A stretch of DNA of 64,000 nucleotides, from NCBI GenBank assembly GCA_028820845.1, contig JAPPII010000026.1:1-64000 (forward strand). Reading direction: 5' to 3'. Position numbers and translations under genes: made by a program. Source of the DNA: Candidatus Poribacteria bacterium. Its GTDB lineage: Bacteria > Poribacteria > WGA-4E > WGA-3G. Numbering within the stretch: position 1 is the stretch's first letter; every line of letters starts with the position of its first letter. A model generated the notes under the pieces. It was not told where the DNA came from, made no database searches, and was given only the letters and a program-made list of their open reading frames with translations. Of the stretch, positions 1 to 64,000 are shown one piece after another.

Positions 1-2
1 AT

Positions 3-1679
3 CCTGTTTCTGGGGTAAGTGTGTCATTTTCAGTCACCGCAGGCGGCGGGAGCGTGTCTCCAACATCTGCCACCACCAACAATAACGGACGCGCACAGAC
101 GACACTCACACTCGGCGATGACCCCGGCGAGAACACCGTCCGCGCAAGCGTGACAGGCGTGTCACCCGTTACGTTCAAAGCCACGTCAGGGGCAGAGGTG
201 CTGCTCAACGCTTCACAACGTCCCCCGATGTATTGGATTAGCAGAAACGAAGGGAAACTCTACAGGCTCGTTGACGACGAGATTGAGAGTCTCGCCCCCA
301 ATCTTACGGGGATTACGAACGTCGCTGTGGATGCGGCAAATAACGTCTTGTATCTGAGTGTGCAAACGGGTGAGAACCGCGGCGACATCCGGCGTGCGAA
401 CCTGAACGGGGGCAACGTCCGGACGCTAAAGACGATCACTGCTGTGCCACGCGGGATTACCGTTGACGCTACAGGCGATACCCTCTACTGGGCGAACTCA
501 CGCGGGCGTATCCAGAGCATGCAGACGGCGGGTAGCACGAAGTTGACGAACGTGTTGGAGAACCTTCGCAACCCGACGATCGTCGTCTCTAATGGACATC
601 TGTATTGGACGGAGTCTATCGGCAGGATCCGTCGGATTGATCTCACAGACGCACAGTTAACGATCCAGAACATCGCTACAGGTTTAGGCGAGCCGTTAGG
701 ACTTTCCGTTGCGAAAGGGAAGGTTTACTGGATAGAACGGAACGCTGACGGCAGCGGGAGTCTGAATCGGTCGAACCTTGACGGGTCTAACGCGCAGGCG
801 TTGAAGACCTTCGCCTCGGGTGTGCCGACCTCGCTTGCTGTGGATTCTGCGGACAACAAGATTTACTGGACGAAGGGTGCCGGTAAGATTCAACGTTCCA
901 ACCTTGCGGGTAAGTTCGTCCGAGACGTTGCTTCGGGTCTGATGGGTCCGACAGGTATTGCGTTGAGCATTGCAGTGACCGATGGCACGACTGCCGTGGC
1001 GACTCCAGGGACTCGGAATACGCAACAGACGAACAACGATCAGACGACTTTCTCGCGATATGATATCAACCGCGACGGTGCGGTGAATAACGCCGATACG
1101 CGGGCAGTTGCCGCAGCGATCGGACAGAGCGGTGCAGACATCGCGAATCCACGCACAGATGTGGATGGCAACGGCATGGTGGATGTAACCGACATTATCC
1201 TCGTTCTCGGTAACCTCGACGACGATGTCGCTGCCCCGACGCTTGCGATTGATATGAAGGCACTTGATATCGACTTTGATCGGGTGCAGGAACAGGTTGA
1301 GGTGTTGTTGGCATCAAGTGATGCGTCGATTGCGGCGCAGCGTGCGTTGTTGTATCTGCAACACTTGTTGGCATCCGCACGTCCTGACGAGACGGTGTTG
1401 TTGGCGAACTATCCGAACCCATTCAACCCGGAGACGTGGATACCGTATCACTTGGCGGAAAGCACGGATGTGAAAATCAACATCTACGATGCGCAAGGCG
1501 TGTTGGTGCGTGCGTTGACCGTGGGTCATCAATCGGCGGGTTACTATACCTCTCGGAGTCGTGCGGCGTATTGGGATGGTCGGAACGCATTCGGTGAACG
1601 CGTGGCGAGTGGAATCTATTTCTACCAGTTGGAAACCGATGAAATGTCGCCGCTGCGGAAGATGGTGATTTTGAAATAG
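3..1679 (+). CDS. Secreted Ig-like / YWTD-propeller / dockerin protein with C-terminal sorting domain (5' partial)
   Basis: The reading frame is open to the left edge from base 3, so the GTG at 21 is probably not the real start and the N-terminus lies outside. Visible order, numbered from the GTG: a bacterial Ig-like (Big_1-type) stretch at residues 1-55; about five YWT-type beta-propeller repeats at 65-315, with YW motifs such as LYWANSRGRI and IYWTKGAGKI; a dockerin-like pair of calcium loops at about 345-400 (DINRDGAVNNAD and DVDGNGMVDVTD); and a C-terminal FlgD-Ig-like sorting domain from about 460 starting YPNPFNPETWIPY and ending KMVILK. This architecture suggests an exported, surface-attached or secreted binding protein. 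The dockerin implies pairing with a cohesin, but none is encoded here. Architecture is seen directly; ligand and function are unknown. Confidence 0.85.
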   Translation, partial: PVSGVSVSFSVTAGGGSVSPTSATTNNNGRAQTTLTLGDDPGENTVRASVTGVSPVTFKATSGAEVLLNASQRPPMYWISRNEGKLYRLVDDEIESLAPNLTGITNVAVDAANNVLYLSVQTGENRGDIRRANLNGGNVRTLKTITAVPRGITVDATGDTLYWANSRGRIQSMQTAGSTKLTNVLENLRNPTIVVSNGHLYWTESIGRIRRIDLTDAQLTIQNIATGLGEPLGLSVAKGKVYWIERNADGSGSLNRSNLDGSNAQALKTFASGVPTSLAVDSADNKIYWTKGAGKIQRSNLAGKFVRDVASGLMGPTGIALSIAVTDGTTAVATPGTRNTQQTNNDQTTFSRYDINRDGAVNNADTRAVAAAIGQSGADIANPRTDVDGNGMVDVTDIILVLGNLDDDVAAPTLAIDMKALDIDFDRVQEQVEVLLASSDASIAAQRALLYLQHLLASARPDETVLLANYPNPFNPETWIPYHLAESTDVKINIYDAQGVLVRALTVGHQSAGYYTSRSRAAYWDGRNAFGERVASGIYFYQLETDEMSPLRKMVILK

Positions 1680-2003
1680 CAAATAGCCGTCAGGGGTCAG
1701 GGCGGATTGCTACGCAATCCTTTCAGCGATCAGAAAGATAGGCGGCAACCCCAAGGGTTGCCCCTACGCAACGGTGGGTATCCACGAAGGTAGGCACAAG
1801 ACCTACCCCTACTTTATAACGCTTGCGTCTTTGCTGATGGCTGACGGCTGAAAGCGAAACGAAGTGAAGCGTGCTGACGGCTAATCGGCACGTCCTGGGA
1901 TGACGCTAAACTCACCCTGTCTTTTTAGGACGACATTAACCTCCTAAATTCAAACTAAATGCTGGCGGTCAGGGGGCCATGCGCGCAACGCGCGGAACTG
2001 ACC
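1680..2003. repeat. Array of short dispersed palindromic repeats
   Basis: No gene is seen between 1680 and 2139. The stretch holds several inverted repeats: GGATTGC/GCAATCC at 1704-1720; GGCAACCC/GGGTTGCC at 1744-1762; GGTAGG/CCTACC at 1789-1807; CTGATGGCTGACGGCTG-like direct repeats at 1833-1855 and 1873-1887; and a bulged hairpin at 1967-2003 with outer arms GGTCAG/CTGACC and inner arms GCGCG/CGCGC. Related copies occur elsewhere in the window (6229-6252, 51004-51034, 51317-51337). This looks like a landing site for dispersed intergenic repeats. Confidence 0.7.
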
Positions 2004-2012
2004 AAACCTAAT

Positions 2013-2052
2013 GTAGCGATGAGAACCGTCGACACTCTCATCGCTACGTTTT
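2013..2052 (+). terminator. Stem-loop followed by T-run, probable terminator
   Basis: Twelve-base perfect arms (GTAGCGATGAGA at 2013-2024 and TCTCATCGCTAC at 2036-2047) enclose an 11-base loop and are followed by GTTTT. It is 330 bases past the stop of the sorting-domain gene, so it may end a long 3' region or belong to the repeat family around it. Confidence 0.5.
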
Positions 2053-2139
2053 ATTAAAGACCTGGGACGACACTGCCAATGGACGCGGTTCACAACGGAT
2101 AACAGCCAACCGGCAAAGGCGGCTGAAGAGGAGGGGAAG

Positions 2140-2364
2140 ATGCGTAGTAATTCAAAAGGCAGGATTCTCGCAGCCTGTGAGATGTCTTTCAAGGGGCGGA
2201 GCAATGCTGAGATTGCGTCCCACTTCAAGGTCACAGATTCGACGGTGTCTCGTTGGCGGCGGCTCGAGCTCTGGATTGATTTTGAAAAAGAGTTGGTTGC
2301 TGCGTATAAGGCGGCAGCCCTTCAGAAACATCAAGGCACCGATGCGGACACCGACCCGGCGTAA
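2140..2364 (+). CDS. Small helix-turn-helix protein
   Basis: A 74-residue protein preceded by a strong Shine-Dalgarno (GAGGAGGGGAAG) directly before the ATG. Residues about 20-42 (NAEIASHFKVTDSTVSRWRR) form a clear helix-turn-helix of the type in small DNA-binding proteins, terminase small subunits and transposase N-termini. The C-terminal half is charged and helical and ends in an acidic tail. It sits alone between two repeat-rich spacers, with no phage or transposase gene beside it. It could be a stand-alone regulator or the leftover of a mobile element; the sequence does not decide. Confidence 0.6.
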   Translation: MRSNSKGRILAACEMSFKGRSNAEIASHFKVTDSTVSRWRRLELWIDFEKELVAAYKAAALQKHQGTDADTDPA

Positions 2365-2484
2365 CTCCCAAAAAAAGTCCTTCCGTCTTTTATAAGCATC
2401 AGGGGAGTACATATTTCGTTGAAGTTTCCTGCAAATGCCGCCCGTACGGGGACCGTGAATTTTGGGGGGGCGCATTTCTACAGA

Positions 2485-2572
2485 GATGTCACCCCTATAG
2501 GGTTGAAAAAATAATACCCTCCACTCCCGCTGGCGAGATTTGCGGCCTGCTCGCCCTGAGCCCTATGACATC
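2485..2572. repeat. Nested inverted-repeat structure
   Basis: Outer arms GATGTCA (2485-2491) and TGACATC (2566-2572) enclose a self-complementary CCCTATAGGG (2493-2502) and an inner stem GGCGAG/CTCGCC (2532-2537 and 2550-2555). A second self-complementary decamer, CCCGTACGGG, lies at 2441-2450. It stands between the HTH stop and the next promoter, so it could terminate the HTH transcript or be a repeat element. Otherwise nothing is seen in 2365-2599. Confidence 0.45.
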
Positions 2573-2599
2573 TTTCGTCTATGGGCGGAAGAATAACCC

Positions 2600-2629
2600 T
2601 TGACGCAATATACCCTCTCACGTTAAAAT
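2600..2629 (+). promoter_or_regulatory. Sigma-70-type promoter for the TPR operon
   Basis: TTGACG (2600-2605), an 18-base spacer, then TAAAAT (2624-2629), about 20 bases upstream of the ATG at 2651. Confidence 0.55.
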
Positions 2630-2650
2630 TAGTAGCGGAGGATAACATCT

Positions 2651-3958
2651 ATGTTGTCAAAGGGTATATCGTTCGTTGCCTGTTTTCTAATCGTTATAGT
2701 GGGTGCTGTGTGTGATGCTGTCGCGCAAACCCCACAAGACCTTTACGCCCGCGCTATGCAAGCCGCACGGCAAGGCGAATATCCACAGGCACTCCAATAT
2801 CTTCATCGCGCTGTTGATTTAAACCCAGACTTTGCCAAAGCACACGCCGCTTTAGGCACAGTTTACCTCCAACTCGGTGACTTTCCCGCATCTGAGAAGG
2901 CACTTGCACACGCGATGCGTATGGCCCCTGATCTGGTTCAGGCTAAGTCCAATCTCGCCTTGCTCTACGCGAGAACCGAACGCTTTGATGACGCTATCCG
3001 GGTTTATCAAGACCTTATTCAAAAGCACCCCGAATCATTGCAAGTATGGTTGGGTATCGCCTCTGCCTATCAGCAGGCGGATCGATATAAAGAGGCGATT
3101 GAAGCCTATCAGGAAAGCCTTAAACGTTCCCCCAACCACACCGCCGCGATGAGCAATCTCGCCTCTTGTTATGAAGCCGTCAAACAGGAGGGACAAGCAA
3201 TCCGCTATTACAAAGCTGCCTTAGCACAAGACCCCAACCTCTCTATGGCAAATGGGAACTTGGGTGCTATCTATCAAAAACAGGGGGAATTGGATAAGGC
3301 ACTCCCGCTTTTAGAAAAGGCTGTCCGACACGATCCGCGGTTTACTGCCGCACGGTATTGCCTCGGCTTGGTTCTCACGAAAAAGCGTCAATTCCAACGT
3401 GCCGCTATGGAATACCAGCGAGTTATTGCACAACAGAACGATCACGTCGGTGCCTACTATAACCTCGCCCAAGCACTCTTCCGACTCAAACGACCTGAAG
3501 AGGGAAAGCAGGCGATGGAAATCTACTGTCGCCTCAACGCGATCGCACAGGAGATTGAAGACCGCGAACGCGCCATTCTCATTGAACCGAATAACCCGCT
3601 GAAACAGTATCAACTTGGGCTTGTTTATGCGAAATACGGGAAGTTTCCGAAGGCGATCTCGGCGTTTCAGACAGCCTTAGCGTTGGATGCCAAGGCGCAC
3701 TATGCACTGAACGCCTTAGCGCGACTTTACATTCTGCAAGGGATCGAGTCGCAGGATGCTATCGCACACGCTGAAAAAGCGTTTCACCTTACACAATCAC
3801 CGCAGTATATGCACACACTCGCTTTGGCTTATTTTCAAGCAGGCAAGCGTGAAAACGCCCTAAAAGCAATTCAGACTGCAATCGAAATGGATCCTGAAAA
3901 CGATGCCTTTCGACAGACCTTGACCAAAATGAAGGAGGCAGATGAAAAGACAAAATAA
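2651..3958 (+). CDS. Exported tetratricopeptide repeat (TPR) protein
   Basis: A 435-residue protein with an N-terminal signal peptide (hydrophobic residues 5-22, then AVAQ at about 23-26). The rest is a TPR array of roughly ten 34-residue units, for example the N-terminal unit with YARAMQAARQGEYPQAL and later units with the A-x-x-x-L-P and Y-x-x-A-I patterns. TPR arrays act as scaffolds for protein partners, here in the periplasm or at the surface. AGCGGAGGATAA precedes the ATG. The stop codon lies inside the start region of the following FG-GAP/UnbV gene (17-base overlap), so the two are translationally linked and probably work together. The partner protein is not identified. Confidence 0.85.
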   Translation: MLSKGISFVACFLIVIVGAVCDAVAQTPQDLYARAMQAARQGEYPQALQYLHRAVDLNPDFAKAHAALGTVYLQLGDFPASEKALAHAMRMAPDLVQAKSNLALLYARTERFDDAIRVYQDLIQKHPESLQVWLGIASAYQQADRYKEAIEAYQESLKRSPNHTAAMSNLASCYEAVKQEGQAIRYYKAALAQDPNLSMANGNLGAIYQKQGELDKALPLLEKAVRHDPRFTAARYCLGLVLTKKRQFQRAAMEYQRVIAQQNDHVGAYYNLAQALFRLKRPEEGKQAMEIYCRLNAIAQEIEDRERAILIEPNNPLKQYQLGLVYAKYGKFPKAISAFQTALALDAKAHYALNALARLYILQGIESQDAIAHAEKAFHLTQSPQYMHTLALAYFQAGKRENALKAIQTAIEMDPENDAFRQTLTKMKEADEKTK

Positions 3959-5624
3959 AGGTATAAATATCTGTCTACTTGTCCTCATCGCGATTTTTGC
4001 ACCAAGTGATGCAACTTCACCTGCAGCAGCGGACACAGGTATTCAGTTTGTTGATGTAACACAGGCGGCGGGTATCCACTGGAAGCACACAGATGGACGA
4101 AGTGGACGGAAATATTTTATGGAGACGCTCGGTTCGGGTGCCGCTTTTTTTGATTATGATGCTGATGGTGATGCCGATTTGTATTTCGTTGACGGCGCGC
4201 CACTCCCCGGATATGTCCCTCCAGAAATTCCAACCAATCGACTCTATCGCAATAACGGTGATGCCACCTTTACGGATGTTACCAAAATAGCCGGAGTCGG
4301 AGATACCGGTTACGGACACGGATGTGCTGTCGGCGATTACAATAACGATAGTCACCTGGATCTCTATGTCACGAACTACGGCATGAATCGGCTCTATCGC
4401 AACAACGGGGACGGCACGTTCACGGAGGTCGCCGAAACCGCAGGCGTGACCGAGCCGCGTTGGAGTACCAGTTGTGCATTCGCTGATTATGACCGTGATG
4501 GCAACCTTGATCTCTACGTCGTCAACTACATCGTTTTTGATATCGCCGAGAATCCATGGTGTGGACTGAAAGAGAAGGGGATTCGTGCCTATTGTGAACC
4601 CGATAATTTCCCTGCCCAATCCGATACGCTTTATCGCAATAATGGTGATGGCACGTTTACTGACGTTACCAAATCTGTCGGAATTTACAATACGACTGGC
4701 AAGGGGTTAGGCGTTGTCTGGGGCGACTATGATAACGACGGGGCACTTGATATTTACGTCGCAAATGATTCTACAGAGAACCTTTTCTACCGCAATAACG
4801 GTGATGGCACTTTTGAGGAGATCGGTTTCATGGTGGGTATTGCGCTCAGTGAGGATGGTGCCCCTGAAAACGGTATGGGAACCGCATTTGGCGATTGGAA
4901 TAACGATGGATGGTTTGATCTCACTGTCACCAATTATGCTGACCAGACAAATACCCTCTATCGTAACGATGCAGACGGTTTTTTCACAGACGCAACTACC
5001 ACCACAAAAACAGCACAGATTACCTATCCATACCTCGGTTGGGCAACCGCCTTCATTGATTATGATAACGATGGGTATCAAGATCTCTTTGTCGCTAACG
5101 GGCATCTGCACGAAAATCTTGCAGAACTCGGACAAGAAGGCACCTACGGGCAGCGTAATCTCCTTTTCAAAAATAACCGGGACGGCACTTTTACTGAGGC
5201 CTCTGAAGCCCTCGGTACTGGTATGAAGTTGGAAGACGTAAGCCGTGGGGCTACTTTTGCAGACTACGATTTAGATGGCGATATTGATATTGTTGTAACA
5301 AATTCCAACGCGCCCCCTCGACTGCTCCGTAACGACGGTGGTAACCGAAAGAACTATCTACAGATTCGCTTGATCGCAGCGAACGGTTCTACGGATGCAA
5401 TTGGCACACGTGTTAAGGTAACGACCGGCGAACTTACACAGGTACGTGAGGTACAGAGTGGAGATGGTTATCTCTCGCAACGGGATCTCACGCTTCATTT
5501 CGGAATAGGTGATTATGAACATGTAGACAGTGTTGTAGTTCGTTGGCAAAACGGGGTCGAACAGTTAATCAGCGGTGTCGCTGCGAATCAGATACTTCTT
5601 CTTGAGGAAAGCGGAGATGAATAG
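3942..5624 (+). CDS. Secreted FG-GAP/VCBS repeat protein with ASPIC/UnbV domain (CRTAC-like)
   Basis: A 560-residue protein with a signal peptide (about residues 8-31). Many calcium-loop VCBS/FG-GAP repeats follow, each with a D-x-D-x-D-G core such as DYDADGDADLYF, DYNNDSHLDLYV and DYDLDGDIDIVV and the recurring LYRNNGDGTFTDV segment. Together they should form an integrin-alpha-like beta-propeller. The last ~80 residues, with RLIAANGSTDAIGTRVKV and VVVRWQNGVEQ, match the ASPIC/UnbV family. The ATG has a good GGAGG inside the end of the TPR gene. The role is probably extracellular binding or adhesion; the ligand is unknown. TPR and CRTAC-type proteins often occur together in environmental bacteria, which agrees with the overlap seen here. 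Confidence 0.85.
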   Translation: MKRQNKGINICLLVLIAIFAPSDATSPAAADTGIQFVDVTQAAGIHWKHTDGRSGRKYFMETLGSGAAFFDYDADGDADLYFVDGAPLPGYVPPEIPTNRLYRNNGDATFTDVTKIAGVGDTGYGHGCAVGDYNNDSHLDLYVTNYGMNRLYRNNGDGTFTEVAETAGVTEPRWSTSCAFADYDRDGNLDLYVVNYIVFDIAENPWCGLKEKGIRAYCEPDNFPAQSDTLYRNNGDGTFTDVTKSVGIYNTTGKGLGVVWGDYDNDGALDIYVANDSTENLFYRNNGDGTFEEIGFMVGIALSEDGAPENGMGTAFGDWNNDGWFDLTVTNYADQTNTLYRNDADGFFTDATTTTKTAQITYPYLGWATAFIDYDNDGYQDLFVANGHLHENLAELGQEGTYGQRNLLFKNNRDGTFTEASEALGTGMKLEDVSRGATFADYDLDGDIDIVVTNSNAPPRLLRNDGGNRKNYLQIRLIAANGSTDAIGTRVKVTTGELTQVREVQSGDGYLSQRDLTLHFGIGDYEHVDSVVVRWQNGVEQLISGVAANQILLLEESGDE

Positions 5625-6033
5625 CGTGGAAGATGCTCTTGAACGCCATTATTGGAAAGCGGTGACTTTACTCGTGATACTGATTTTGGCTGGAACTGGC
5701 TTTTGGGGAGTGCGGCGGTTCGCACCAGCCGTATTTCTCGGAGAACCGGATCTAATTGCTGTGCCGAACACGGAACACCCGCAAGATCGCACAACAAAAT
5801 CTGCTATATCGAACAAACCCGTGCTTCTCAATATCAATACTGCCTCTACGGAAGAACTCCAAACCCTTCCTAACATCGGTGAGCGACTGGCGGAAAGAAT
5901 TATTGACCATCGCACACAGCACGGTGATTTCACCAGTGTGGATGCCCTCCAAAATGTCAAAGGTATCGGACCGAAGACTATAGAGAAACTCAGACCCTTT
6001 GTTGATGCCATGGTGGATCCTGAAAATAAATAA
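5617..6033 (+). CDS. ComEA-like membrane-anchored helix-hairpin-helix DNA-binding protein
   Basis: The preferred start is the ATG at 5617, which overlaps the previous stop by eight bases and has a GCGGAG just before it; this gives 138 residues. Residues about 14-34 form one transmembrane helix, a linker follows, and residues 70-135 hold two helix-hairpin-helix motifs in the ComEA arrangement (NINTASTEELQTLPNIG, then LQNVKGIGPKTIEKL). ComEA proteins bind double-stranded DNA outside the membrane during uptake. No other competence gene is present in the window, so a role in natural transformation is inference. It is the last gene of the TPR / UnbV operon. Confidence 0.8.
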   Translation: MNSVEDALERHYWKAVTLLVILILAGTGFWGVRRFAPAVFLGEPDLIAVPNTEHPQDRTTKSAISNKPVLLNINTASTEELQTLPNIGERLAERIIDHRTQHGDFTSVDALQNVKGIGPKTIEKLRPFVDAMVDPENK

Positions 6034-6070
6034 ACATCCTCTCCTCCCCGGTAGGGTCTTTGCGAATCAA

Positions 6071-6105
6071 CACGGAATGCGCGTGTGGCATTCCGTGGGG
6101 TGTTT
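6071..6105 (+). terminator. Stem-loop downstream of the ComEA-like gene
   Basis: Ten-base arms CACGGAATGC (6071-6080) and GCATTCCGTG (6088-6097) with a seven-base loop, followed by GGGTGTTTC. It lies about 40 bases after the stop and is the natural end of the TPR operon, although the T-run is weak. Confidence 0.55.
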
Positions 6106-6226
6106 CTGCGGATTTCTTCAAGGTTTCCTAACTTCGCCGGGGCAGAGCGTCCAATTAATTCTAAAATCTACCATAAATAGTTATCATAAAGCCGAAAAAT
6201 ATGGTGAATTGTTACGTGGAAACCTC

Positions 6227-6826
6227 TTAACTGACTGCTGATGGCTGATCGCTGCCATCTATTATACCCTTCTCTGTGAAAATGTAGTGTACGGGGAGGT
6301 CCCACGTTTGCGGGCATGTATCTTCAACAATCTGCACCTGATACGCCAATCCTACCCTAACAGCATCTGGACACTTCGTGAGGAACCTGTCATAGAAACC
6401 CTTACCGTATCCGAGGCGATAGCCGTTAGCATCGAAAGCGATACCGGGGACAATGATGAGCTGTAGCTGCGAGACTGGGAGAATTGGACAGGCCGCATTC
6501 GGTTCTAACAGACCGTAGCGGTGCTGAACGAGTTCTGTTTTGGGGTTCCGAATCTGGCGAGGCGTGAGTTCTAACTGGTGTGTATCTACTACAGGTGCAC
6601 AGACTATCTTCTCTTGGTGAAGCAAGATATCCAACAAACTGAACGTTTCCACTTCACTTTTCATGCTCAGATAGAGCATTACAGTATCGAAATCTTCGTT
6701 CTGTATCCAACTGACAAGGAAGTTGATGATCCTTCGGCTAAGTACCGATCGGACTTCTTGCGCGAGTCCATCGCGACGTTGGAGGGTTTCGGCGCGGATA
6801 CGTTCCCGTTCCATCTCTCGTTCCAT
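6227..6826 (-). CDS. 5-formyltetrahydrofolate cyclo-ligase family protein
   Basis: A 199-residue protein carrying the family signature LIIVPGIAFDANGYRLGYGK followed by GFYDRFL. This glycine-rich loop binds ATP and the folate. The enzyme converts 5-formyl-THF to 5,10-methenyl-THF with ATP and returns stored folate to the one-carbon pool in the cytoplasm. Length is normal for the family. The start ATG comes just after the stop of the EutN-type gene (three bases between), so they form a leftward two-gene operon. The final residues (SDQPSAVS) and the TAA are written by a copy of a dispersed intergenic repeat (6229-6252), so the C-terminus was probably reshaped by a repeat insertion. Confidence 0.9.
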   Translation of the reverse strand: MEREMERERIRAETLQRRDGLAQEVRSVLSRRIINFLVSWIQNEDFDTVMLYLSMKSEVETFSLLDILLHQEKIVCAPVVDTHQLELTPRQIRNPKTELVQHRYGLLEPNAACPILPVSQLQLIIVPGIAFDANGYRLGYGKGFYDRFLTKCPDAVRVGLAYQVQIVEDTCPQTWDLPVHYIFTEKGIIDGSDQPSAVS

Positions 6827-6829
6827 TTA

Positions 6830-7117
6830 CTACTTGTGATACCGCACTTTTCCGCAAACTTCTATGGTATCAACAATTGCCATGATGACGGCATCAACCG
6901 GTTTGTTGCTGGTCACATTGGTCTGCCGTGCTGAGCTACCCGTTGCAACAAGCACAATCTCACCAATACCCGCACCGACCGCATCCACGGCGACCGTATA
7001 TTTTCGGTCGACTTCGCCATTTAAATCTACGTCTTGGACAACCATCAACTTACTGCCAATCAATTTTTCATCTTTCTGCGTCGCGACGACTGTCCCTGTA
7101 ACTTTTCCAAGGATCAT
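6830..7117 (-). CDS. EutN/CcmL-family bacterial microcompartment vertex protein
   Basis: A 95-residue protein with the EutN/CcmL fold: N-terminal GKVTGTVVATQKDEKLIGSK, central VDAVGAGIGEIVLVATGSSAR, and C-terminal DAVIMAIVDTIEV. This family forms pentamers that cap the vertices of protein-shelled microcompartments. Length and all three conserved blocks are normal, so it looks functional. No hexameric shell protein (BMC-H or BMC-T), aldehyde dehydrogenase or other core enzyme of a compartment is seen within the window; the only partner is the folate cyclo-ligase behind it. Either the shell genes are elsewhere or this copy has a shell-independent use. Confidence 0.9.
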   Translation of the reverse strand: MILGKVTGTVVATQKDEKLIGSKLMVVQDVDLNGEVDRKYTVAVDAVGAGIGEIVLVATGSSARQTNVTSNKPVDAVIMAIVDTIEVCGKVRYHK

Positions 7118-7200
7118 TTAAAAACCTTTCACATTAGGCGTGCCTTTTTATTTTTCCCATCACCGAATTTGAGATAGTTCACTTTGGTCTGTCTATGATA

Positions 7201-7229
7201 ATTATACACGAAATTCGTTGAAATTTCAA
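7201..7229 (-). promoter_or_regulatory. Sigma-70 promoter of the EutN/cyclo-ligase operon
   Basis: On the minus strand TTGAAA (7229-7224), a 17-base spacer and a perfect TATAAT (7206-7201), about 85 bases before the EutN start. The rest of 7118-7513 holds only AT-rich sequence and the divergent promoter of the next gene. Confidence 0.65.
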
Positions 7230-7418
7230 ACCATAATCTAAAGTCTATCTCATAACGCTGTTTTTTTCGAGGTTCTCTGTGTCTCAGAAAAGTGCATCCG
7301 AAAATATGTATAAACAGTTGAGTGGTTTTTGGTTATTAGTTGTTGGTTGTTAGTATTTTACGAAGGCGTTTTCCTTAAAAGGAAACATATATCGTCCAAA
7401 AACTGAAGCCAAGTCCAA

Positions 7419-7447
7419 TTGAAAACGGGCACATAATGTGTTAAACT
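7419..7447 (+). promoter_or_regulatory. Sigma-70-type promoter of the ThiO-like gene
   Basis: TTGAAA (7419-7424), a 17-base spacer ending TGTGT, then TAAACT (7442-7447), about 65 bases before the TTG start at 7514. Confidence 0.55.
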
Positions 7448-7513
7448 ATTAATTATTGTCGTCTTTGCGAGTTTCTTTCCGAATACAACACTTCCCCAAA
7501 TCGGAGGACTAAC

Positions 7514-8620
7514 TTGAGTCGAAATCATGCGGATGTCATCGTTATCGGCGGGGGCATTATCGGGTGTGCTATCGCTTACAACCTCGCTAAACGAGATATC
7601 CAACCGCTTCTCATTGACAAAGCTGCTGCCGTCGGCACAGAAGCCTCATGGGCAGGTGCAGGGATTCTCACCTCACACGCCTCAACACATGAGCCGTATC
7701 CAGAACTCTGTCGCGCCAGTCTTGCCCTCTACCCGGCGTTAGCGGAAGAACTCCGCGCAGAGACGCAGATAGATATTGAATTCATTCGGGCTGGAACGCT
7801 CTCAGTATTCTTCAATCCAACTGAAGCAGCAGGACTCATCGGTCTCGCGGACCGCCGTGTAAAAAACGGTTTTTCAACCGAAGTCTTGACATCCGAGCAA
7901 GCGTGGGAATTAGAGCCAGCACTTTCGCGATCAATTGTCGGTGGGGTGCTGTTTCCCGAAGATGCACAGGTACGCAACCCGAAGATGGTGACCGCACTCG
8001 CAAAGGGTGCAGCGAAATTTGGGGCGAAATTCCAATTGGGAAATCCTGTCACCGGCTTTGTCCGAGAAAGTGACCGTGTTGTTGGGGTTGTTGTGAACGG
8101 TGAAACCTTATACGCTGACACATTTGTGATTGCTAACGGATGTTGGGCAGGTGAACTTACTGCGGACCTTGGTGTTCCAATGCAGATTGGACCCGCGAAG
8201 GGACAAATAGTCCTCATTGAAGCGATGCCACCGCTTTTCGAGCGGACAATTGATGGACTCGGCATCTACATCGTTCCGAGAGCAGACGGCAAGGTCCTGC
8301 TCGGTGCAACAGTCGAATTCGTCGGCTATGACAAAAGCACAACGGTTGAGGGCACCAAGCAGATGATTGATGCAGCGCTCGCTATTGCACCTCAGTTGGC
8401 ACAGGCTACCTTTGTCCAAACGTGGGCAGGTTTGCGTCCGTACGCCAGAAAAGGTCCCCTTCTCGGCTATCTACCCGGATACGACAACGTCGTCTTGGCG
8501 TCCGGACATTTCAAAAACGGGATTCTTCTCGCACCCATTACTGGGCAGGTTATAGCGGAACTCCTCACGACTGGGAAACCTTCATTGTCACTGGAACCGT
8601 TTCATCCAATTCGGGTGTAA
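7514..8620 (+). CDS. thiO: Glycine oxidase ThiO-like FAD-dependent oxidoreductase
   Basis: A 368-residue DAO-family protein with a TTG start behind a good CGGAGGAC. The N-terminal dinucleotide fold VIVIGGGIIGCAIAYNLA binds FAD, followed by the acidic ribose-binding region LLIDK. The C-terminal segment GHFKNGILLAPITGQVIAELL is the glycine-oxidase/ThiO type closure of the FAD site. ThiO oxidises glycine to iminoglyoxylate for the thiazole of thiamine; relatives oxidise sarcosine or other amines. No other thiamine gene is nearby, so the exact substrate is not settled. It has its own promoter and appears to be monocistronic. Confidence 0.8.
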   Translation: MSRNHADVIVIGGGIIGCAIAYNLAKRDIQPLLIDKAAAVGTEASWAGAGILTSHASTHEPYPELCRASLALYPALAEELRAETQIDIEFIRAGTLSVFFNPTEAAGLIGLADRRVKNGFSTEVLTSEQAWELEPALSRSIVGGVLFPEDAQVRNPKMVTALAKGAAKFGAKFQLGNPVTGFVRESDRVVGVVVNGETLYADTFVIANGCWAGELTADLGVPMQIGPAKGQIVLIEAMPPLFERTIDGLGIYIVPRADGKVLLGATVEFVGYDKSTTVEGTKQMIDAALAIAPQLAQATFVQTWAGLRPYARKGPLLGYLPGYDNVVLASGHFKNGILLAPITGQVIAELLTTGKPSLSLEPFHPIRV

Positions 8621-8801
8621 GGAATATCTCTACACATATCTCCGAACGTGGCAGCAGCGGTCTAAGTATTTTTTTTAATTTTAAATGAATTTTTTCCGAA
8701 TCTATGGATTAAACTCTTAATAGTTTTTTATGGTGAAATAAAAAAGGCGGTTAAATACTGTCCCTATCTGATGATTTAACCTAAAAAGGAGAGGTTACAA
8801 A

Positions 8802-9065
8802 ATGCGTCAATACGTTTTATGTTTAGCAGAGGCAATGCCTCACGATTGGAGAATTGGAAAGAGTGTATGGAGTAGCGGGACCGGAGGAAAAGTGCGAGAT
8901 TGTAATTTAGGAGACCGCACCTCCTTGAAAGCGCGGGCATTTAACACTGCCAGTGCGTTCCGTTGTTGGATTAAGACTCGATTATGGAGAAGGCACAGAC
9001 CGAGGAGTGAACAAGCAGGCATCCTCCACTATGGAAGGAAGGGAGGGTTGCGCGCCTTCGCTTGA
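8802..9065 (+). CDS. Hypothetical 87-residue ORF upstream of the sigma factor
   Basis: A small ORF with a convincing Shine-Dalgarno (AAAAAGGAGAGGTTACAAA before the ATG), ending 25 bases before the sigma factor start. The middle part (RIGKSVWSSGTGGKVRD ... then about 20 residues on, ASAFRCW) loosely resembles the C-terminal tail of formylglycine-generating-enzyme / C-type-lectin-like domains (R-V-x-R-G-G-S-W ... G-F-R-C). The last third is basic and low in hydrophobics and does not look folded. It could be a short real protein, a translated leader for the sigma gene, or the tail of a lost larger gene. Confidence 0.35.
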   Translation: MRQYVLCLAEAMPHDWRIGKSVWSSGTGGKVRDCNLGDRTSLKARAFNTASAFRCWIKTRLWRRHRPRSEQAGILHYGRKGGLRAFA

Positions 9066-9090
9066 TACGCTCCTCTTTGAGGAGACAAGC

Positions 9091-9684
9091 ATGTTACAGA
9101 CTGATGAGCAGTTGATGCTCTCTGTGAAAGACGGAAACAGAGACGCATTCCGAATTCTAACCGAACGTCATTACGCAAACACTTTAAACTTTATCTATCG
9201 GTTCGTTAAGAACCGGCCGCTTGCGGAAGATCTTTGTCAAGAGACGTTTCTACGGTTATGGCGCTGCGTACCAACGTACCGCCCAATCGCAAAATTCAGA
9301 ACCTTCCTTTATCACATTGCCAAAAACCTCTGTTTGAAGCAGTTGGCAAAAGAGAAAAGGAAACCTCAAATAGAATCATTGGATGTACACTATGGAGATG
9401 ATGATGAAAACTTTCACCCAATCGTTGTTGCTACCGCAGACACACACTGTTCACCAGAGGCACTGCTCATTGCCAAAGAGACTTATGAGGCGATTCAGAC
9501 TGCAATCAATAAACTGTCGAAAGAACACCAAGTCGTGTTTCGGCTAACAGAACTTCAAGGATTATCTTATCAAGAAGTTGCTGAGATCGTCCAATGTCCG
9601 ATTGGCACCGTTGCCTCCCGCAAAAATGCTGCGATTCGGCAGCTTCAAAAGTTTTTGGCACCTTATCGGGCAGCCTATGACTGA
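9091..9684 (+). CDS. ECF-type RNA polymerase sigma factor
   Basis: The start is the ATG at 9091 after GAGGAGACAAGC, giving 197 residues. Region 2 is at about 8-75 (DAFRILTERHYANTLNFIYRF, with LAEDLCQETFLRLW as the conserved DQETF-type core polymerase contact). Region 4 is at about 130-190 (LSKEHQVVFRLTELQGLSYQ then EVAEIVQCPIGTVASR), an HTH for the -35 element. There is no region 1 or 3, so it is an extracytoplasmic-function sigma factor. No anti-sigma gene follows; a strong terminator closes the unit. The regulon and signal are unknown. Confidence 0.9.
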   Translation: MLQTDEQLMLSVKDGNRDAFRILTERHYANTLNFIYRFVKNRPLAEDLCQETFLRLWRCVPTYRPIAKFRTFLYHIAKNLCLKQLAKEKRKPQIESLDVHYGDDDENFHPIVVATADTHCSPEALLIAKETYEAIQTAINKLSKEHQVVFRLTELQGLSYQEVAEIVQCPIGTVASRKNAAIRQLQKFLAPYRAAYD

Positions 9685-9717
9685 TAATCTTTAGGCTTGA
9701 AATATATAATCTTTTTT

Positions 9718-9755
9718 GCACTCTGGCGTCCAATCTCACGCCAGAGTGCTTTTTT
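9718..9755 (+). terminator. Strong rho-independent terminator
   Basis: Perfect 12-base arms GCACTCTGGCGT (9718-9729) and ACGCCAGAGTGC (9738-9749) around an eight-base loop, followed by TTTTTT. It ends the sigma factor transcript 33 bases after the stop. Confidence 0.9.
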
Positions 9756-9769
9756 ATAAAACAATTCAG

Positions 9770-9798
9770 TGGACAATTGGGATAAATTGGTGTATGAT
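9770..9798 (+). promoter_or_regulatory. Sigma-70-type promoter of the HAD gene
   Basis: TGGACA (9770-9775), a 17-base spacer, then TATGAT (9793-9798), about 75 bases before the ATG at 9872. Confidence 0.55.
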
Positions 9799-9871
9799 GT
9801 GAGATGGATTAAACAGGAGAACCAGCCACTTTGTTTTCAAACCTTCAGATCACGCATAGGGACATAACACA

Positions 9872-10591
9872 ATGCAAAGCACTCCCTTTGAAGTCAAGGC
9901 ACTTACTTTCGATGTCTTCGGCACAGTTGTAGACTGGTATGGTTCAATTGTCGCTGAGGGTGAAAAATTTGGAGAGACCCACGGTATTGATATTGATTGG
10001 GCACAATTTGCTCTGAAATGGCGTGCCGGATACGGACCCGCAATGAATAAGGTGCGACAGGGTGAATTACCGTGGCAGAACATTGACACACTGCATCGGT
10101 TGATTTTGGATGATCTTCTTGATGAGTTTAATATTACTGGCTTGACTGAAGCCGATACAGACCATCTGAATCGGGTCTGGCATCGGCTCAAGCCGTGGCC
10201 CGATGCTGTCAGTGGCTTAACGCGGTTACGCAGGCGATATGTTGTTGCTACACTCTCTAACGGCAACGTCGCACTGCTAACGAATATGGCAAAATTTGGG
10301 GAACTTCCGTGGGACTGTATCCTTTCTGCCGAATTAACGGGGCATTATAAACCAGACCCCGAAGTTTACGAGACCGCTGCTGCCCTACTTGGCTTATCTC
10401 CGAATGAAGTCATGATGGTCGCCGCACATCCTGGTGATCTCCGTGCCTCCCAAGCCGTCGGTTTTCAAACGGCACTCGTCCCACGTCCATTGGAGTATGG
10501 ACCCGGTAGGGTTCAGGAAGTGACTGCGCATCCATCTGACTTGGTTGCCAATGATTTTAACGAGTTGGCAGACCTATTAGGCATAGCATAG
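9872..10591 (+). CDS. HAD-superfamily hydrolase, haloacid dehalogenase type II-like
   Basis: A 239-residue protein with the HAD motifs in order: motif I LTFDVFGTVVDW (nucleophilic Asp at about 14), motif II TLSNGN, motif III Lys in GHYKPDPEVY, and the type II-specific end AAHPGDLRASQAVGF. Type II enzymes remove halide from short 2-haloacids by hydrolysis; several family members have other substrates. The cap region between motifs I and II has the expected size. The gene has its own promoter and is followed by a decayed Uma2 fragment. Confidence 0.85.
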   Translation: MQSTPFEVKALTFDVFGTVVDWYGSIVAEGEKFGETHGIDIDWAQFALKWRAGYGPAMNKVRQGELPWQNIDTLHRLILDDLLDEFNITGLTEADTDHLNRVWHRLKPWPDAVSGLTRLRRRYVVATLSNGNVALLTNMAKFGELPWDCILSAELTGHYKPDPEVYETAAALLGLSPNEVMMVAAHPGDLRASQAVGFQTALVPRPLEYGPGRVQEVTAHPSDLVANDFNELADLLGIA

Positions 10592-10611
10592 TTTGTAAGG
10601 AGGATTAAAAA

Positions 10612-10837
10612 GCCGAAGTCGTCTCGCCAACAGATGTTCAATGGCGCGTCTCCGAAAAGGTCCAAGCCTATCTGGATGCCGGCACCCAAATGGTATGGGT
10701 TGTTGAATCTGTCATGAAAACAGTAACAGTATATCGTTCTAAAACAGACATTAAGGTGTTTAGGGGTACCGATACACTTACCGGTGAGGATGTTGTGCCG
10801 GGGTTTTCTTGTCGAGTTGCCCAACTTTTTGAATAGG
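10612..10837 (+). pseudogene. Degenerate C-terminal fragment of a Uma2-family endonuclease gene
   Basis: From GCC at 10612 a reading frame gives AEVVSPTDVQWRVSEKVQAY ... LDAGTQMVWVVES ... and after GEDVVP needs one base removed from the GGGG run at 10801-10804 to continue GFSCRVAQLFE and stop at 10835. This is the typical ending of Uma2 (DUF820) nucleases. The N-terminal half including the start codon is missing, so the gene is both truncated and frameshifted. A full-length relative lies at 24952-25644 on the other strand. Confidence 0.75.
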
Positions 10838-10899
10838 ATACAGTGGGAGGTCGCGAGCTGGGGCTCACTCCTACGAAAGAATTGGAGAATATATACATT

Positions 10900-11919
10900 A
10901 TGGATAAAATCCGAATTGCTTTTATCGGTTGTGGTGGCATGTCTTCGCAATTGCAGCAGTGTATACCGATGGTGCCGGCGTTTGAATTCGTCGCTACCTG
11001 TGACCTCGTTAAAGAAAAAGCAGAATCCAATGCCCGAAAGTTCGGGGCACTCCGTCATTATACGGATTACAACGAGATGTTTGCAAATGAGGATCTCTAC
11101 GCAGTCGCTGTTGTCGGTAGACCCGAGGATAAACTCCATCGAGACATCGGTATTGCTTGTCTCCGCCGCGGGTATCACATCTACACTGAGAAACCTCCTG
11201 CGACTACTGCTGAAGGCGCGAAAATGCTTGTTGATGCGTCAAATGAAACCGGTAAGACAGGCATGGTAGGCACAATGTGGCGGCATGCACCCGCACACCA
11301 GATTGCCAAGCAGCTGATGGACGAAGAAGAGTTCGGTGCGGCATGCCAGTATCATACACGCTATCTCGCCCCAGGTCCGCGGCTTCAGGAGGCGGGGTCC
11401 CCGTTTGCGTGGCCCTTCATGCTTGATCAAGTAATCCATCCGACCGATTGTATGCGTTTCTTTATGGGACAAGTCAGTGAAGTTTATGCGACGGGGACGG
11501 TTGATACAGCATCCAGCACTGTGTCGTTATCTGTGAACCTCCGCTACGAGAACGGCGGCATCGGGACGATGACCCTCGGCACTGGTCCCGTTTTAGAAGC
11601 GATGGTTTTCATCAAAGGCACTGGCAATCAAGCAATTCAGGTGTTGGAAACGCGCCAATTGCGCCGTTACCGTATGCCGACATGGCTCGGTGAGGGGGGC
11701 GGTTACGCTGATACACCGACTGAAACGTGGGATCTCAACACCGCATATCATGGTATTGGTAGACCCGGCTATCTCGAAGAGATGCAACATTGGGCAAAGT
11801 CGTTGCAAGAAGGGACGCAACCGCATTCCAGCCTTGAGGATTCCTATCAGAATATGCGCGTTTTGGAGGCGATTAGCCGTAGCGTTGAAACAGGAGAGGT
11901 TGTTCAAATTTCTGCCTGA
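10900..11919 (+). CDS. Gfo/Idh/MocA-family NAD(P)-dependent oxidoreductase
   Basis: The start is taken as the ATG at 10900, since the protein then opens directly with the Rossmann fold (MDKIRIAFIGCGGMSS), giving 339 residues; a GTG at 10843 would add 19 poorly structured residues. The EKP motif (YTEKPPATTAEGAKML) is present near residue 98, and the C-terminal half is the expected open beta-sheet domain with LDQVIHPTDCMRFFMG, whose His and Asp suit the catalytic site. Such enzymes oxidise sugars, inositols or related polyols using NAD(P). The substrate is not predictable. The zinc-ribbon gene follows after 21 bases. Confidence 0.85.
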   Translation: MDKIRIAFIGCGGMSSQLQQCIPMVPAFEFVATCDLVKEKAESNARKFGALRHYTDYNEMFANEDLYAVAVVGRPEDKLHRDIGIACLRRGYHIYTEKPPATTAEGAKMLVDASNETGKTGMVGTMWRHAPAHQIAKQLMDEEEFGAACQYHTRYLAPGPRLQEAGSPFAWPFMLDQVIHPTDCMRFFMGQVSEVYATGTVDTASSTVSLSVNLRYENGGIGTMTLGTGPVLEAMVFIKGTGNQAIQVLETRQLRRYRMPTWLGEGGGYADTPTETWDLNTAYHGIGRPGYLEEMQHWAKSLQEGTQPHSSLEDSYQNMRVLEAISRSVETGEVVQISA

Positions 11920-11940
11920 CTTGTAGAGAAAATACCTACT

Positions 11941-12837
11941 ATGGACTGGGCACCGCGGGTCAAACCCATTAAAATCCGTCAACTTTACCGATATGCTCGA
12001 CTCGGCATCTATGAAGATACACTGCTACACGATGTCGGTTGGGAACTCTACGCTCGCTGTGCAGACATCGCCACAGTCGCCGATGTTTATCGCGAGGGAC
12101 GTGTGCCATGTCCAAAATGCAGAACGAAGATCACGCGCCGGATTGACCCGCTCTTTAGTAAAGGCGAGGGGGGAACCCACGAACACTGGTTTCACTGCCC
12201 CCACTGCACCGGACGACTCCTCTGGCGCGACTGCCGTCAAGCCCTCCGAGACACCCCGCGATGTTTTGATTGTCGCGCCGTTCTACAGAAAGAAGTTGTG
12301 TTGCGATGCACCTGTGGTAAAACATGGTCCCAGGAAGCCTATAAGCAGTCGGTGAGAACCCGTGTCCTCTTACCCTGTCCTCACTGTCTTGAGCTCGTCC
12401 GTAGACCGGATCCACCGCCAGTGGAGCGAACCTCCAGAAATTGGCGATCCGATCCTGAGTTGCAATGTCCCAAATGTCAAAGCGTCGCACTCCATCAGCA
12501 CGGTAATATTGAATGTACCGTCTGCGGCTACAAACGGCGATGGCGGGATTACCGAAAGAGTCTAAAAAAGAAGGATGAAAAACTCGAATGTCCGAATTGT
12601 GAACATGCCTTCAGGTGGCAGGAGTGGCGCAAAAGTGTTCGGTCCCTACGGACTGGGAATCCACAACCCGCTCGTGAGTTCGTTAAAAAATGGCGCAAGT
12701 GCCGCACACCACAACAACGTATGATACAAATTGACACGCTACTCCAAACCCTGCACGGTAGAGGTCCATTGGCTCCGTTATTTATTGATAGTGGTGAACA
12801 GAAAATTCGCCAAATGCTTGACGACTTGGCATCATAG
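11941..12837 (+). CDS. Tandem zinc-ribbon protein of unknown function
   Basis: A 298-residue protein with eight cysteine knuckles: C57/C60, C86/C89, C108/C111, C123/C125, C146/C149, C176/C179, C192/C195 and C217/C220. Several are linked by a repeated helix-like segment of the form W-R-D-x-R-x-S (LLWRDCRQALRD, TWSQEAYKQSVR, RWRDYRKSLKKK, RWQEWRKSVRS), so the protein looks built from a duplicated unit of knuckle plus basic helix. The N-terminus (KIRQLYRYARLGIYED) and the C-terminus (about 245-298) are cysteine-poor and helical. Four or more zinc sites with basic helices suggest nucleic-acid binding or assembly of a complex. I do not recognise the family. Confidence 0.8.
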   Translation: MDWAPRVKPIKIRQLYRYARLGIYEDTLLHDVGWELYARCADIATVADVYREGRVPCPKCRTKITRRIDPLFSKGEGGTHEHWFHCPHCTGRLLWRDCRQALRDTPRCFDCRAVLQKEVVLRCTCGKTWSQEAYKQSVRTRVLLPCPHCLELVRRPDPPPVERTSRNWRSDPELQCPKCQSVALHQHGNIECTVCGYKRRWRDYRKSLKKKDEKLECPNCEHAFRWQEWRKSVRSLRTGNPQPAREFVKKWRKCRTPQQRMIQIDTLLQTLHGRGPLAPLFIDSGEQKIRQMLDDLAS

Positions 12838-12865
12838 TTTTAAACGTTACCCAGAGATATATGTT

Positions 12866-13624
12866 ATGCAAGATTCTATTACTAAACCGCAATGGGCAGA
12901 GGAAAATTCCCAAGATTTCATTGACTACGGCAAATACTTCGTCCCTGACCGAGAGATCCAAATTGATTGCATTTGTGAAGTGATTCCATCTCCATCGAAA
13001 CCCACTTATATTCTCGATCTCTGTTGCGGTGCTGGACTCCTTACGCGGGCACTGTTGGATAGGTTTCCTGAATGCCACGTCTACGGTTTAGACGGTTCTC
13101 CGACAATGCTTGCTCACGCCGAAAAGGCACTTGCTGCTTATGGAGAGCGTTTTAAGACACACCTCTTCGATTTAGCTGCAAGCGATTGGCGCGAATTGCT
13201 TGTCCCCGTCCATGCTATTGTATCTTCTCTGGCGATCCATCACTTAGATGCTGTTGAGAAACAAACACTGTTCAAAGATATGGCATCGCTCCTGATGCCG
13301 GGTGGCAGTTTCATTATCGCTGATCTGACTGAGCCGATGGATCCTTTTGGACAAAGGCTTGCAGCGAAGGCTTGGAACGAAGCCGTGCGTCAACGTTCAC
13401 TGGATTTGGATGATGATTTGAGAGGATATGAACAGTTTTGTGAACTGGGTTGGAACCATTACGCACAACCCGAACCCGACCCAGATTCGATTGATAAACC
13501 GTCATCTTTGTTTGATCAACTTAAATGGCTTGATGAAGCCGGATTTGTTGATGTTGATGTTTTCTGGATGAAGGCTGGGCATGCTATCTTCGGAGGTCGC
13601 AAGCCGAACCCAGAATCAAAATGA
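12866..13624 (+). CDS. Class I SAM-dependent methyltransferase
   Basis: The start is placed at the ATG at 12866, after the zinc-ribbon stop, giving 252 residues; the frame is open upstream but would overlap that gene. Motif I ILDLCCGAGLLTRALL (about residue 50) binds SAM, the acidic loop VYGLDGSPTMLAHA follows, and motif IV-V IVSSLAIHHLDAVEKQTLF is the UbiE/COQ5-type pattern. A post-core region with MPGGSFIIADLTEPM is intact. The acceptor substrate is unknown. It probably belongs to the same rightward unit as the zinc-ribbon gene. Confidence 0.85.
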   Translation: MQDSITKPQWAEENSQDFIDYGKYFVPDREIQIDCICEVIPSPSKPTYILDLCCGAGLLTRALLDRFPECHVYGLDGSPTMLAHAEKALAAYGERFKTHLFDLAASDWRELLVPVHAIVSSLAIHHLDAVEKQTLFKDMASLLMPGGSFIIADLTEPMDPFGQRLAAKAWNEAVRQRSLDLDDDLRGYEQFCELGWNHYAQPEPDPDSIDKPSSLFDQLKWLDEAGFVDVDVFWMKAGHAIFGGRKPNPESK

Positions 13625-13663
13625 ACGATTGCTAATCGAAATCGACAACTCAGGAGGAAGACC

Positions 13664-14425
13664 ATGAAAGTTCTGTTTCTTATAACTTGCATTATGAGTT
13701 TGATAATGCCTACTGGTACGCTTGGGGCACAGAATCTGGCACTGGAATTAGATGGGGCAACAGCTATCGAAGTGCCAAACAGCGACAGTTTAAATCCCAA
13801 AACCGCGATAACGATAGAGGCGTGGATGAACATGAGTAAACCGGTCGGTGAGTGTCTTGCAAAGGACTGGGGCGGTCAAAGGGATTACATTTTTCCAGAG
13901 ATTGTCCAAAACGGGACGGGATTACGATTTGTCCTTTGGCCCGGCACAAAAATCCTTGATGTCCCTGGATTGAAGCCGAACGAATGGCAACATGTCGCGG
14001 GTGTCTGGGATGGTAAGGAGATGCGGACATATATTGATGGCGAAGAGAAGGGGGCCGCAGCTTTTGGAGCAAAGGAATTAGCGGCAACCGATGCTTCCCT
14101 GTATATCGGGGTCGGTGATAGTCAAAATTGGTTCTGTACAGGTGCCATTGATGAAATCCGTATCTGGGAAGTTGCTCGCACCGAAGAAGAGATTAATGAA
14201 TTTATGATGAAAGTCCTCAACGGTGATGAAAAGAGTCTAAACGCGCACTATACTTTCGATGCGGGTGATGCTAACGATAATACCAAAAACGGAAATGATG
14301 GCAAGGGTGGATTTGGAAAGCCAAATTATATTGATGTCACCAATGATCTTGACCTTGAGCCACTTTCTGTTGAGCCAGGTGATAAGTTGGCGACAACGTG
14401 GGCATGGGTGAAACGGACCCAGTAA
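13664..14425 (+). CDS. Secreted LamG / concanavalin-like lectin-fold protein
   Basis: A 253-residue protein with a signal peptide (residues 1-22, ending GTLGAQ) and a strong AGGAGG before the ATG. Residues about 25-205 form a LamG jelly-roll (LELDGATAIEVPNSDSLN, AITIEAWM, NEWQHVAGVWDGKEMRTYIDG, and IDEIRIWEVARTEEEI). The tail ends KLATTWAWVKRTQ, a short C-terminal feature repeatedly seen in poribacterial LamG proteins as far as I recall. LamG domains bind or lie beside carbohydrate; no catalytic domain is present. It may be an exported glycan-binding protein. Confidence 0.85.
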   Translation: MKVLFLITCIMSLIMPTGTLGAQNLALELDGATAIEVPNSDSLNPKTAITIEAWMNMSKPVGECLAKDWGGQRDYIFPEIVQNGTGLRFVLWPGTKILDVPGLKPNEWQHVAGVWDGKEMRTYIDGEEKGAAAFGAKELAATDASLYIGVGDSQNWFCTGAIDEIRIWEVARTEEEINEFMMKVLNGDEKSLNAHYTFDAGDANDNTKNGNDGKGGFGKPNYIDVTNDLDLEPLSVEPGDKLATTWAWVKRTQ

Positions 14426-14448
14426 CTAATTTCACTAAGGAATAAAAA

Positions 14449-15270
14449 TTGTATCAACTTTCAGATAAGATTCTTTCGTTTTATAGACAGACACAAGAGG
14501 CAAACAGACTTACAACTAGTGTCAAAGGGCAACTGGAGTTCGTACGCACCCAAGAGATTATCACACGCTATCTACCCGCACCACCGGCAGTGATCCTGGA
14601 CATCGGAGGTGGTTCGGGACCCTATGCCTGTTGGTTAGCAAAGGAGGGCTACGAGGTCCACCTCGTAGATCCTGTAGATACACACATTGAGCAGGCGAAA
14701 GCAGCATCAAATCAACAATCCGAACACCCAATTGTGAGCATATCGCTTGGCGACGCGCGGGCACTGCGTTTTTCGTCTATGTCTGCGGATGCTGTGCTAT
14801 TATTGGGACCGCTTTATCACCTCATTGATAAGAACGAGCGGTTGCTCGTACTCAGCGAGGCATACCGCGTATTGCAAGAGGGTGGGGTTATGATTGCTGC
14901 CGGTATCTCACGCTTTGCGTCCATGCTCGACAGTTTTTTTGAGGGTCGATTCAGGAATCCTATTCACGTGGACATTGTTCAAAACGACCTTGAAACGGGT
15001 TACCATCAGAACCTGACCGAGGACCTTAAGTACTTCACAGATGCGTATCTTCACCGTCCCGAAGCACTCAATTCTGAAGTGGTTGCAGCCGGTTTTCAAC
15101 ATCAAGCGACGCTTGCTGTAGAAGGACCAGCGTGGCTTTTTGAATCGTTTAAAGATTATTGGACAGATCCTGAGATGCGTTCTGTTGTTTTGGATCTAAT
15201 TCGCAGGATTGAAGCGGAACCGTCGATACTCGGCATGAGTGCGCATATCCTTGCAATAGGAACCAAATAG
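14449..15270 (+). CDS. Class I SAM-dependent methyltransferase
   Basis: A 273-residue protein with a TTG start after AAGGAATAAAAA, 23 bases past the LamG stop. Motif I VILDIGGGSGPYACWLA is at about residue 47, then VHLVDPVDTHIEQA, then the substrate-side motif AVLLLGPLYHLIDKNERL, typical of a widespread small-molecule methyltransferase group. The C-terminal third (GYHQNLTEDLKYFTDAYLHR and onward) is the lid region of this group. Related but non-identical proteins occur at 54522 in this window. The acceptor is unknown. Confidence 0.85.
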   Translation: MYQLSDKILSFYRQTQEANRLTTSVKGQLEFVRTQEIITRYLPAPPAVILDIGGGSGPYACWLAKEGYEVHLVDPVDTHIEQAKAASNQQSEHPIVSISLGDARALRFSSMSADAVLLLGPLYHLIDKNERLLVLSEAYRVLQEGGVMIAAGISRFASMLDSFFEGRFRNPIHVDIVQNDLETGYHQNLTEDLKYFTDAYLHRPEALNSEVVAAGFQHQATLAVEGPAWLFESFKDYWTDPEMRSVVLDLIRRIEAEPSILGMSAHILAIGTK

Positions 15271-15296
15271 GACGATATAATTTACCGCTATCCGCT

Positions 15297-15318
15297 GGTG
15301 AGGTTTCCTAACCTCACC
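15297..15318. repeat. Palindromic repeat, family A copy 1
   Basis: GGTGAGGTT (15297-15305), loop TCCT, AACCTCACC (15310-15318). Related copies with compensatory base changes are at 22235-22254 and 50369-50390. Confidence 0.75.
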
Positions 15319-15347
15319 TTATAGTGTATAAGTTAAGGTGATTAATA

Positions 15348-16175
15348 ATGCCTGAAGGTCAGGTTGTTGAGAAAACAAAAACACTCGCTACAGTTGAGTC
15401 GCTGCAGGTGGATTTTAAAGCACTCGGTATTGAAAGGGGAATGGTCTTATTAGTCCACTCATCCTTGAGTGCGATGGGATGGGTTTGCGGCGGTGCTGTC
15501 GCTGTTATCCTCGCACTTCAGGAAGTCTTAGGCGAAGTGGGAACACTCGTAATGCCGACCCACTCAACCGACCTGAGCGATCCGAGCCAGTGGGAAAACC
15601 CCCCTGTACCGGAATCGTGGTGGCAAACCATACGCCAGACGCTGCCCGCCTACGATCCCGATTTGACTCCGACCCGTTCAATGGGCAAAATCGCCGAAAC
15701 CTTCCGAAAACAAAAGAACGTTCTTCGCAGTGTGCATCCGCAGAGCTCCTTTTGCGCAAGTGGGCCCCAAGCATCTTACATCATAAGCAACCACTCCTTG
15801 GCGTTTGGCATGGGCGAGAATTCACCGCTTGCCAGAATCTACGATTTGGAGGGTTCTGTCCTGCTTCTCGGTGTCGGGCATTCGAGCAATACCTCTATAC
15901 ATCTTGCAGAATACCGAGCGGACTTTCCAACCAAGCGCGTTGTGCAGGAGGGTGCCCCGATCTCGCAAGAAGGTTCAAGAACCTGGACTACCTTTGAAGA
16001 TATTGATGTAGACGATTCAGATTTCCATCGCCTCGGTGAAGATTTTTTGCGTTCTGACGCGGGCAAAGTAGTTCGGCGTGGCAAGGTCGGCATCGCAAAT
16101 TGCCAACTCATGCCACAACGTACTATTGTGGACTTCGCTGTTGATTGGCTTGTGGGAAATAGGAAGAACCGATAA
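15348..16175 (+). CDS. Aminoglycoside N3-acetyltransferase-like protein (AAC(3) family)
   Basis: A 275-residue protein of normal family length. Conserved blocks include VLLVHSSLSAMGWVCGG near residue 35, GTLVMPTHSTDLSDPS near 65, RSVHPQSSFCASGPQA near 127 (the catalytic His lies in this family's H-P region), and LLLGVGHSSNTSIHLAEY near 165. AAC(3) enzymes transfer acetyl from acetyl-CoA to the 3-amino group of aminoglycosides; environmental members such as YokD types have other or unknown targets. AAGGTG lies just before the ATG. Resistance is a possibility only; the neighbours do not indicate it. Confidence 0.85.
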   Translation: MPEGQVVEKTKTLATVESLQVDFKALGIERGMVLLVHSSLSAMGWVCGGAVAVILALQEVLGEVGTLVMPTHSTDLSDPSQWENPPVPESWWQTIRQTLPAYDPDLTPTRSMGKIAETFRKQKNVLRSVHPQSSFCASGPQASYIISNHSLAFGMGENSPLARIYDLEGSVLLLGVGHSSNTSIHLAEYRADFPTKRVVQEGAPISQEGSRTWTTFEDIDVDDSDFHRLGEDFLRSDAGKVVRRGKVGIANCQLMPQRTIVDFAVDWLVGNRKNR

Positions 16176-16186
16176 CTAACAAAAAA

Positions 16187-16216
16187 TTGAACTTTTCTTT
16201 TTGTATGTGTTATACT
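16187..16216 (+). promoter_or_regulatory. Sigma-70-type promoter of the PhyH gene
   Basis: TTGAAC (16187-16192), an 18-base spacer with TGTGT before the -10, then TATACT (16211-16216), 70 bases before the ATG at 16287. Confidence 0.6.
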
Positions 16217-16286
16217 ATGAATACGGAAAAAAGAGAAGTACCCCATCTACGGAGACCGACACGAATAGATGCGAGGAGAAATTCAG

Positions 16287-17330
16287 ATGGAAAAAATAAA
16301 AGAACTTCGCATATCCAACGATGCGATGAACGATCCAGAAGAGTTGCGGCACCGGATCTCAGAAGAAGGGTATCTCTTCTTCAAGTGCCTACAAGATCCC
16401 GACAAACTCTGGGCGTTACGGCGAGAGATGCTAACGACAATGCAGAAGGGCGGTTGGCTCGTCGCGGGGACCGACCCGATGGACGGCATCGCTGATATTT
16501 CGACCCAATGTACCGAAGGCGATCCCGAATATACAGACGTGTACCATGAAGTCTATAAATTAGAAGCGTTCCACCGTTCCGGTCACTGGCACGAAGTCGT
16601 CGATATGGTGGAAAAGATTGTCGGTAGAGAGGTGCTACCGCATCCGCAAAAGATTGCGCGCCTCTGGTTCCCGAAGTACACGGCACATACAACCCCGATC
16701 CATCAAGATTTCGTCCACTTCCAAGGCAATTTCCAGACCTATACCTGTTGGGCACCCGTCGGAGATTGTCCGATTGAGTTAGGTGGCTTAGCAGTCCTAC
16801 CCGGATCACATAAGATCAACAAGGTCATGGAACACCACTTTTCGCTCGGTGCTGGCAGTCTCTGCGTTAATGAGGACGAATTGTCGGGTGAATGGCACTC
16901 CACGAACTATGAAGTTGGCGATACCCTTATTTTCCCGGCTTTGACGATCCACAAGGCACTGCCAAATTTGACCGAAGACCGACTTCGCGTGTCGCTCGAC
17001 AACCGCTATCAGGCTGTCGATGACCCGATCGCTGAGCACATGCTTGAACCGCACCTGAATATTTTCAACTCCCTTACGTGGGAACATGTCTATCAGAATT
17101 GGGAGTCCGATGCGTTCCAGTATTATTGGAAAGACCTTGACTTGACGGTCATCCCAAGAGATTTCAGTTACGGAAACAAAGGATTTGAGGAAGCTTTAGA
17201 ACTGGCAAAAGGTGGAGACGAACGCGCTATCTTACACTTAAATCGGGCACTCAAGCGGGATACTACAACTGAGTTGGCACAACGGGCAGCAGCAGTTTTG
17301 CAGGAGGTTGAGATCGGGGCAGCCGATTAA
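16287..17330 (+). CDS. Phytanoyl-CoA dioxygenase (PhyH) family protein
   Basis: The start is the ATG at 16287, eight bases after GAGGAG, giving 347 residues; an ATG at 16269 lacks this site. The double-stranded beta-helix core has the metal triad: H139 and D141 in PIHQDFVHF and H222 in TIHKALPNLTEDRLR, with an arginine ten to twelve residues later for 2-oxoglutarate. PhyH enzymes hydroxylate lipid or small-molecule substrates using Fe(II), oxygen and 2-oxoglutarate. This copy is about 100 residues longer than the others in the window because of an N-terminal region and a helical C-terminal extension (from about 295). The substrate is unknown. Confidence 0.85.
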   Translation: MEKIKELRISNDAMNDPEELRHRISEEGYLFFKCLQDPDKLWALRREMLTTMQKGGWLVAGTDPMDGIADISTQCTEGDPEYTDVYHEVYKLEAFHRSGHWHEVVDMVEKIVGREVLPHPQKIARLWFPKYTAHTTPIHQDFVHFQGNFQTYTCWAPVGDCPIELGGLAVLPGSHKINKVMEHHFSLGAGSLCVNEDELSGEWHSTNYEVGDTLIFPALTIHKALPNLTEDRLRVSLDNRYQAVDDPIAEHMLEPHLNIFNSLTWEHVYQNWESDAFQYYWKDLDLTVIPRDFSYGNKGFEEALELAKGGDERAILHLNRALKRDTTTELAQRAAAVLQEVEIGAAD

Positions 17331-17346
17331 AGACGGACATTATCCC

Positions 17347-17952
17347 ATGGCTTATAGTAATTTCACCTTACAAACAGTCCGGGAGAAATTCCAGTTAGAA
17401 ACGGTCGAATCCGCAAACATCTTTTCTGACATAGAACCCGCGCCACCGAGCGAGGCACTTATTGCGGAATTGGAGAAAAAGGTGCAGCTGGCGGTCGCTA
17501 TAAGAACAGAAAAGGCGCGCTCGGAACTTATTGTGACCAATGTTCTCGTTGAACTCCGTGAGCAATTCGATCGTCGTATCAGCCTGTTTTCTGGTATCGA
17601 CTTCAGCGTTGACCCCGAACAGGGATTAACAGGCACTTGCGATTTTTTGATAAGTCTGTCGCCAGAGCAATTTTATTTAGAAGCACCTATCGTTGTGCTT
17701 GTTGAGGCAAAGAATGCCGATCCAACGCTTGGCATCGGGCAATGCGTTGCTGAAATGATCGCAGCGCAACACTTTAATCACCAGAAAGACAATAATATTC
17801 CTTGCATCTATGGGGCTACTACTACTGGGACAGAATGGTTGTTCCTCAAATTGGAAGGGCAGAAACTTTACATTGACATGGCAGTGTATCCAATTGAACG
17901 GTGCGACAAAATCCTTGGTATCCTCTCGAGCATGGTTAATCAAACGGCATGA
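17347..17952 (+). CDS. PD-(D/E)XK nuclease-like protein, cyanobacterial-type hypothetical
   Basis: The start is the ATG at 17347 just after the PhyH stop, giving 201 residues. It has a likely PD-(D/E)XK core: D99 in TCDFLISL, E120 and K122 in VLVEAKN, then a helix GQCVAEMIAAQHFN and a strand IYGATTTGTEWLFLKL. From memory this closely matches a hypothetical protein common in filamentous cyanobacteria (opening YSNFTL and containing GQC-AEMIAAQ), which may reflect transfer. It has no partner methyltransferase, so a restriction role is not supported. Function unknown; nuclease-like fold is inferred from the motif. Confidence 0.7.
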   Translation: MAYSNFTLQTVREKFQLETVESANIFSDIEPAPPSEALIAELEKKVQLAVAIRTEKARSELIVTNVLVELREQFDRRISLFSGIDFSVDPEQGLTGTCDFLISLSPEQFYLEAPIVVLVEAKNADPTLGIGQCVAEMIAAQHFNHQKDNNIPCIYGATTTGTEWLFLKLEGQKLYIDMAVYPIERCDKILGILSSMVNQTA

Positions 17953-17959
17953 GGTATTA

Positions 17960-18643
17960 GTGAACTTCCATTACAAAGACATCGTGCCGTGGGGTAGGTC
18001 GTTCGACGAATACCTTGACATGTTTAACCTCTCCGAAGAAGACTTGACGCTGGACATCGTAGGTGTAGGCGACGGTCCCGCTTCATTTAATGTTCGGATG
18101 TACCAACGTGGCACACCGATAATCTCCGTAGACCCAATCTATCGATATTCAGAGGCGGAATTGCGCCAACGCATTCAGGAAACCCACGAGGATGTCATCG
18201 CCCAAGCCCGCCGAAATCAGGACAAATTTGTCTGGACAAGATTCTCGTCTGTTGATGAATTAGCGGAAATCAGGATGCAGGCAATGGACGAATTTTGCCA
18301 AGATTTTGAATGTGGCAAGCAACAGGGACGATATATCAACGCATCCCTCCCGAATTTATCCTTTCCCGATCGACACTTTGACCTCGTACTCTCCGCACAT
18401 TTCCTCTTTTTCTACTCCGCAAACAGAGATCTGACGTTTCACCTTGATGCCGTGCGAGAACTACTTCGCATCGGAACCGAGGTGAGAATTTTTCCTATCG
18501 TTGATGTCAACAGCAACCCTTCCCCTTTCTTATCACCCGTTATCCACGAACTTGAAAAAGATGGGATTACGTGCTCGGTTGCGCGCGTCCCGTATCACTT
18601 CCAAAAAACAGGGAATGAAATGCTGCGAGTAAAATCGTACTGA
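17960..18643 (+). CDS. SAM-dependent methyltransferase-like protein
   Basis: The start is probably the GTG at 17960, with GAGG just upstream and seven bases after the previous stop, giving 227 residues opening MNFHYKDIVPWGRSFDEYL. Residues about 28-60 (LDIVGVGDGPASFNVRMYQ, then IISVDPIYRYS) resemble the SAM-binding glycine loop and acidic strand, and PDRHFDLVLSAHFLFFY is the motif IV region. The WGRSFDEYL-MFNL opening is typical of a small family in bacilli and cyanobacteria. Like its neighbour it has a cyanobacterial flavour. The substrate is unknown. Confidence 0.7.
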   Translation: MNFHYKDIVPWGRSFDEYLDMFNLSEEDLTLDIVGVGDGPASFNVRMYQRGTPIISVDPIYRYSEAELRQRIQETHEDVIAQARRNQDKFVWTRFSSVDELAEIRMQAMDEFCQDFECGKQQGRYINASLPNLSFPDRHFDLVLSAHFLFFYSANRDLTFHLDAVRELLRIGTEVRIFPIVDVNSNPSPFLSPVIHELEKDGITCSVARVPYHFQKTGNEMLRVKSY

Positions 18644-18647
18644 TAGA

Positions 18648-19574
18648 CTACCACTTGTGTGTCGGCGTTTCCGAGAGGTTTTTCATGAATTCATACGTCC
18701 AATCCACAGTCCGATAACCGCAGTTGCTGTAAAAGAGGAATGCGCGATGGTTATCCCAGGCAGTACTAATCGCTGCATGCCGGTATCCGATCTTCTTCAT
18801 CTCTTGCAGCGCGTATTGGAGCAGGTAACGCCCTAAACCTTGCCCTTGAAAATCGTCTTCAACACCGAGCCAAACCGTATGAAACCAATCTTGGGCATCC
18901 GGATGGCTTGAAAACTCACCGCCACAAATAGACTCACAGATTCCAACTTGTTCACTATCTTGGTGGGCAAGCACGGTACAATTCGGATGCTGTCCGCGTC
19001 CGTCCTGCCAGTTGATAGAAAGCGTTACTGGTAGACTTGAAGGGACGGGCGTAACGGAATAGTCTTCCCAATCCAAAAAAACCTCACCTTCAGAACGACG
19101 GTATCCATTGAATCCAAGGAGTCCTTGAACTTGATCAAGCGCATCCGATAGATAGGCGTGTCCAAAATGATAGAAACGATATCGACAATCTTGAGGGAAA
19201 GCGGAAATTTGGGAAACGTTGAACGCTTTCAGATAGTCTTCCGCCTTTTCAAGTACGGCTTGTCCAACCGCTCGCGCCCCGCGTTCATAACCCAAGAACC
19301 GAATAACACCTAAGTTTTCTTTCCTATGTTCCCGAGATGGACTAATACCGACGTGAATAAACGCTTGGATAACACCGTTGACTATTGCCACAAAGGCGGT
19401 TTCGGAATCGAGTCCATCCCCCTTTAAATCGGCTTTATCGGTAGTTACTCGGCTTATCGCGATAGCGAATTCTTCTTCCGCTACTGGATAGCAATGCGGA
19501 ACGTTGGAGGTTATGTGGTTGTAAAATTGTGTCACCAATGTTTGCAGATCGGATGTATATTGGCGTATTTCCAT
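18648..19574 (-). CDS. GNAT-family N-acetyltransferase
   Basis: A 308-residue protein; AGGAGTG precedes the ATG on the minus strand. The C-terminal 140 residues carry the acetyl-CoA motif A, VWLGVEDDFQGQGLGRYLL, and motif B, AISTAWDNHRAFLFYSNCGY. The N-terminal half looks like a second, degenerate GNAT fold (ALDQVQGLLGFNGYRRSEGE), so this may be a tandem-GNAT protein as in mycothiol synthase-type enzymes. The substrate is unknown. It lies 22 bases downstream of the metalloprotease gene and is probably cotranscribed with it. Confidence 0.85.
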   Translation of the reverse strand: MEIRQYTSDLQTLVTQFYNHITSNVPHCYPVAEEEFAIAISRVTTDKADLKGDGLDSETAFVAIVNGVIQAFIHVGISPSREHRKENLGVIRFLGYERGARAVGQAVLEKAEDYLKAFNVSQISAFPQDCRYRFYHFGHAYLSDALDQVQGLLGFNGYRRSEGEVFLDWEDYSVTPVPSSLPVTLSINWQDGRGQHPNCTVLAHQDSEQVGICESICGGEFSSHPDAQDWFHTVWLGVEDDFQGQGLGRYLLQYALQEMKKIGYRHAAISTAWDNHRAFLFYSNCGYRTVDWTYEFMKNLSETPTHKW

Positions 19575-19596
19575 GTATCACTCCTATTGCTCACCT

Positions 19597-22185
19597 TTAG
19601 CGTTTCTCGACTTGGAAGTTGGCATCTAACGCCTTCGCAATTCGGACTTGAGACTCTTGGAGGTGTGCCAAGCTATAATCGTCAAGTCTGCCTTGCGCGG
19701 TTTGGAGCACGCGCTGTATGCGAGTGTTGATTTGCCCGAGATGGCGACGGGCGAGGGATCTTGCGTCCTCAGGTGTGCCACTGTCGGCATCTAATACCAG
19801 TTTGATAAGCCGCTTGAGATGTTCGCGTTGTAAACCGCGCCGGAAACTGGAGATGAACGCATCCGTATTCGACCACTGCTTTTCTCCTATATTCCGATCC
19901 AATTCAGTCCAGACCGCATCCGTAATGCCTGAAAAAAGTTCAGGGAGTGTGAACGCATCCGCACCTTTAGGGAACTTTAACTCTGTGTCTTGAATCCGTG
20001 CGAGAATGTTCGGGTAGAGCAAGCGTTCCAGAATGCGATTTTGATAGCGCAGAATGATCTCATGTACCGGGTAATCGAAACGTGTGGAATCCCAACTGGC
20101 GGCTCCCCAATCGCTCCAACGGGTGATTGCCAGACTGTTAAGCAAGTCCGGCGGGAAATTGAAGGCTTTGTCCGAGAGGGCGTGTTCTTTGAGGAATTCG
20201 AGTGCTTCGCGTTGTTTCGCTGCGGGGACCGGCACGAAGGGCAACCGTCCATTTTCATCGCCGCGATGATCGCGGTGGTGGTACTGCCCACCGATGTAAC
20301 GACTTGCGAGGTACATGGTATAACCGTGTTCAACAATGAGTGTACGGAAAGCCCGCCTGGTCCGTTGATAGCCTTCGCCTTCTTTTGTAACTTTGTTTGC
20401 AATCTTATCCCAGAGTCCAACAACAATCTCACGACGTTGTTTGGCAAATTCAAGTGGATCGTTGCCGAGGTCCCAACGGTTGACCAATGGGTCAATATCT
20501 CGATGTTGATACCCATAAGCATCGCTATCTGTAGCATACGTCAGTTCCGGCGTTGGCGCACGGGTAGCGATTTTGCGCAACGCCTCTAATTCATCTTCTG
20601 GCTTGCTCGCATTAGTGGGTTTATAGGCATATTCAATCACCCAGTAGTCCCAGGGTCCGATTGTCGGCGTATAGTAATGCCCTTGTTTTTCACCTTCGGG
20701 TGCGATGTTCACAGCATCGTATTCCATGACAGAACCGAGGATGGCTTCTCCATTCTTTTTGTTCAAGTCGTCGAGAGAGAAAATTGTACTCGCTTTAAAG
20801 TTATGGCGCAATCCCAATGTATGCCCCACTTCATGCATCGTCAGTGCTTTGAGTGCCTCTCCGAGAAACTCTTCTGGGAGTTCACCGCCTTCGCCAGTCA
20901 GATCCCGCGCATCCAAGACACTTGCCATGAACCCCATCTGATGCACCAACCCAGATCCCATCTGACACTGAAATTGTGAAGATGGGTCCATCGGATGATC
21001 ACGCTCATGCGCTAACTCATCAAAGAACGTTGTATATTCTCGCCGCCAAGACCTGATAAAACCATCGGTAATAAGGATGTCGGCATCCAGTATCTGTCCT
21101 GTCAGTGGATTCACGCGAGAGGGACCGGTGGCGAATCCTGCGTCAACCACCCAACGGATCGTGTTATACCGTGCGTCTTCGGGGTCCCAGTCCTCATAGT
21201 CCTGTTGAATGCGTGCTTCAATCGCATCGACAAAACCCGCCTTTTCAAACGCCTTGTTCCATTCGAGGATCCCCTGCCGGATGTAAGGACGGAAGCGGTG
21301 CGGTACGGTTTTTTCAATGTAGAAGATGATCGGATCTTTTGGGGGTGAAAGTTTTGCATCCTTGTCGGCTTTCTCCAGATGCCAGCGATTGACGTAACGA
21401 GCGAAGGGTTCCTCGCTAACTTGAGCCGAATAGTCTTTGATCGTTGTCATGAAGTGTCCGAGCCTGTCGTCAGCCGGTCGGGGTTGATAGTTGTTGGATG
21501 GAAGTGCAGCGAGGCTGTAATGCACCGTCAACTGGATGCCACGACTGTCGGGGACGGTTTCTATGTAACTTTGCGATGTATAGACCGCTTTGACTCTCAA
21601 TTCGACGTTCTTTGGGAACGCCTTGATTGTTCCCCAAGTGCTGCGTGTTTTATCAAAGCGGGCATCAGCGGCAATACGACGTGCCAGTGGCGGCAAATCG
21701 GACATAAAAACCGGAGAAATATCGACCAATAGACTCTTTCGTTGTGGATGTACACTTTCAATCTTAAGAGAAAATAATACAGAGTCGCTGTAACTATAGT
21801 CAACTGCTTGGGCAGTCGGTGTTCCCTTTTCAGCACGGTATCGCACATTTTTTCGCACGAGATGCACGTTATCGCCAACGCGCCGCCAAACGAGCAACCA
21901 TTCATCCATTATTATTCCTGAGATAAGCCGTCCTCTCGCTAAGCCGCGTGCAAGACTGGTCATGCATAGAAAAGGCTGATCCAATTGTGAGGGTTGGATT
22001 TCACAATAGAGTTTTTCTTTTTTCTGGTATAGTTTGAAGAAGCCGTCGTAGTTTTTACTATCTTCAATCACTTTTGCGAAATCTGCAAACTCTTGTTTTT
22101 TTTCTGTTGTTTCTTGTGCAGATACTGAAAGACAGTAACCGCTTATTGTGATGAGACAGATCCAAAAGGTCAATAGATGCCGCAT
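19597..22185 (-). CDS. Secreted zinc-dependent metalloprotease, DUF5117/DUF4953-type (copy 2)
   Basis: An 862-residue protein with a signal peptide (residues 1-24, ending VSAQE). The catalytic zinc motif HEVGHTLGLRHN is at residues 451-462, a metzincin-like HExxHxxGxxH pattern in which E452 is the catalytic base. The N-terminal 300 residues (FAKVIEDSKNYDGFFKLYQ, LLVWRRVGDNVHLVRKNV) form the DUF5117 region and the C-terminal part a long helical domain. It acts on proteins outside the cytoplasm; targets unknown. It is a tandem paralog of the next gene upstream, with strong residue identity along the whole length but without its 12-residue insertion near the N-terminus. Confidence 0.9.
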   Translation of the reverse strand: MRHLLTFWICLITISGYCLSVSAQETTEKKQEFADFAKVIEDSKNYDGFFKLYQKKEKLYCEIQPSQLDQPFLCMTSLARGLARGRLISGIIMDEWLLVWRRVGDNVHLVRKNVRYRAEKGTPTAQAVDYSYSDSVLFSLKIESVHPQRKSLLVDISPVFMSDLPPLARRIAADARFDKTRSTWGTIKAFPKNVELRVKAVYTSQSYIETVPDSRGIQLTVHYSLAALPSNNYQPRPADDRLGHFMTTIKDYSAQVSEEPFARYVNRWHLEKADKDAKLSPPKDPIIFYIEKTVPHRFRPYIRQGILEWNKAFEKAGFVDAIEARIQQDYEDWDPEDARYNTIRWVVDAGFATGPSRVNPLTGQILDADILITDGFIRSWRREYTTFFDELAHERDHPMDPSSQFQCQMGSGLVHQMGFMASVLDARDLTGEGGELPEEFLGEALKALTMHEVGHTLGLRHNFKASTIFSLDDLNKKNGEAILGSVMEYDAVNIAPEGEKQGHYYTPTIGPWDYWVIEYAYKPTNASKPEDELEALRKIATRAPTPELTYATDSDAYGYQHRDIDPLVNRWDLGNDPLEFAKQRREIVVGLWDKIANKVTKEGEGYQRTRRAFRTLIVEHGYTMYLASRYIGGQYHHRDHRGDENGRLPFVPVPAAKQREALEFLKEHALSDKAFNFPPDLLNSLAITRWSDWGAASWDSTRFDYPVHEIILRYQNRILERLLYPNILARIQDTELKFPKGADAFTLPELFSGITDAVWTELDRNIGEKQWSNTDAFISSFRRGLQREHLKRLIKLVLDADSGTPEDARSLARRHLGQINTRIQRVLQTAQGRLDDYSLAHLQESQVRIAKALDANFQVEKR

Positions 22186-22234
22186 CGTTTCTTCTCCTTA
22201 GTGAACGATACACTTGGTTATACATCAGAAGATT

Positions 22235-22254
22235 GGCGGGGTTTCAACCCCGCC
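22235..22254. repeat. Palindromic repeat, family A copy 2
   Basis: GGCGGGGTT (22235-22243), loop TC, AACCCCGCC (22246-22254), placed in the 118-base spacer between the two metalloprotease genes. It might act as a processing or attenuation hairpin there. Confidence 0.7.
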
Positions 22255-22303
22255 AGTAGATATATGGACTTTATAAAAATCCTAATCGGAAATATAGGAT
22301 CCT

Positions 22304-24928
22304 TTAGCGTTCCTCGACTTGGAAGTTGGCATCCAACGCCTTCGTAACTCGAACTTGTGACTCTTCAAGGTGCGCCACGCTATAATCGTCAAGTCTTCCT
22401 TGCGCATTTTGAAGCACCTGTTGTATCCGAGTATTGATTTGCTCAAGATGAAGGCGTGCAAGCGATCTCGCATCCTCAGGTGTACCACTGTCGGCATCCA
22501 ACACCAGTTTGATGAGTTGCTTGAGGTGTTCACGTTGCAAACCGCGCCGGAAACTGGAGATAAACGCCTCTGTATTCGACCACTGCATTTCTCCGAGATT
22601 CCGTTCAAGGTCCACCCAAACCGCATCTGTAATGCCAGAAAAGAGTTCTGGGAGTGTGAACGCATCTTCACCTTTCGGGAACTTGAGTTCTGTGTCCTGA
22701 ACGCGCGCAAGGACATTCGGATAGAGCAACCGTTCCAAGATACGGGTTTGATTCGTCAAAATGACATCATGGACGGGATAATCGAAACGTGTGGAATTCC
22801 AACTGGCGGCTCCCCAGTCGCTCCAACGGGTGATTGCCAGGCTGTTCAACAGATCCGGTGGGAAATCGAAAGTACTATCTGAGAGGGCGTGTTCTTTGAG
22901 GAATTCGAGTGCTTCGCGTTGTTTCGCTGCGGGGACCGGCACGAACGGTAAACGTCCGTTTTCATCGCCGCGGTGATCGCGGTGGTGATACTGTCCACCG
23001 ATATAACGGCTTGCGAGGTACATGGTATAGCCGTGTTCATAAAGCAACCTTCCAAATGCCTGTCTGACGCGTTGATAGCCTTTTCCCTCTTTTGTGACCT
23101 TATCTGCGATTTTATCCCAGAGTTCGACGACAATCTCTCGCCGCCGTTTCGCAAACTCAAGCGGGTCGGCACCGAGGTCCCCTCGATTGACTAATGGATC
23201 AAGATCTCGGTAGCGATACCAAGACGCATCTTCATCCGTAGCGTACGTGAGTTCTGGCATCGCAGAACGGGAAGCGATTTTGCCCAATTCTTCTAATTCG
23301 CCTTCCGGTTTGCTTGCACTAATGGGTTTATAGGCATACTCGACCACCCAATGGTCCCAAGGCCCAATTGTTGGTGTGTAGTAATGTCCCTGTTTCTCGC
23401 CTTCAGGAGCGATGTTGACAGCGTCGTACTCCATAACGGAGCCGATAAGTGCTTCACCCTCTTTCTTATTCAGATCGTCAAGGGAAAATATCGTACTCGC
23501 TTTAAAGTTGTGACGCAGTCCCAGTGTATGTCCCACTTCGTGCATCGTCAAGGTTTTGAGAGCTTGCCCGATAAACTCTTCTGGGAGTTCACCCCCCTCA
23601 TCAATTAGGTCTCGCGCTTGCAAAACGCTCGTCATGAGCCCCACCTGATGTGCCAATCCTGATGCCATCTGGCACCGATAGCGTGAAGCAGGATCCATCG
23701 GATGATCGCGCTCATGCTCCAACTCATCAAAGAAGGTCGTATATTGTCGCTGCCACCCCCTGATGAAGACATCGCTGATAAGAATATCGGCATCCAGTAT
23801 TTGCCCTGTCAGTGGGTTCACACGAGAGGGACCAATGGCGAAGCCCGCATCAACCACCCAGCGGATCGTGTTATACCGCGCGTCTTCGGGGTCCCAGTCT
23901 TCGTAATCTTGCTGAATCCGTGCTTCAATCGCATCGGCAAATCCGATTTTTTCAAACGCCTTGTTCCATTCCAAAATGCCCTGCCGGATATAAGGACGGA
24001 AGCGATGTGGCACTGTTTTCTCAATGTAGAAAATGATCGGATCCATCGGCGGCGAGAGTTTCGCATCTTTATCCGCTTTCTCCAAATGCCACCGTTGGAC
24101 GTACCGCGCAAACGGTTCTTCGCTGACGCGAGCAGAATAATCTTTGATCGTTGTCATGAAGTGCCCGAGTCTGTCGTCAGCCAATCGCGGCTGATAGCTG
24201 TTCGATGGGAGTGCAGCGAGGCTATAGTGTAGCGTCAACTGGATGCCACGACTGTCAGGGACAGTTTCTATATAGCTTTGCGATGTGTAGACCGCTTCGA
24301 CCCTCAACTCTACGTTCTTTGGAAATGCCTTGACTGTTCCCCAAGTGCTACGCGTTTTGTCGAAGCGTGCGTCGGAGGCAATACTGCGCGCCAGAGGTAG
24401 CAGATCAGATATAAAGACCGGAGAAATGTCCACTAACAGACTCTTTCGTTGTGGATGGATACTTTCAATCTTAAGAGAAAATAGGATGGAATCGCTGTAA
24501 CTGTAGTCAACCGCTTGGGCAGTCGGTGTCCCCTTCTCAGCGCGGTAGCGTACATTTTTTCGCACGAGATGCACGTTGTCGCCGACGCGTCGCCAGACGA
24601 GGAGCCAATCGTCCATTATCATTCCTGAGATAAGGAATCCTCTTCCTAAGCCGCGCGAAAGGCTAATCATGCATAGAAAAGGCTGCTCCAGTTGTGATGG
24701 CTGAATTTCGCAGTAGAGTTTTTCTTTTTTTTGGTACAGTTTGAAAAAGCCGTCGTAGTTTTTACTGTCCGCAATCACTTTGGCAAAATCTTCAAACTCT
24801 TTTTTCTTTTCTGTGGGTGCTGCCTGTGCCGTAGGCTTTGCAGGTTGTGCCGCTTCTTGTGCAGCTGCTGAAAAGCAATAACCGATGATGACGGTTAAAC
24901 AGATCCAAAAAGTCAATTGGTATCGCAC
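22304..24928 (-). CDS. Secreted zinc-dependent metalloprotease, DUF5117/DUF4953-type (copy 1)
   Basis: An 874-residue protein with a GTG start after GGAGAAAATACA. It has a signal peptide (1-23, ending SAAAQE), then a short Ala/Pro/Gln linker (AAQPAKPTAQAAPT) absent from its paralog, then the same DUF5117 and catalytic domains with HEVGHTLGLRHNFKAS near residue 463. The zinc ligands and catalytic Glu are intact in both copies. The order Uma2 - copy 1 - copy 2 - GNAT on the minus strand, with gaps of 23, 118 and 22 bases, suggests one transcript. Confidence 0.9.
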   Translation of the reverse strand: MRYQLTFWICLTVIIGYCFSAAAQEAAQPAKPTAQAAPTEKKKEFEDFAKVIADSKNYDGFFKLYQKKEKLYCEIQPSQLEQPFLCMISLSRGLGRGFLISGMIMDDWLLVWRRVGDNVHLVRKNVRYRAEKGTPTAQAVDYSYSDSILFSLKIESIHPQRKSLLVDISPVFISDLLPLARSIASDARFDKTRSTWGTVKAFPKNVELRVEAVYTSQSYIETVPDSRGIQLTLHYSLAALPSNSYQPRLADDRLGHFMTTIKDYSARVSEEPFARYVQRWHLEKADKDAKLSPPMDPIIFYIEKTVPHRFRPYIRQGILEWNKAFEKIGFADAIEARIQQDYEDWDPEDARYNTIRWVVDAGFAIGPSRVNPLTGQILDADILISDVFIRGWQRQYTTFFDELEHERDHPMDPASRYRCQMASGLAHQVGLMTSVLQARDLIDEGGELPEEFIGQALKTLTMHEVGHTLGLRHNFKASTIFSLDDLNKKEGEALIGSVMEYDAVNIAPEGEKQGHYYTPTIGPWDHWVVEYAYKPISASKPEGELEELGKIASRSAMPELTYATDEDASWYRYRDLDPLVNRGDLGADPLEFAKRRREIVVELWDKIADKVTKEGKGYQRVRQAFGRLLYEHGYTMYLASRYIGGQYHHRDHRGDENGRLPFVPVPAAKQREALEFLKEHALSDSTFDFPPDLLNSLAITRWSDWGAASWNSTRFDYPVHDVILTNQTRILERLLYPNVLARVQDTELKFPKGEDAFTLPELFSGITDAVWVDLERNLGEMQWSNTEAFISSFRRGLQREHLKQLIKLVLDADSGTPEDARSLARLHLEQINTRIQQVLQNAQGRLDDYSVAHLEESQVRVTKALDANFQVEER

Positions 24929-24951
24929 TGTATTTTCTCCTATGTGAGAGG

Positions 24952-25644
24952 TCAGTTTCTATCTTCAGCCTGGAGGCGTTCAAGCGTTGCCAAAGCCTTC
25001 GCCAGTTCAGACTCGGCGTGTTCACGAGCAAGGGCTTCCTGTTCAGCACGTTCTTCAGCCTGTTCAGCACGTTCTTGGGGAGGTTCCAACCACTGCTCTA
25101 TCGCGGGATCATACAAGCCCAACACCCCATCGCGCTCACCGAGTTCTAAGTTCAGCACCGATGACGGAAGACGCTCATTCACAAATGCAATTTCCTCATA
25201 CGCGCCATTAACCAAATGAAAACCTATGAAATGTGGCTGTATTTGATGGCGTGGGTCATAGATGTAATATTCCTGCACTTTCAGAACAGACGCATATAAA
25301 TCTTTCTTCCGGGTTAGATCATGCTGAACTGTGCTCGGACTTGCAAGTTCTATCACAAAATCGGGTGTGTGAGATTCCTCCCAGGTCAGATAGGTGCCAC
25401 GCTGCTTTTTCGCGACTCCCCGAACGACAAAAACATCGGGGGCAACCGATTTCGTTGCATCGCCCATTTCGTAATAGATTAACAGATCTCCAGAAACATA
25501 AACATCATCATGTTCCCGAAAGTGATGTTCAATCATTTGAAGGAGGTCCATAAGTAATTTACGATGCCAATCAGTTTCTGCCATAGGTTTACCGTCTGAA
25601 GAGGGATAGAAGGGTATTGGAGCAGACACGACTTTTTGCTGCAT
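24952..25644 (-). CDS. Uma2-family (DUF820) endonuclease-like protein with coiled-coil tail
   Basis: The start is the ATG at 25644 after AGGAGGTGGAACC, giving 230 residues. The PD-(D/E)XK-like core has SVAPDVFVVRG, TPDFVIELASPSTVQHDL and VQEYYIYDP, the usual Uma2 blocks; Asp and Glu of the second block are the likely metal ligands. The last ~45 residues (QERAEQAEERAEQEALARE and onward) form a charged coiled coil, common at the end of Uma2 proteins. Their biological role is not known. It precedes the metalloprotease genes in the same orientation. Confidence 0.85.
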   Translation of the reverse strand: MQQKVVSAPIPFYPSSDGKPMAETDWHRKLLMDLLQMIEHHFREHDDVYVSGDLLIYYEMGDATKSVAPDVFVVRGVAKKQRGTYLTWEESHTPDFVIELASPSTVQHDLTRKKDLYASVLKVQEYYIYDPRHQIQPHFIGFHLVNGAYEEIAFVNERLPSSVLNLELGERDGVLGLYDPAIEQWLEPPQERAEQAEERAEQEALAREHAESELAKALATLERLQAEDRN

Positions 25645-25693
25645 GGTTCCACCTCCTAAAAGGGTTATCAAATTGCTAAGGGGTTAGTCATTA

Positions 25694-25722
25694 AGAATAA
25701 CATACAAGTTGTGATATGTCAA
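25694..25722 (-). promoter_or_regulatory. Sigma-70 promoter of the Uma2/metalloprotease unit
   Basis: Minus strand TTGACA (25722-25717), a 17-base spacer, TATTCT (25699-25694), 50 bases before the Uma2 ATG. Confidence 0.65.
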
Positions 25723-25758
25723 TTTTCAATGCTTTTTTTACGAGTTGCTACGCTCATT

Positions 25759-26514
25759 TTATTCATAATGAATTCGCTGACTTCCATCAAATGAGAATCG
25801 CGGCCAATCGCGTTCCCAGTTTTCGGAGGCGTAAGGGATATAATGGCACGCTAACGCATGTCTACGGGTACCGGGCTGCAGAATTTCTGCACCGCCGTGG
25901 ATTAATTTGCCGTCAAAGAGAATCACATCTCCAGCGTTCACCATAACTTGAACCGCATCCACGCCATTTTCTTCAAAAACTTGTTTGACTGCTGGAAAAT
26001 AGCGATTGTGCTGTTGTTGCTCGTAGGTTTCTCCCGGTAGAAAGGTCATCGGCACGTCCTTTTTCGTAACTAATTGACCTTTATGTGAACCCGGTTGTAC
26101 GATGAGGGGACCGTTATTCTCATCAACACTGACCATCGCGATCCACGCAGACATGCAGTCGGGCAGATAGTATTGGTCTTGATGGAATGGATGCTCTGAA
26201 CCTTCGTAAAAGTGCATTGTCTGGATGCCTTCCGGTTCCCCGCCAAAGCAGTCTGTGAGTGGCTTGTGTAAGCGCGAATCGATCAGCAAGTCCAATACAC
26301 GTTGGTCATATAGATGCTGATTAAAGGTACGAGCCCCATATTTATCCTGTTGAAAGAATCCTTCGAGATGTTTATGCCCTGTGTGAAGGTCTTCCATGTG
26401 CGCTACAAAACTTTGACATTCTTCCGCTGAGAAGACGCTTTCAAGGACGAGATACCCGTTTTCCTGATAGAACGCTTTTTGCGTAGGTGTTAAGCCTCTC
26501 TTTTCGGATGTCAT
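25759..26514 (-). CDS. Phytanoyl-CoA dioxygenase (PhyH) family protein
   Basis: A 251-residue protein of usual family length. Near the N-terminus KAFYQENGYLVLESVFSAEE is the typical PhyH opening. The iron triad is in HPFHQDQYYLPD (H-x-D) and KLIHGGAEILQPGTRRHAL (distal His, then Arg for 2-oxoglutarate), and VSVDENNGPLIVQPGSHK is the conserved middle block. It has its own upstream region shared divergently with peptidase E. The substrate is unknown; it is only distantly related to the other three PhyH proteins here. Confidence 0.9.
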   Translation of the reverse strand: MTSEKRGLTPTQKAFYQENGYLVLESVFSAEECQSFVAHMEDLHTGHKHLEGFFQQDKYGARTFNQHLYDQRVLDLLIDSRLHKPLTDCFGGEPEGIQTMHFYEGSEHPFHQDQYYLPDCMSAWIAMVSVDENNGPLIVQPGSHKGQLVTKKDVPMTFLPGETYEQQQHNRYFPAVKQVFEENGVDAVQVMVNAGDVILFDGKLIHGGAEILQPGTRRHALACHYIPYASENWERDWPRFSFDGSQRIHYE

Positions 26515-26611
26515 TTTTCCCCCTCAAGAAGTTGCGGATACTGTTTATGCTTCTCTGCTTTTATTTTAACACAGTTGTTGATGAAATTGCAGTTAAATTT
26601 CCGAAGGTTTT

Positions 26612-26640
26612 TTGACAATGTTTGTTGAATCTGCTATTAT
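26612..26640 (+). promoter_or_regulatory. Sigma-70 promoter of the peptidase E-like gene
   Basis: TTGACA (26612-26617), a 17-base spacer, TATTAT (26635-26640), about 50 bases before the ATG at 26689. This is one of the best promoter matches in the window. Confidence 0.7.
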
Positions 26641-26688
26641 TATTCTTATTCTCGAAATAAAAGGATAAGAAGGTTTAGGAGACGATTG

Positions 26689-27438
26689 ATGAAAACAGTT
26701 CCTAAGATCGTCGCAGTCGGTGGCGGGGAAATCAGTGAGCAAGAAACCGCTACGATTGACAGGCGTATCATTGAATTAACAGGTAAAACACAGCCCAAGG
26801 CACTCTTTATTCCAACTGCCAGTAGCGATGCCCCTGGATACATTGACACCTTTGAAGCGTATTACGGTGGACATTTTGGATGTCAAACGCGCATTCTCAC
26901 ACTCACTCAAAATCCGCCAGGGTTTGAGGAGATGTCCGCATTGGTATTGGACTCAGACCTCGTCTATGTTGGGGGCGGGAATACCTATCGGATGATGAAA
27001 CTGTGGCGGCGATTGGGATTAGATGCCGTGTTGACAGAAGCTGCATCCCGCGGGACTGTGCTATCGGGTCTCAGTGCTGGTGCGATCTGCTGGTTTAAAT
27101 ACGGACATAGCGATTCTCGCTCTTTCTCGAGTAATCCGAAGTGGGACTATATCCGCGTCAGAGGACTCGGGTTCATTAATGCAATATACTGTCCGCATTA
27201 TCATTTTGAAGGGCGTGAACCTTCTTTTTTCGAGATGATCGCAAAACGCGGGGGCATCGGAATCGCTTGTGATAACAACGCCGCGATTGAAATCGTCGGT
27301 GAGCAGTATCGTGTTCTCACCTCTGCACCTACTGGAAAGGCATACAAGTTCTTCAAACGTAACGGAAACGTCGTTCCTGTGGAATTATCTCAGGATAGTG
27401 AGTATAGACCTTTAGCTAACCTTTTAAGGCGGCAATAA
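26689..27438 (+). CDS. Peptidase E-like (S51 family, class I amidotransferase fold)
   Basis: The start is the ATG at 26689 after TTTAGGAGACGATTG, giving 249 residues. The fold markers are IVAVGGGEISEQE at the start, VYVGGGNTYRMMKLW near residue 95, and the nucleophile elbow LSGLSAGAICWF near 128, whose Ser is the catalytic residue. A His in YCPHYHFEGREPSF follows. S51 enzymes cleave after N-terminal Asp in dipeptides; distant members include cyanophycinase. The substrate here is not certain. It has its own sigma-70-like promoter. Confidence 0.85.
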   Translation: MKTVPKIVAVGGGEISEQETATIDRRIIELTGKTQPKALFIPTASSDAPGYIDTFEAYYGGHFGCQTRILTLTQNPPGFEEMSALVLDSDLVYVGGGNTYRMMKLWRRLGLDAVLTEAASRGTVLSGLSAGAICWFKYGHSDSRSFSSNPKWDYIRVRGLGFINAIYCPHYHFEGREPSFFEMIAKRGGIGIACDNNAAIEIVGEQYRVLTSAPTGKAYKFFKRNGNVVPVELSQDSEYRPLANLLRRQ

Positions 27439-27620
27439 CATTGAATCTTATTTCGCGCCGCGTCAGGGGAACCCGAATCTAAAATTAGGCTTGATTGATC
27501 ATAGCCACTGTGTTATCCTATTTCCACTAAATATTTTTATCAGGAGGCACCTTTTCTTTCCGTGGTAAGAACCCCATCGGTCTTTTGGGGATGCGGGAAG
27601 CCTGGGTTGTTAGAGTTTTT

Positions 27621-28637
27621 ATGCAGGTCGCAGCAATGTTTGGTGAAGGTAAAGGCGGTGTCGTTGAGAAGCCGGATCCTCGGGCAGCTGGGGATGTCGT
27701 CGTTGTCAAGATTCATGCCGTTCCGATGTGTACGGAGTATAAAGGATTTATAGGCGGAGGTACTGGCGAACACTTTGGACACGAAGCCGCGGGTGAAGTC
27801 GTTGAAGTCGCACAACCCGGTCGTGTCAAAGTCGGAGACCGCGTCGTCGTGCAACCTCAGAGCGGTTGCGGTAAGTGTTCGCTGTGTGTTGTCGGGGAAC
27901 ATATCCACTGCCAGAGTCCGCGTCGCGTCAGCGAAACCCTCGGTACAGAAGCGGCTTCGGCAACTTACGCGCAATATCTCCACAAAATGGACGAATTGCT
28001 GTCTCCAATCCCAGACAGTGTGAGTTATGAACACGCAGGAATGGCGTGTTGTGGACTCGGACCGACATTCGGGGCAATGGAACAGATGCAAGTCAACGCC
28101 TTGGATACCGTCATGGTTACCGGCTTAGGTCCGGTTGGGTTAGGCGGTATTATCAACGCACACTATCGCGGGGCGCGTGTCATCGGCGTGGACAGCCATC
28201 CCTATCGGGCAGAACTCGCCAAGAAGTTAGGCGCAGAGGCGGTGTTCAACCCAACGGATTCGGATGTCCTTGAACAAATTCTCGACTTCACAGATGGGGT
28301 CGGTGTTGACAAAGCTGTGGATTGCTCAGGTGCGTCCGCCGCGCATCGGTTAATGGTCGATGCAGCACGCAGGAAGGGACAGGTTACATTCGTCGGTGAA
28401 GGTGGAGAGTTTCCGCTCGGTGCGAGTCGGGATATGATTCGGAAGGGGATTGTCCTCCGCGGGAATTGGCACTACAACCTTGGGGATTATCCCAAATTAA
28501 TGCAGGTCATTCAATCTGTATCCGACCAGATAGACACCTTTATCACACACACCTTCCCGATGCGTGACGTGCAACAGGCATGGGAACTCCAAGCCACCGG
28601 AGAGTGCGGTAAGGTCGTGCTGCATCCTTGGGAATAG
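27621..28637 (+). CDS. Zinc-dependent alcohol dehydrogenase (MDR family)
   Basis: A 338-residue reading from the ATG at 27621, chosen because MQVAAMFGEGKG matches the usual MDR opening; an ATG at 27591 would add ten residues, and neither has a clear Shine-Dalgarno. The AGGAGG at 27542-27547 is too far away. Catalytic zinc ligands lie in PMCTEYKGF and GHEAAGEVVE. The structural zinc loop is CGKCSLCVVGEHIHC. The NAD(P) fold is VMVTGLGPVGLGGI. It oxidises an alcohol or polyol with NAD(P); substrate unknown. Confidence 0.85.
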   Translation: MQVAAMFGEGKGGVVEKPDPRAAGDVVVVKIHAVPMCTEYKGFIGGGTGEHFGHEAAGEVVEVAQPGRVKVGDRVVVQPQSGCGKCSLCVVGEHIHCQSPRRVSETLGTEAASATYAQYLHKMDELLSPIPDSVSYEHAGMACCGLGPTFGAMEQMQVNALDTVMVTGLGPVGLGGIINAHYRGARVIGVDSHPYRAELAKKLGAEAVFNPTDSDVLEQILDFTDGVGVDKAVDCSGASAAHRLMVDAARRKGQVTFVGEGGEFPLGASRDMIRKGIVLRGNWHYNLGDYPKLMQVIQSVSDQIDTFITHTFPMRDVQQAWELQATGECGKVVLHPWE

Positions 28638-28662
28638 TTGACGAAGAGCCAGCACGAAAAGG

Positions 28663-30015
28663 TTACCAGACGGTCGCGTCTTGGAGACGACGCAGTTTGA
28701 GAACGAAGGAATCCTCGTTGAGTTCTATCATATCGTAAGAGATCGCTTCCCCTTGGGAGATATCGCGTTTGAGTTTGACATCATAAGCCAGACCGAGGGG
28801 AAGTAGATTCTCAGCACGCGCAATCTCTGCCTTCTCAATCAGACCGTTAACGGTATACCCACCGCTGCCATCAAGCACCTCTCCGACTTTCAGGTTGCGT
28901 TTGGCAACCGTTATGACATCGGCGACCGGTGTCGGCAACGGTGTCCCCGTTGGTTGTCCGTAAAGCGCAGCTTTCGCAATCGAAATTGGAGCTTCAACGG
29001 CTACAAGGTGGTACGGACGATAGAGAAGGTAGTTCTGACCGTCGCCACCCGGATGTAGGTTGTAACTGGCGAGGTCTTCTTGTGTAAACGGGTGATCCGT
29101 CCGAATCACAACGAACACGCCCATCCGAAGTGGATCGTCTAACATCGTCTTGCCATCGGTTGCGATGCTGTTTGCGAGTTCGACGACACCGTGGCGGCTC
29201 AAAATGCCGCCTGCTTCTTTTGTGCTGAAGACTTGGGCGATGTCGGAAATGTTCACTGAAGGTTCGTGCATCCCGCGAATATCGGGTGGGAGTCCAGCCA
29301 TGTTCGCCAACGAGGTCATCTCAATCTGCGCCTTTGAACCATCTCGGAACGAGTTGAACATCTTGAAGTTAATCGTGCGCCGTTCAATGAGTTCTTCACT
29401 AAACCCGAACCGTTGCGGAACGGTATCGGGTATTCCAGCGCGGTCGTCATCATAAAAGACTGTGCCTCGCCCCGCAGCGACAATCTCGAAACCAAGCGTT
29501 TTTGCCCACTCAACGATGTTCATCGTCACACCGGGCTGGTCACCGTCAACGAGGGTATAGACAACACCAGCATTATCCGCCAAGCGTCTCAGGAACGAAC
29601 CGACGGTAACATCTGTCTCGACGTTAACCATCACGAGATGCTTTTTGTGCATCAGGGTGTGGTAAGCCATTTCTGCCCCGACTTCCGGGATACCGGTTGC
29701 TTCGACAACGACATCGATGAGATCCGATTGGATAATATGCATTCCGTCCACAGTAATTGCTCGTTTCCAACTGCGGATGGTGTCGTTCAAGGTGTTCGTA
29801 TCCTGAACGCGTGAGATTTCATCAACTGGGACATTGCTGGCAGTATATGCGTTCGTGGCGTGTGCCAGATTGATGTCGGCAATCGCGCTCGCTACGATAC
29901 CTTCCATTTGTGAAAGCTGCGCGACCAACCCCGCACCGAATTTCCCGGCACCAATGATACCCACACGAATCGGATTGTTTGTCGCTGCACGCTCGGCGAG
30001 TTGTCTACTGAACAT
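28663..30015 (-). CDS. Homoserine dehydrogenase-like NAD(P) oxidoreductase with C-terminal SAF domain
   Basis: A 450-residue protein. The N-terminal Rossmann fold is RVGIIGAGKFGAGLVAQL; the middle has VVVEATGIPEVGAEMAYH and VYTLVDGDQPGVTMNIVEWA, as in homoserine-dehydrogenase-like enzymes of sugar-acid metabolism. From about residue 365 a SAF domain begins (VITVAKRNLKVGEVLDG), a fold found in antifreeze proteins, sialic acid synthases and UxaA-type altronate dehydratases. It probably oxidises or reduces a sugar-derived substrate; the exact reaction is not clear. It converges with the alcohol dehydrogenase gene (25 bases between stops). Confidence 0.75.
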   Translation of the reverse strand: MFSRQLAERAATNNPIRVGIIGAGKFGAGLVAQLSQMEGIVASAIADINLAHATNAYTASNVPVDEISRVQDTNTLNDTIRSWKRAITVDGMHIIQSDLIDVVVEATGIPEVGAEMAYHTLMHKKHLVMVNVETDVTVGSFLRRLADNAGVVYTLVDGDQPGVTMNIVEWAKTLGFEIVAAGRGTVFYDDDRAGIPDTVPQRFGFSEELIERRTINFKMFNSFRDGSKAQIEMTSLANMAGLPPDIRGMHEPSVNISDIAQVFSTKEAGGILSRHGVVELANSIATDGKTMLDDPLRMGVFVVIRTDHPFTQEDLASYNLHPGGDGQNYLLYRPYHLVAVEAPISIAKAALYGQPTGTPLPTPVADVITVAKRNLKVGEVLDGSGGYTVNGLIEKAEIARAENLLPLGLAYDVKLKRDISQGEAISYDMIELNEDSFVLKLRRLQDATVW

Positions 30016-30042
30016 ATAAGGTTGTTCCTTTGATTGCGGACG

Positions 30043-30624
30043 CTATTCAAGTGTCCCTTGAGTTGATTTTTCGTATGCTGCGCGTGTAATTTCAAAGTCC
30101 AACGTCTTTCCATCGTCCACTTCTCGTACAACCGTGAATCCAAGCGATTCCCACAACCTTTTTGAGCGGGGGTTGTCAACGTTGACATCTACTGGACAGA
30201 AACGATCAATCCCTAATTTTTCAAAAGCGTGCGCCATCAAGCACCGGATAACCTCTTTTCCATAGCCTTTACCCCACAATGTCTTATCCCAGATTCCGAT
30301 GGGTGACCGCATCACTTTTTCACCCTCAATTTTCGCTCGTTCCAAGTTCATCCACTGTAAACATACCTCGCCAATCGTTCTGCCGCTCGTCTTTTCTACG
30401 ATCGCAAACAGAAATCCATCTTTCCTCATGTATTTGCCCGCACTTTTGAGGTATTCCTTTGTTATAGGTTCGTCGGGTGGCTCTCCCTCCATTGCTTCCA
30501 GAAACTCAGGTTCGTTGTAAAAAGGTACCGCAATGTCAAAATCGGCTTCCTTAAAGGGTCTCAGTATCAGACGCTCCGTTTCCAAGTGAATATTATGTTC
30601 TGCAAAATTATCTGGTTGTGTCAT
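30043..30624 (-). CDS. GNAT-family N-acetyltransferase (RimJ/RimL type)
   Basis: The start is placed at the ATG at 30624, after the aspartyl protease stop, giving 193 residues; an upstream ATG at 30669 would overlap that gene by 22 bases. The opening ETERLILRPFKEADFD is the classical RimJ/RimL start; motif A is GIWDKTLWGKGYGKEVIR and motif B VDVNVDNPRSKRLWESLGF. It acetylates an amine on a protein or small molecule using acetyl-CoA. It is probably cotranscribed with the upstream protease-like gene. Confidence 0.85.
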   Translation of the reverse strand: MTQPDNFAEHNIHLETERLILRPFKEADFDIAVPFYNEPEFLEAMEGEPPDEPITKEYLKSAGKYMRKDGFLFAIVEKTSGRTIGEVCLQWMNLERAKIEGEKVMRSPIGIWDKTLWGKGYGKEVIRCLMAHAFEKLGIDRFCPVDVNVDNPRSKRLWESLGFTVVREVDDGKTLDFEITRAAYEKSTQGTLE

Positions 30625-30647
30625 ATTTGAAATTTCCGTATCAGTTG

Positions 30648-31061
30648 TTAGAGAATTTCTATAATCCATTTGCCATCGTGTGCGGGATTATAGATAAGTC
30701 CCTCTTTTATATCAAGACAGAGATCGAGATGTTCCAATACCATGTGTCCAACGAGAACAGGGGACCCCTCAGGCAGATCGGTAACTTGTATTGACCTTGT
30801 GCGTCCCAGAATCGTAAATTGAACTTCTGAATAGAGGATGGGCTCAACAATGCCGGTAGCTGCACGAGCTCGCGTCATTTCAATAGGCGTGAGACCGAGT
30901 TGTTCAATGAGAGAAGTCGGTAAGCAAAGACCCGTCGCACCGGTATCAACAAGGGCATCTGGGACGGTAAGCCGCCGCACGTCTTCCGGCTTCATAACAC
31001 CCAGCTTTACGGCTACCAAGTCATATAGATTTTCGAGTTCAATTTGTGTGGTGGGTCTCAT
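30648..31061 (-). CDS. Retropepsin-like aspartyl protease
   Basis: The start is the ATG at 31061 behind TAGGAGGGAAAGAA, giving 137 residues; the upstream ATG lacks such a site. The active site triad is in PDALVDTGATGLCLP (D-T-G followed by the flap-side hydrophobic LCLP). The rest (VQVTD-like strand and GSPVLVGHMVLEHLDL) matches the bacterial clan AA retropepsin-like family, whose members are single-domain and should act as dimers. Such short proteins are often paired with small regulators; here a GNAT follows. The target is unknown. Confidence 0.8.
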   Translation of the reverse strand: MRPTTQIELENLYDLVAVKLGVMKPEDVRRLTVPDALVDTGATGLCLPTSLIEQLGLTPIEMTRARAATGIVEPILYSEVQFTILGRTRSIQVTDLPEGSPVLVGHMVLEHLDLCLDIKEGLIYNPAHDGKWIIEIL

Positions 31062-31120
31062 TTCTTTCCCTCCTATTTTAGTGTTGATTTTTGATGTTGA
31101 TTGTCGTATTGGCACTCACA

Positions 31121-31149
31121 ATTATAGCAGTCTAAACAGGAAATATCAA
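31121..31149 (-). promoter_or_regulatory. Sigma-70 promoter of the retropepsin-like/GNAT pair
   Basis: Minus strand TTGATA (31149-31144), a 17-base spacer, perfect TATAAT (31126-31121), 60 bases before the ATG. Confidence 0.7.
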
Positions 31150-31193
31150 GATAAACAAAGTCTGCTACAATGTAACTATCACACCTACAAATC

Positions 31194-33347
31194 CTACAGA
31201 CTGAATAGATAGGTAAACTTACTCAAAACCGTCCATTCGTGTCCGTTGAGACCTTCCGATGTGTTCCATGCCTGATCGTACACGAGATAGAAATCGCTAC
31301 CGGGACGATAGATGTAATTAATCAAAAAGTTCGCGCTCGCACGTTGGGCATCGTCATTCCACTGTGCGTACAGTTTGGTAAAGAAACGGGTGTTCAACGC
31401 GTAACTAATGCGGGTACCAATGACGTTTGTTGTAAAGCGTTCGCTTTCAGGCAATTTAATCCAATTGCGCTGGTATCGCGTTTCGATCGCCAGTTGATAG
31501 GTCATCCGCCACTGGCTATCTATGTCGAAACCGACACGGTTGCCGTTAAAGTAATCCCCAAAGTCTATTCCACCGAATACGCTAAACGGACGGCTGGTCT
31601 GGGTGAAAACAGTGAGCGAGACCTCGTTCATCTCGTAATCGCCAGCCGGAATCTCAACATCACTGATTGTGAAAGGTTCGTTAACACGATCAAAGACCCG
31701 TTTGAAATCAAGATTGAATCCGTCATCAGAGTCCCAGAGCATACTCCCACCGGTGGATAGGTCCCAACCGATGAGACTGTTATCGTGGTCCAACAGATAG
31801 CTGCCAGAGAAAAGCGCGCCAACGTCTCGTATGCTGTACTGTCTGATTTGGCGTTCGTAACTGGTATTCAACATCAACGAGCGGATGTCTGTCCGATTTA
31901 CGAATCCCATTTTGCTTGTAAATTCAGGACCGATGTCGAGATAAGAGGCGTTAATGCGGAATTGGTCGTTGCGCCAATCATTTGAGAGATACCATGCGAA
32001 ATCGCTTTCGTCGGGCTCTGGAGACCAACTGCCGACGGTCATTGCGCGCATCCGCCACTGATCGTGTGGTCGAAAAAATAAATCTACTCCACCGTTGCGA
32101 TGGTAGTTGCCGGTAACGTCACTTTGTCGGTTAGTGAGAATGAAACCCATACTTGAATCGCTGAGTATATCGCGCTGCATTCTTAGCACAGAGAAATTCG
32201 TCAACGGTACGTCCGATGTAGCATCGGTCGTCATATTGAGCGCACCGATACTGTAGGGTCCGACTTTCCCTGTGAGTTTACCACCACCAAGGAGTCGAAC
32301 CTGTTGTTCGTTTTCGATACCGATCCGACGGCTGTAAAAAACCGACAACGGGGGTGGACCGAAATCTCCGATACCTGCACCGAAGGCGAACAGTCCGCTG
32401 CCCTCAAGAAAAAATTCGCGGCGTTCGGGGAAAAAGAGATCGAATCGTGTGAGGTTGACCTCTTCCTGGTCTGCCTCTACCTGCGCGAAATCGGTGTTTA
32501 CAGTCAAGTCCAGTGTCAGGTTTGATGTTATTCCGTATTTCATATCAAGCCCGAGGTCGCCTTCGGTTGTCCGCTTCCAAATTGTATCGTCGAGATTCCT
32601 CGCCAACCCGCCGAGGAGGTACGGTTTGACATCAAAATAGGATGGCGATGTGATGCCTTGGAGTCCAATCACTTTGCCTTGATAGGTAGGGTGATAGGTG
32701 CCGGGCCAACTCTCGCTGCGAGGCACTTGTATCCATTGCGATGTTTCGTTCTTTCGCGCGATGTTCCGTCCAAAATTCACGCCCCATACCATCGAGTCGC
32801 TCTTTTTGAACCGCAGCTGGTTAAAGGGAATCGCGATTTCGACCGTCCATCCTTTATCGTGTCGCTGTCCGCCCGCTTCCCAGATACAATCCCAGCTCCC
32901 GTTAAGGTTCTCCCCACCATCCGTGACTGCGGTATCTGACATCGCACCAAGGGCATTCATCCGAAAAAAGAAGCACTGCCGTTTATCGCCATAGGTGTCG
33001 AGCATTACGTAAACATTATCATTTTGCCAAAGCTGCCCGTCGCGCCGCATCTCGTTGGCAACGACTTTTTCGGGTTCGGAGTCGTAGCATTCAAATCCGA
33101 TATAAAGTTTCTCTGTGTCGTACAACATCCGCACCTCAGTGCGTTCGCTAATGGGTTGCCCTTCATCGGGTGATTGTTGCGTAAAGTCGTCGATAACTTG
33201 TGCCTCTGTCCAAGCCTCTTCATTGAGATGTCCGTCAATTTCGATTGTTTCTTGTGTTAGCAAGGGTCTAATTTCTTTGCTGGCTCTGGCGTTTAAATTT
33301 ATTGCTGCAACCACTACCAATACCAATAAAGCTATTCTGGAACGCAT
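31194..33347 (-). CDS. Outer-membrane protein with CBM9-like and DUF5916 beta-barrel domains
   Basis: A 717-residue protein with a signal peptide (1-23) and GAGGAGG before the ATG. Residues about 25-220 form the carbohydrate-binding family 9-like domain (EIDGHLNEEAWTEAQVIDDF, LYIGFECYDSEPEKVVANE, VEIAIPFNQLRFK). The rest is rich in alternating aromatic strands (DFAQVEADQEEVNLTRFDLF, FFPERREFFLEGSGLF) and ends in a phenylalanine-containing strand, as expected of an outer-membrane beta-barrel of the DUF5916 type. The role may be glycan binding or uptake at the surface; evidence for transport is indirect. It implies a diderm cell. Confidence 0.85.
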   Translation of the reverse strand: MRSRIALLVLVVVAAINLNARASKEIRPLLTQETIEIDGHLNEEAWTEAQVIDDFTQQSPDEGQPISERTEVRMLYDTEKLYIGFECYDSEPEKVVANEMRRDGQLWQNDNVYVMLDTYGDKRQCFFFRMNALGAMSDTAVTDGGENLNGSWDCIWEAGGQRHDKGWTVEIAIPFNQLRFKKSDSMVWGVNFGRNIARKNETSQWIQVPRSESWPGTYHPTYQGKVIGLQGITSPSYFDVKPYLLGGLARNLDDTIWKRTTEGDLGLDMKYGITSNLTLDLTVNTDFAQVEADQEEVNLTRFDLFFPERREFFLEGSGLFAFGAGIGDFGPPPLSVFYSRRIGIENEQQVRLLGGGKLTGKVGPYSIGALNMTTDATSDVPLTNFSVLRMQRDILSDSSMGFILTNRQSDVTGNYHRNGGVDLFFRPHDQWRMRAMTVGSWSPEPDESDFAWYLSNDWRNDQFRINASYLDIGPEFTSKMGFVNRTDIRSLMLNTSYERQIRQYSIRDVGALFSGSYLLDHDNSLIGWDLSTGGSMLWDSDDGFNLDFKRVFDRVNEPFTISDVEIPAGDYEMNEVSLTVFTQTSRPFSVFGGIDFGDYFNGNRVGFDIDSQWRMTYQLAIETRYQRNWIKLPESERFTTNVIGTRISYALNTRFFTKLYAQWNDDAQRASANFLINYIYRPGSDFYLVYDQAWNTSEGLNGHEWTVLSKFTYLFSL

Positions 33348-33810
33348 TTTTCCTCCTCTTTTAGAGTTTTTCTTCCTTACAAACGTAATGCCTTTGGTTG
33401 TCGTCTTAAAAAAGAAACACCCCCACCGAAATCTCCATTTTGTGATGTCCAGTGATGGGCGTTGTATTGTGTAACTTCAAAAATCTATTATCTGCTACTC
33501 ATAAGCCCACCCCTGTCTGGTACATAGAAATAGCGCACAGCACAGCACCAATACCAACTGATGTGCAAAGGCGGTTTTTATGTATCAACGTGGTAAGCGG
33601 CAGATAAAGCATTTGATGATCCTGTTTTGGAATTTTATGTATGTTAAGTATTATGGCACATTTTGCCCTTGAATGTCAAAGTTTTTTAAATTCCTGATAG
33701 AATTCTATAAGAACCTTTAACCTTCAGTTTTCTGAAAAATTCACATTTTTTTCACGAAATCGGAATGATTTACAACTTTGGTGGAAAGATTTAAATCGGT
33801 AGGGTGATTA
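33348..33810. other. AT-rich intergenic stretch
   Basis: No ORF, clear promoter or long inverted repeat is seen. It separates two leftward genes and probably holds the promoter of the outer-membrane protein gene; runs of T and A around 33640-33760 are the only notable trait. Confidence 0.5.
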
Positions 33811-35340
33811 CTAAATGCGAAAAGCATAAAGTCTCGCCCGATTCAGCACAAATCGGAGGCGCAACGGTTGTTCTGCATCTGCTAACGTCGCCGACTTCCA
33901 TTGCACCGAATGTCGGACATCGTCCGTTGTCGATGGAACGCAATCATCAACCGAAAATCCAGGTTGAACCTTTCCATCGGCTGTCAGCACTTCAACATTA
34001 ACCTGACCACCACTCGCATCGATGTTAATCTCAAGCCCTCCGTTCGGAATCTGCAACGGCACGGTTTCAACAATACCACCCTCCGCATCGGCATCAAGCG
34101 AAACAAAACCGTCTAACCGCCACTTCGCAAGCCCGATTTCCTTATGTCTGTCCTTCATCTGGGCACCGTGCGTGTGAACCGTTCCTGTATAATACCAGTG
34201 AATTTCATCGTCGGTGATGATTGGTTCAATAGCCGTTCCCATAATCATACCGCAATCAAATGTGCCGCGCTCACCGCGTGGAATAAGTGGAGTCCGGTCC
34301 GAATCAGTGTAATCCCAGTTAAATCCGTCTCGGCTACAAACGAGTTGCGCGTCAATCGGTCCGTCAACAGGGATTTCATGCTCCGCTGCACCCGGTCCTG
34401 TCACATACAACACCCCAGCGAGACCGATGTAAATGTTATGATAAAGAAAGCCAGACATATTGTGGATTTCGGCACGATCCGCGCCGTACCGCTGCACGCC
34501 AACTTCGTCATCCGCATCAGTAGCACCGAACATCGGCACAAGCGGCTTCCACGGTCCCTCTAAGCGCGGGCTTTCGGTATATGCGATCATGCGTCGGGCA
34601 TCTTTATCGTTCGCACGGATTAGCGCATACGCTCGGAACATCTCTATTTTTTTATCCCAAATAACATTGAACGCGCCTTCATTATCCCGATCTGCGACCG
34701 GTTCCAAATAATCTGAGTCGTCCCATCGGATACCATCCGGGGACGTGAGCAGGAAGACGTTGCGATACCGTCTGCAGAAACCGATCATCTTATACCGTCT
34801 CTGCGAATCCGGTTCATCATCATCACGGAAGACACACGCCCCGTGGAGGTCCCACACGATATTATTGTTCGGGTTGCCGTTGAATTCAAAGAGTCCGAGA
34901 TTCGGTTTCGTCCATGTCAATCCGTCGTCACTCTCAGCATAGCACGTGAGATCACCGCGGTCATTTTCGACAAACTTCCGTCCATAAGCGTCGTGTGTTT
35001 GTCCTCTGTATGTTGACGGATTACGGTCGGGACGTGGAACGTAAAGTCCGGGAATCTCATTCGCTTCAAACCGCCAATGCGGTCCCATACGACACATGTA
35101 CCACATGCGATATTTTCCATACGCAGCGTCGTACAGCGTGGTGCCGTAGAGGTGGACACGTCTTGACTGGTCAGGTCCCCCGTGTTCCCATGGGTTTTCA
35201 GGATCGGGTTTAAGGACGGAGACATCGTGCTTTACGCATGGATGCAGCGTGCGTTTTACGCCGCGTTTAGAAGCAATCAGGGCATCGTCGATAAACAGTT
35301 CTGTGCCGACGTTAAGTGTCTGAACGGTATTTGAATTCAC
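33811..35340 (-). CDS. Glycoside-hydrolase-like five-bladed propeller protein
   Basis: A 509-residue protein without a signal peptide. It opens with LNVGTELFIDDALIASKRGV, a start typical of planctomycete and poribacterial 'GH32-like' proteins. Propeller-blade strands follow with W-x-Y and D-x-D-G-x-x-W patterns (YRMWYMCRMGPHW, YAESDDGLTWTKPNLGLFEF, LTSPDGIRWDDSDYLEP, IGLAKWRLDGFVSLDADAEG). The C-terminal ~90 residues form an extra beta-sandwich. This fold is shared by GH32/43/62/68 enzymes, so carbohydrate cleavage is likely but the acidic catalytic residues cannot be assigned by eye. The substrate is unknown. Confidence 0.7.
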   Translation of the reverse strand: MNSNTVQTLNVGTELFIDDALIASKRGVKRTLHPCVKHDVSVLKPDPENPWEHGGPDQSRRVHLYGTTLYDAAYGKYRMWYMCRMGPHWRFEANEIPGLYVPRPDRNPSTYRGQTHDAYGRKFVENDRGDLTCYAESDDGLTWTKPNLGLFEFNGNPNNNIVWDLHGACVFRDDDEPDSQRRYKMIGFCRRYRNVFLLTSPDGIRWDDSDYLEPVADRDNEGAFNVIWDKKIEMFRAYALIRANDKDARRMIAYTESPRLEGPWKPLVPMFGATDADDEVGVQRYGADRAEIHNMSGFLYHNIYIGLAGVLYVTGPGAAEHEIPVDGPIDAQLVCSRDGFNWDYTDSDRTPLIPRGERGTFDCGMIMGTAIEPIITDDEIHWYYTGTVHTHGAQMKDRHKEIGLAKWRLDGFVSLDADAEGGIVETVPLQIPNGGLEINIDASGGQVNVEVLTADGKVQPGFSVDDCVPSTTDDVRHSVQWKSATLADAEQPLRLRFVLNRARLYAFRI

Positions 35341-35515
35341 GTTATTTTCCTCAATAGTGGTGCGGTTTTTGCTATAGGAAAACTCAGAAAAATGCTATAC
35401 TTTAACGGAAACGGTGGAAAAAATAAAATCTGTCTTTGTAAACCGTTATGATATAGTAGAAGGGTGTTTCGCGCAAGAGAAATCGCATAACCCATTTTAG
35501 TATGAGGACCTTTGA

Positions 35516-36409
35516 ATGCTCAATCCCGACAGGTGTCCTATCATCATACTGGGTGTAGAACGCAGTGGGACTTCTGTCGTTGCTGAGATGTTGCACAAAT
35601 GGGGCGCGTATGCGGGACCTCCCGAAAAGTTGCATAGTGCTGATATGCACGCCCCCAGAGGGTATTGGGAGTACGAACCTTTGTGGGATTTACTCGCCGA
35701 GTTAGGGGATTTTGATACTGGCGCGACTTGGTGGGATCCTGATTTCCAACACCGAATGAGGAAAAAAGCTGCTATCCCTGTGTATAGGAAGAAAGCCACT
35801 GAACTAATGGCTGAAATGCACAACGGAGGTCCTTGGTTCTGGAAAGACCCTGCACTCAGCCATTTTTTGCCGTTTTGGAAACAGATATGGGACGACGCGA
35901 TTTACATAATCACAGTTCGCAATCCACTTGACACAGCAGTCTCATGGCAGAAGTTCATTATGCCACCGAATGTGAAAGGCAATATCTCTTTCGTTGCAAT
36001 GAATTTACTACGTTGGCAGCATATAATGACGCTAATCCTCCAACACACGGAAGACGCACAACACCGCCTCTTTCTGGGTTACGAAGATATTGTCCGTTAT
36101 CCATACAGTCAGACTGAAAGACTGGCTGCTTTCTTGAACGCAAAGTTTGGAAATCGAGTCTCACTGGTTCAAGCGATGGTTGATGCGGTTGATCCTCACC
36201 TATGGCGAAATGATTGTGGTGTTTCGTTTGAACAGGCGACTGAAGCAACAGACGAACAGAAAGCACTCTATACTTTTGTCAGACAGAAAATTGACAATCC
36301 ACTTAAACCTTTTGACGTCGCAAAATATCCACTACCACCCGGCTATCTTGAGTTTCTAAACATTCAAGAGGCATTGCTGAAAGTTTATCGCGAGCTTGAA
36401 CACCAATGA
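35516..36409 (+). CDS. Sulfotransferase-family protein
   Basis: A 297-residue protein with GAGGACC shortly before the ATG. Residues 9-18 (ILGVERSGTS) form the 5'-phosphosulfate-binding loop for PAPS, and YIITVRNPLDTAVSWQKF is the 3'-phosphate-binding block. A later block RLFLGYEDIVRYPYSQTERL is also usual. It should transfer sulfate from PAPS to a hydroxyl, for example of a glycan. It overlaps the next GNAT gene by four bases (ATGA), so they are translationally coupled. Confidence 0.85.
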   Translation: MLNPDRCPIIILGVERSGTSVVAEMLHKWGAYAGPPEKLHSADMHAPRGYWEYEPLWDLLAELGDFDTGATWWDPDFQHRMRKKAAIPVYRKKATELMAEMHNGGPWFWKDPALSHFLPFWKQIWDDAIYIITVRNPLDTAVSWQKFIMPPNVKGNISFVAMNLLRWQHIMTLILQHTEDAQHRLFLGYEDIVRYPYSQTERLAAFLNAKFGNRVSLVQAMVDAVDPHLWRNDCGVSFEQATEATDEQKALYTFVRQKIDNPLKPFDVAKYPLPPGYLEFLNIQEALLKVYRELEHQ

Positions 36410-36891
36410 ACACCCACAGCACAACTCCAGCATGGAGGAGACTGGAGCCTCAACTTGATGCAGTCTTGGCTCGATTTGATATTCCTGCGTCTTTTTGGAT
36501 TCAAGCGTGGTCACCGAACTACTTTGACGCTATGTGTGCCCTTTCGAGTGGCGAGGGGTGGACGACTCCTGAACAGAGACCTAAGGAGACGTTGGTCGCT
36601 TGGGAGAATTCGTGGCCCACTCTTGTTGCTGTGGATACTGGTGGGAAGTTGGTGGGTTTTCTACGGGCAATCACGGACACACAGATCACGACCTACCTGT
36701 GCGAGGTTCTGGTCGCTCGCGAATTCCGGCGGCTTGGGTTGGGCAGACTACTTATTGATGTCTGTCAGGGGCTTGTGCCAACGACGAGACTTGACCTGCT
36801 GTCAACGGACGAGTCGGATGACTTCTATCGAGTTATTGATTGTGTCGATTTTCAAGGTTTTAGACGACGGTCTAAAGTGACAGGTCGTTAA
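36406..36891 (+). CDS. GNAT-family N-acetyltransferase
   Basis: A 161-residue single GNAT domain. Motif A is CEVLVAREFRRLGLGRLLID (about residues 99-118). The final strand region DDFYRVIDCVDFQGFRRR is shorter than usual but complete. It starts inside the stop codon of the sulfotransferase gene, which suggests modification of the same substrate class, though no substrate can be named. Confidence 0.8.
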   Translation: MNTHSTTPAWRRLEPQLDAVLARFDIPASFWIQAWSPNYFDAMCALSSGEGWTTPEQRPKETLVAWENSWPTLVAVDTGGKLVGFLRAITDTQITTYLCEVLVAREFRRLGLGRLLIDVCQGLVPTTRLDLLSTDESDDFYRVIDCVDFQGFRRRSKVTGR

Positions 36892-36948
36892 GTCATAGTA
36901 TTCACGTCCTATAGCACAACGGTTTTTGTCAGAGTGTGAGGTTAGGTT

Positions 36949-37359
36949 TTGTACATTGATACAGTCCCAGCACAAAATCATATACCTGATCATTATAGCG
37001 ATTATCTTCAGGGTTATCGTGCGGTTCGTTTGCTGAAAGAAAACGGAACAATCCTTGGTGAATGCGTTTGGCGTGTGGGATCAGGACATAATATCGAGAT
37101 TACGGAATTCGGTATCTTTGAAGAAGAGAATAGACGAAAGGGTTGGGGGACTCGGTTATTAGAGGCTGCATTTGAAGATATGCGCCAGTACTTTGCGAAA
37201 ATTGACCGTCCTTTGTGGAAGGTATATTTGTTTTGTGAGGAAAACAACGAGGAAGGTCGCGGTTTCTATGAATCGCGAGGGTTTCGATTAGATGTTGTTT
37301 TGAATGATTTTTGGGCAGATGGCAATGCGGTCATGTATAGTCAAATTCTAAAATTTTAA
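36949..37359 (+). CDS. GNAT-family N-acetyltransferase
   Basis: A 136-residue protein with a TTG start and GTGAGGTTAGG just upstream. Motif A FGIFEEENRRKGWGTRLLEA and motif B CEENNEEGRGFYESRGFRLD are clear; the N-terminal strands (RAVRLLKENGTILGECVWRV) are short. It is a minimal GNAT. It lies 57 bases after the previous GNAT and 19 bases before a NUDIX gene, so the three may form one transcript. Confidence 0.8.
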   Translation: MYIDTVPAQNHIPDHYSDYLQGYRAVRLLKENGTILGECVWRVGSGHNIEITEFGIFEEENRRKGWGTRLLEAAFEDMRQYFAKIDRPLWKVYLFCEENNEEGRGFYESRGFRLDVVLNDFWADGNAVMYSQILKF

Positions 37360-37378
37360 CCCGATCAAGGAGTTGTGA

Positions 37379-37804
37379 ATGTCACGTGCGCAGTGCCTTG
37401 TTCATAAACAGAAAAGAATTCTAATGGTCAAACACCGTCATAAAGGGGAAGAGTGGTGGTGTCTCCCCGGTGGAGGTATTGAAGAGGATGAAACGCCGGA
37501 ACAAGCTGCGCTGAGGGAACTTCGGGAAGAGTGCCGTGTCGAAGGCACTATAATCCGCCCAATATCTGTTATTACTTTTGCACCTGGTGATCAATATTAT
37601 ACCTACTTGATAGAAATAGGTGCGCAAGCAGTATCTTTGGGAAATGACCCTGAACTAAAAGATGACCAGATTCTTGTGGACGTTGCGTGGATGTCTCTGA
37701 ACGAACTCACAGAACGAGATAGAGTGTTTCTATGGACTGCTGGCTTGCTGACGATCCCTGAATTTTCTGAGGAAATCTGGCACTTGTCTAACGCGCCGCC
37801 GTAA
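37379..37804 (+). CDS. NUDIX hydrolase
   Basis: A 141-residue protein with AAGGAG before the ATG. The Nudix box runs from G32 to V54 (G-x5-E38, then R46-E47-L48-R49-E50-E51), with the usual Gly before the last residue replaced by Arg (CRV instead of xGU). The acidic metal ligands are intact. Nudix enzymes hydrolyse nucleoside diphosphates linked to another group; the opening RILMVKHRHKGEEWWCLP is typical of housecleaning types. The exact substrate is unknown. Confidence 0.9.
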   Translation: MSRAQCLVHKQKRILMVKHRHKGEEWWCLPGGGIEEDETPEQAALRELREECRVEGTIIRPISVITFAPGDQYYTYLIEIGAQAVSLGNDPELKDDQILVDVAWMSLNELTERDRVFLWTAGLLTIPEFSEEIWHLSNAPP

Positions 37805-37891
37805 TCAGTCAATTTCCTGTGTCTATACTTTCAGGATTCTAAAGCTCAACCACCTGAAAATTGTGCTAATTATATGCCAAGGAGGGACTTT

Positions 37892-38815
37892 ATGGAGCGA
37901 GCTATTCGTGTGATGGAACGTCTGAAAGGTCCTATCGTGCCGGTGAACGCCTGCTTTGGCGATGATGATTCATTAGATGTCAGCGCAATGCGGAAGTATG
38001 TCAATTGGTTGTGTGAGCAGAACATTCCGGTGATCCTCCTCACCTACGGCAGTAGCGAATTTTGTAGCCTAACAGACGAGGAAATCTGGCTATTGACTTC
38101 TGAACTTACGGAAGAAATATCGGGCCGCTCGCTGTTTATTGCTTCGACAGGTTGGTGGCACCCCGGGCAATGCCGAGAGTTTTTGAAACACTGCGATAGC
38201 GACGGTGTGGATGCTGTCAAGATCCAGATTCATCCCGGTTTAGGTGTCAAGCGCGATGTCATTGTCGGCTATTTTGATAGTGTTCAGGACACCGCACCGA
38301 TCCCTTTATTGGTTTGGGGCGCGTGGCAAGATCCTTATCCTGTAGACATCGTTGCGGAATTAGCAAAACGTCCGCAAGTAGCCGGTATCAAAAACGACGG
38401 GCCTCCGTTCTACGCTTACTACGACATCATTCGCGCCACTGCTGACGAAAACTTTGCAGTCATCAGTGGTGGGCAGATGCGTAATTTCATGTTCGGGTAC
38501 CCGATCGGTTCAACAGCATATCTGTGCACCATCGCTCCGTTCCGACCCGACATTGCATTGGAATTTTACAATGCTCTGACCATAGGACGTAGTGATGATG
38601 CACAGGAGATTGTATTTCGTTATGAAGAACCTTGGCTCAAGGTAGCAACAAGATTGGAATGGTTGCCAAGCATCAAATCAGCACTGCATCTTCACGGACT
38701 CTATCCAAACCACCGCCTCCGAACCCCTGCTATTTCACATACCGACGAAAAACATCAGGAAGTGCGAAGGGTGTTAGATCGAATCTTTGGGAACATCAAG
38801 CCTGTTGAACTCTAA
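37892..38815 (+). CDS. Dihydrodipicolinate synthase / N-acetylneuraminate lyase-family aldolase-like protein
   Basis: The start is the ATG at 37892 after AAGGAGGGACTTT, giving 307 residues. The opening KGPIVPVNACFGDDDSLDV and the barrel strands fit the DapA/NanA family, and K167 in VAGIKNDG is the expected Schiff-base lysine. Two family motifs are altered: the GTTGE loop reads TYGSSEFCSL, and the YNxP segment that holds the catalytic Tyr reads LLVWGAWQDP (about 139-148). This suggests a changed proton relay and a non-lysine-biosynthesis substrate, such as a keto sugar acid. Confidence 0.8.
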   Translation: MERAIRVMERLKGPIVPVNACFGDDDSLDVSAMRKYVNWLCEQNIPVILLTYGSSEFCSLTDEEIWLLTSELTEEISGRSLFIASTGWWHPGQCREFLKHCDSDGVDAVKIQIHPGLGVKRDVIVGYFDSVQDTAPIPLLVWGAWQDPYPVDIVAELAKRPQVAGIKNDGPPFYAYYDIIRATADENFAVISGGQMRNFMFGYPIGSTAYLCTIAPFRPDIALEFYNALTIGRSDDAQEIVFRYEEPWLKVATRLEWLPSIKSALHLHGLYPNHRLRTPAISHTDEKHQEVRRVLDRIFGNIKPVEL

Positions 38816-38910
38816 TTGATGGACGGAAATGGTTAAACTTCGTAAGGTTCGCCTTCATTCAAACGCGAGCTCAACTGTCATTCTCGCTTATTCGATGTAA
38901 AGGTGTTCTA

Positions 38911-39795
38911 ATGCATCAAATAACTAAGATTACAGCAGACAACGTGTGCGATTTTCTTAAAAGATTCGCTCCAAATATATCTATTGAAGATCTAAAACCT
39001 ATATCCAACCGCCACCGTGGTGGCGATAGTTTTACCTTCTACTACCGCGACGATGCTATCCTCAAGATTGCGCGCAACGCCTACCGAGCCAGACTTCTAA
39101 AAGAAGTTAAACTCACAAAATACCTGCACGCATTATCAATGCCTTTCACTGTAGCGAAACCGATCATGGTACACGACGAGGGATTCTATGCGATGTTTTC
39201 AAGAATCAACGGTTCTTCACTACCCATAGAAGCACTTAAGACATTTACCGCCAGAGAATTAGAAGCCTTTGGCAAATCTCTCGGCACCGCTCTCACCTTT
39301 CTGCACAGGCACAGATTCTCAGATGCGGTTTTAGACCATATCCCACATGCTACCGATCCTTTCGCAGTGGCAATTCGTGACACAAGGCAAAAACTCGCGT
39401 TTATTGCAGAAAATACCACGGAAATCTATACAAGCCGATGGCGTGAAAAGCTGGAAAACCTACAAGAGCATCTAAACCAGAGATGGACTGTCGTTCACAC
39501 AGATCTCCAAATAAACCATCTGTTTTTTGTACAGGAAAATCTTGAACACCCCGCCATTATTGATTGGGCTGATGCCTTGCTGCACGATCCAGCGATAGAT
39601 CTATCTGAGTTCGCTATAGAGATGTACTCAGATTTACCGCCTGATGGCATTGTTGCCAAAAAGGTTATTGATGTGGTTCTGAAGTACTATCAGACAGACG
39701 ACCCTGCGATTACAGAGAAGATTGAGTTTGGAGTTCTCGTTTTTCAAATTGGGCGCGCCTACCAATGGGTAAAGAACTCGGTAGATCAATCCTAA
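38911..39795 (+). CDS. Aminoglycoside phosphotransferase-family (APH) kinase-like protein
   Basis: A 294-residue protein with the APH/choline-kinase fold. The N-lobe has DSFTFYYRDDAILKIARNA (ATP-binding Lys). The catalytic loop VVHTDLQINHLFF replaces the usual HGDxxxxN with HTDLQINH, so the catalytic Asp is present but the final Asn is shifted. The metal-binding strand is AIIDWADALLHDPAIDL. It phosphorylates a hydroxyl of an antibiotic, choline-like molecule or other small metabolite. Context gives no further clue. Confidence 0.8.
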   Translation: MHQITKITADNVCDFLKRFAPNISIEDLKPISNRHRGGDSFTFYYRDDAILKIARNAYRARLLKEVKLTKYLHALSMPFTVAKPIMVHDEGFYAMFSRINGSSLPIEALKTFTARELEAFGKSLGTALTFLHRHRFSDAVLDHIPHATDPFAVAIRDTRQKLAFIAENTTEIYTSRWREKLENLQEHLNQRWTVVHTDLQINHLFFVQENLEHPAIIDWADALLHDPAIDLSEFAIEMYSDLPPDGIVAKKVIDVVLKYYQTDDPAITEKIEFGVLVFQIGRAYQWVKNSVDQS

Positions 39796-40022
39796 TTTAC
39801 CTGATTCGCCTAAACATCATAGGTCTGATCGCTCCAATCTATTTGTGGATATTGAGGCAAGTAAACTTCCTGATCGCAAATTTCTCCATTGCGATTTCTC
39901 CAATGGTGGTGTATATTATATTAAACTTGGATATTTCAGAATCGTACCCTTAAGTCCTAAGTTGCCATATATGTAACAGAATTGCTAAGTTTATAATCCT
40001 GTCCATGTAGCAAGGAGATTCT

Positions 40023-41189
40023 ATGAACATTAAAGAAATTCGCGCCGTAGAAATTGAACTGAACCCAAAACCGACAACAACGCCGCGCACACTCAGTCGC
40101 GCCAGACAATTTCCAATGAATCGTCCGGTAACCCGTTATGCCGCAGCCGACAGAAGAGGCGAACATGTCTCCGGTTCGGGATGGAGCCGACCTGCCTGCA
40201 TTGTAACAGCAGAAGACGGCACGTGGGGTTTCGGTCTCTCGCTTTATGGCGGTCCTGTAACCCGAATCATTAACGATCATTTTGCTCCGCGGCTCGTTGG
40301 TGAAAATTGCATGGCGACTGAAAAATTGTGGGACTTGATGGTGCGATCTTGCGCTGCCTTCGGTGCCACCGGCTTGACGAGTTACGCCATCAGTGCTGTT
40401 GATTGTGCCCTCTGGGACCTCAAAGGCAAAATCCTAAAGAGACCGGTTTATGAGCTGCTCGGCGGCCCCCAAAAGGAAAAGATTTTCTGCTACGCCTCCG
40501 GTTTCGATCAGGAATGGTATATGGAGCTCGGCTTCAAAGCGACAAAACTCTTCACACCGTGGGGGCCGATACACGGATTAGAAGGCTTGCGGAAACTCGA
40601 AGAATTGGTCGCAACCACACGGGAAGCAATTGGCGATAAGGTTGATTTAATGTTGGATTCTTGGACAGGGTTTGATTTGGAACATACCGTGCGCGTCTGT
40701 GAGACTCTGAAGCCTTACGGTCTGAAGTGGATGGAGGATTACATTCCACCTGATGATTTTGTCGGTTATGAAACAGTCCGTCAACGACTTCCGTGGCAGA
40801 CGCTCGCGACGGGAGAACACTGGTATCTACCAACCGTTTTTGCGGCAGCAGCAGGGAGACGACTCGTTGACATCTTTCAACCCGATGTTTTGTGGTGTGG
40901 TGGGATTACTGCTGCAGCGAAAATCTGTCACATCGCAGAGGCGAATGGGATTAACGTAATTACACACGCTGGAATGAATTATCCTTACGGTCAGCATCTC
41001 GCACTTGCGATGCCTGCGATCACGTGGGGTGAACGTTCTGAAGGCGTTTCGGCTCCGGGGGTTCCTCTCGAAGAGATGGTTAAATTGCCCGGAACTTCTG
41101 TCATCAAAGACGGTTATGTCGCTCCGTCGGATGCCCCCGGTTTCGGTCTCGAAATTGACGAAACATGGATAGAAAATGTGATGGTATGA
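40023..41189 (+). CDS. Enolase-superfamily dehydratase, L-rhamnonate dehydratase-like
   Basis: A 388-residue protein with AAGGAGATTCT before the ATG. The N-terminal cap (HVSGSGWSRPACIVTAEDG) and barrel residues fit the rhamnonate dehydratase branch of the mandelate racemase group: metal ligands D212 (LMLDSWTG), E238 (KWMEDYI) and E265 (ATGEHWY), and a candidate base H315 in VITHAGMN. These are intact. The reaction would be removal of water from a sugar acid to give a 2-keto-3-deoxy acid. It leads a three-gene operon with a methyltransferase (4-base overlap) and an adenosine deaminase-like protein. Confidence 0.85.
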   Translation: MNIKEIRAVEIELNPKPTTTPRTLSRARQFPMNRPVTRYAAADRRGEHVSGSGWSRPACIVTAEDGTWGFGLSLYGGPVTRIINDHFAPRLVGENCMATEKLWDLMVRSCAAFGATGLTSYAISAVDCALWDLKGKILKRPVYELLGGPQKEKIFCYASGFDQEWYMELGFKATKLFTPWGPIHGLEGLRKLEELVATTREAIGDKVDLMLDSWTGFDLEHTVRVCETLKPYGLKWMEDYIPPDDFVGYETVRQRLPWQTLATGEHWYLPTVFAAAAGRRLVDIFQPDVLWCGGITAAAKICHIAEANGINVITHAGMNYPYGQHLALAMPAITWGERSEGVSAPGVPLEEMVKLPGTSVIKDGYVAPSDAPGFGLEIDETWIENVMV

Positions 41190-41959
41190 ATGACGAAATT
41201 ACGATTGCCAATCGAGCGCGTTGGGAAGCTGAAGTCCGAAAAAAGGGAGGCTTTACTGTTCCCTGGCTCGATCTGGATAGAGACGATATTCTAAAATATG
41301 CTGAGGGTCGGCTTGACCCGATTTCTTATGAACTCTACCAAATCTACCCGGCGTATCTACTCAAGGATGTTGCCGACAAAGACGTGTTGTGTCTCGCGGC
41401 GGGTGGTGGGCAGCAGTCGGCGGTATTCGGTCTGCTCGATGCCAATGTAACTGTGATTGACTTTACACAAGGGCAGCTTGATGGAGATATTACCGCTGCG
41501 AAGCATTACGGCTATCCGGTAAAAACGCTTCGCCTCAACATGCGGGACCTGTCTGCAATTGAGGACGCATCGTTTGATTTCGTCTATCAGGGTCCTTCTA
41601 TGAGTTGGGTGCCGTCGGTTCATGAAATCTATACAGGCGTATCAAGAATCATCCGTCCAGGGGGTTGGTATCGCGTAGATTTTGGCAACCCTGCCAATCA
41701 TTCCTTGGAATGGGATGGTGAATACTATCGTGTCACGGAGCCGTATTCTGAACGGATTTATAGGTATTCAGACGGCGCATTCGATTTCCGGCACTACCTG
41801 AGTGATATATTCAACGGACTCTTGGAGAACGGATTTCGGATTGAGCATGTTGAGGAACGTCCTTGGACCCAACCAGATATTGAAGCGACACCGGGGAGTT
41901 GGACGCATCAAATGGCTTACAACGTGAGCTTTGCCGTTATCGCGAAGAAAGAGATTTGA
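41186..41959 (+). CDS. Class I SAM-dependent methyltransferase
   Basis: The start is the ATG at 41186 in the ATGA overlap with the preceding dehydratase stop, giving 257 residues; an ATG at 41165 would overlap more. Motif I DVLCLAAGGGQQSAVFGLL (about residue 66), the acidic strand VTVIDFTQGQLD and motif IV SFDFVYQGPSMSWVPSV are clear. Similar proteins are often annotated as general methyltransferases. Its coupling to a sugar-acid dehydratase is unusual. Confidence 0.85.
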   Translation: MNDEITIANRARWEAEVRKKGGFTVPWLDLDRDDILKYAEGRLDPISYELYQIYPAYLLKDVADKDVLCLAAGGGQQSAVFGLLDANVTVIDFTQGQLDGDITAAKHYGYPVKTLRLNMRDLSAIEDASFDFVYQGPSMSWVPSVHEIYTGVSRIIRPGGWYRVDFGNPANHSLEWDGEYYRVTEPYSERIYRYSDGAFDFRHYLSDIFNGLLENGFRIEHVEERPWTQPDIEATPGSWTHQMAYNVSFAVIAKKEI

Positions 41960-41964
41960 GTCTT

Positions 41965-42912
41965 ATGTCTATAAACTTCATTGAAGCACTCTCTACAGAT
42001 AACTTGACCGCTATAAAGGCAGCCCCTAAAACTGACCTTCACTCTCACGCTTTCTTAAGTACACGATTAGAAAATCTGGAACATTGGTTAGGGCATTCCT
42101 TAGAACATCCCCCTCCTAAGATGAAAGGACTGGAGGGGATGATGGCATACGTAAACGCAGTTTTAAGCGATCACATAATAACTCCCAAAAGTTTTAAGTT
42201 TGTCGCATCGTCAGGGATAAAGGACGCAATACAAGATGGCGTTGTTGTGCTTGAGATGAGTTTCGACATTCGGTTGGCTGAATACTATCCCGATGAGTTA
42301 GTTGGGGTGCGGCCCTTTCTTGAGGCATTGGTTGAGCAATATCGGATACAAGTTGATCTACGTCCGGAACTCGGTTTTCCTCGGACACACGCTGATGATC
42401 CAAAATTGATGGCATTGGCGCATGAAGCCGTCGAATTGGGGTTGTTTCGATCCATTGATCTGTATAGTTATGAAGAAGCATGTACGCCTGAAGCCGTCCA
42501 GTCTTTATATGCCAAGGCACGTGCTGCCGGAATGAAACTGAAAGCACACGTCGGTGAGTTCGGGGATGCGGAAGAGGTACGACGAACCGTCGAAGTCCTC
42601 GACTTAGACGAGGTCCAACACGGTATTGCTGCCGCTGAATCGATTGAAGTGATGCGGTGGCTTTCGCAGAATCAGATTCAGTTAAATGTCTGTCCAACGA
42701 GCAACGTGATGTTAGATGGCGTGTCAGATCTCGCCTCACACCCCATTCGCATTTTATTTGATAACGGCGTGCCAGTGACGATCAACACAGACGACCTGAT
42801 GATATTCGGGCAGAGCGTCTCCGAAGAGTATCAGAACCTCTACCGCGCAGGCGTTTTCAGTGCGGAAGAGTTAGATAGCATTCGGCATGCATCCCTTGAA
42901 AGTCTTGATTGA
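41965..42912 (+). CDS. Adenosine deaminase-family amidohydrolase
   Basis: The start is the ATG at 41965, five bases after the methyltransferase stop, giving 315 residues; an earlier in-frame ATG lies inside the methyltransferase gene. All catalytic residues of the family are present: H26/H28 in TDLHSHAF, H195 and E198 in KAHVGEFG, H219 in VQHGIAA, and D276/D277 in INTDDLM. They bind one zinc and activate water. The local sequences differ from true adenosine deaminase (HxHLxG and HAGE are altered), so the substrate may be another aminated purine or a different amine. Confidence 0.8.
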   Translation: MSINFIEALSTDNLTAIKAAPKTDLHSHAFLSTRLENLEHWLGHSLEHPPPKMKGLEGMMAYVNAVLSDHIITPKSFKFVASSGIKDAIQDGVVVLEMSFDIRLAEYYPDELVGVRPFLEALVEQYRIQVDLRPELGFPRTHADDPKLMALAHEAVELGLFRSIDLYSYEEACTPEAVQSLYAKARAAGMKLKAHVGEFGDAEEVRRTVEVLDLDEVQHGIAAAESIEVMRWLSQNQIQLNVCPTSNVMLDGVSDLASHPIRILFDNGVPVTINTDDLMIFGQSVSEEYQNLYRAGVFSAEELDSIRHASLESLD

Positions 42913-42923
42913 TGCCAAAATGG

Positions 42924-44003
42924 TTACTCAACCCGTGGTTGTCTGGCAGTTGGATTTCTTTGTAAACGAACTTTTGAGTCTGTCAGCGGGAGTTCAACAC
43001 GCGCGCCATTGTGTAGATGTGATTCAATGATACCAAAAATCAGTTCAGTGCTGGCATACGCGCACCGAACACCGCCTCGGGTCGGTTCTCCAGTATCTAA
43101 TGCGTGAACGAGGTCTTTAATCAAATTTGCTGTGCTACTGGTCCGTTCAAATTCAGGAAAAGTTTCGGGAACCTGACAGTTCCGCCACCCGGGTACATCT
43201 TGTTGTTTGCGGAGATGCCACTGCCAACCGTTGTTCCAGCAGGTAACCGTTCCTCTATCACAAATCGCTTCCCATTCACTACCCCGTGGCGTTAGTAGTG
43301 CGTGTGCCGTCACACCATTTTCAAACTGGATTGTTCCTCCACCGGACGGATCGGCTCGCAGCGCATTCCCATCAAAAACCGAATCGCCTTGTGGCAGATA
43401 GCCTGTGATCCAACTCGCAGGCGCGTCGCTATTCAAACGTAAAATTAAGTCAAAGTGATGGCTGGCTGAGTTGAAAAGTGTACCGTTTGAATAGATAATC
43501 AAGGTGCGTAGTTTACCAATTTCGCCACTGTCAATAATCTCTTTCATCTTGTCAAAGCCTGTATGCCACCGGCGATTTGTACCGAGGTTAAAGGCGACAT
43601 TGTTTTGTTCTACCGCAGACACCATTGCTGCTGCCTCGTCCATAGAAGCCGCCATCGCCTTTTCCGCATAAATGGCTTTCACACCGTGTTCTGCTGCGTA
43701 AACAACAATTTCTGCGCGATGCTCTGGTTGTGTGGCAACGCTGACGATATCGGGCTGTTCTTTTTCCAGCATCTCACGATAATCGGTATACTGATTCGCT
43801 TTTGGGACATTGTATCGGTTTCCGAAATGTTCCATGACTTCGGGGCGCAGATCGGCACATGCGACAAGGTCGGTTCGTTCTTCGGCAAAAAAGCCTGCAG
43901 CGTGGGAATACGGCAACTTAATCGCTTCGTAATCGGGGACTTCGTTGTCAATAAATGCCCCCATCCGGCTACAACCAATAACAGCGGCACGATACGTTTT
44001 CAT
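42924..44003 (-). CDS. Gfo/Idh/MocA-family oxidoreductase
   Basis: The start is the ATG at 44003 behind AAGGAGAATATCC, giving 359 residues; a longer reading starts in AT-rich upstream sequence. The NAD fold is RAAVIGCSRMGAFIDNE. The usual EKP motif is IYAEKAMAASMDEAAAMV, with Ala for Pro. The C-terminal part has SHHFDLILRLNSDAPASWI, with a His and Asp for catalysis. It oxidises or isomerises a sugar or polyol. It converges on the deaminase-like gene and is the second MocA-type gene of the window, not closely similar to the first. Confidence 0.85.
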   Translation of the reverse strand: MKTYRAAVIGCSRMGAFIDNEVPDYEAIKLPYSHAAGFFAEERTDLVACADLRPEVMEHFGNRYNVPKANQYTDYREMLEKEQPDIVSVATQPEHRAEIVVYAAEHGVKAIYAEKAMAASMDEAAAMVSAVEQNNVAFNLGTNRRWHTGFDKMKEIIDSGEIGKLRTLIIYSNGTLFNSASHHFDLILRLNSDAPASWITGYLPQGDSVFDGNALRADPSGGGTIQFENGVTAHALLTPRGSEWEAICDRGTVTCWNNGWQWHLRKQQDVPGWRNCQVPETFPEFERTSSTANLIKDLVHALDTGEPTRGGVRCAYASTELIFGIIESHLHNGARVELPLTDSKVRLQRNPTARQPRVE

Positions 44004-44201
44004 GGATATTCTCCTTATCCTGAATAAAATGATTCGATGGATCCTTCTACCGCATTCGATCAATTGCTCATTTAGTAAGAGAATAACCAATTTCGTGAAA
44101 CACGTCAAGAAAAAAGAACTTTGGATTGTTCACGTGATGCCTCCTAAAGTGCATCCAAAATTGTATGTAGGTGAAGGATTATCACGTTTTATCATATCTT
44201 A

Positions 44202-45440
44202 ATGCCTTTATTGAGGGAACTGCAACCTATGGCAATGTCCGTTTACGCAGGTACAACTTTAAGTGAAGCACAAAAGATTATCACGGGCGATTACGCGGCT
44301 TTTGATTGGCGGGAGTGTGTTACCTATCGCCGGGTTTATATTGGTATGAACCCAGCGATTCGGGATGCTGAGAATGCACTCGACAACGACACGGATAAAC
44401 CCGTCGTTGTTGCTTTGCTGCTCAAATCAGAGAAGATGCTTGTCAAAGATCGGGTCAGGCGTCTCAGCGCGATCAAAGGCGCACGCATTATACCGGACGA
44501 AGAGCTTCTCAAACGGACGGGTTACCTCTTCGATAATGAAAAGTTGGTTGGACTTCCCGAAGGTATTGTGACGCGAGCAAGCAACGGTGTTTACATTGTG
44601 CAGTGCGATACAGATCAATATCAATGTTCGCTGCGCGGAAAACGGGATGCATTTAGCACAAATCAACAGGTTTATGTTGGGGACCGCGTCAAAATTCAGG
44701 TGATTGATGAAACCCATGGTACGATTGCAGCCGTCATGCGGCGCAAAAGCGAATATAAACGCAAAGGAACACAATCTAAAGGGGTTATTCGCATTCCAAA
44801 TCTCGATGGATTGGTTATTGTTTCTTCTGTAAAAGAACCTCCAATCTGGCAGCGAATGCTGGACAAATTCCTTGTTATTGCCGAAGCGTCGGGGATTGAG
44901 CCACTTATCTGTTTCAATAAAATTGATATGCTTAAAGACCGAGCGGAAGTGGATTCGATAACCGCAGTCTACGAGAGAATCGGGTATCGAACAATCCTTA
45001 CAAGTGCAACGACTGGCGCGGGAATAGAGGATTTGAAAGCGTGGATGAAAGGAAAGATTTCGGCACTCACTGGATTATCGGGGGTCGGGAAATCTTCGCT
45101 TTTGAATGCTATTCAACCCGGTTTGAAATTGAAGACGAACGCGGTGAACCCGAGACGAGGCGGAAGACACACGACCGTTTCAACCCAACTTTACAATTTG
45201 GATTTCGGCGGTTTTATCGCCGATACACCGGGGCTTCGCGAGTTGCACTTTTGGGACATCGAATCTCGTTTAATGGACCGCTATTTCCCAGAAATAAATT
45301 CACTCCGAGAACGTTGCGTCAAAGGTGCCTGCACGCATGTTCATGAGGAAGGTTGTGCGGTGCAGGCTGCCCTGAAAACAGGAGACATCTCAGAGTTTCG
45401 GTATCAGAGTTACTGTGAATTTCAAGAGTATAAGAGATGA
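44202..45440 (+). CDS. rsgA: Ribosome small subunit GTPase RsgA with extra N-terminal region
   Basis: A 412-residue protein; an ATG at 44229, 11 bases after GAGGG, may be the real start. RsgA is a circularly permuted GTPase that helps mature the 30S subunit. The motifs appear in the permuted order: G4 NKID (239-242), SAT (268-270), G1 GLSGVGKSS (291-299), RHTT (323-325) and G3 DTPG (341-344), then a zinc knuckle C372-C377-H379-C385. The OB-fold begins near residue 120 (PEGIVTRASNGVYIVQC). The ~115 residues before it (SEAQKIITGDYAAFDWRECV, and onward) exceed the normal family start and are not recognised. Confidence 0.9.
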   Translation: MPLLRELQPMAMSVYAGTTLSEAQKIITGDYAAFDWRECVTYRRVYIGMNPAIRDAENALDNDTDKPVVVALLLKSEKMLVKDRVRRLSAIKGARIIPDEELLKRTGYLFDNEKLVGLPEGIVTRASNGVYIVQCDTDQYQCSLRGKRDAFSTNQQVYVGDRVKIQVIDETHGTIAAVMRRKSEYKRKGTQSKGVIRIPNLDGLVIVSSVKEPPIWQRMLDKFLVIAEASGIEPLICFNKIDMLKDRAEVDSITAVYERIGYRTILTSATTGAGIEDLKAWMKGKISALTGLSGVGKSSLLNAIQPGLKLKTNAVNPRRGGRHTTVSTQLYNLDFGGFIADTPGLRELHFWDIESRLMDRYFPEINSLRERCVKGACTHVHEEGCAVQAALKTGDISEFRYQSYCEFQEYKR

Positions 45441-46153
45441 GTATTCATCAAACCGATATTGAACTCATGAAAATGCAAGTTGAAGTGCTATTCACGCAGG
45501 ACGAGAATGGGTGTCTTCAACATATCAACGAACCTACCGGTGCTGCAGAACCAGCACCTCGTTTCTTCTTTGGATACACCAACGAAGGTTCAATATGTAA
45601 GTTCCGGCACAATCTTCCCGACCACGTAGTTACACAACTCAAAGAAGTTGCCGCTGCTGAACCGCTGCCCATGAATCCGCAGAAGATTCCAAAGAACCGT
45701 AGGCAATTCGAGGATATTCTTCAAAGTCACGCACCGATTGAACGGGTCTGGGTTGGGCCCGCCTATCGCTTTCCTGAACACATTGCCCCACCGACAAATG
45801 TTATCCACTTATTATCAAGTAAAGATGCAAGACTTCTAAAGGGAGATTTAGCCGACATAAGGCCGGAATTAAATAGTCCGCACCCGTGTTTAGCAATCAT
45901 AGAGGATTCGCAGGTAGTGTCAATTTGCCGAAGTGTCCGTGCCTCGGCACGCGCCCATGAAGCAGGCGTTGAGACTCTGGCTGGTTATCGGCGGCGTGGG
46001 CATGCAACATCGGTTGTCGCAGCGTGGGCTTTGGCTGTTCGTACCTTAAACCTTATTCCGCTCTACAGCACTTCGTGGGCCAATATCGCTTCTCAAGGTG
46101 TAGCACGGCGATTGGGCTTGGTGCAGTATGGTGTGGATTATCACGTGACATGA
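45437..46153 (+). CDS. GNAT-family N-acetyltransferase
   Basis: A 238-residue protein that starts in the stop codon of rsgA (ATGA overlap). The C-terminal 80 residues hold motif A, VETLAGYRRRGHATSVVAAW, and motif B, TSWANIASQGVARRLGLVQY. The N-terminal half has an unrelated helical region that may bind the acceptor. A bacterium that links RsgA with a GNAT recalls ribosomal-protein acetylation, but this is only suggested by the overlap. Confidence 0.8.
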   Translation: MSIHQTDIELMKMQVEVLFTQDENGCLQHINEPTGAAEPAPRFFFGYTNEGSICKFRHNLPDHVVTQLKEVAAAEPLPMNPQKIPKNRRQFEDILQSHAPIERVWVGPAYRFPEHIAPPTNVIHLLSSKDARLLKGDLADIRPELNSPHPCLAIIEDSQVVSICRSVRASARAHEAGVETLAGYRRRGHATSVVAAWALAVRTLNLIPLYSTSWANIASQGVARRLGLVQYGVDYHVT

Positions 46154-46181
46154 TGTATGGAAACGTCCTACAACTGTGAAC

Positions 46182-46210
46182 TTGACATCTACCGCACATT
46201 ATGGTAGACT
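46182..46210 (+). promoter_or_regulatory. Sigma-70 promoter of the CehA/McbA-like gene
   Basis: TTGACA (46182-46187), a 17-base spacer, TAGACT (46205-46210), 46 bases before the ATG at 46257. Confidence 0.65.
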
Positions 46211-46256
46211 ACGGCATTCGTAATAGAAACCAATCAACGATTAGGAGGAACACACT

Positions 46257-48593
46257 ATGCAACGAATGACAAATCGATATAGCACTCCGCTAAGAAAAGG
46301 ATCCAACAGACATTTTCATTTCCTATGTATCGGCTGCCTATTGCTCATCACTTTCACTTCAGTCGGGTTCACTGCTGAACTGGACCTCGTCCGTGAAGTA
46401 GAATTTCAACCGCTCGTGTCAGCAACCCAACGGCTCATTGAAGCACTCGATTATCTCGGTTCACCCCTATCTGAAGGCGACCTCTCAGCAATCGAGGAAG
46501 CCTTGGTCTCCGAGGATCACCAACAAGCAATTGCTGACATTCAGAAGGTGCTTGACCTATATTGTCTGGTCGGTGTCAACATCAATCCTGAGAGCCGTGT
46601 GAAGGTTAAGGAAGGTCCGGTAAATAAGGAGCTGATGCAGCAGGGGTGGCGGACTTTTTTGGTGAAAGTTCACAACGAGGCTGGCGTGACGGCACCCTTA
46701 GCCGCAGAAAGCGCGAATGCCGCACCCCTTTATAAACGTTCTACCGGCAGTCCTGATCCGGAGACAACCGTGCCGAAAAGCGATATTCCACATCGTTTTT
46801 TGGATATTGAAGTCTATACCAATCCACCTTTGAAAGCGAGTCTTTCGGGATTAGAACTGGAGTATCGTATCGTTCAACTCTACAGTCGCGATGCGGGAAA
46901 GCGAGAAGCGACCCTTAGTTTCAACGTTGGTCAAGGGACACAGGACCTCGGCTTCCGAAGCGAAGTACCTATCCTATTCGACTGTGTAACAGCGGTGGCG
47001 GTAACCTTGGAAGTGTTGGACTTCGACGGGAAACCAACAACAGCGGGTTTTATCATTCGCGACGCATTAAATCGGGTGTATCCGTCACGTGGACGCAGAC
47101 TTGCACCCGATTTCTTCTTTCACAATCAAATTTATCGGCACAGTGGTGAATCTGTTCTCCTACCACCCGGTAACTATACCGTTGAATACACACGCGGACC
47201 CGAATATAAGATAAAGACCCAAACCATTACCGTTCCGAATGCCGAGACGCATCAAGAAACCTTTCATCTGGAAAGATGGATCCATATAGCAGCAGAGGGT
47301 TGGCGTTCCGGCGACCATCACGTACACGCCGCTGGGTGTTCACACTATGAAAGTCCGACGGAGGGGGTTACGCCTGAGGACATGATGCGCCATATTCTCG
47401 GTGAAGACCTTAATGTAGGGTGTGTACTCTCTTGGGGACCGTGCTGGTATTACCAAAAGCAGTTTTTTGATGGCAAGGTTCACGAACTCTCGACCGACGA
47501 CTATGTGATGCGCTACGATGTGGAGGTTTCAGGATTCCCGTCCTCGCACGCCGGACATCTCTCCATACTCCGACTCACTGAGGACGACTACAACGGTGTT
47601 GAACGCATAGAGGAGTGGCCGAGTTGGGATCTGCCTGTCCTCCAGTGGGCAAAGGAACAGGGCGCGGTGACAGGCTTCAGTCACAGTGGTTGGGGCTTAA
47701 AAGTGGATGGAGACGAACTCCCTAATTACAACATGCCGCCTTTTGATGGTATCGGTGCGAACGAGTACATCGTGGATGTCGTTCATGATGCTGTCGATTT
47801 CATCTCTACGGTAGACACACCGGCTATTTGGGAACTGAGTATCTGGTATCACACTCTCAATTGTGGTTTCCGCACGAGAATCAGCGGCGAGACGGATTTT
47901 CCTTGCATTTACGGTGAACGCGTTGGGTTGGGTCGTATCTATGTAAAAATGCCCCCCGGTCCTCTTAATTTCGATGCATGGGTAGACGGATTGAAGGATG
48001 GTCGCTCCTACGTCGGGGATGGCAAAAGTCATCTGTTGAACTTCACTGTTGGCGGTGTACCCGTGGGAGAAAAATCGCCAACCGGAGAGATTAGCCAGTT
48101 GGATTTGGAAGAGCCCGGCACGGTAACTGTCACTGCACGTATTGCTGCACGCCTTAACGAGACACCGAATCTTGAGATAAAGAATCGTCCATTGGAACAG
48201 CAACCCTATTGGGACGTGGAACGCGCTCGCATTGCGGAAAGCCAGAAGGTGCCTGTTGAACTCATCGTCAACGGGCAATCGGTTGAGACGCAAGAAGTCG
48301 TGGCTAATGGTGAAGTCGTTCCCGTTCAATTTGAGGCATCCATTGACAGGTCGAGTTGGGTTGCACTACGCATCTTCCCGTCGTCTCATACGAATCCGGT
48401 TTTTGTTATTGTGGACGGCAAACCAATCCGTGCAAGTCGCAGGAGTGCACAGTGGTGCTTGGAGGCTGTAGAAGTCTGCTGGAACGCAAAGGTTGACCGT
48501 ATTCGAGAGGAGGAACGCGATGCCGCCCGCGAGGCGTATAACGTAGCATCGCAGACCTATCAGAAGATTCTTGGAGAATCCGATGTGGATTGA
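46257..48593 (+). CDS. CehA/McbA-family secreted metallohydrolase (PHP-like domain)
   Basis: A 778-residue protein with TTAGGAGGAACACACT before the ATG and an N-terminal export segment (hydrophobic about 22-38). A middle beta-rich region is followed at about residue 352 by the metal-binding segment GDHHVHAAGCSHYESPT, and later by VTGFSHSGWG and DFPCIYGERVG, the pattern of CehA/McbA metallohydrolases of the PHP superfamily. Named relatives hydrolyse carbaryl; the family in general is a set of exported phosphoesterase- or esterase-like enzymes. The C-terminal half adds beta domains. It precedes two PhyH genes in the same orientation (24 and 56 bases between), which may form one unit. Confidence 0.8.
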   Translation: MQRMTNRYSTPLRKGSNRHFHFLCIGCLLLITFTSVGFTAELDLVREVEFQPLVSATQRLIEALDYLGSPLSEGDLSAIEEALVSEDHQQAIADIQKVLDLYCLVGVNINPESRVKVKEGPVNKELMQQGWRTFLVKVHNEAGVTAPLAAESANAAPLYKRSTGSPDPETTVPKSDIPHRFLDIEVYTNPPLKASLSGLELEYRIVQLYSRDAGKREATLSFNVGQGTQDLGFRSEVPILFDCVTAVAVTLEVLDFDGKPTTAGFIIRDALNRVYPSRGRRLAPDFFFHNQIYRHSGESVLLPPGNYTVEYTRGPEYKIKTQTITVPNAETHQETFHLERWIHIAAEGWRSGDHHVHAAGCSHYESPTEGVTPEDMMRHILGEDLNVGCVLSWGPCWYYQKQFFDGKVHELSTDDYVMRYDVEVSGFPSSHAGHLSILRLTEDDYNGVERIEEWPSWDLPVLQWAKEQGAVTGFSHSGWGLKVDGDELPNYNMPPFDGIGANEYIVDVVHDAVDFISTVDTPAIWELSIWYHTLNCGFRTRISGETDFPCIYGERVGLGRIYVKMPPGPLNFDAWVDGLKDGRSYVGDGKSHLLNFTVGGVPVGEKSPTGEISQLDLEEPGTVTVTARIAARLNETPNLEIKNRPLEQQPYWDVERARIAESQKVPVELIVNGQSVETQEVVANGEVVPVQFEASIDRSSWVALRIFPSSHTNPVFVIVDGKPIRASRRSAQWCLEAVEVCWNAKVDRIREEERDAAREAYNVASQTYQKILGESDVD

Positions 48594-48617
48594 AATAAAC
48601 TTTTAAGGAGCTGTGTT

Positions 48618-49385
48618 ATGAAACTTACACCACAAGAGGTCGAACAATTCAGACAGGTAGGCTATCTCAACATAGAAAAACGACTCATTGATGACAAACA
48701 CCTTGCCGTGCTACGTGAACATTACGACGCACTCTTTGCACAGAAACGCCACACAATCGGTGAGGGGTTGCGTAACCTCGCAGTCGTCGGGGACTCGGAA
48801 AGCGATGAAGACGCTGATCGTGACGAAGAAATGTTACAGATCATGGAGATGTGGCGTTTGGATGAGGAATATCGGAAACTGCTCTACCACGAACCGTTGT
48901 TAGACATCGCCGAGAGTTTGATCGGTCCCGATATCCAGTTATTCCACGATCAGGCTCTCTACAAACCCGCCTATCACGGGGGTGAAGTCTATTGGCATCA
49001 GGACAATGCGTATTGGCAATGCGACCCGCCGAATCTTGTGAGCATCTGGATAGCACTCGACGATGCCGACGAAGAGAACGGTTGTATGAACGTTATCCCC
49101 GGCAGTTACTTGGAAGGATTAGCGGCACACGGACGCGCACAGTCAGAGAAAGGTAAGTTGCCAGCGTTGTTGGAGGTGAATGCTGATGTGAATCGTGCTA
49201 TACCCGTGCCAGTTAAAGCTGGATGTGGGATGGTGCATCACTGCATGACACTCCACCAGACGGATCCGAACCGCTCATCCCGAGACCGCCGAGCGATGGT
49301 CCTTCATTACATGCAATCGGGTACGCGGAATCGCGATGGCGAAGTGATGAAAGACAACCCACTGCTACGCGGTAAGTTGGCGTAG
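48618..49385 (+). CDS. Phytanoyl-CoA dioxygenase (PhyH) family protein
   Basis: A 255-residue protein with AAGGAGCTGTGTT before the ATG. The iron site is in EVYWHQDNAYWQCDPPN (H-x-D) and MVHHCMTLHQTDPNRSSRDR (distal His, then Arg). The usual DADEENGCMNVIPGSYLEG follows the first ligand pair. Length is normal. It lies 24 bases after the CehA/McbA-like gene and has a neighbour of the same superfamily. The substrate is unknown. Confidence 0.9.
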   Translation: MKLTPQEVEQFRQVGYLNIEKRLIDDKHLAVLREHYDALFAQKRHTIGEGLRNLAVVGDSESDEDADRDEEMLQIMEMWRLDEEYRKLLYHEPLLDIAESLIGPDIQLFHDQALYKPAYHGGEVYWHQDNAYWQCDPPNLVSIWIALDDADEENGCMNVIPGSYLEGLAAHGRAQSEKGKLPALLEVNADVNRAIPVPVKAGCGMVHHCMTLHQTDPNRSSRDRRAMVLHYMQSGTRNRDGEVMKDNPLLRGKLA

Positions 49386-49441
49386 CGCATCTTGATACAA
49401 TACCTTTCGCGGTCTATCACTATTCTTGTAGGAGCCAGACA

Positions 49442-50197
49442 ATGCGAATTCAGCTGACGGATGAAGAGCAAGCAGACGGAAAAATGTGTGCTGCGAATCT
49501 CGATTTGGCGGTTCGGTTACTCCGAGAGGTCGGTGCTGTTATCCTTGAGAACGCTGTGCCGCTTGCGCTTGTCAGGGAGGCACAGACCGCCTATTTCGAG
49601 ATTGTTCGACAGGGAAAGGAACGGAAAGCGCGGCATGTCGTCAAGATGCCGTTTCTCCATCACCAATTTATCACCAATCCGTTCTCGCTTCAAGTGATTG
49701 AGGCTGCTATGGGCAAGAAGATCGCACTATTCCGTTGCGGAATTCATAATATACCGCCAGATGTAGATGGCAAGCAAGTGGAAAAAGCACCGCATCGTGA
49801 CGGCAATCACCTGTTTCCTGAATTGCCGTGTGTGCTACCGGTTACGGGTATTTATGTTGATATTCCGTTAGTTGATTTCTTAGAGGAGAATGGTGCTACA
49901 AAAATCTGGCCCGGCTCGCATCTGATTATGGATTCTCCACCTGAGGATGTTCGGTATCTCGGTGAACGGAGTAAGCACTTACCCGCGCTACAAGCGGTCA
50001 TGCCTATAGGTTCTCTCATCCTTCGTGATATGCGATTGTGGCATGTCGGCATGCCGAATAAGACCGGCACCCACCGACCCATGCTGGACATCGGCTATGG
50101 ACGTGTCCTGCCCCATACCGGTGAACGCCTTCGGGTGCCTCAAGAGATTAAGCAGCACTGGTCCCAAGCAGCCAAGAAACTTCTCAGAACTGGCTAA
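49442..50197 (+). CDS. Phytanoyl-CoA dioxygenase-like protein (divergent)
   Basis: A 251-residue protein with TAGGAGCCAGACA before the ATG. The fold elements are those of PhyH but diverged: the H-x-D pair is in KAPHRDGNHLFPELP, the distal His is in MRLWHVGMPNKTGTHRPML, and the Arg comes at the same distance. Conserved middle block: VDFLEENGATKIWPGSHL. The low similarity to the PhyH gene just upstream argues against a recent tandem duplication. The substrate is unknown. Confidence 0.8.
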   Translation: MRIQLTDEEQADGKMCAANLDLAVRLLREVGAVILENAVPLALVREAQTAYFEIVRQGKERKARHVVKMPFLHHQFITNPFSLQVIEAAMGKKIALFRCGIHNIPPDVDGKQVEKAPHRDGNHLFPELPCVLPVTGIYVDIPLVDFLEENGATKIWPGSHLIMDSPPEDVRYLGERSKHLPALQAVMPIGSLILRDMRLWHVGMPNKTGTHRPMLDIGYGRVLPHTGERLRVPQEIKQHWSQAAKKLLRTG

Positions 50198-50368
50198 ACC
50201 TTCCTCATAGCCGAATTCCTAATTTTACCCCTTACTACCTTTCTGTCTTAGACAATCCCTTTCGGCGCGACGTACGAATTCTAACCTGAAGCACGCTCTA
50301 TCCTCTATAAGATCCACTCCTTGATAAATAGGAACCCTTCTGCGCGCCTTAATAGGGGCATTTATGGT

Positions 50369-50390
50369 GGCGAGGTTTCCGAACCTCGCC
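50369..50390. repeat. Palindromic repeat, family A copy 3
   Basis: GGCGAGGTT (50369-50377), loop TCCG, AACCTCGCC (50382-50390). Differs from copy 1 by a paired C/G for T/A change, so pairing is kept. Confidence 0.75.
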
Positions 50391-50873
50391 AGATGCACAA
50401 ACTAACAGTTTATGCTACAAGGTAGAGGTTATGAGATTGGTGTGATTTTTTTTCTACAGTCCCGTCGCGGCGACATTTCTGTAGCCATAGGGAATCAACG
50501 GTATTCATGCCTTATGGCATGAACCGGGGTTCAGCGGCGTTGGGATTCATAGTTTTCATAGTTTTCATAGTAACGTTTTGAAAATTGTGCTTTTAAAACC
50601 CGCATAAAGTCAGGTGTGGCGTGGGTTTGTCGGCTGTCTATGAAAGGGGCGTTTTTTTTCTGTTACTATGAATCTGAATTTTTCATCTCTCGGAATTACC
50701 TTTGTAACACCAATGGTGGCGTGGGTTTAGGCGGGTTTCTCCTTTTAAGGATTTTTGGGGGTTACTATGAAAGTGGTGTGTCTCTGTTTTGATGTTGAAT
50801 CAGCCTATTCTTGGTGAAAACAGGCGTGAATATAGTATTAACTTAACGATATATTTCTTCGTAATTCCCCTTA

Positions 50874-50899
50874 AAAATGTTACACTGGTGTAACATTTT
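50874..50899. promoter_or_regulatory. Perfect palindrome with nearby half-sites, possible operator
   Basis: Twelve-base arms AAAATGTTACAC and GTGTAACATTTT around a two-base centre TG. Half-sites GTGTAACGTT (50909-50918) and GTGTAACATTTT (50990-51001) follow in the same orientation. The short centre fits a dimeric repressor site better than a hairpin. No adjacent gene is known to be its target; the next gene starts 500 bases away. Confidence 0.5.
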
Positions 50900-51401
50900 G
50901 TGTGTGGTGTGTAACGTTAGAGAACATAGTGGCCATAGGGGTTCGTTGGTGTTTAATTTTTCTGTTGTAAAAAAATAATTTGGCGAAAAGTGTAACATTT
51001 TTGAGTTAGCGGTCAGCGGTTAGCAGCCAGTAAGAAACTTATATAACCGCTGAAAATGTTGTGTCGGTTTTCGTGCCGGCGTTTTGTAGACTGATACAAT
51101 ATTCCCTCTTTGGAAAGGATTATGATATATTATACTGTTTTTATTAACGGATATCAAGTTAAAAATGGTATTTGACTGTTCAATAAACGAATTTCTGATG
51201 AATTTCTCCGCGTATGTGTTAAACTATTTGGAAGATAATTGAGGGTGATACATAAAAATGCTAACAAACTATGGTAGATTTTAGAATTACTTTTACATTG
51301 GGACGGGTGAGGTTACGGGCACCCACAAGGGGTGCCCCTACAAGATGTAAACTTATTTTCATAATTCACCATAAGTAGGTCTATCATCACAAGGAAATAA
51401 A

Positions 51402-52214
51402 ATGAACCAAAAACGCATTGAACGCTGGCGGACAGAATTTGAAACAGCAGATGCAGAGACAGTTCGACAAATGCTTGCTGAAGCACCGGAACTCGTAAAC
51501 GTAAAAGTGAATCGAACATCACCGCTTTTTACTGCAAGCATTAAGATCAAAGATCTCGATAAAGTCAAGGCACTTGTAGAGGCAGGTGCCGATGTAAACA
51601 ATAGTGACCTCGGTACGCATTGGCCAAGCTCTGATTATGAAATTAACCGGTATCTCATCAGTCAGGGAACCGAGGTCAATCAACCCTCCTATCTTGGGTT
51701 TCACGGCGTTGGTGTCACTAACTTCGATTCCTTTCTGCTCATGGTGGAAAACGGATTGGATCCGAATTTCGCATGGCCCTACAACGGCGAAACCGTACTC
51801 CATGTGCAATCCCGGCACGATGACGATACGCATCTTGCACAAGCCTATATCCTGATTAAATCAGGCGCGGATGTCAATGCACAGGCACTGAGCGGACTTG
51901 ATGAAGAACCCATCATGGATAACGAGCATTTCGTTGAATACGGTAAGGAAACACCGCTACATTTCGCCGCCCGGTTGGGCAATTTACGGATGGTTCGGTT
52001 ATTGTTAGACCACGGTGCCGACCCATCGCTGAAAACAGTCAGTCGAATGTATCGTCCCAAACAGTTCACCGAATGGACAGATGAGGTCACATCACTGGTC
52101 TGGCCCCTACGTGAATTCAAGAGGGTTGTGTTTCAACCCTATGAGGGAGAGACACCTCTCGACATGGCATTGCGTGAGGGCAACGAAGAAATTGTCAACA
52201 CACTCAAGCGATAA
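51402..52214 (+). CDS. Ankyrin-repeat protein
   Basis: A 270-residue protein with a helical start and then ankyrin-like units: TSPLFTASIKIKDLDKVKAL then VEAGADVNNSDLGTHWPS near the N-terminus, and TPLHFAARLGNLRMVRLLLD then HGADPSLKTV near the C-terminus, with weaker units between. The last unit ends GETPLDMALREGNEEIVNTL. There is no signal peptide, so it should be cytoplasmic. Ankyrin arrays bind proteins; the partner is unknown. AAGGAAATAAA precedes the ATG. Confidence 0.85.
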   Translation: MNQKRIERWRTEFETADAETVRQMLAEAPELVNVKVNRTSPLFTASIKIKDLDKVKALVEAGADVNNSDLGTHWPSSDYEINRYLISQGTEVNQPSYLGFHGVGVTNFDSFLLMVENGLDPNFAWPYNGETVLHVQSRHDDDTHLAQAYILIKSGADVNAQALSGLDEEPIMDNEHFVEYGKETPLHFAARLGNLRMVRLLLDHGADPSLKTVSRMYRPKQFTEWTDEVTSLVWPLREFKRVVFQPYEGETPLDMALREGNEEIVNTLKR

Positions 52215-52246
52215 CGGCGTTTAACATTTTTGTGGAAGGTAAGTCA

Positions 52247-53023
52247 GTGAACATTGTATCAATTGACCCAGATAAACGAAGTTTACTTATTCCGCTCTTT
52301 GCCAATTATCTTCCGCAGTGCATCTTTGTCAACAGCGTTCTTGAAGGGCATAGTGGTATTGCGCTTGCGGATTCAAAAACAAATCCACGGGTTGCCCAGT
52401 TAACGCATCCCGGTTGGGCGATACTCGGCGGCGATGTGACACATCCGATAGCGCAAAAATTGGTCCAACAATTATCAGAAATGTGGGTTATTCCTACCTC
52501 AGAGGTATGGCGTGAGTTGATATTTCAAGTCCATGGTCATCATCTCAAACAAATGCAAGGCATTACATTTTCTTCGGAATCACTCAATCTCAGACATCTG
52601 CAGAACCTCCAAAAACGAATCCTTCTTGATTACCACATTGAACAAGTTGACATCCCCTTGGCGACCCGACTGAAAAATGAAGGGCTTTCCAGTTTCCCAG
52701 GTTTCAGTTCATCGGCTGATTTTGCTGAACGGGGAATCGGCTTCTGTGCAACAATCGAGGGGCGCATTGTTAGTCACGCTGTCTCATTGATGCAATGTCG
52801 CGAAGGGATTCATATTGGGATTGAAACGCATCCTGACTTTCGCAACAAGGGATTCGCGACGGCTGTCGGTGCTACATTGCTTGTACACTGCTTGGAGCAA
52901 GGCATTTATCCGCATTGGTCTGCCAGTTGTGAGAATGCCCCTTCTATTCATTTGGCTGAGAAACTCGGATACGTCCGCGATGAGGCGTATGAGGCACTCG
53001 GTGTGCCTATAAAAACTTCGTAA
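52247..53023 (+). CDS. GNAT-family N-acetyltransferase (ZmaR-like)
   Basis: The start is the GTG at 52247 after GGAAGGTAAGTCA, giving 258 residues. The N-terminal half (ALADSKTNPRVAQLTHPGW and VWRELIFQVHGHHLKQMQGI) and the C-terminal GNAT core (GIETHPDFRNKGFATAVGAT, then SCENAPSIHLAEKLGYVRDE) match the two-part GNAT family that includes the zwittermicin-resistance acetyltransferase ZmaR. Whether it gives resistance is not shown. It lies 32 bases behind the ankyrin gene. Confidence 0.8.
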   Translation: MNIVSIDPDKRSLLIPLFANYLPQCIFVNSVLEGHSGIALADSKTNPRVAQLTHPGWAILGGDVTHPIAQKLVQQLSEMWVIPTSEVWRELIFQVHGHHLKQMQGITFSSESLNLRHLQNLQKRILLDYHIEQVDIPLATRLKNEGLSSFPGFSSSADFAERGIGFCATIEGRIVSHAVSLMQCREGIHIGIETHPDFRNKGFATAVGATLLVHCLEQGIYPHWSASCENAPSIHLAEKLGYVRDEAYEALGVPIKTS

Positions 53024-53081
53024 TTTTTGTGTCTCAAATACGTCCGAAAGCAGTATAATTTAGATAAAACAAAAATACTTT

Positions 53082-53150
53082 TACCACGAACACCTGGCGG
53101 ATTATGCCGAGTTGAAGGCAAAAGGCCTCATGTCAAGGGGAGAACTCTAA
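53082..53150 (+). pseudogene. Possible short gene remnant
   Basis: A 22-codon open stretch ending TAA reads YHEHLADYAELKAKGLMSRG, which looks like the C-terminal end of a protein, but an in-frame stop lies seven codons upstream and no start codon or Shine-Dalgarno is seen. It lies in the 206-base gap before the HAD gene. It may equally be chance. Confidence 0.2.
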
Positions 53151-53229
53151 TGCTATCTGTGTCCATCAAGATGTCTGTCTCGCAATTTCAGATACCAGCA
53201 TCAATAATCACTAACATAGGAATTTAGAA

Positions 53230-53922
53230 TTGGTTAGATATAAGGTAATCATCTTCGATTTATTTGAAACGCTCGTCTCAGAATTCGACGCGGGTCACCC
53301 TTCAATCATTGAAGTCGCGCAGACCTTACAGTTGCCTGTAGAGGACTTTCAGCAAGAATATGTGAAGCATCGACCGGCACGAACTACGGGACAATTAGAC
53401 TATGCAACGTCTCTCCGTTATATCGTTGGGAAGCTTGATGGAAAATCTCCTGAAAGTACGATTAAGACACTCGCTGAACGCCGCCAATCTGCTTTTACCG
53501 CACATCTGCGTTGTATAGAGCCCGAAATCCTTGATATGCTCAATGAAATTACCACTTCAGATATTAGGATCGGTCTCATCAGTAATACCGATGGTTCTGA
53601 AGTCTTAGATTGGCAAAGTAGTCCTTTGTCCGGCTTCTTTGAGGTGACCATATTTTCCCATGCGGTCAGGATGGTCAAGCCTGACCCTCGCATCTATCAA
53701 CATGCATGTAAAAATTTGGACGTTGCGCCTTCAGACTGCGTATTCATAGGGGACGGCAATAGCGACGAACTTCGAGGCGCAGCCCAAGTTGGGATGTCCC
53801 CATTTTGTGCCGCGTGGTTCCTCCGTCAGCATACAGACTTGCTCGGAGAGGATATTGTGATCCAGCGAGCGGCAGGCTATCCAGTATTGACCCATCCATC
53901 AGAGTTGGCGGATCGGGTGTGA
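53230..53922 (+). CDS. HAD-superfamily hydrolase
   Basis: A 230-residue protein with a TTG start behind TAGGAATTTAGAA. HAD motifs in order: I VIIFDLFETLVSE (nucleophile Asp at about 9), II GLISNTDGSE, III Lys in MVKPDPRIYQ, IV FIGDGNSDELRGAAQVG. The fold is that of phosphoglycolate phosphatase-like small HADs; a phosphatase or phosphonatase activity is likely, the substrate unknown. The Phe in DLFETL instead of the more common DxDGT is seen in several HAD groups. Confidence 0.8.
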   Translation: MVRYKVIIFDLFETLVSEFDAGHPSIIEVAQTLQLPVEDFQQEYVKHRPARTTGQLDYATSLRYIVGKLDGKSPESTIKTLAERRQSAFTAHLRCIEPEILDMLNEITTSDIRIGLISNTDGSEVLDWQSSPLSGFFEVTIFSHAVRMVKPDPRIYQHACKNLDVAPSDCVFIGDGNSDELRGAAQVGMSPFCAAWFLRQHTDLLGEDIVIQRAAGYPVLTHPSELADRV

Positions 53923-54098
53923 GGCATTTGTGTCGCCTGTTAATAATGTTGTTTGCGTCAGTTTTTTCTCTCTTCCCACAATCCTTTCTTTTTCTGAAAA
54001 ATTATGCAACCATTTTCCGCCAACGCGCGCCATATATAATGCAAGTTGGTTCGTTGGGTTTCTGTCTAAAGATATAGAAACACGAACGGAGGTAATAT

Positions 54099-54470
54099 AT
54101 GAGAAGCAAACCTTACACGATGCTGATGCCAATTTTGAAAGTGAAAGACTTGGATGCTGAAGTAGCATTTTATTTATCGTTGGGATTTGAACTCTCTTAC
54201 GATGATGAAGACTTCAAGGCAATACAGTATGGGGATGATATTGAGTTTGGGCTTGGTCGCAAAAGCGATGTCAACGTTGAAGTCGTCTCTCAACACTTTA
54301 CTTGGCAGATTGCCGTAAACAGTGTCCAAGAAATTTTAGATATTTGTGGTGAGAAAAATCTTGAGATAGTGCAAGGTCTAAAAAAGTACACCTACGATTT
54401 TGGTGATGTCTGTACAATTATAGTGAGGTCCCCTAATGGATATAATGTTGTTTTTGAGGGTGACTTGTAA
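54099..54470 (+). CDS. VOC-superfamily (glyoxalase-like) protein
   Basis: A 123-residue single-domain protein with ACGGAGGTAATAT before the ATG. The opening LMPILKVKDLDAEVAFYLSL and the end IIVRSPNGYNVVFEG are the standard VOC beta-alpha-beta arms; it should dimerise to form the metal or ligand site. The metal-ligand pattern is incomplete, as in bleomycin-resistance-type binding proteins. The function is unknown. Confidence 0.75.
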   Translation: MRSKPYTMLMPILKVKDLDAEVAFYLSLGFELSYDDEDFKAIQYGDDIEFGLGRKSDVNVEVVSQHFTWQIAVNSVQEILDICGEKNLEIVQGLKKYTYDFGDVCTIIVRSPNGYNVVFEGDL

Positions 54471-54521
54471 TAGATAGTCGTTTTTGGACAACGCACGCAA
54501 TTATGGTGGGATATAGCTGTC

Positions 54522-55325
54522 ATGGAAAAAGAAAATGAAGTTGAAACTGGCGAATGGAATCGACTTGTGAAAGATGCTTACAACTCACTGGAATTTTTGG
54601 TCACGATGCATTACCTTCGGGAATACCTTCCTGAAACAGGTAAGGTTTTAGATGCTGGTGGCGGACCAGGGCGTTACGCGCTCGAACTTTGTCGGGCAGG
54701 TTATGATGTTGTGCTTTTGGATATTGACCCAACATACACGGCTTTTGCTGAAGAAAAAATCAAGTCGGAACCGGAATCCGTTGCAAACCGATGGGTCGCG
54801 TCGGTCGTTGGAGATATACGCGACCTTTCACGTTTTAACACGAATGACTTTGACGCAGTGCTATGTCTCGGCGGTCCGTTAACATATATCAGTGATGAAA
54901 CCGAGCGAACCCAAGCAACTTCTGAATTGGTTCGGGTCGCCAAACCTGGTGGGATTGTCTGCATCGCCGTTGTGGGATACCTCGCAATGTTGCGGACGGT
55001 TCTCAGTCGAGTCAGTGAGGAACTGATAACGCCCCGGTACTGGGAGTTAATACGGGAAGGAAGAGGAAATAATATTGTTGGCGATACGCTGTGGCATTTT
55101 TTTCGGGCTTCTGAACTTCAACAACTCGCTGAATCGTGTGGATTGACGACACTGGAGATGGTGGGCTGTGAGGGACTTTCAACGGGGTTACCCGAAGCTA
55201 CCAACGCGGTGGCGGAGGATCCAACAAAGTGGGAACGTTGGGTCGAGTTAGTCTTGGAAACAGCGACGGAGCCCGCTATCGTGGATATGGCTGCGCACAT
55301 TTTGTACATTGGACGGGTTGACTAA
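54522..55325 (+). CDS. Class I SAM-dependent methyltransferase
   Basis: A 267-residue protein. Motif I KVLDAGGGPGRYALELCRAG (about residue 39), then VVLLDIDPTYTAFAEEKI, and motif IV FDAVLCLGGPLTYISDETER are intact. The C-terminal lid (ELITPRYWELIREGRGNNIV) is of the same type as in the 14449 gene, and the two share the G-G-G-G-x-G and C/L-L-G-P-L patterns. It lies 51 bases after the VOC gene. The acceptor is unknown. Confidence 0.85.
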   Translation: MEKENEVETGEWNRLVKDAYNSLEFLVTMHYLREYLPETGKVLDAGGGPGRYALELCRAGYDVVLLDIDPTYTAFAEEKIKSEPESVANRWVASVVGDIRDLSRFNTNDFDAVLCLGGPLTYISDETERTQATSELVRVAKPGGIVCIAVVGYLAMLRTVLSRVSEELITPRYWELIREGRGNNIVGDTLWHFFRASELQQLAESCGLTTLEMVGCEGLSTGLPEATNAVAEDPTKWERWVELVLETATEPAIVDMAAHILYIGRVD

Positions 55326-55532
55326 TTTCATTCACTTTGTTGCAAAATTTTGAGAATCGTTAATTATTCTGAGAGGTATGGAAATTAGAAGTCAGCTGCC
55401 AACCATCGGTTTCCATCAGAACTTGGATTTGTAGGATTGGAGGGTGGGAAGATAGAGAATTGGAAGAAGATAGGGATGAAAGGTGGAATCACTAATTGCC
55501 TGAATCAGGATTTGTGGGATTTTCTGTAGATT

Positions 55533-56198
55533 TTATATCTGATCTCGTAGCGTATGCATGTTAAGTTCGTTCATGAGTTGTCGGGCAACGGCATCGCTGG
55601 CTTTCATACTGGCATCTGCCATTTCCGTTGGGGGTTTCAAAGGAATTTCCACTGGTATAAGATTCGATGGGTCTTGCGCAAAGCGATTAAGAGCCGGACG
55701 TTTTATTTGTAAATTATCTGCAACCCGATTAAGATCGTCTGCTTGTGCCATCGCTGGGTCACCATAGACAATTCCCACATTGGATAAAACGAACAGAGTG
55801 GCGGTCTCCCCATCAGTTCTGCTGTCTCCTCTTGTGTTGACGAGAATAACGCTCCCACCTTTTGTAAAAGAACTTTTGAGAGAAAACATCTGTCCACTGG
55901 GAAGTCTCAAATCTCCACCTTGTGCTTCTGACCCGCAGCCTTCAATTTCTATCCCAGTAGAGCGCATCAACGCTAAAGTAAAGACCTCAATAACACCGCC
56001 CACGGTAAACCTATTTTCATAGATCGCCGTGTTATATCTTTCAACAAGGTGCTTGACTCCTGTCTCGTACTCCTCCTTTGCCTCACTACTCAGATTTTCC
56101 TTCAAGTGTTTGAAGCAGTTCCTTTCCATCTCAAAGTTCATCGTTTCTCCGCTTGTTTCGGTCTCCCGGAACAAAAACATTTGCCCGTTTTGTGCCAC
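55533..56198 (-). CDS. Probable type II restriction endonuclease
   Basis: A 221-residue protein from a GTG at 56198 after AAGGGGTAGAACA; an ATG at 56141 with GCGGAGAAACG is an alternative start that would remove 19 residues. It lies 17 bases after the methyltransferase gene in the same orientation. A PD-(D/E)XK-like core is likely: E71 in GGVIEVFTLAL, D96 in QGGDLRLPSG and S106-L107-K108 in MFSLKSSF, where the usual acidic residue before the Lys is Ser. Position beside the methyltransferase is the main support. The recognition sequence cannot be read. Confidence 0.65.
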   Translation of the reverse strand: MAQNGQMFLFRETETSGETMNFEMERNCFKHLKENLSSEAKEEYETGVKHLVERYNTAIYENRFTVGGVIEVFTLALMRSTGIEIEGCGSEAQGGDLRLPSGQMFSLKSSFTKGGSVILVNTRGDSRTDGETATLFVLSNVGIVYGDPAMAQADDLNRVADNLQIKRPALNRFAQDPSNLIPVEIPLKPPTEMADASMKASDAVARQLMNELNMHTLRDQI

Positions 56199-56215
56199 TG
56201 TTCTACCCCTTGTAT

Positions 56216-57106
56216 TTACGAACCGAACATCACCAATTGATCTTCAGACCTCACTTCTTGTTTTTCTACCTTTGGTAGTAGATGATATTTCCGTCGCGGT
56301 TCTTCATACAGCCGTTGACACGTTAGTTCAATATATTTGGATTCGATCTCGTATCCGATACATTTGCGTTTGAACCTCAAGGCTCCCCGAGCGGTTTGTC
56401 CGCTTCCCAGAAATGGATCGAGTATCTCATCGCCTTCTTCAGAATAGAGTAGCACTAACCGTCGGACGAGTTCATCAGGGAATGGACACGGATGGTCGAT
56501 CGTTTTCGGTGGAACGGGTGCAATATGCCAAATCGAGTTGGCTATATCGCGTTTGAATACGTCGTCTATTGGGAGCGTAGGCTGTGAACCGTATCTGGGT
56601 TTATCGCCTTTACGGAATATGAGTATGTATTCGGTCATTATATTCGGGTAATAGTAACCGGGCTTTTGGTGCTGGATAAATGAACCGGCGCGTCTCACAC
56701 CACCGGTTACTTTGTTCCATATTATATCTTGGTGGAAGTGCCAGTCTGTGTCGTTCAACTGACTTGTTAAATCAAATGGTGCCGGATAGTGTTTACCTTT
56801 ATGAAGGATTGTCCCGATAACGATAGCACAAAACCCACCGTCAATTGTGACCCGATAGACTTCAGAGAATACTTTTTTGAGGGTCGTAAGCCAATCCTCA
56901 TAAGTTTTACCGAGTCCGTCATAGTTCCGTTCCCTATACCACGCTTCATTGTCACTGGTGTGGGTATCATAGTCAATGGCGTTCCAGTATGGAGGCGAGG
57001 TAATTGTCAAGGCGATAGAATTATCCTCACATTCCGGCATATTGAGACACGAGGCGTGATAAAAACGGTAATTTTCGTCTGTGATCGCTGGGCGATTTTC
57101 AGGCAT
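56216..57106 (-). CDS. DNA methyltransferase, beta-class N4-cytosine or N6-adenine type
   Basis: A 296-residue protein with AAGGAGTCCGT before the ATG. The catalytic motif IV TSPPYW (36-41) precedes the SAM-binding motif I DPFLGSGQT (230-238), the order of the beta class. TSPPYW is more typical of N4-cytosine enzymes. Residues 55-220 include the target-recognition region with the repeated basic and aromatic blocks IIWNKVTGGVRRAGSFIQ and YYYPNIMTEYILIFRKG. The final 60 residues are helical. With the gene after it, it forms a type II restriction-modification system. Confidence 0.85.
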   Translation of the reverse strand: MPENRPAITDENYRFYHASCLNMPECEDNSIALTITSPPYWNAIDYDTHTSDNEAWYRERNYDGLGKTYEDWLTTLKKVFSEVYRVTIDGGFCAIVIGTILHKGKHYPAPFDLTSQLNDTDWHFHQDIIWNKVTGGVRRAGSFIQHQKPGYYYPNIMTEYILIFRKGDKPRYGSQPTLPIDDVFKRDIANSIWHIAPVPPKTIDHPCPFPDELVRRLVLLYSEEGDEILDPFLGSGQTARGALRFKRKCIGYEIESKYIELTCQRLYEEPRRKYHLLPKVEKQEVRSEDQLVMFGS

Positions 57107-57554
57107 ACGGACTCCTTATCTTAGAAAGGTATGGAATTCATCAAGGTTGAAGATTTTATCTCTGTGTCCCGATTTACTTGCCGTTGCCTTGATTTCCGAA
57201 AAAAGTAGGATTTATTGGTTATCAAATTTTCCAGCTCAGTCTATTTATCCGCTGCGAGGGTATGGCAAATATATCGTGTGGACGCTTTGCAGTGCCACCC
57301 AAACTGGCTTGAATAGTATAGCATATAGGTGGAAAGAAGGCAAGAAAAAATGTAAGTTTAGCAGGCACCCACAACAAATCATTGGTAGTGTTATATAGTT
57401 GGAACTATGGTAAAATATACACCAGAGGATAGGCGAGGCGTTTTTGATAGAGGGTTCTCCCAGGAAATCCTACCAGCGGTGAGAAATCTCTTTCTGATCC
57501 GCCACTCACTGAAGTGTCTATTTGTTTTCATAATTCACCAGAAAAAGAAAATTT
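57107..57554. other. Intergenic stretch between the divergent R-M and methyltransferase genes
   Basis: No gene is supported. The only notable item is TTTTCATAATTCACCA at 57525-57540, which is identical to 51357-51372; both lie 15-30 bases before a start codon (57555 and 51402). Confidence 0.45.
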
Positions 57555-58310
57555 ATGTCGAACACTGCACTCAAAACTACTTTCAATACCGCCGCAACGC
57601 TCTATGAAGAGGTCCGTCCGGGATACCCTGAAGAACTCATCCAAGATGTCATAGGCCTTTCTGGTCTCAGAAGCCACAGTAGAATCCTTGAAATCGGCTG
57701 CGGCACAGGAAAAGCGACCCGCTCTTTTGCAGAACGCGGATATGAACTGGTCTGTCTGGACATCGGTGCCGACCTAATCGCTGTTGCGAGTGAAAGATTG
57801 AAGGCGTTTCCAAATGTTTCGTTTGTGAGAGAAGCGTTTGAGGCGTGGGAACCGGAAGGCAAATTCGATTTAATCATTTCTGCTACTGCCTTTCATTGGG
57901 TGGATCCAAAAGTAAGATACCTGAAGGTGTCCGAGGTTCTCGGATCAGGCGGTTTCCTTGCTGTTTTCTCGAATCAGCATGTCAGAAAGGATGAGGGATT
58001 CTTTGCGGAGAGCCAGCGTCTCTACGATAAATACTATGCTCCGCTGACCACGAGTCGCCCTACACACGCCACAAATTTCCCCGGCATGGAAGTTTTTCAG
58101 ACTCCAATTAAGCGCGCCTATCCATGGACACAAACGTATTCATCTGAACAATACATCAAACTCTTGGGTACTTATTCAGGACACATCGCCTTGTCTGACA
58201 AAAATAGGGGTCTTCTATTTGACGGAATTGTTAATCTCATTGAGACGAAATACAACGGTCGGGTAACCAAACACTACCAAGCCGTTCTTGACCTTCGGGA
58301 GACAAAATGA
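57555..58310 (+). CDS. Class I SAM-dependent methyltransferase
   Basis: A 251-residue protein opening TTFNTAATLYEEVRPGYPEE, characteristic of a common methyltransferase family. Motif I RILEIGCGTGKATRSFAERG (about residue 40), LVCLDIGADLIAVASERL, and motif IV FDLIISATAFHWVDPKVRYL are intact. AAAGAAAAT precedes the ATG, so the initiation site is modest. Its stop overlaps the start of the enolase-superfamily gene by four bases, hence translational coupling. Confidence 0.85.
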   Translation: MSNTALKTTFNTAATLYEEVRPGYPEELIQDVIGLSGLRSHSRILEIGCGTGKATRSFAERGYELVCLDIGADLIAVASERLKAFPNVSFVREAFEAWEPEGKFDLIISATAFHWVDPKVRYLKVSEVLGSGGFLAVFSNQHVRKDEGFFAESQRLYDKYYAPLTTSRPTHATNFPGMEVFQTPIKRAYPWTQTYSSEQYIKLLGTYSGHIALSDKNRGLLFDGIVNLIETKYNGRVTKHYQAVLDLRETK

Positions 58311-59383
58311 AAATCACAAAAATTGAGAGTTTTCAGATTGAAACACCACGTTACTACGGGCACATATCAGGGCATGTTATCGTCAAAGTCCATGTAGACG
58401 ATGGTCCCGTCGGATTGGGGGAAGCCTCCGACAGTAGAGCCGAGGATTTAGGTTCAGTCGCTAAACGCTACAACGATTTACTCGTCGGACGGGACGCCAC
58501 CCGTATCACGGAAATCAACGAGTTCCTACGTGCACAAAATTTCGATAGCACGGTTAGCAATCTACACCTCGCTTCCGCCATTGATCTCGCCCTTTATGAC
58601 CTGAACGGCAAGGTCCAAGGTGTACCCGTTTATCAAATGCTCGGCGGTAAGATGCGCGATAGTGTCTATTGTTGCTACCCAATCTTCGGGTGGCAGGTGC
58701 GGGAAGACTTTGAAAAGACGGCGGGTTATCTGCAACGGTTGGTAGATCTCGGACACCATCTCTTTCGCTACTACGTATCGGGTGATAGTGCTTTGGATGA
58801 CCGGTTCCTGACGGAAATGAAGTCGAGGTTCGGTGAGAAAATTAAACTCAAACAGATTGATTTCTCCGGTCGCTTCAACGACTGGGAGACCGCTTTGCGT
58901 TATGCGGATGTACTTCGACATCATACCCCCTACCATTTTGAGCAACCCTCGCAGAGTCTGCGGGTATCTGCCGAGTTCACCAAACGCATGGATTTGCCTG
59001 TGAGCCGACACATTAGCAGTTTAGAGCACGGATATGCGGCAGCCGAACGCGGTGCTTGCACTGTTTTTAATGTGGCGTGTGTATCGGGAGGTCCCACGCA
59101 TATTCGTCGCCTGTTTGCCTTAGCAGAGGCGGCGGGACTCAGGTGCCTCATCGGCACCGATCAGGAATCGACACTCGGAACAGCGGCGCAAGTCCATGTC
59201 GGCGTTTCAATGCCCAACCTCTCTTTGCCGTGTGATCCGATGGGACCCGTGCTTTATACGGCATCACCGGCAAAAGAACGCATCCGAGCAGAAGCCAGCC
59301 ATCTCTATCCACCTGAAGGACCCGGACTCGGTGTCGAATTGGATAACGACAAACTGAAGGCGTTGACAGTTGCATCGGCGTAG
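58307..59383 (+). CDS. Enolase-superfamily (mandelate racemase/muconate lactonizing-like) protein with altered active site
   Basis: A 358-residue protein with the capping domain (HVIVKVHVDDGPVGLGEASD) and barrel of the superfamily. The metal site is partly kept: D185 in LKQIDFSGRF and E212 in YHFEQPSQ. The KxK catalytic pair at the end of strand two is replaced by R154-Y155-Y156 (HLFRYYVSGD), and the third metal ligand position reads LPVSRHISSLEHG (H235), with no acidic residue. A GTDQEST segment follows near 283. So the protein is either a divergent enzyme with another base or has lost activity. It is coupled to a methyltransferase gene by an ATGA overlap. Confidence 0.75.
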   Translation: MKITKIESFQIETPRYYGHISGHVIVKVHVDDGPVGLGEASDSRAEDLGSVAKRYNDLLVGRDATRITEINEFLRAQNFDSTVSNLHLASAIDLALYDLNGKVQGVPVYQMLGGKMRDSVYCCYPIFGWQVREDFEKTAGYLQRLVDLGHHLFRYYVSGDSALDDRFLTEMKSRFGEKIKLKQIDFSGRFNDWETALRYADVLRHHTPYHFEQPSQSLRVSAEFTKRMDLPVSRHISSLEHGYAAAERGACTVFNVACVSGGPTHIRRLFALAEAAGLRCLIGTDQESTLGTAAQVHVGVSMPNLSLPCDPMGPVLYTASPAKERIRAEASHLYPPEGPGLGVELDNDKLKALTVASA

Positions 59384-59401
59384 AATTTGGATTTAGGTCG
59401 G

Positions 59402-60460
59402 TCATTCCTTCGGGAGTTTGTGTTTTTCTCTCCACCGTGAATACTCATCTGTGAGTAACTTGGTAGCCCAGCTACCGTAGTAGGCGTAGCCCGTGCGGCG
59501 TTCCTGTCCGATCTCGGAGAACACGTAGCGGACCACCGAGTCGCGATCGAGAAAGATGGGACGGTTGCTGTCGATCTCGTAGAAACGCGCCCAGAGCGGC
59601 CCCGCGTTGGGATCCGCGACGACTCGCCTATCGTCCTGCCCCGCGGCATCAGTAAACTTCTCTAAGCGGATGCCGTGGATTGTGACCCTCCTGAACCATG
59701 CAACAGCCCCCTCGACAGCGGCGATAATCGCTGGTGTGGGTTCTTCGACTGACATCAGAAAGCGCACGACCCCGACGCTTTCAGCACCTGAGAGTGATGG
59801 CGGCTCATAGGAACGCGCCCACGCAGGTTCAAGCGTTTTCTCGTCATGCTGCGCACACCAAGCAGTGAGTTTACCCTCTTGTTTAATCTGCGTGCGTAGG
59901 ATGCAGTCGATGCCCTTGGTTACAGCAGCTTTCGCCTTCGTGCGATCCTCCATTTCCAAGAACCCATAGTCTGAAGATTCAGAGATGTCTCGGAGAAGTT
60001 CGAGAATTCGCGTCATAGCACTGTCATTGAACGTGATGTGGCGATGGTAGCCTTTGCTTAGGGGATAGAACTGAGGCCAGCCACCCGTCGGGTATTGCGC
60101 TTCAAGGATATGGGAAAGACCTTTGAGAAATGCCTCTCGGTAGCGCGGCTCGTTTGTCGCACGAAACGCACGCGCCAGGAACCGTAGTTCGCCGGTGGTA
60201 GCACTGTTGTCAAACGTTCCGTGTAGGTCGTCACTTTTGCCATCAAACGGCTCAGATGCCGTGTCTCGATTCTTGGGCCAACTGCCGTGCGGTGTCTGCC
60301 ACGTAAGGACATTGTCGGCAATGCGGCGGCCTTCCGCGCTTTGAAACCATTCGGTGGGCTGCTTCGCGTAGCGGGAAGGAACGGTTGCATCGGAAACTGA
60401 CAAAAGCAAAAGGCACAAAATACAGACGAGAGTGAGTTGTAATTTTATACGTAACTTCAT
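59402..60460 (-). CDS. Secreted pectate lyase, polysaccharide lyase family 10-like
   Basis: A 352-residue protein with a signal peptide (about 6-25). The family signatures are present in order: QTPHGSWPKNRDTAS, GTFDNSATTGELRFLARAF, TGGWPQFYPLSKGYHRHITF then NDSAM, LTAWCAQHDEKTLEPAWARS and YEPPSLSGAESVGVVRFL. PL10 enzymes cut polygalacturonate by beta-elimination with calcium and an Asp-rich loop; the ARSYEPPS segment holds the catalytic Arg. The export signal points to extracellular or periplasmic pectin use. It converges with the enolase-superfamily gene. Confidence 0.9.
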   Translation of the reverse strand: MKLRIKLQLTLVCILCLLLLSVSDATVPSRYAKQPTEWFQSAEGRRIADNVLTWQTPHGSWPKNRDTASEPFDGKSDDLHGTFDNSATTGELRFLARAFRATNEPRYREAFLKGLSHILEAQYPTGGWPQFYPLSKGYHRHITFNDSAMTRILELLRDISESSDYGFLEMEDRTKAKAAVTKGIDCILRTQIKQEGKLTAWCAQHDEKTLEPAWARSYEPPSLSGAESVGVVRFLMSVEEPTPAIIAAVEGAVAWFRRVTIHGIRLEKFTDAAGQDDRRVVADPNAGPLWARFYEIDSNRPIFLDRDSVVRYVFSEIGQERRTGYAYYGSWATKLLTDEYSRWREKHKLPKE

Positions 60461-60604
60461 GAAGGTATCCTTTCAGGTTTAAATTGAACTCGCGTTAATT
60501 TATTCTATTTCTATAACCTGAGTTTAACAATACTATTTTTACCAATTGATGTCAAGCAGAGGCATTCAATTGCAGGGTCATTCAGTTTTCCAAAATTTAC
60601 ATTC

Positions 60605-60659
60605 GGATGCCCCAACTTGTTGGGGAAAAGTGTGCCGCCCCGAATAAATTCGGGCATCC
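60605..60659. repeat. Nested hairpins with competing outer stem
   Basis: GGATGCCC (60605-60612) can pair with GGGCATCC (60652-60659). Inside are CCCCAAC/GTTGGGG (60610-60625) and CCCGAAT/ATTCGGG (60639-60654), which share bases with the outer stem, so two alternative folds are possible. The rest of 60461-60824 has no gene. Confidence 0.55.
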
Positions 60660-60720
60660 AGAAACGGGAAGGCTTCAGATATGTAAACTTAACCCTTAAA
60701 ACTAAATAGCTCTGATTCAA

Positions 60721-60749
60721 TTGACATCTATTCCTAAGTGTGATAGGTT
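60721..60749 (+). promoter_or_regulatory. Possible promoter of the monooxygenase-like gene
   Basis: TTGACA (60721-60726), a 17-base spacer, TAGGTT (60744-60749), about 75 bases before the ATG at 60825; the -35 is perfect, the -10 weak. Confidence 0.45.
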
Positions 60750-60824
60750 AATGCAAGCTCGGTACTATCACACCGAAATTGGAAAGAAATCGGACTTGAA
60801 AATCCTTTATAGGAGGAAAAGAAC

Positions 60825-61145
60825 ATGTTTGTTATCATCGCTCCCATTCAGATTAAAGAAGGACACAGAGAGGCGTTCATCGAATCAATGATAGACGATG
60901 CCAAAGGCTCTGTTGCGAATGAACCCGGCTGCCTGAGGTTTGATGTCATTCAGGACGGTGCCGATCCGAATCGGATCTGGCTCTACGAGGTTTATGTGGA
61001 CGAAGCAGCGTTCCAAGAGCATCTGAAAGCACCACACTTCATTAAGTGGCGGGATACCGTTAAAGACTGGTTCGCTGAAAACGACTTTAAAGGCGCAGGC
61101 AGCGGCAGTTCCATGATATACCCGCCAGACGACGACTGGAAATGA
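60825..61145 (+). CDS. Antibiotic biosynthesis monooxygenase (ABM/YgiN-like) domain protein
   Basis: A 106-residue protein with TAGGAGGAAAAGAAC before the ATG. The ABM ferredoxin-like fold is shown by FVIIAPIQIKEGHREAFIES, ANEPGCLRFDVIQDGADPNR and WLYEVYVDEAAFQEHLKAP then HF. Family members act as cofactor-free monooxygenases on quinols or as small dimeric binding proteins. The conserved His in EHLKAPHF is present. It begins a rightward run of small enzymes. Confidence 0.85.
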   Translation: MFVIIAPIQIKEGHREAFIESMIDDAKGSVANEPGCLRFDVIQDGADPNRIWLYEVYVDEAAFQEHLKAPHFIKWRDTVKDWFAENDFKGAGSGSSMIYPPDDDWK

Positions 61146-61155
61146 ATCAATTTTG

Positions 61156-61524
61156 ATGGTTAATGCCTTGTCCATAGTTTCACCATCTGTACAGCATATT
61201 ATCGCCGGAAAGAAGGTCGTCGAAATCCGACGTTGGCTTCCGCCAAAGCTCCCATTTCTCGATCTCGTGCTTGTGGAGAACGAAGTCTACTTGACCGAAG
61301 AAGGACAGGAAGACCCGAATGGATTGGCGCGTGCAGTCGTGGACATTACGGGTATTCACGAATGGACACGCGAAGAAGCGGAGTCGCAAGGGATGGATTG
61401 GATGCCTAACTATGTCTGTTGGGAACTGTCCAATGTGCGACCCATAGTACCGCCTATCCGTTGTCTCGCAAGACGGAAGATTTATAAAATCGATATTAAC
61501 GCTTGCTTACCCATTAATCGTTGA
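61156..61524 (+). CDS. ASCH-domain protein
   Basis: A 122-residue protein beginning with MVNALSIVSPSVQHIIAGKK, then VVEIRRWLPP, which matches the ASCH domain opening (S-I-x-P-x-x-x-x-I-x-x-G-x-K-x-x-E-x-R). The start is placed at the ATG at 61156; a TTG is directly before it and no good Shine-Dalgarno is seen. ASCH domains bind RNA or modified nucleosides, and some hydrolyse N4-acetylcytidine. A role here is not assigned. It lies 10 bases after the ABM gene. Confidence 0.75.
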   Translation: MVNALSIVSPSVQHIIAGKKVVEIRRWLPPKLPFLDLVLVENEVYLTEEGQEDPNGLARAVVDITGIHEWTREEAESQGMDWMPNYVCWELSNVRPIVPPIRCLARRKIYKIDINACLPINR

Positions 61525-61576
61525 CTTCTACTTGATCGTCAAAGTGCCAGTTGTCATACCAGAGGGAATTACTGAT

Positions 61577-62185
61577 ATGATGCAATTCACTGATGCACTC
61601 GTTAAAACGTACGAAAAATACGCTCAAGAAAGGGCGTCTTACTCTCCTGATGCATTCAAGGTGCAAGAACGATCAGAATTTCTCAAATTCTTGAAGAATG
61701 AAGGACGAGAAACACTCCTCGAAATCGGGTGTGGACACGGTCAGGATGCGCTGTTTTTTCAAACGCAAGGCCTCCGGGTTTTGGCGGTGGACAATACGCC
61801 GACAATGGTGAAACTCACTACAGAAAAGGGTATCCGTGCACAAGTCTTAGATTGCTACGATCTCGGCGAAATTGACGAGACTTTTGATGCAATCTATACC
61901 ATGAATTGTCTTTTACACATACCGAAACAGGATTTTGACCGGGTTTTGGGTCTAATTTCAGGGCGACTCAACGAAAACGGTTTAATGTATCTTGGTCTAT
62001 GGGGTGATGAAAATTTTGAGGGTGTCTGGGAAAAAGACAGATATGAGCCGAAGCGGTTTTTCTCTTTTTGGAAGATAGAGGCACTTCTTGAAGTCCTACA
62101 ACGGTCCTTTAGATTGGAGTACTACCGACGATTAGAGCCTCATGAAGGTAGGGTCTTCAATTCTCTTATTATTCGTAAGCGATGA
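61577..62185 (+). CDS. Class I SAM-dependent methyltransferase
   Basis: The start is placed at the ATG at 61577 after GAGGGAATTACTGAT (a second ATG follows directly), giving 202 residues; an upstream in-frame start at 61532 would add 15 residues. Motif I LLEIGCGHGQDALFFQTQGL (about residue 47), VLAVDNTPTMVKLT and motif IV FDAIYTMNCLLHIPKQDFD are clear. The tail LEYYRRLEPHEGRVFNSLII is normal for the family. The acceptor is unknown. It is likely cotranscribed with the ABM and ASCH genes. Confidence 0.85.
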   Translation: MMQFTDALVKTYEKYAQERASYSPDAFKVQERSEFLKFLKNEGRETLLEIGCGHGQDALFFQTQGLRVLAVDNTPTMVKLTTEKGIRAQVLDCYDLGEIDETFDAIYTMNCLLHIPKQDFDRVLGLISGRLNENGLMYLGLWGDENFEGVWEKDRYEPKRFFSFWKIEALLEVLQRSFRLEYYRRLEPHEGRVFNSLIIRKR

Positions 62186-62229
62186 TTTGAGACCTATATA
62201 TCAATGGAGGTCTGAAATGAGACGAGTAA

Positions 62230-62604
62230 TTTTCTGTTGATGCCGTTGGGTTTGCTGCATACCAACTTTGGATGCAGATGTTGCAGAAGGGCGATGTGGA
62301 TATAGGGTTTACAGAGCATGCAGCGTGGATATTATGGGAAATGCGAGAGAATGCTGCGGCATATCTCCGTGAAATCACCCACCGCTTTCCAGAAGCATCA
62401 AGCCGTGTGCTATCCGATGCGGCGACGTTTTATGAGGCGGAAATCGAAGCCGTTGTGAAACTTGTAAACATCTGCAAAGAATACGAAAATTTTACGAAAG
62501 CCACGAGGCGAGAAGCGGTAGCGGCACTCGATGCTGCCTTGGATGCTGAGAAAAAAGCGATTGGAAAAATTGAGGTAGCTTTGGTAACTCTGCCGAAAAA
62601 TTAA
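62230..62604 (+). pseudogene. 5'-truncated gene fragment, BtrH/DUF4872-like C-terminus
   Basis: The frame is open from 62230 (after TAA at 62227) and reads FSVDAVGFAAYQLWMQMLQK then GFTEHAAWILWEMRENAAAY, continuing to 62604. A strong start site at 62217 (GGAGGTCTGAA then ATG) lies in another frame and stops after seven codons. The protein lacks an N-terminal domain, and the first in-frame ATG at 62272 lies in the middle of a fold. The helical content resembles, from memory, the C-terminal part of butirosin BtrH-type / DUF4872 proteins. A frameshifted or deleted gene is the best reading. Confidence 0.5.
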
Positions 62605-62632
62605 AATGAAAACCTTTCAGGGAGGTGTCCAA

Positions 62633-63466
62633 ATGAACGAAGACATCCGTTTCAGTCAGGAGGATCAACAGTTCGTTGATCGCGCCATGGATTTTTGCCA
62701 ACAAATGGGTGAGCGTGCCGTCCTCATGCTGATAGGGAGTCGTGCCGCTGGTTTCACCGATGGATGGTCGGATCTTGACCTATGTATCATTGGTGATAAG
62801 CGTCACCTTTCCGATGAAGATCGGGAAACTTATGAGCAAAGTTGGCAGCTTTTCGTTGATCGAGGTGATTTTGAGGCACACTGGTCGTTTTACGATGAAA
62901 GTGACCTACGGGCGTGGTTGGAGACGGGTCCAGATGAGATGATGTGGGTTATTGCGACTTCACAAACTCTCTACGGTTGTTCAAGTACTGCTGAAGAACT
63001 CAAGCATCGCTATTGTGTATATCCACCAGCGATCGCGGAGCGCAAGTTAAAGTGGATGTTCGGCAAGTATTATTTTTCACAGCGCGGTCCTTTGGCTATG
63101 GCAGCCCGAAATAAGGTGGAAACGGCATTTGTTGCGGTTGGAAACGTCATCGAGTACCTCTGTAAAGTGTGTTGTGTCGCCGACAGACAACCGTTTCCCT
63201 ATGAAAAATGGGTAGTTGAAGTAGCTAAACAGACACGATTGGGCGCAATGGTGTATCCATCAATTCAACGCGCTGTGAATGGTATTGGAGACTTCCTCGA
63301 CCCGCCAGCCGACCAGAATTGGCGGGACTGGACACCGGTGAAAGAATTACGCGGGACATTGCCGATTGTTCAAAGCGGGTTGAAGGAACTCGGTTGGATT
63401 GGCGATTGGATTGACGATCCGAATGCAGTTTACTTCGATGAGACAGCGAGACGACCCGCACCCTGA
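62633..63466 (+). CDS. Nucleotidyltransferase-fold protein (kanamycin nucleotidyltransferase-like)
   Basis: The start is the ATG at 62633 after GGGAGGTGTCCAA, giving 277 residues; an ATG at 62606 has no site. Residues about 33-53 (MLIGSRAAGFTDGWSDLDLC) form the pol-beta-type GS...DxD signature with the two metal-binding Asp. The rest (DRGDFEAHWSFYDESDLRAW, RKLKWMFGKYYFSQRGPLAM) is helical, as in aminoglycoside or tRNA-type nucleotidyltransferases. It transfers a nucleotide to a small molecule or protein; substrate unknown. Confidence 0.75.
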   Translation: MNEDIRFSQEDQQFVDRAMDFCQQMGERAVLMLIGSRAAGFTDGWSDLDLCIIGDKRHLSDEDRETYEQSWQLFVDRGDFEAHWSFYDESDLRAWLETGPDEMMWVIATSQTLYGCSSTAEELKHRYCVYPPAIAERKLKWMFGKYYFSQRGPLAMAARNKVETAFVAVGNVIEYLCKVCCVADRQPFPYEKWVVEVAKQTRLGAMVYPSIQRAVNGIGDFLDPPADQNWRDWTPVKELRGTLPIVQSGLKELGWIGDWIDDPNAVYFDETARRPAP

Positions 63467-63526
63467 GCGTCAACAGAAAATACGAATACACCCGTCGCAA
63501 AATAACTAAAACAGAAAGAAATTACT

Positions 63527-64000
63527 ATGACACAATCGTCTCTTGAAGTTGGAAATATCGTCGAATCTATTGCGCATGTTGATGTGCCTCAAAAAGCAGA
63601 CTATGAAGGTAAATTTATTACACTATCGCCAATCAATCCACAAACCGATGTTGCGGAACTCTATGGATGCTCTCACGGATCGGATGTAAAGGAACAGATA
63701 TGGACCTACATGAGTTACGGTCCTTTTGACGATGAGCACAGCATGCAAACGTGGCTTGAGGACGGAGCCGAATCGCAGGATCCACTCTTCTTTACCGTCC
63801 ACCATCTTGAATCGAAGCAACGGGTCGGTATGGTGAGTTTTCTCAACATCGTTTCAGATATGCGGCGACTGGAACTCGGACATATATGGTATTCACCGGA
63901 TTCTCAGAGATCAAACGTGAACACGGAAGCCATGTATCTAATGCTCTGTGAGGCTTTTCATAGACTCAAATACCGCCGAGTTGAATGGAAATGTGATTCC
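63527..64000 (+). CDS. GNAT-family N-acetyltransferase (RimJ/RimL type, 3' partial)
   Basis: From the ATG at 63527 the frame stays open to the window end (158 codons). The sequence has KFITLSPINPQTDVAELYGC, GAESQDPLFFTVHHLESKQR, GMVSFLNIVSDMRRLELGHI and WYSPDSQRSNVNTEAMYLML then CEAFHRLKYRRVEWKCDS, which is the RimJ/RimL acetyltransferase pattern with motif A replaced by the N-T-E-A variant. No good Shine-Dalgarno is seen near the ATG. The C-terminus lies outside. Confidence 0.8.
   Translation, partial: MTQSSLEVGNIVESIAHVDVPQKADYEGKFITLSPINPQTDVAELYGCSHGSDVKEQIWTYMSYGPFDDEHSMQTWLEDGAESQDPLFFTVHHLESKQRVGMVSFLNIVSDMRRLELGHIWYSPDSQRSNVNTEAMYLMLCEAFHRLKYRRVEWKCDS

Follow-up and report, generated by a model that had tools for sequence, protein, structure and literature searches.

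A four-ribbon variant of an unnamed bacterial zinc-ribbon family in the Poribacteria

RESULTS

A gene with eight cysteine pairs lies between a MocA gene and a methyltransferase gene

The DNA analyzed here, referred to as the window, is a stretch of 64,000 nucleotides from Candidatus Poribacteria bacterium, a bacterium of the sponge type. The gene of interest (the zinc gene), which is present in a single copy in its own genome, sits in a rightward run with a MocA enzyme and a methyltransferase, as the initial annotation had described. In the list of features below, the paired cysteines form knuckles that are numbered in order and are labeled a if they are bare and b if a helix follows.

10843..11919, + strand: Gfo/Idh/MocA oxidoreductase (Pfam PF01408/PF02894), likely start 10900; ends 21 nt upstream of the zinc gene
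11941..12837, + strand: whole zinc gene, encoding the long-form (four-ribbon) protein of 298 amino acids; open reading frame with ATG at 11941 and a stop that ends at 12837
11941..12096, + strand: N-terminal domain, residues 1-52, common with the short form (alignment, short-form profile E ~1e-18, AF2 helices)
12109..12120, + strand: knuckle a1 (C57, C60), ribbon A first half (invariant Cys)
12196..12252, + strand: knuckle b2 (C86, C89) and helix WRDCRQALRD, ribbon A second half (alignment, invariant Cys, shuffle test)
12262..12273, + strand: knuckle a3 (C108, C111), ribbon B first half (invariant Cys); not in short forms
12307..12357, + strand: knuckle b4 (C123-x-C125) and helix WSQEAYKQSVRT, ribbon B second half (invariant Cys, shuffle test); not in short forms
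12376..12387, + strand: knuckle a5 (C146, C149), probable first half of ribbon C, which is split (invariant Cys; pairing with b8 by elimination)
12466..12477, + strand: knuckle a6 (C176, C179), ribbon D first half (invariant Cys, AF2)
12514..12573, + strand: knuckle b7 (C192, C195) and helix WRDYRKSLKKK, ribbon D second half (invariant Cys, AF2, shuffle test)
12589..12648, + strand: knuckle b8 (C217, C220) and helix WQEWRKSVRS, probable second half of ribbon C, which is split (alignment, invariant Cys, shuffle test)
12655..12834, + strand: C-terminal helical domain, residues 239-298, common with the short form (alignment, short-form profile, AF2)
12866..13624, + strand: class I SAM methyltransferase (Pfam PF13649), following the zinc gene

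The 298 residues include 19 cysteines, 16 of which form eight pairs, seven of the CxxC type and one, pair 4, of the CxC type. The protein had been described as eight cysteine pairs that alternate with a helix; the eight pairs and the in-register helix are both real, but the helix (W..Y/W..S) is found only after pairs 2, 4, 7 and 8, while pairs 1, 3, 5 and 6 are bare, such that the order of the pairs is a-b-a-b-a-a-b-b. Counted from the second cysteine of the pair, the helix has W at +6 (or +4), an aromatic residue or Cys at +9 and S or A at +12. This register is not expected by chance: when all residues except the paired cysteines, which were kept in place, were permuted, none of 200,000 trials reached even three in-register units (the maximum was two), compared to the four observed. 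The array is flanked by an N-terminal domain with the pattern W.PRV...KIR.LY....G..D..L....G..L..RC, in which AF2 predicts two helices (residues 9-20 and 26-52, pLDDT mostly 65-76), and by a C-terminal domain with the pattern RTPQ.RM..ID.L...H ... LD.LA, in which pLDDT is 82-86 at residues 241-270 and falls afterwards. The linker that follows knuckle a5 is variable, and the b8 unit runs on into the C-terminal domain without a break.

The cysteine pairs imply four ribbons, one of which is probably nested in another

The order of the eight pairs implies four zinc ribbons. We infer that ribbons A (a1-b2), B (a3-b4) and D (a6-b7) are in ordinary sequential order. Once these are assigned, a5 and b8 are left over and, if all 16 cysteines bind in fours, would have the fourth zinc in common; they probably close the fourth ribbon, C, around an inserted ribbon D. 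A nested arrangement of two zinc sites, one within the other, may also occur in PriA. The AF2 models have a mean pLDDT of 58.7 for the long form and 67.3 for the short form described below; in the former, the predicted strands (182-186, 189-192, 214-216 and 223-225) and helices (201-209 and 226-236) are consistent with a pair of ribbon-plus-helix units in this region. Foldseek found no match with E ≤ 0.001, and no global fold match, in PDB or the viral folds of BFVD. A single ribbon does locally resemble the ribbons of TFS4 and of Csl4 from the archaeal exosome in the fold search (probability 0.87-0.89, with poor E-values).

The protein matches no described family over its full length

The initial annotation knew of no family with this repeat, and this holds: we found no full-length match in Pfam, NCBIfam, PHROGs (weak, chance-level matches only) or PADLOC (nothing), in addition to the lack of a fold match in PDB or BFVD. 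Sequence searches of PDB returned nothing beyond chance matches and zinc fingers that are unrelated to the protein, the Pfam and NCBIfam scans show no catalytic domain, and a literature search found no description of the family. Nor does the protein clearly match a ribbon family of topoisomerases or RNA polymerases, the result that the annotation had named as one that would count against it. The likeness to TFS, RPB9 and Csl4 zinc ribbons is confined to single ribbons, each resembling ribbon D; the window protein falls far under the family cut-offs (21.6 bits versus 64.75 for TIGR01384 of NCBIfam, the RNA polymerase/TFS family), and those proteins have no ribbon array and have other surrounding domains. 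Similarly, YfgJ (PF07191), DZR (PF12773) and the PriA zinc insert have adjacent or possibly nested CxxC pairs, but they bind two zincs rather than four, the double-zinc-ribbon families give no significant match (PF07191 E 0.41), and the window protein has no helicase context.

The closest candidate is TackOD1 (PF18551), the CxxC-rich output domain of archaeal response regulators, which has several CxxC pairs and belongs to the multi-CxxC layouts that have been likened to the PriA zinc insert (PMC5847659). In hmmscan, the window protein scores 36.7 bits (cut-off 32), and about half of the aligned members, 26 of 51, have matches with E ≤ 0.001. However, the best match, at residues 175-225, spans 46 of the 188 profile positions, that is, one ribbon and the next knuckle; the score is 26.5 bits, under the cut-off, in a six-frame genome search; none of three short forms scanned matches; and the window protein has no receiver domain and differs from TackOD1 in its end domains. 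That the protein is a bacterial member of TackOD1 is thus extremely unlikely, and is largely refuted by the coverage.

Distant poribacterial families carry a short form with a single ribbon

We found a short form of 200-230 amino acids in G064, G078, G079 and G082, four genomes that belong to more distant families of the Poribacteria. The short-form loci are L062:3048-3746, L063:1160-1906, L064:3044-3739 and L065:1926-2534. It consists of a two-helix N-terminal domain, one CxxC...CxxC ribbon with a W..Y.KS helix, and a helical C-terminal domain. The window protein retrieves the short forms as a query (E 4.5e-10 to 1.1e-12), and a profile built only from short forms matches the long forms at both ends, with E ~1e-18 at the N-terminus and down to 8.7e-11 at the C-terminus. 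In the alignment, the sole ribbon of the short form corresponds to the b2 unit, and the extra ribbons of the long form sit between the end domains that are common to both. The W.PRV...KI...Y....G domain is present in the window protein, with columns that are invariant or near-invariant across both forms, as is the C-terminal domain ending in LD/LE.L, with T256, D265, H272 and L293 invariant.

The two forms differ in that the ribbon with its W..Y.K helix occurs four times in the window protein versus once in the short form, which is also near neutral in charge, and in that the short form keeps an H-E-x-H (HEFH/HECH) and VNLI.G segment, where the long form has QTLH...APLFID. Because this segment is missing, we file the long form as a variant and not as a standard member. 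Judged from these alignments, the long form is shown to belong, as a variant, to an unnamed zinc-ribbon family of bacteria, with an interior that appears to have been expanded to four ribbon-plus-helix units. The direction, from one ribbon to four, is inferred from the wider spread of the short form, with no rooted tree used. As a separate observation, the zinc gene of one genome (G040, L066:4144-4370) carries a further in-frame insertion between knuckles a5 and a6, made up of 5.8 tandem copies of a 39-bp repeat; in the same locus, the C-terminal part of the gene is partly duplicated (L066:5386-5619) and two MocA genes stand in tandem.

The long form is strongly conserved in two poribacterial families

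In a search of 85 genomes of the phylum with the short-form profile, 64 had matches: 59 to a long form (one of them, G043, truncated), four to a short form and one to a fragment (G074). Within Poribacteria the long form occurs in two families, f1 and f4, whose long forms have all positions in common, at 64-68% identity to the window protein; one internal expansion that preceded the divergence of f1 and f4 would be the simplest reading of these sequences. The gene is absent from genus g3, which is in the same family as the window genome, in at least six genomes (G038, G044, G046, G051, G052 and G055), and is therefore dispensable, since some close relatives do without it.

Where the gene is present, it is under strong purifying selection, with dN/dS against the window gene of ∼0.06-0.09 in comparisons with unsaturated dS. 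All 16 paired cysteines, as well as C40, C98 and C254, are invariant in 47 of 47 full-length long forms from the fetched loci (64-92% identity), and many non-Cys residues, both in the ribbons and in the two end domains, likewise vary little or not at all.

Few relatives were found outside Poribacteria

Two of 398 genomes in the phylum of genome G134, presumably Bacillota since this phylum bears Spo0A, have decayed relatives of the zinc gene. One (G517, L121:1500-1920) is a short-form fragment that lacks the N-terminal part, near a contig end and behind a MocA-like gene; an Rfam scan of the odd sequence that precedes this fragment found no family. The other (G247, L122:1270-1700) is a decayed short form behind a probable cellulase-type glycoside hydrolase, an identity read from its sequence. 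There was no match in 300 genomes of the order of G134 or in 80 genomes outside Poribacteria (nearly all of other bacterial families), although such empty answers are weak proof. With the short form as query, plasmids, phages and viral contigs also returned nothing, which leaves an origin from a phage or mobile element without support.

The neighborhood of the zinc gene varies, and its junction with MocA is often interrupted

The link to the MocA enzyme and the methyltransferase that the initial annotation implied finds no support beyond local synteny in our survey of neighbors in other genomes. A methyltransferase homolog is listed beside the zinc gene in only seven compared loci, and no conserved partner gene in the compared loci points to a process. 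An Antibiotic_NAT gene (aminoglycoside 3-N-acetyltransferase family, E 1e-94) at 15348-16175 of the window is kept nearby across much of f1.

The case for a subunit that assists the neighboring Gfo/Idh/MocA oxidoreductase, or a sugar pathway, starts from the presence of MocA directly upstream in nearly all f1 loci, with a 4-nt overlap of the two genes in two genomes (L066 and L068). A MocA gene is likewise next to the short form in both G079 and G078, and next to the decayed copy in G517; three independent adjacencies in ∼7 lineages are more than expected (P of the order of 0.002, a post hoc estimate), given that a poribacterial genome has ∼100 MocA genes and that G517 has 44. However, the neighbors in f4 are different; the MocA that neighbors the G079 short form belongs to a different subfamily, the best match to the window MocA lying elsewhere in that genome; G044, which has no zinc gene, keeps two copies of the window-type MocA; and toxin-antitoxin modules repeatedly break the junction. 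We consider a partnership with MocA very unlikely and mostly reject it on these four grounds. What is left is a weak signal, seen post hoc, of a tendency of the zinc gene towards neighborhoods of sugar enzymes. Genome G000 (5.7 Mb) has ∼100 Gfo/Idh/MocA genes, and other Poribacteria have 81-150.

The junction itself looks like an insertion hotspot. Two unrelated small modules of the toxin-antitoxin type are found there, HicBA in eight loci (L034, L041, L044, L046, L050, L054, L055 and L077) and DUF433 with DUF5615 in six (L038, L048, L049, L051, L061 and L071), and seven loci have toxin-antitoxin remnants (L033, L045, L052, L058, L069, L072 and L075). The junction in the window genome is only the 21-nt gap.

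DISCUSSION

The zinc gene encodes a real, conserved and undescribed multi-ribbon protein, whose anatomy is well supported. The window protein has a net charge of +24, to which the ribbon region contributes +20, and long forms range from +22 to +32, while short forms range from -4 to +14. Because the long forms are so strongly basic, we favor nucleic-acid binding and tentatively suggest, at somewhat less than even chances, that the protein is a basic, nucleic-acid-binding accessory protein in which the expanded basic ribbons are the binders. Such a protein would bind four structural zinc ions per chain; the basic helices on successive ribbons would together make up a positively charged face to which DNA or RNA binds; the conserved helical domains at the two ends may dimerize or recruit a partner; and the role of the protein would be an accessory, non-catalytic one, in transcription or RNA handling, for instance. 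We count in its support that TFS4 and Csl4, the ribbon look-alikes, both belong to nucleic-acid machines, and against it the modest AF2 confidence, the lack of a global fold match and the lack of a conserved partner gene. Moreover, the near-neutral short forms mean that nucleic-acid binding may not be the core function of the family.

The short forms also speak for the main rival, a protein-protein adaptor that bridges other proteins without contacting nucleic acid, its ribbons serving for docking or as rigid spacers. Zinc ribbons often mediate protein contacts, the short forms are not basic, and the end helical domains are what the whole family has in common besides the ribbon. Yet the four units bring strong positive charge in every long form checked, for which a neutral spacer has no need, and we regard an adaptor as possible but on the unlikely side. 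If the cysteines themselves were the function, as in a zinc store, a metallochaperone or a redox sensor, their abundance (19 in 298 residues) and the invariance of all 16 paired cysteines would be explained, but not the near-invariance of so many other residues in the ribbons and end domains, nor the single ribbon of the short form; no zinc-uptake gene was recognized among the neighbors examined, and we find this explanation quite unlikely. The initial annotation had taken the basic helices to suggest a nucleic-acid scaffold, which is plausible. The more ambitious proposal, that it is an undescribed bacterial nucleic-acid-binding scaffold, with a ribbon-plus-helix array, including the nested ribbon, that has grown within one phylum and modules that read successive sites on DNA or RNA, would be rather a long shot.

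This family is kept in most sampled genomes of one bacterial phylum and is traceable elsewhere, without a Pfam or NCBIfam entry. The series from one ribbon to four would illustrate the growth of zinc-ribbon arrays by internal, possibly nested, duplication. If nucleic acids are indeed bound, the long form would be a multi-ribbon binder of a kind rarely described in bacteria, and if the scaffold reading were true, it would be a bacterial counterpart of the multi-zinc-finger proteins, made from a different finger.
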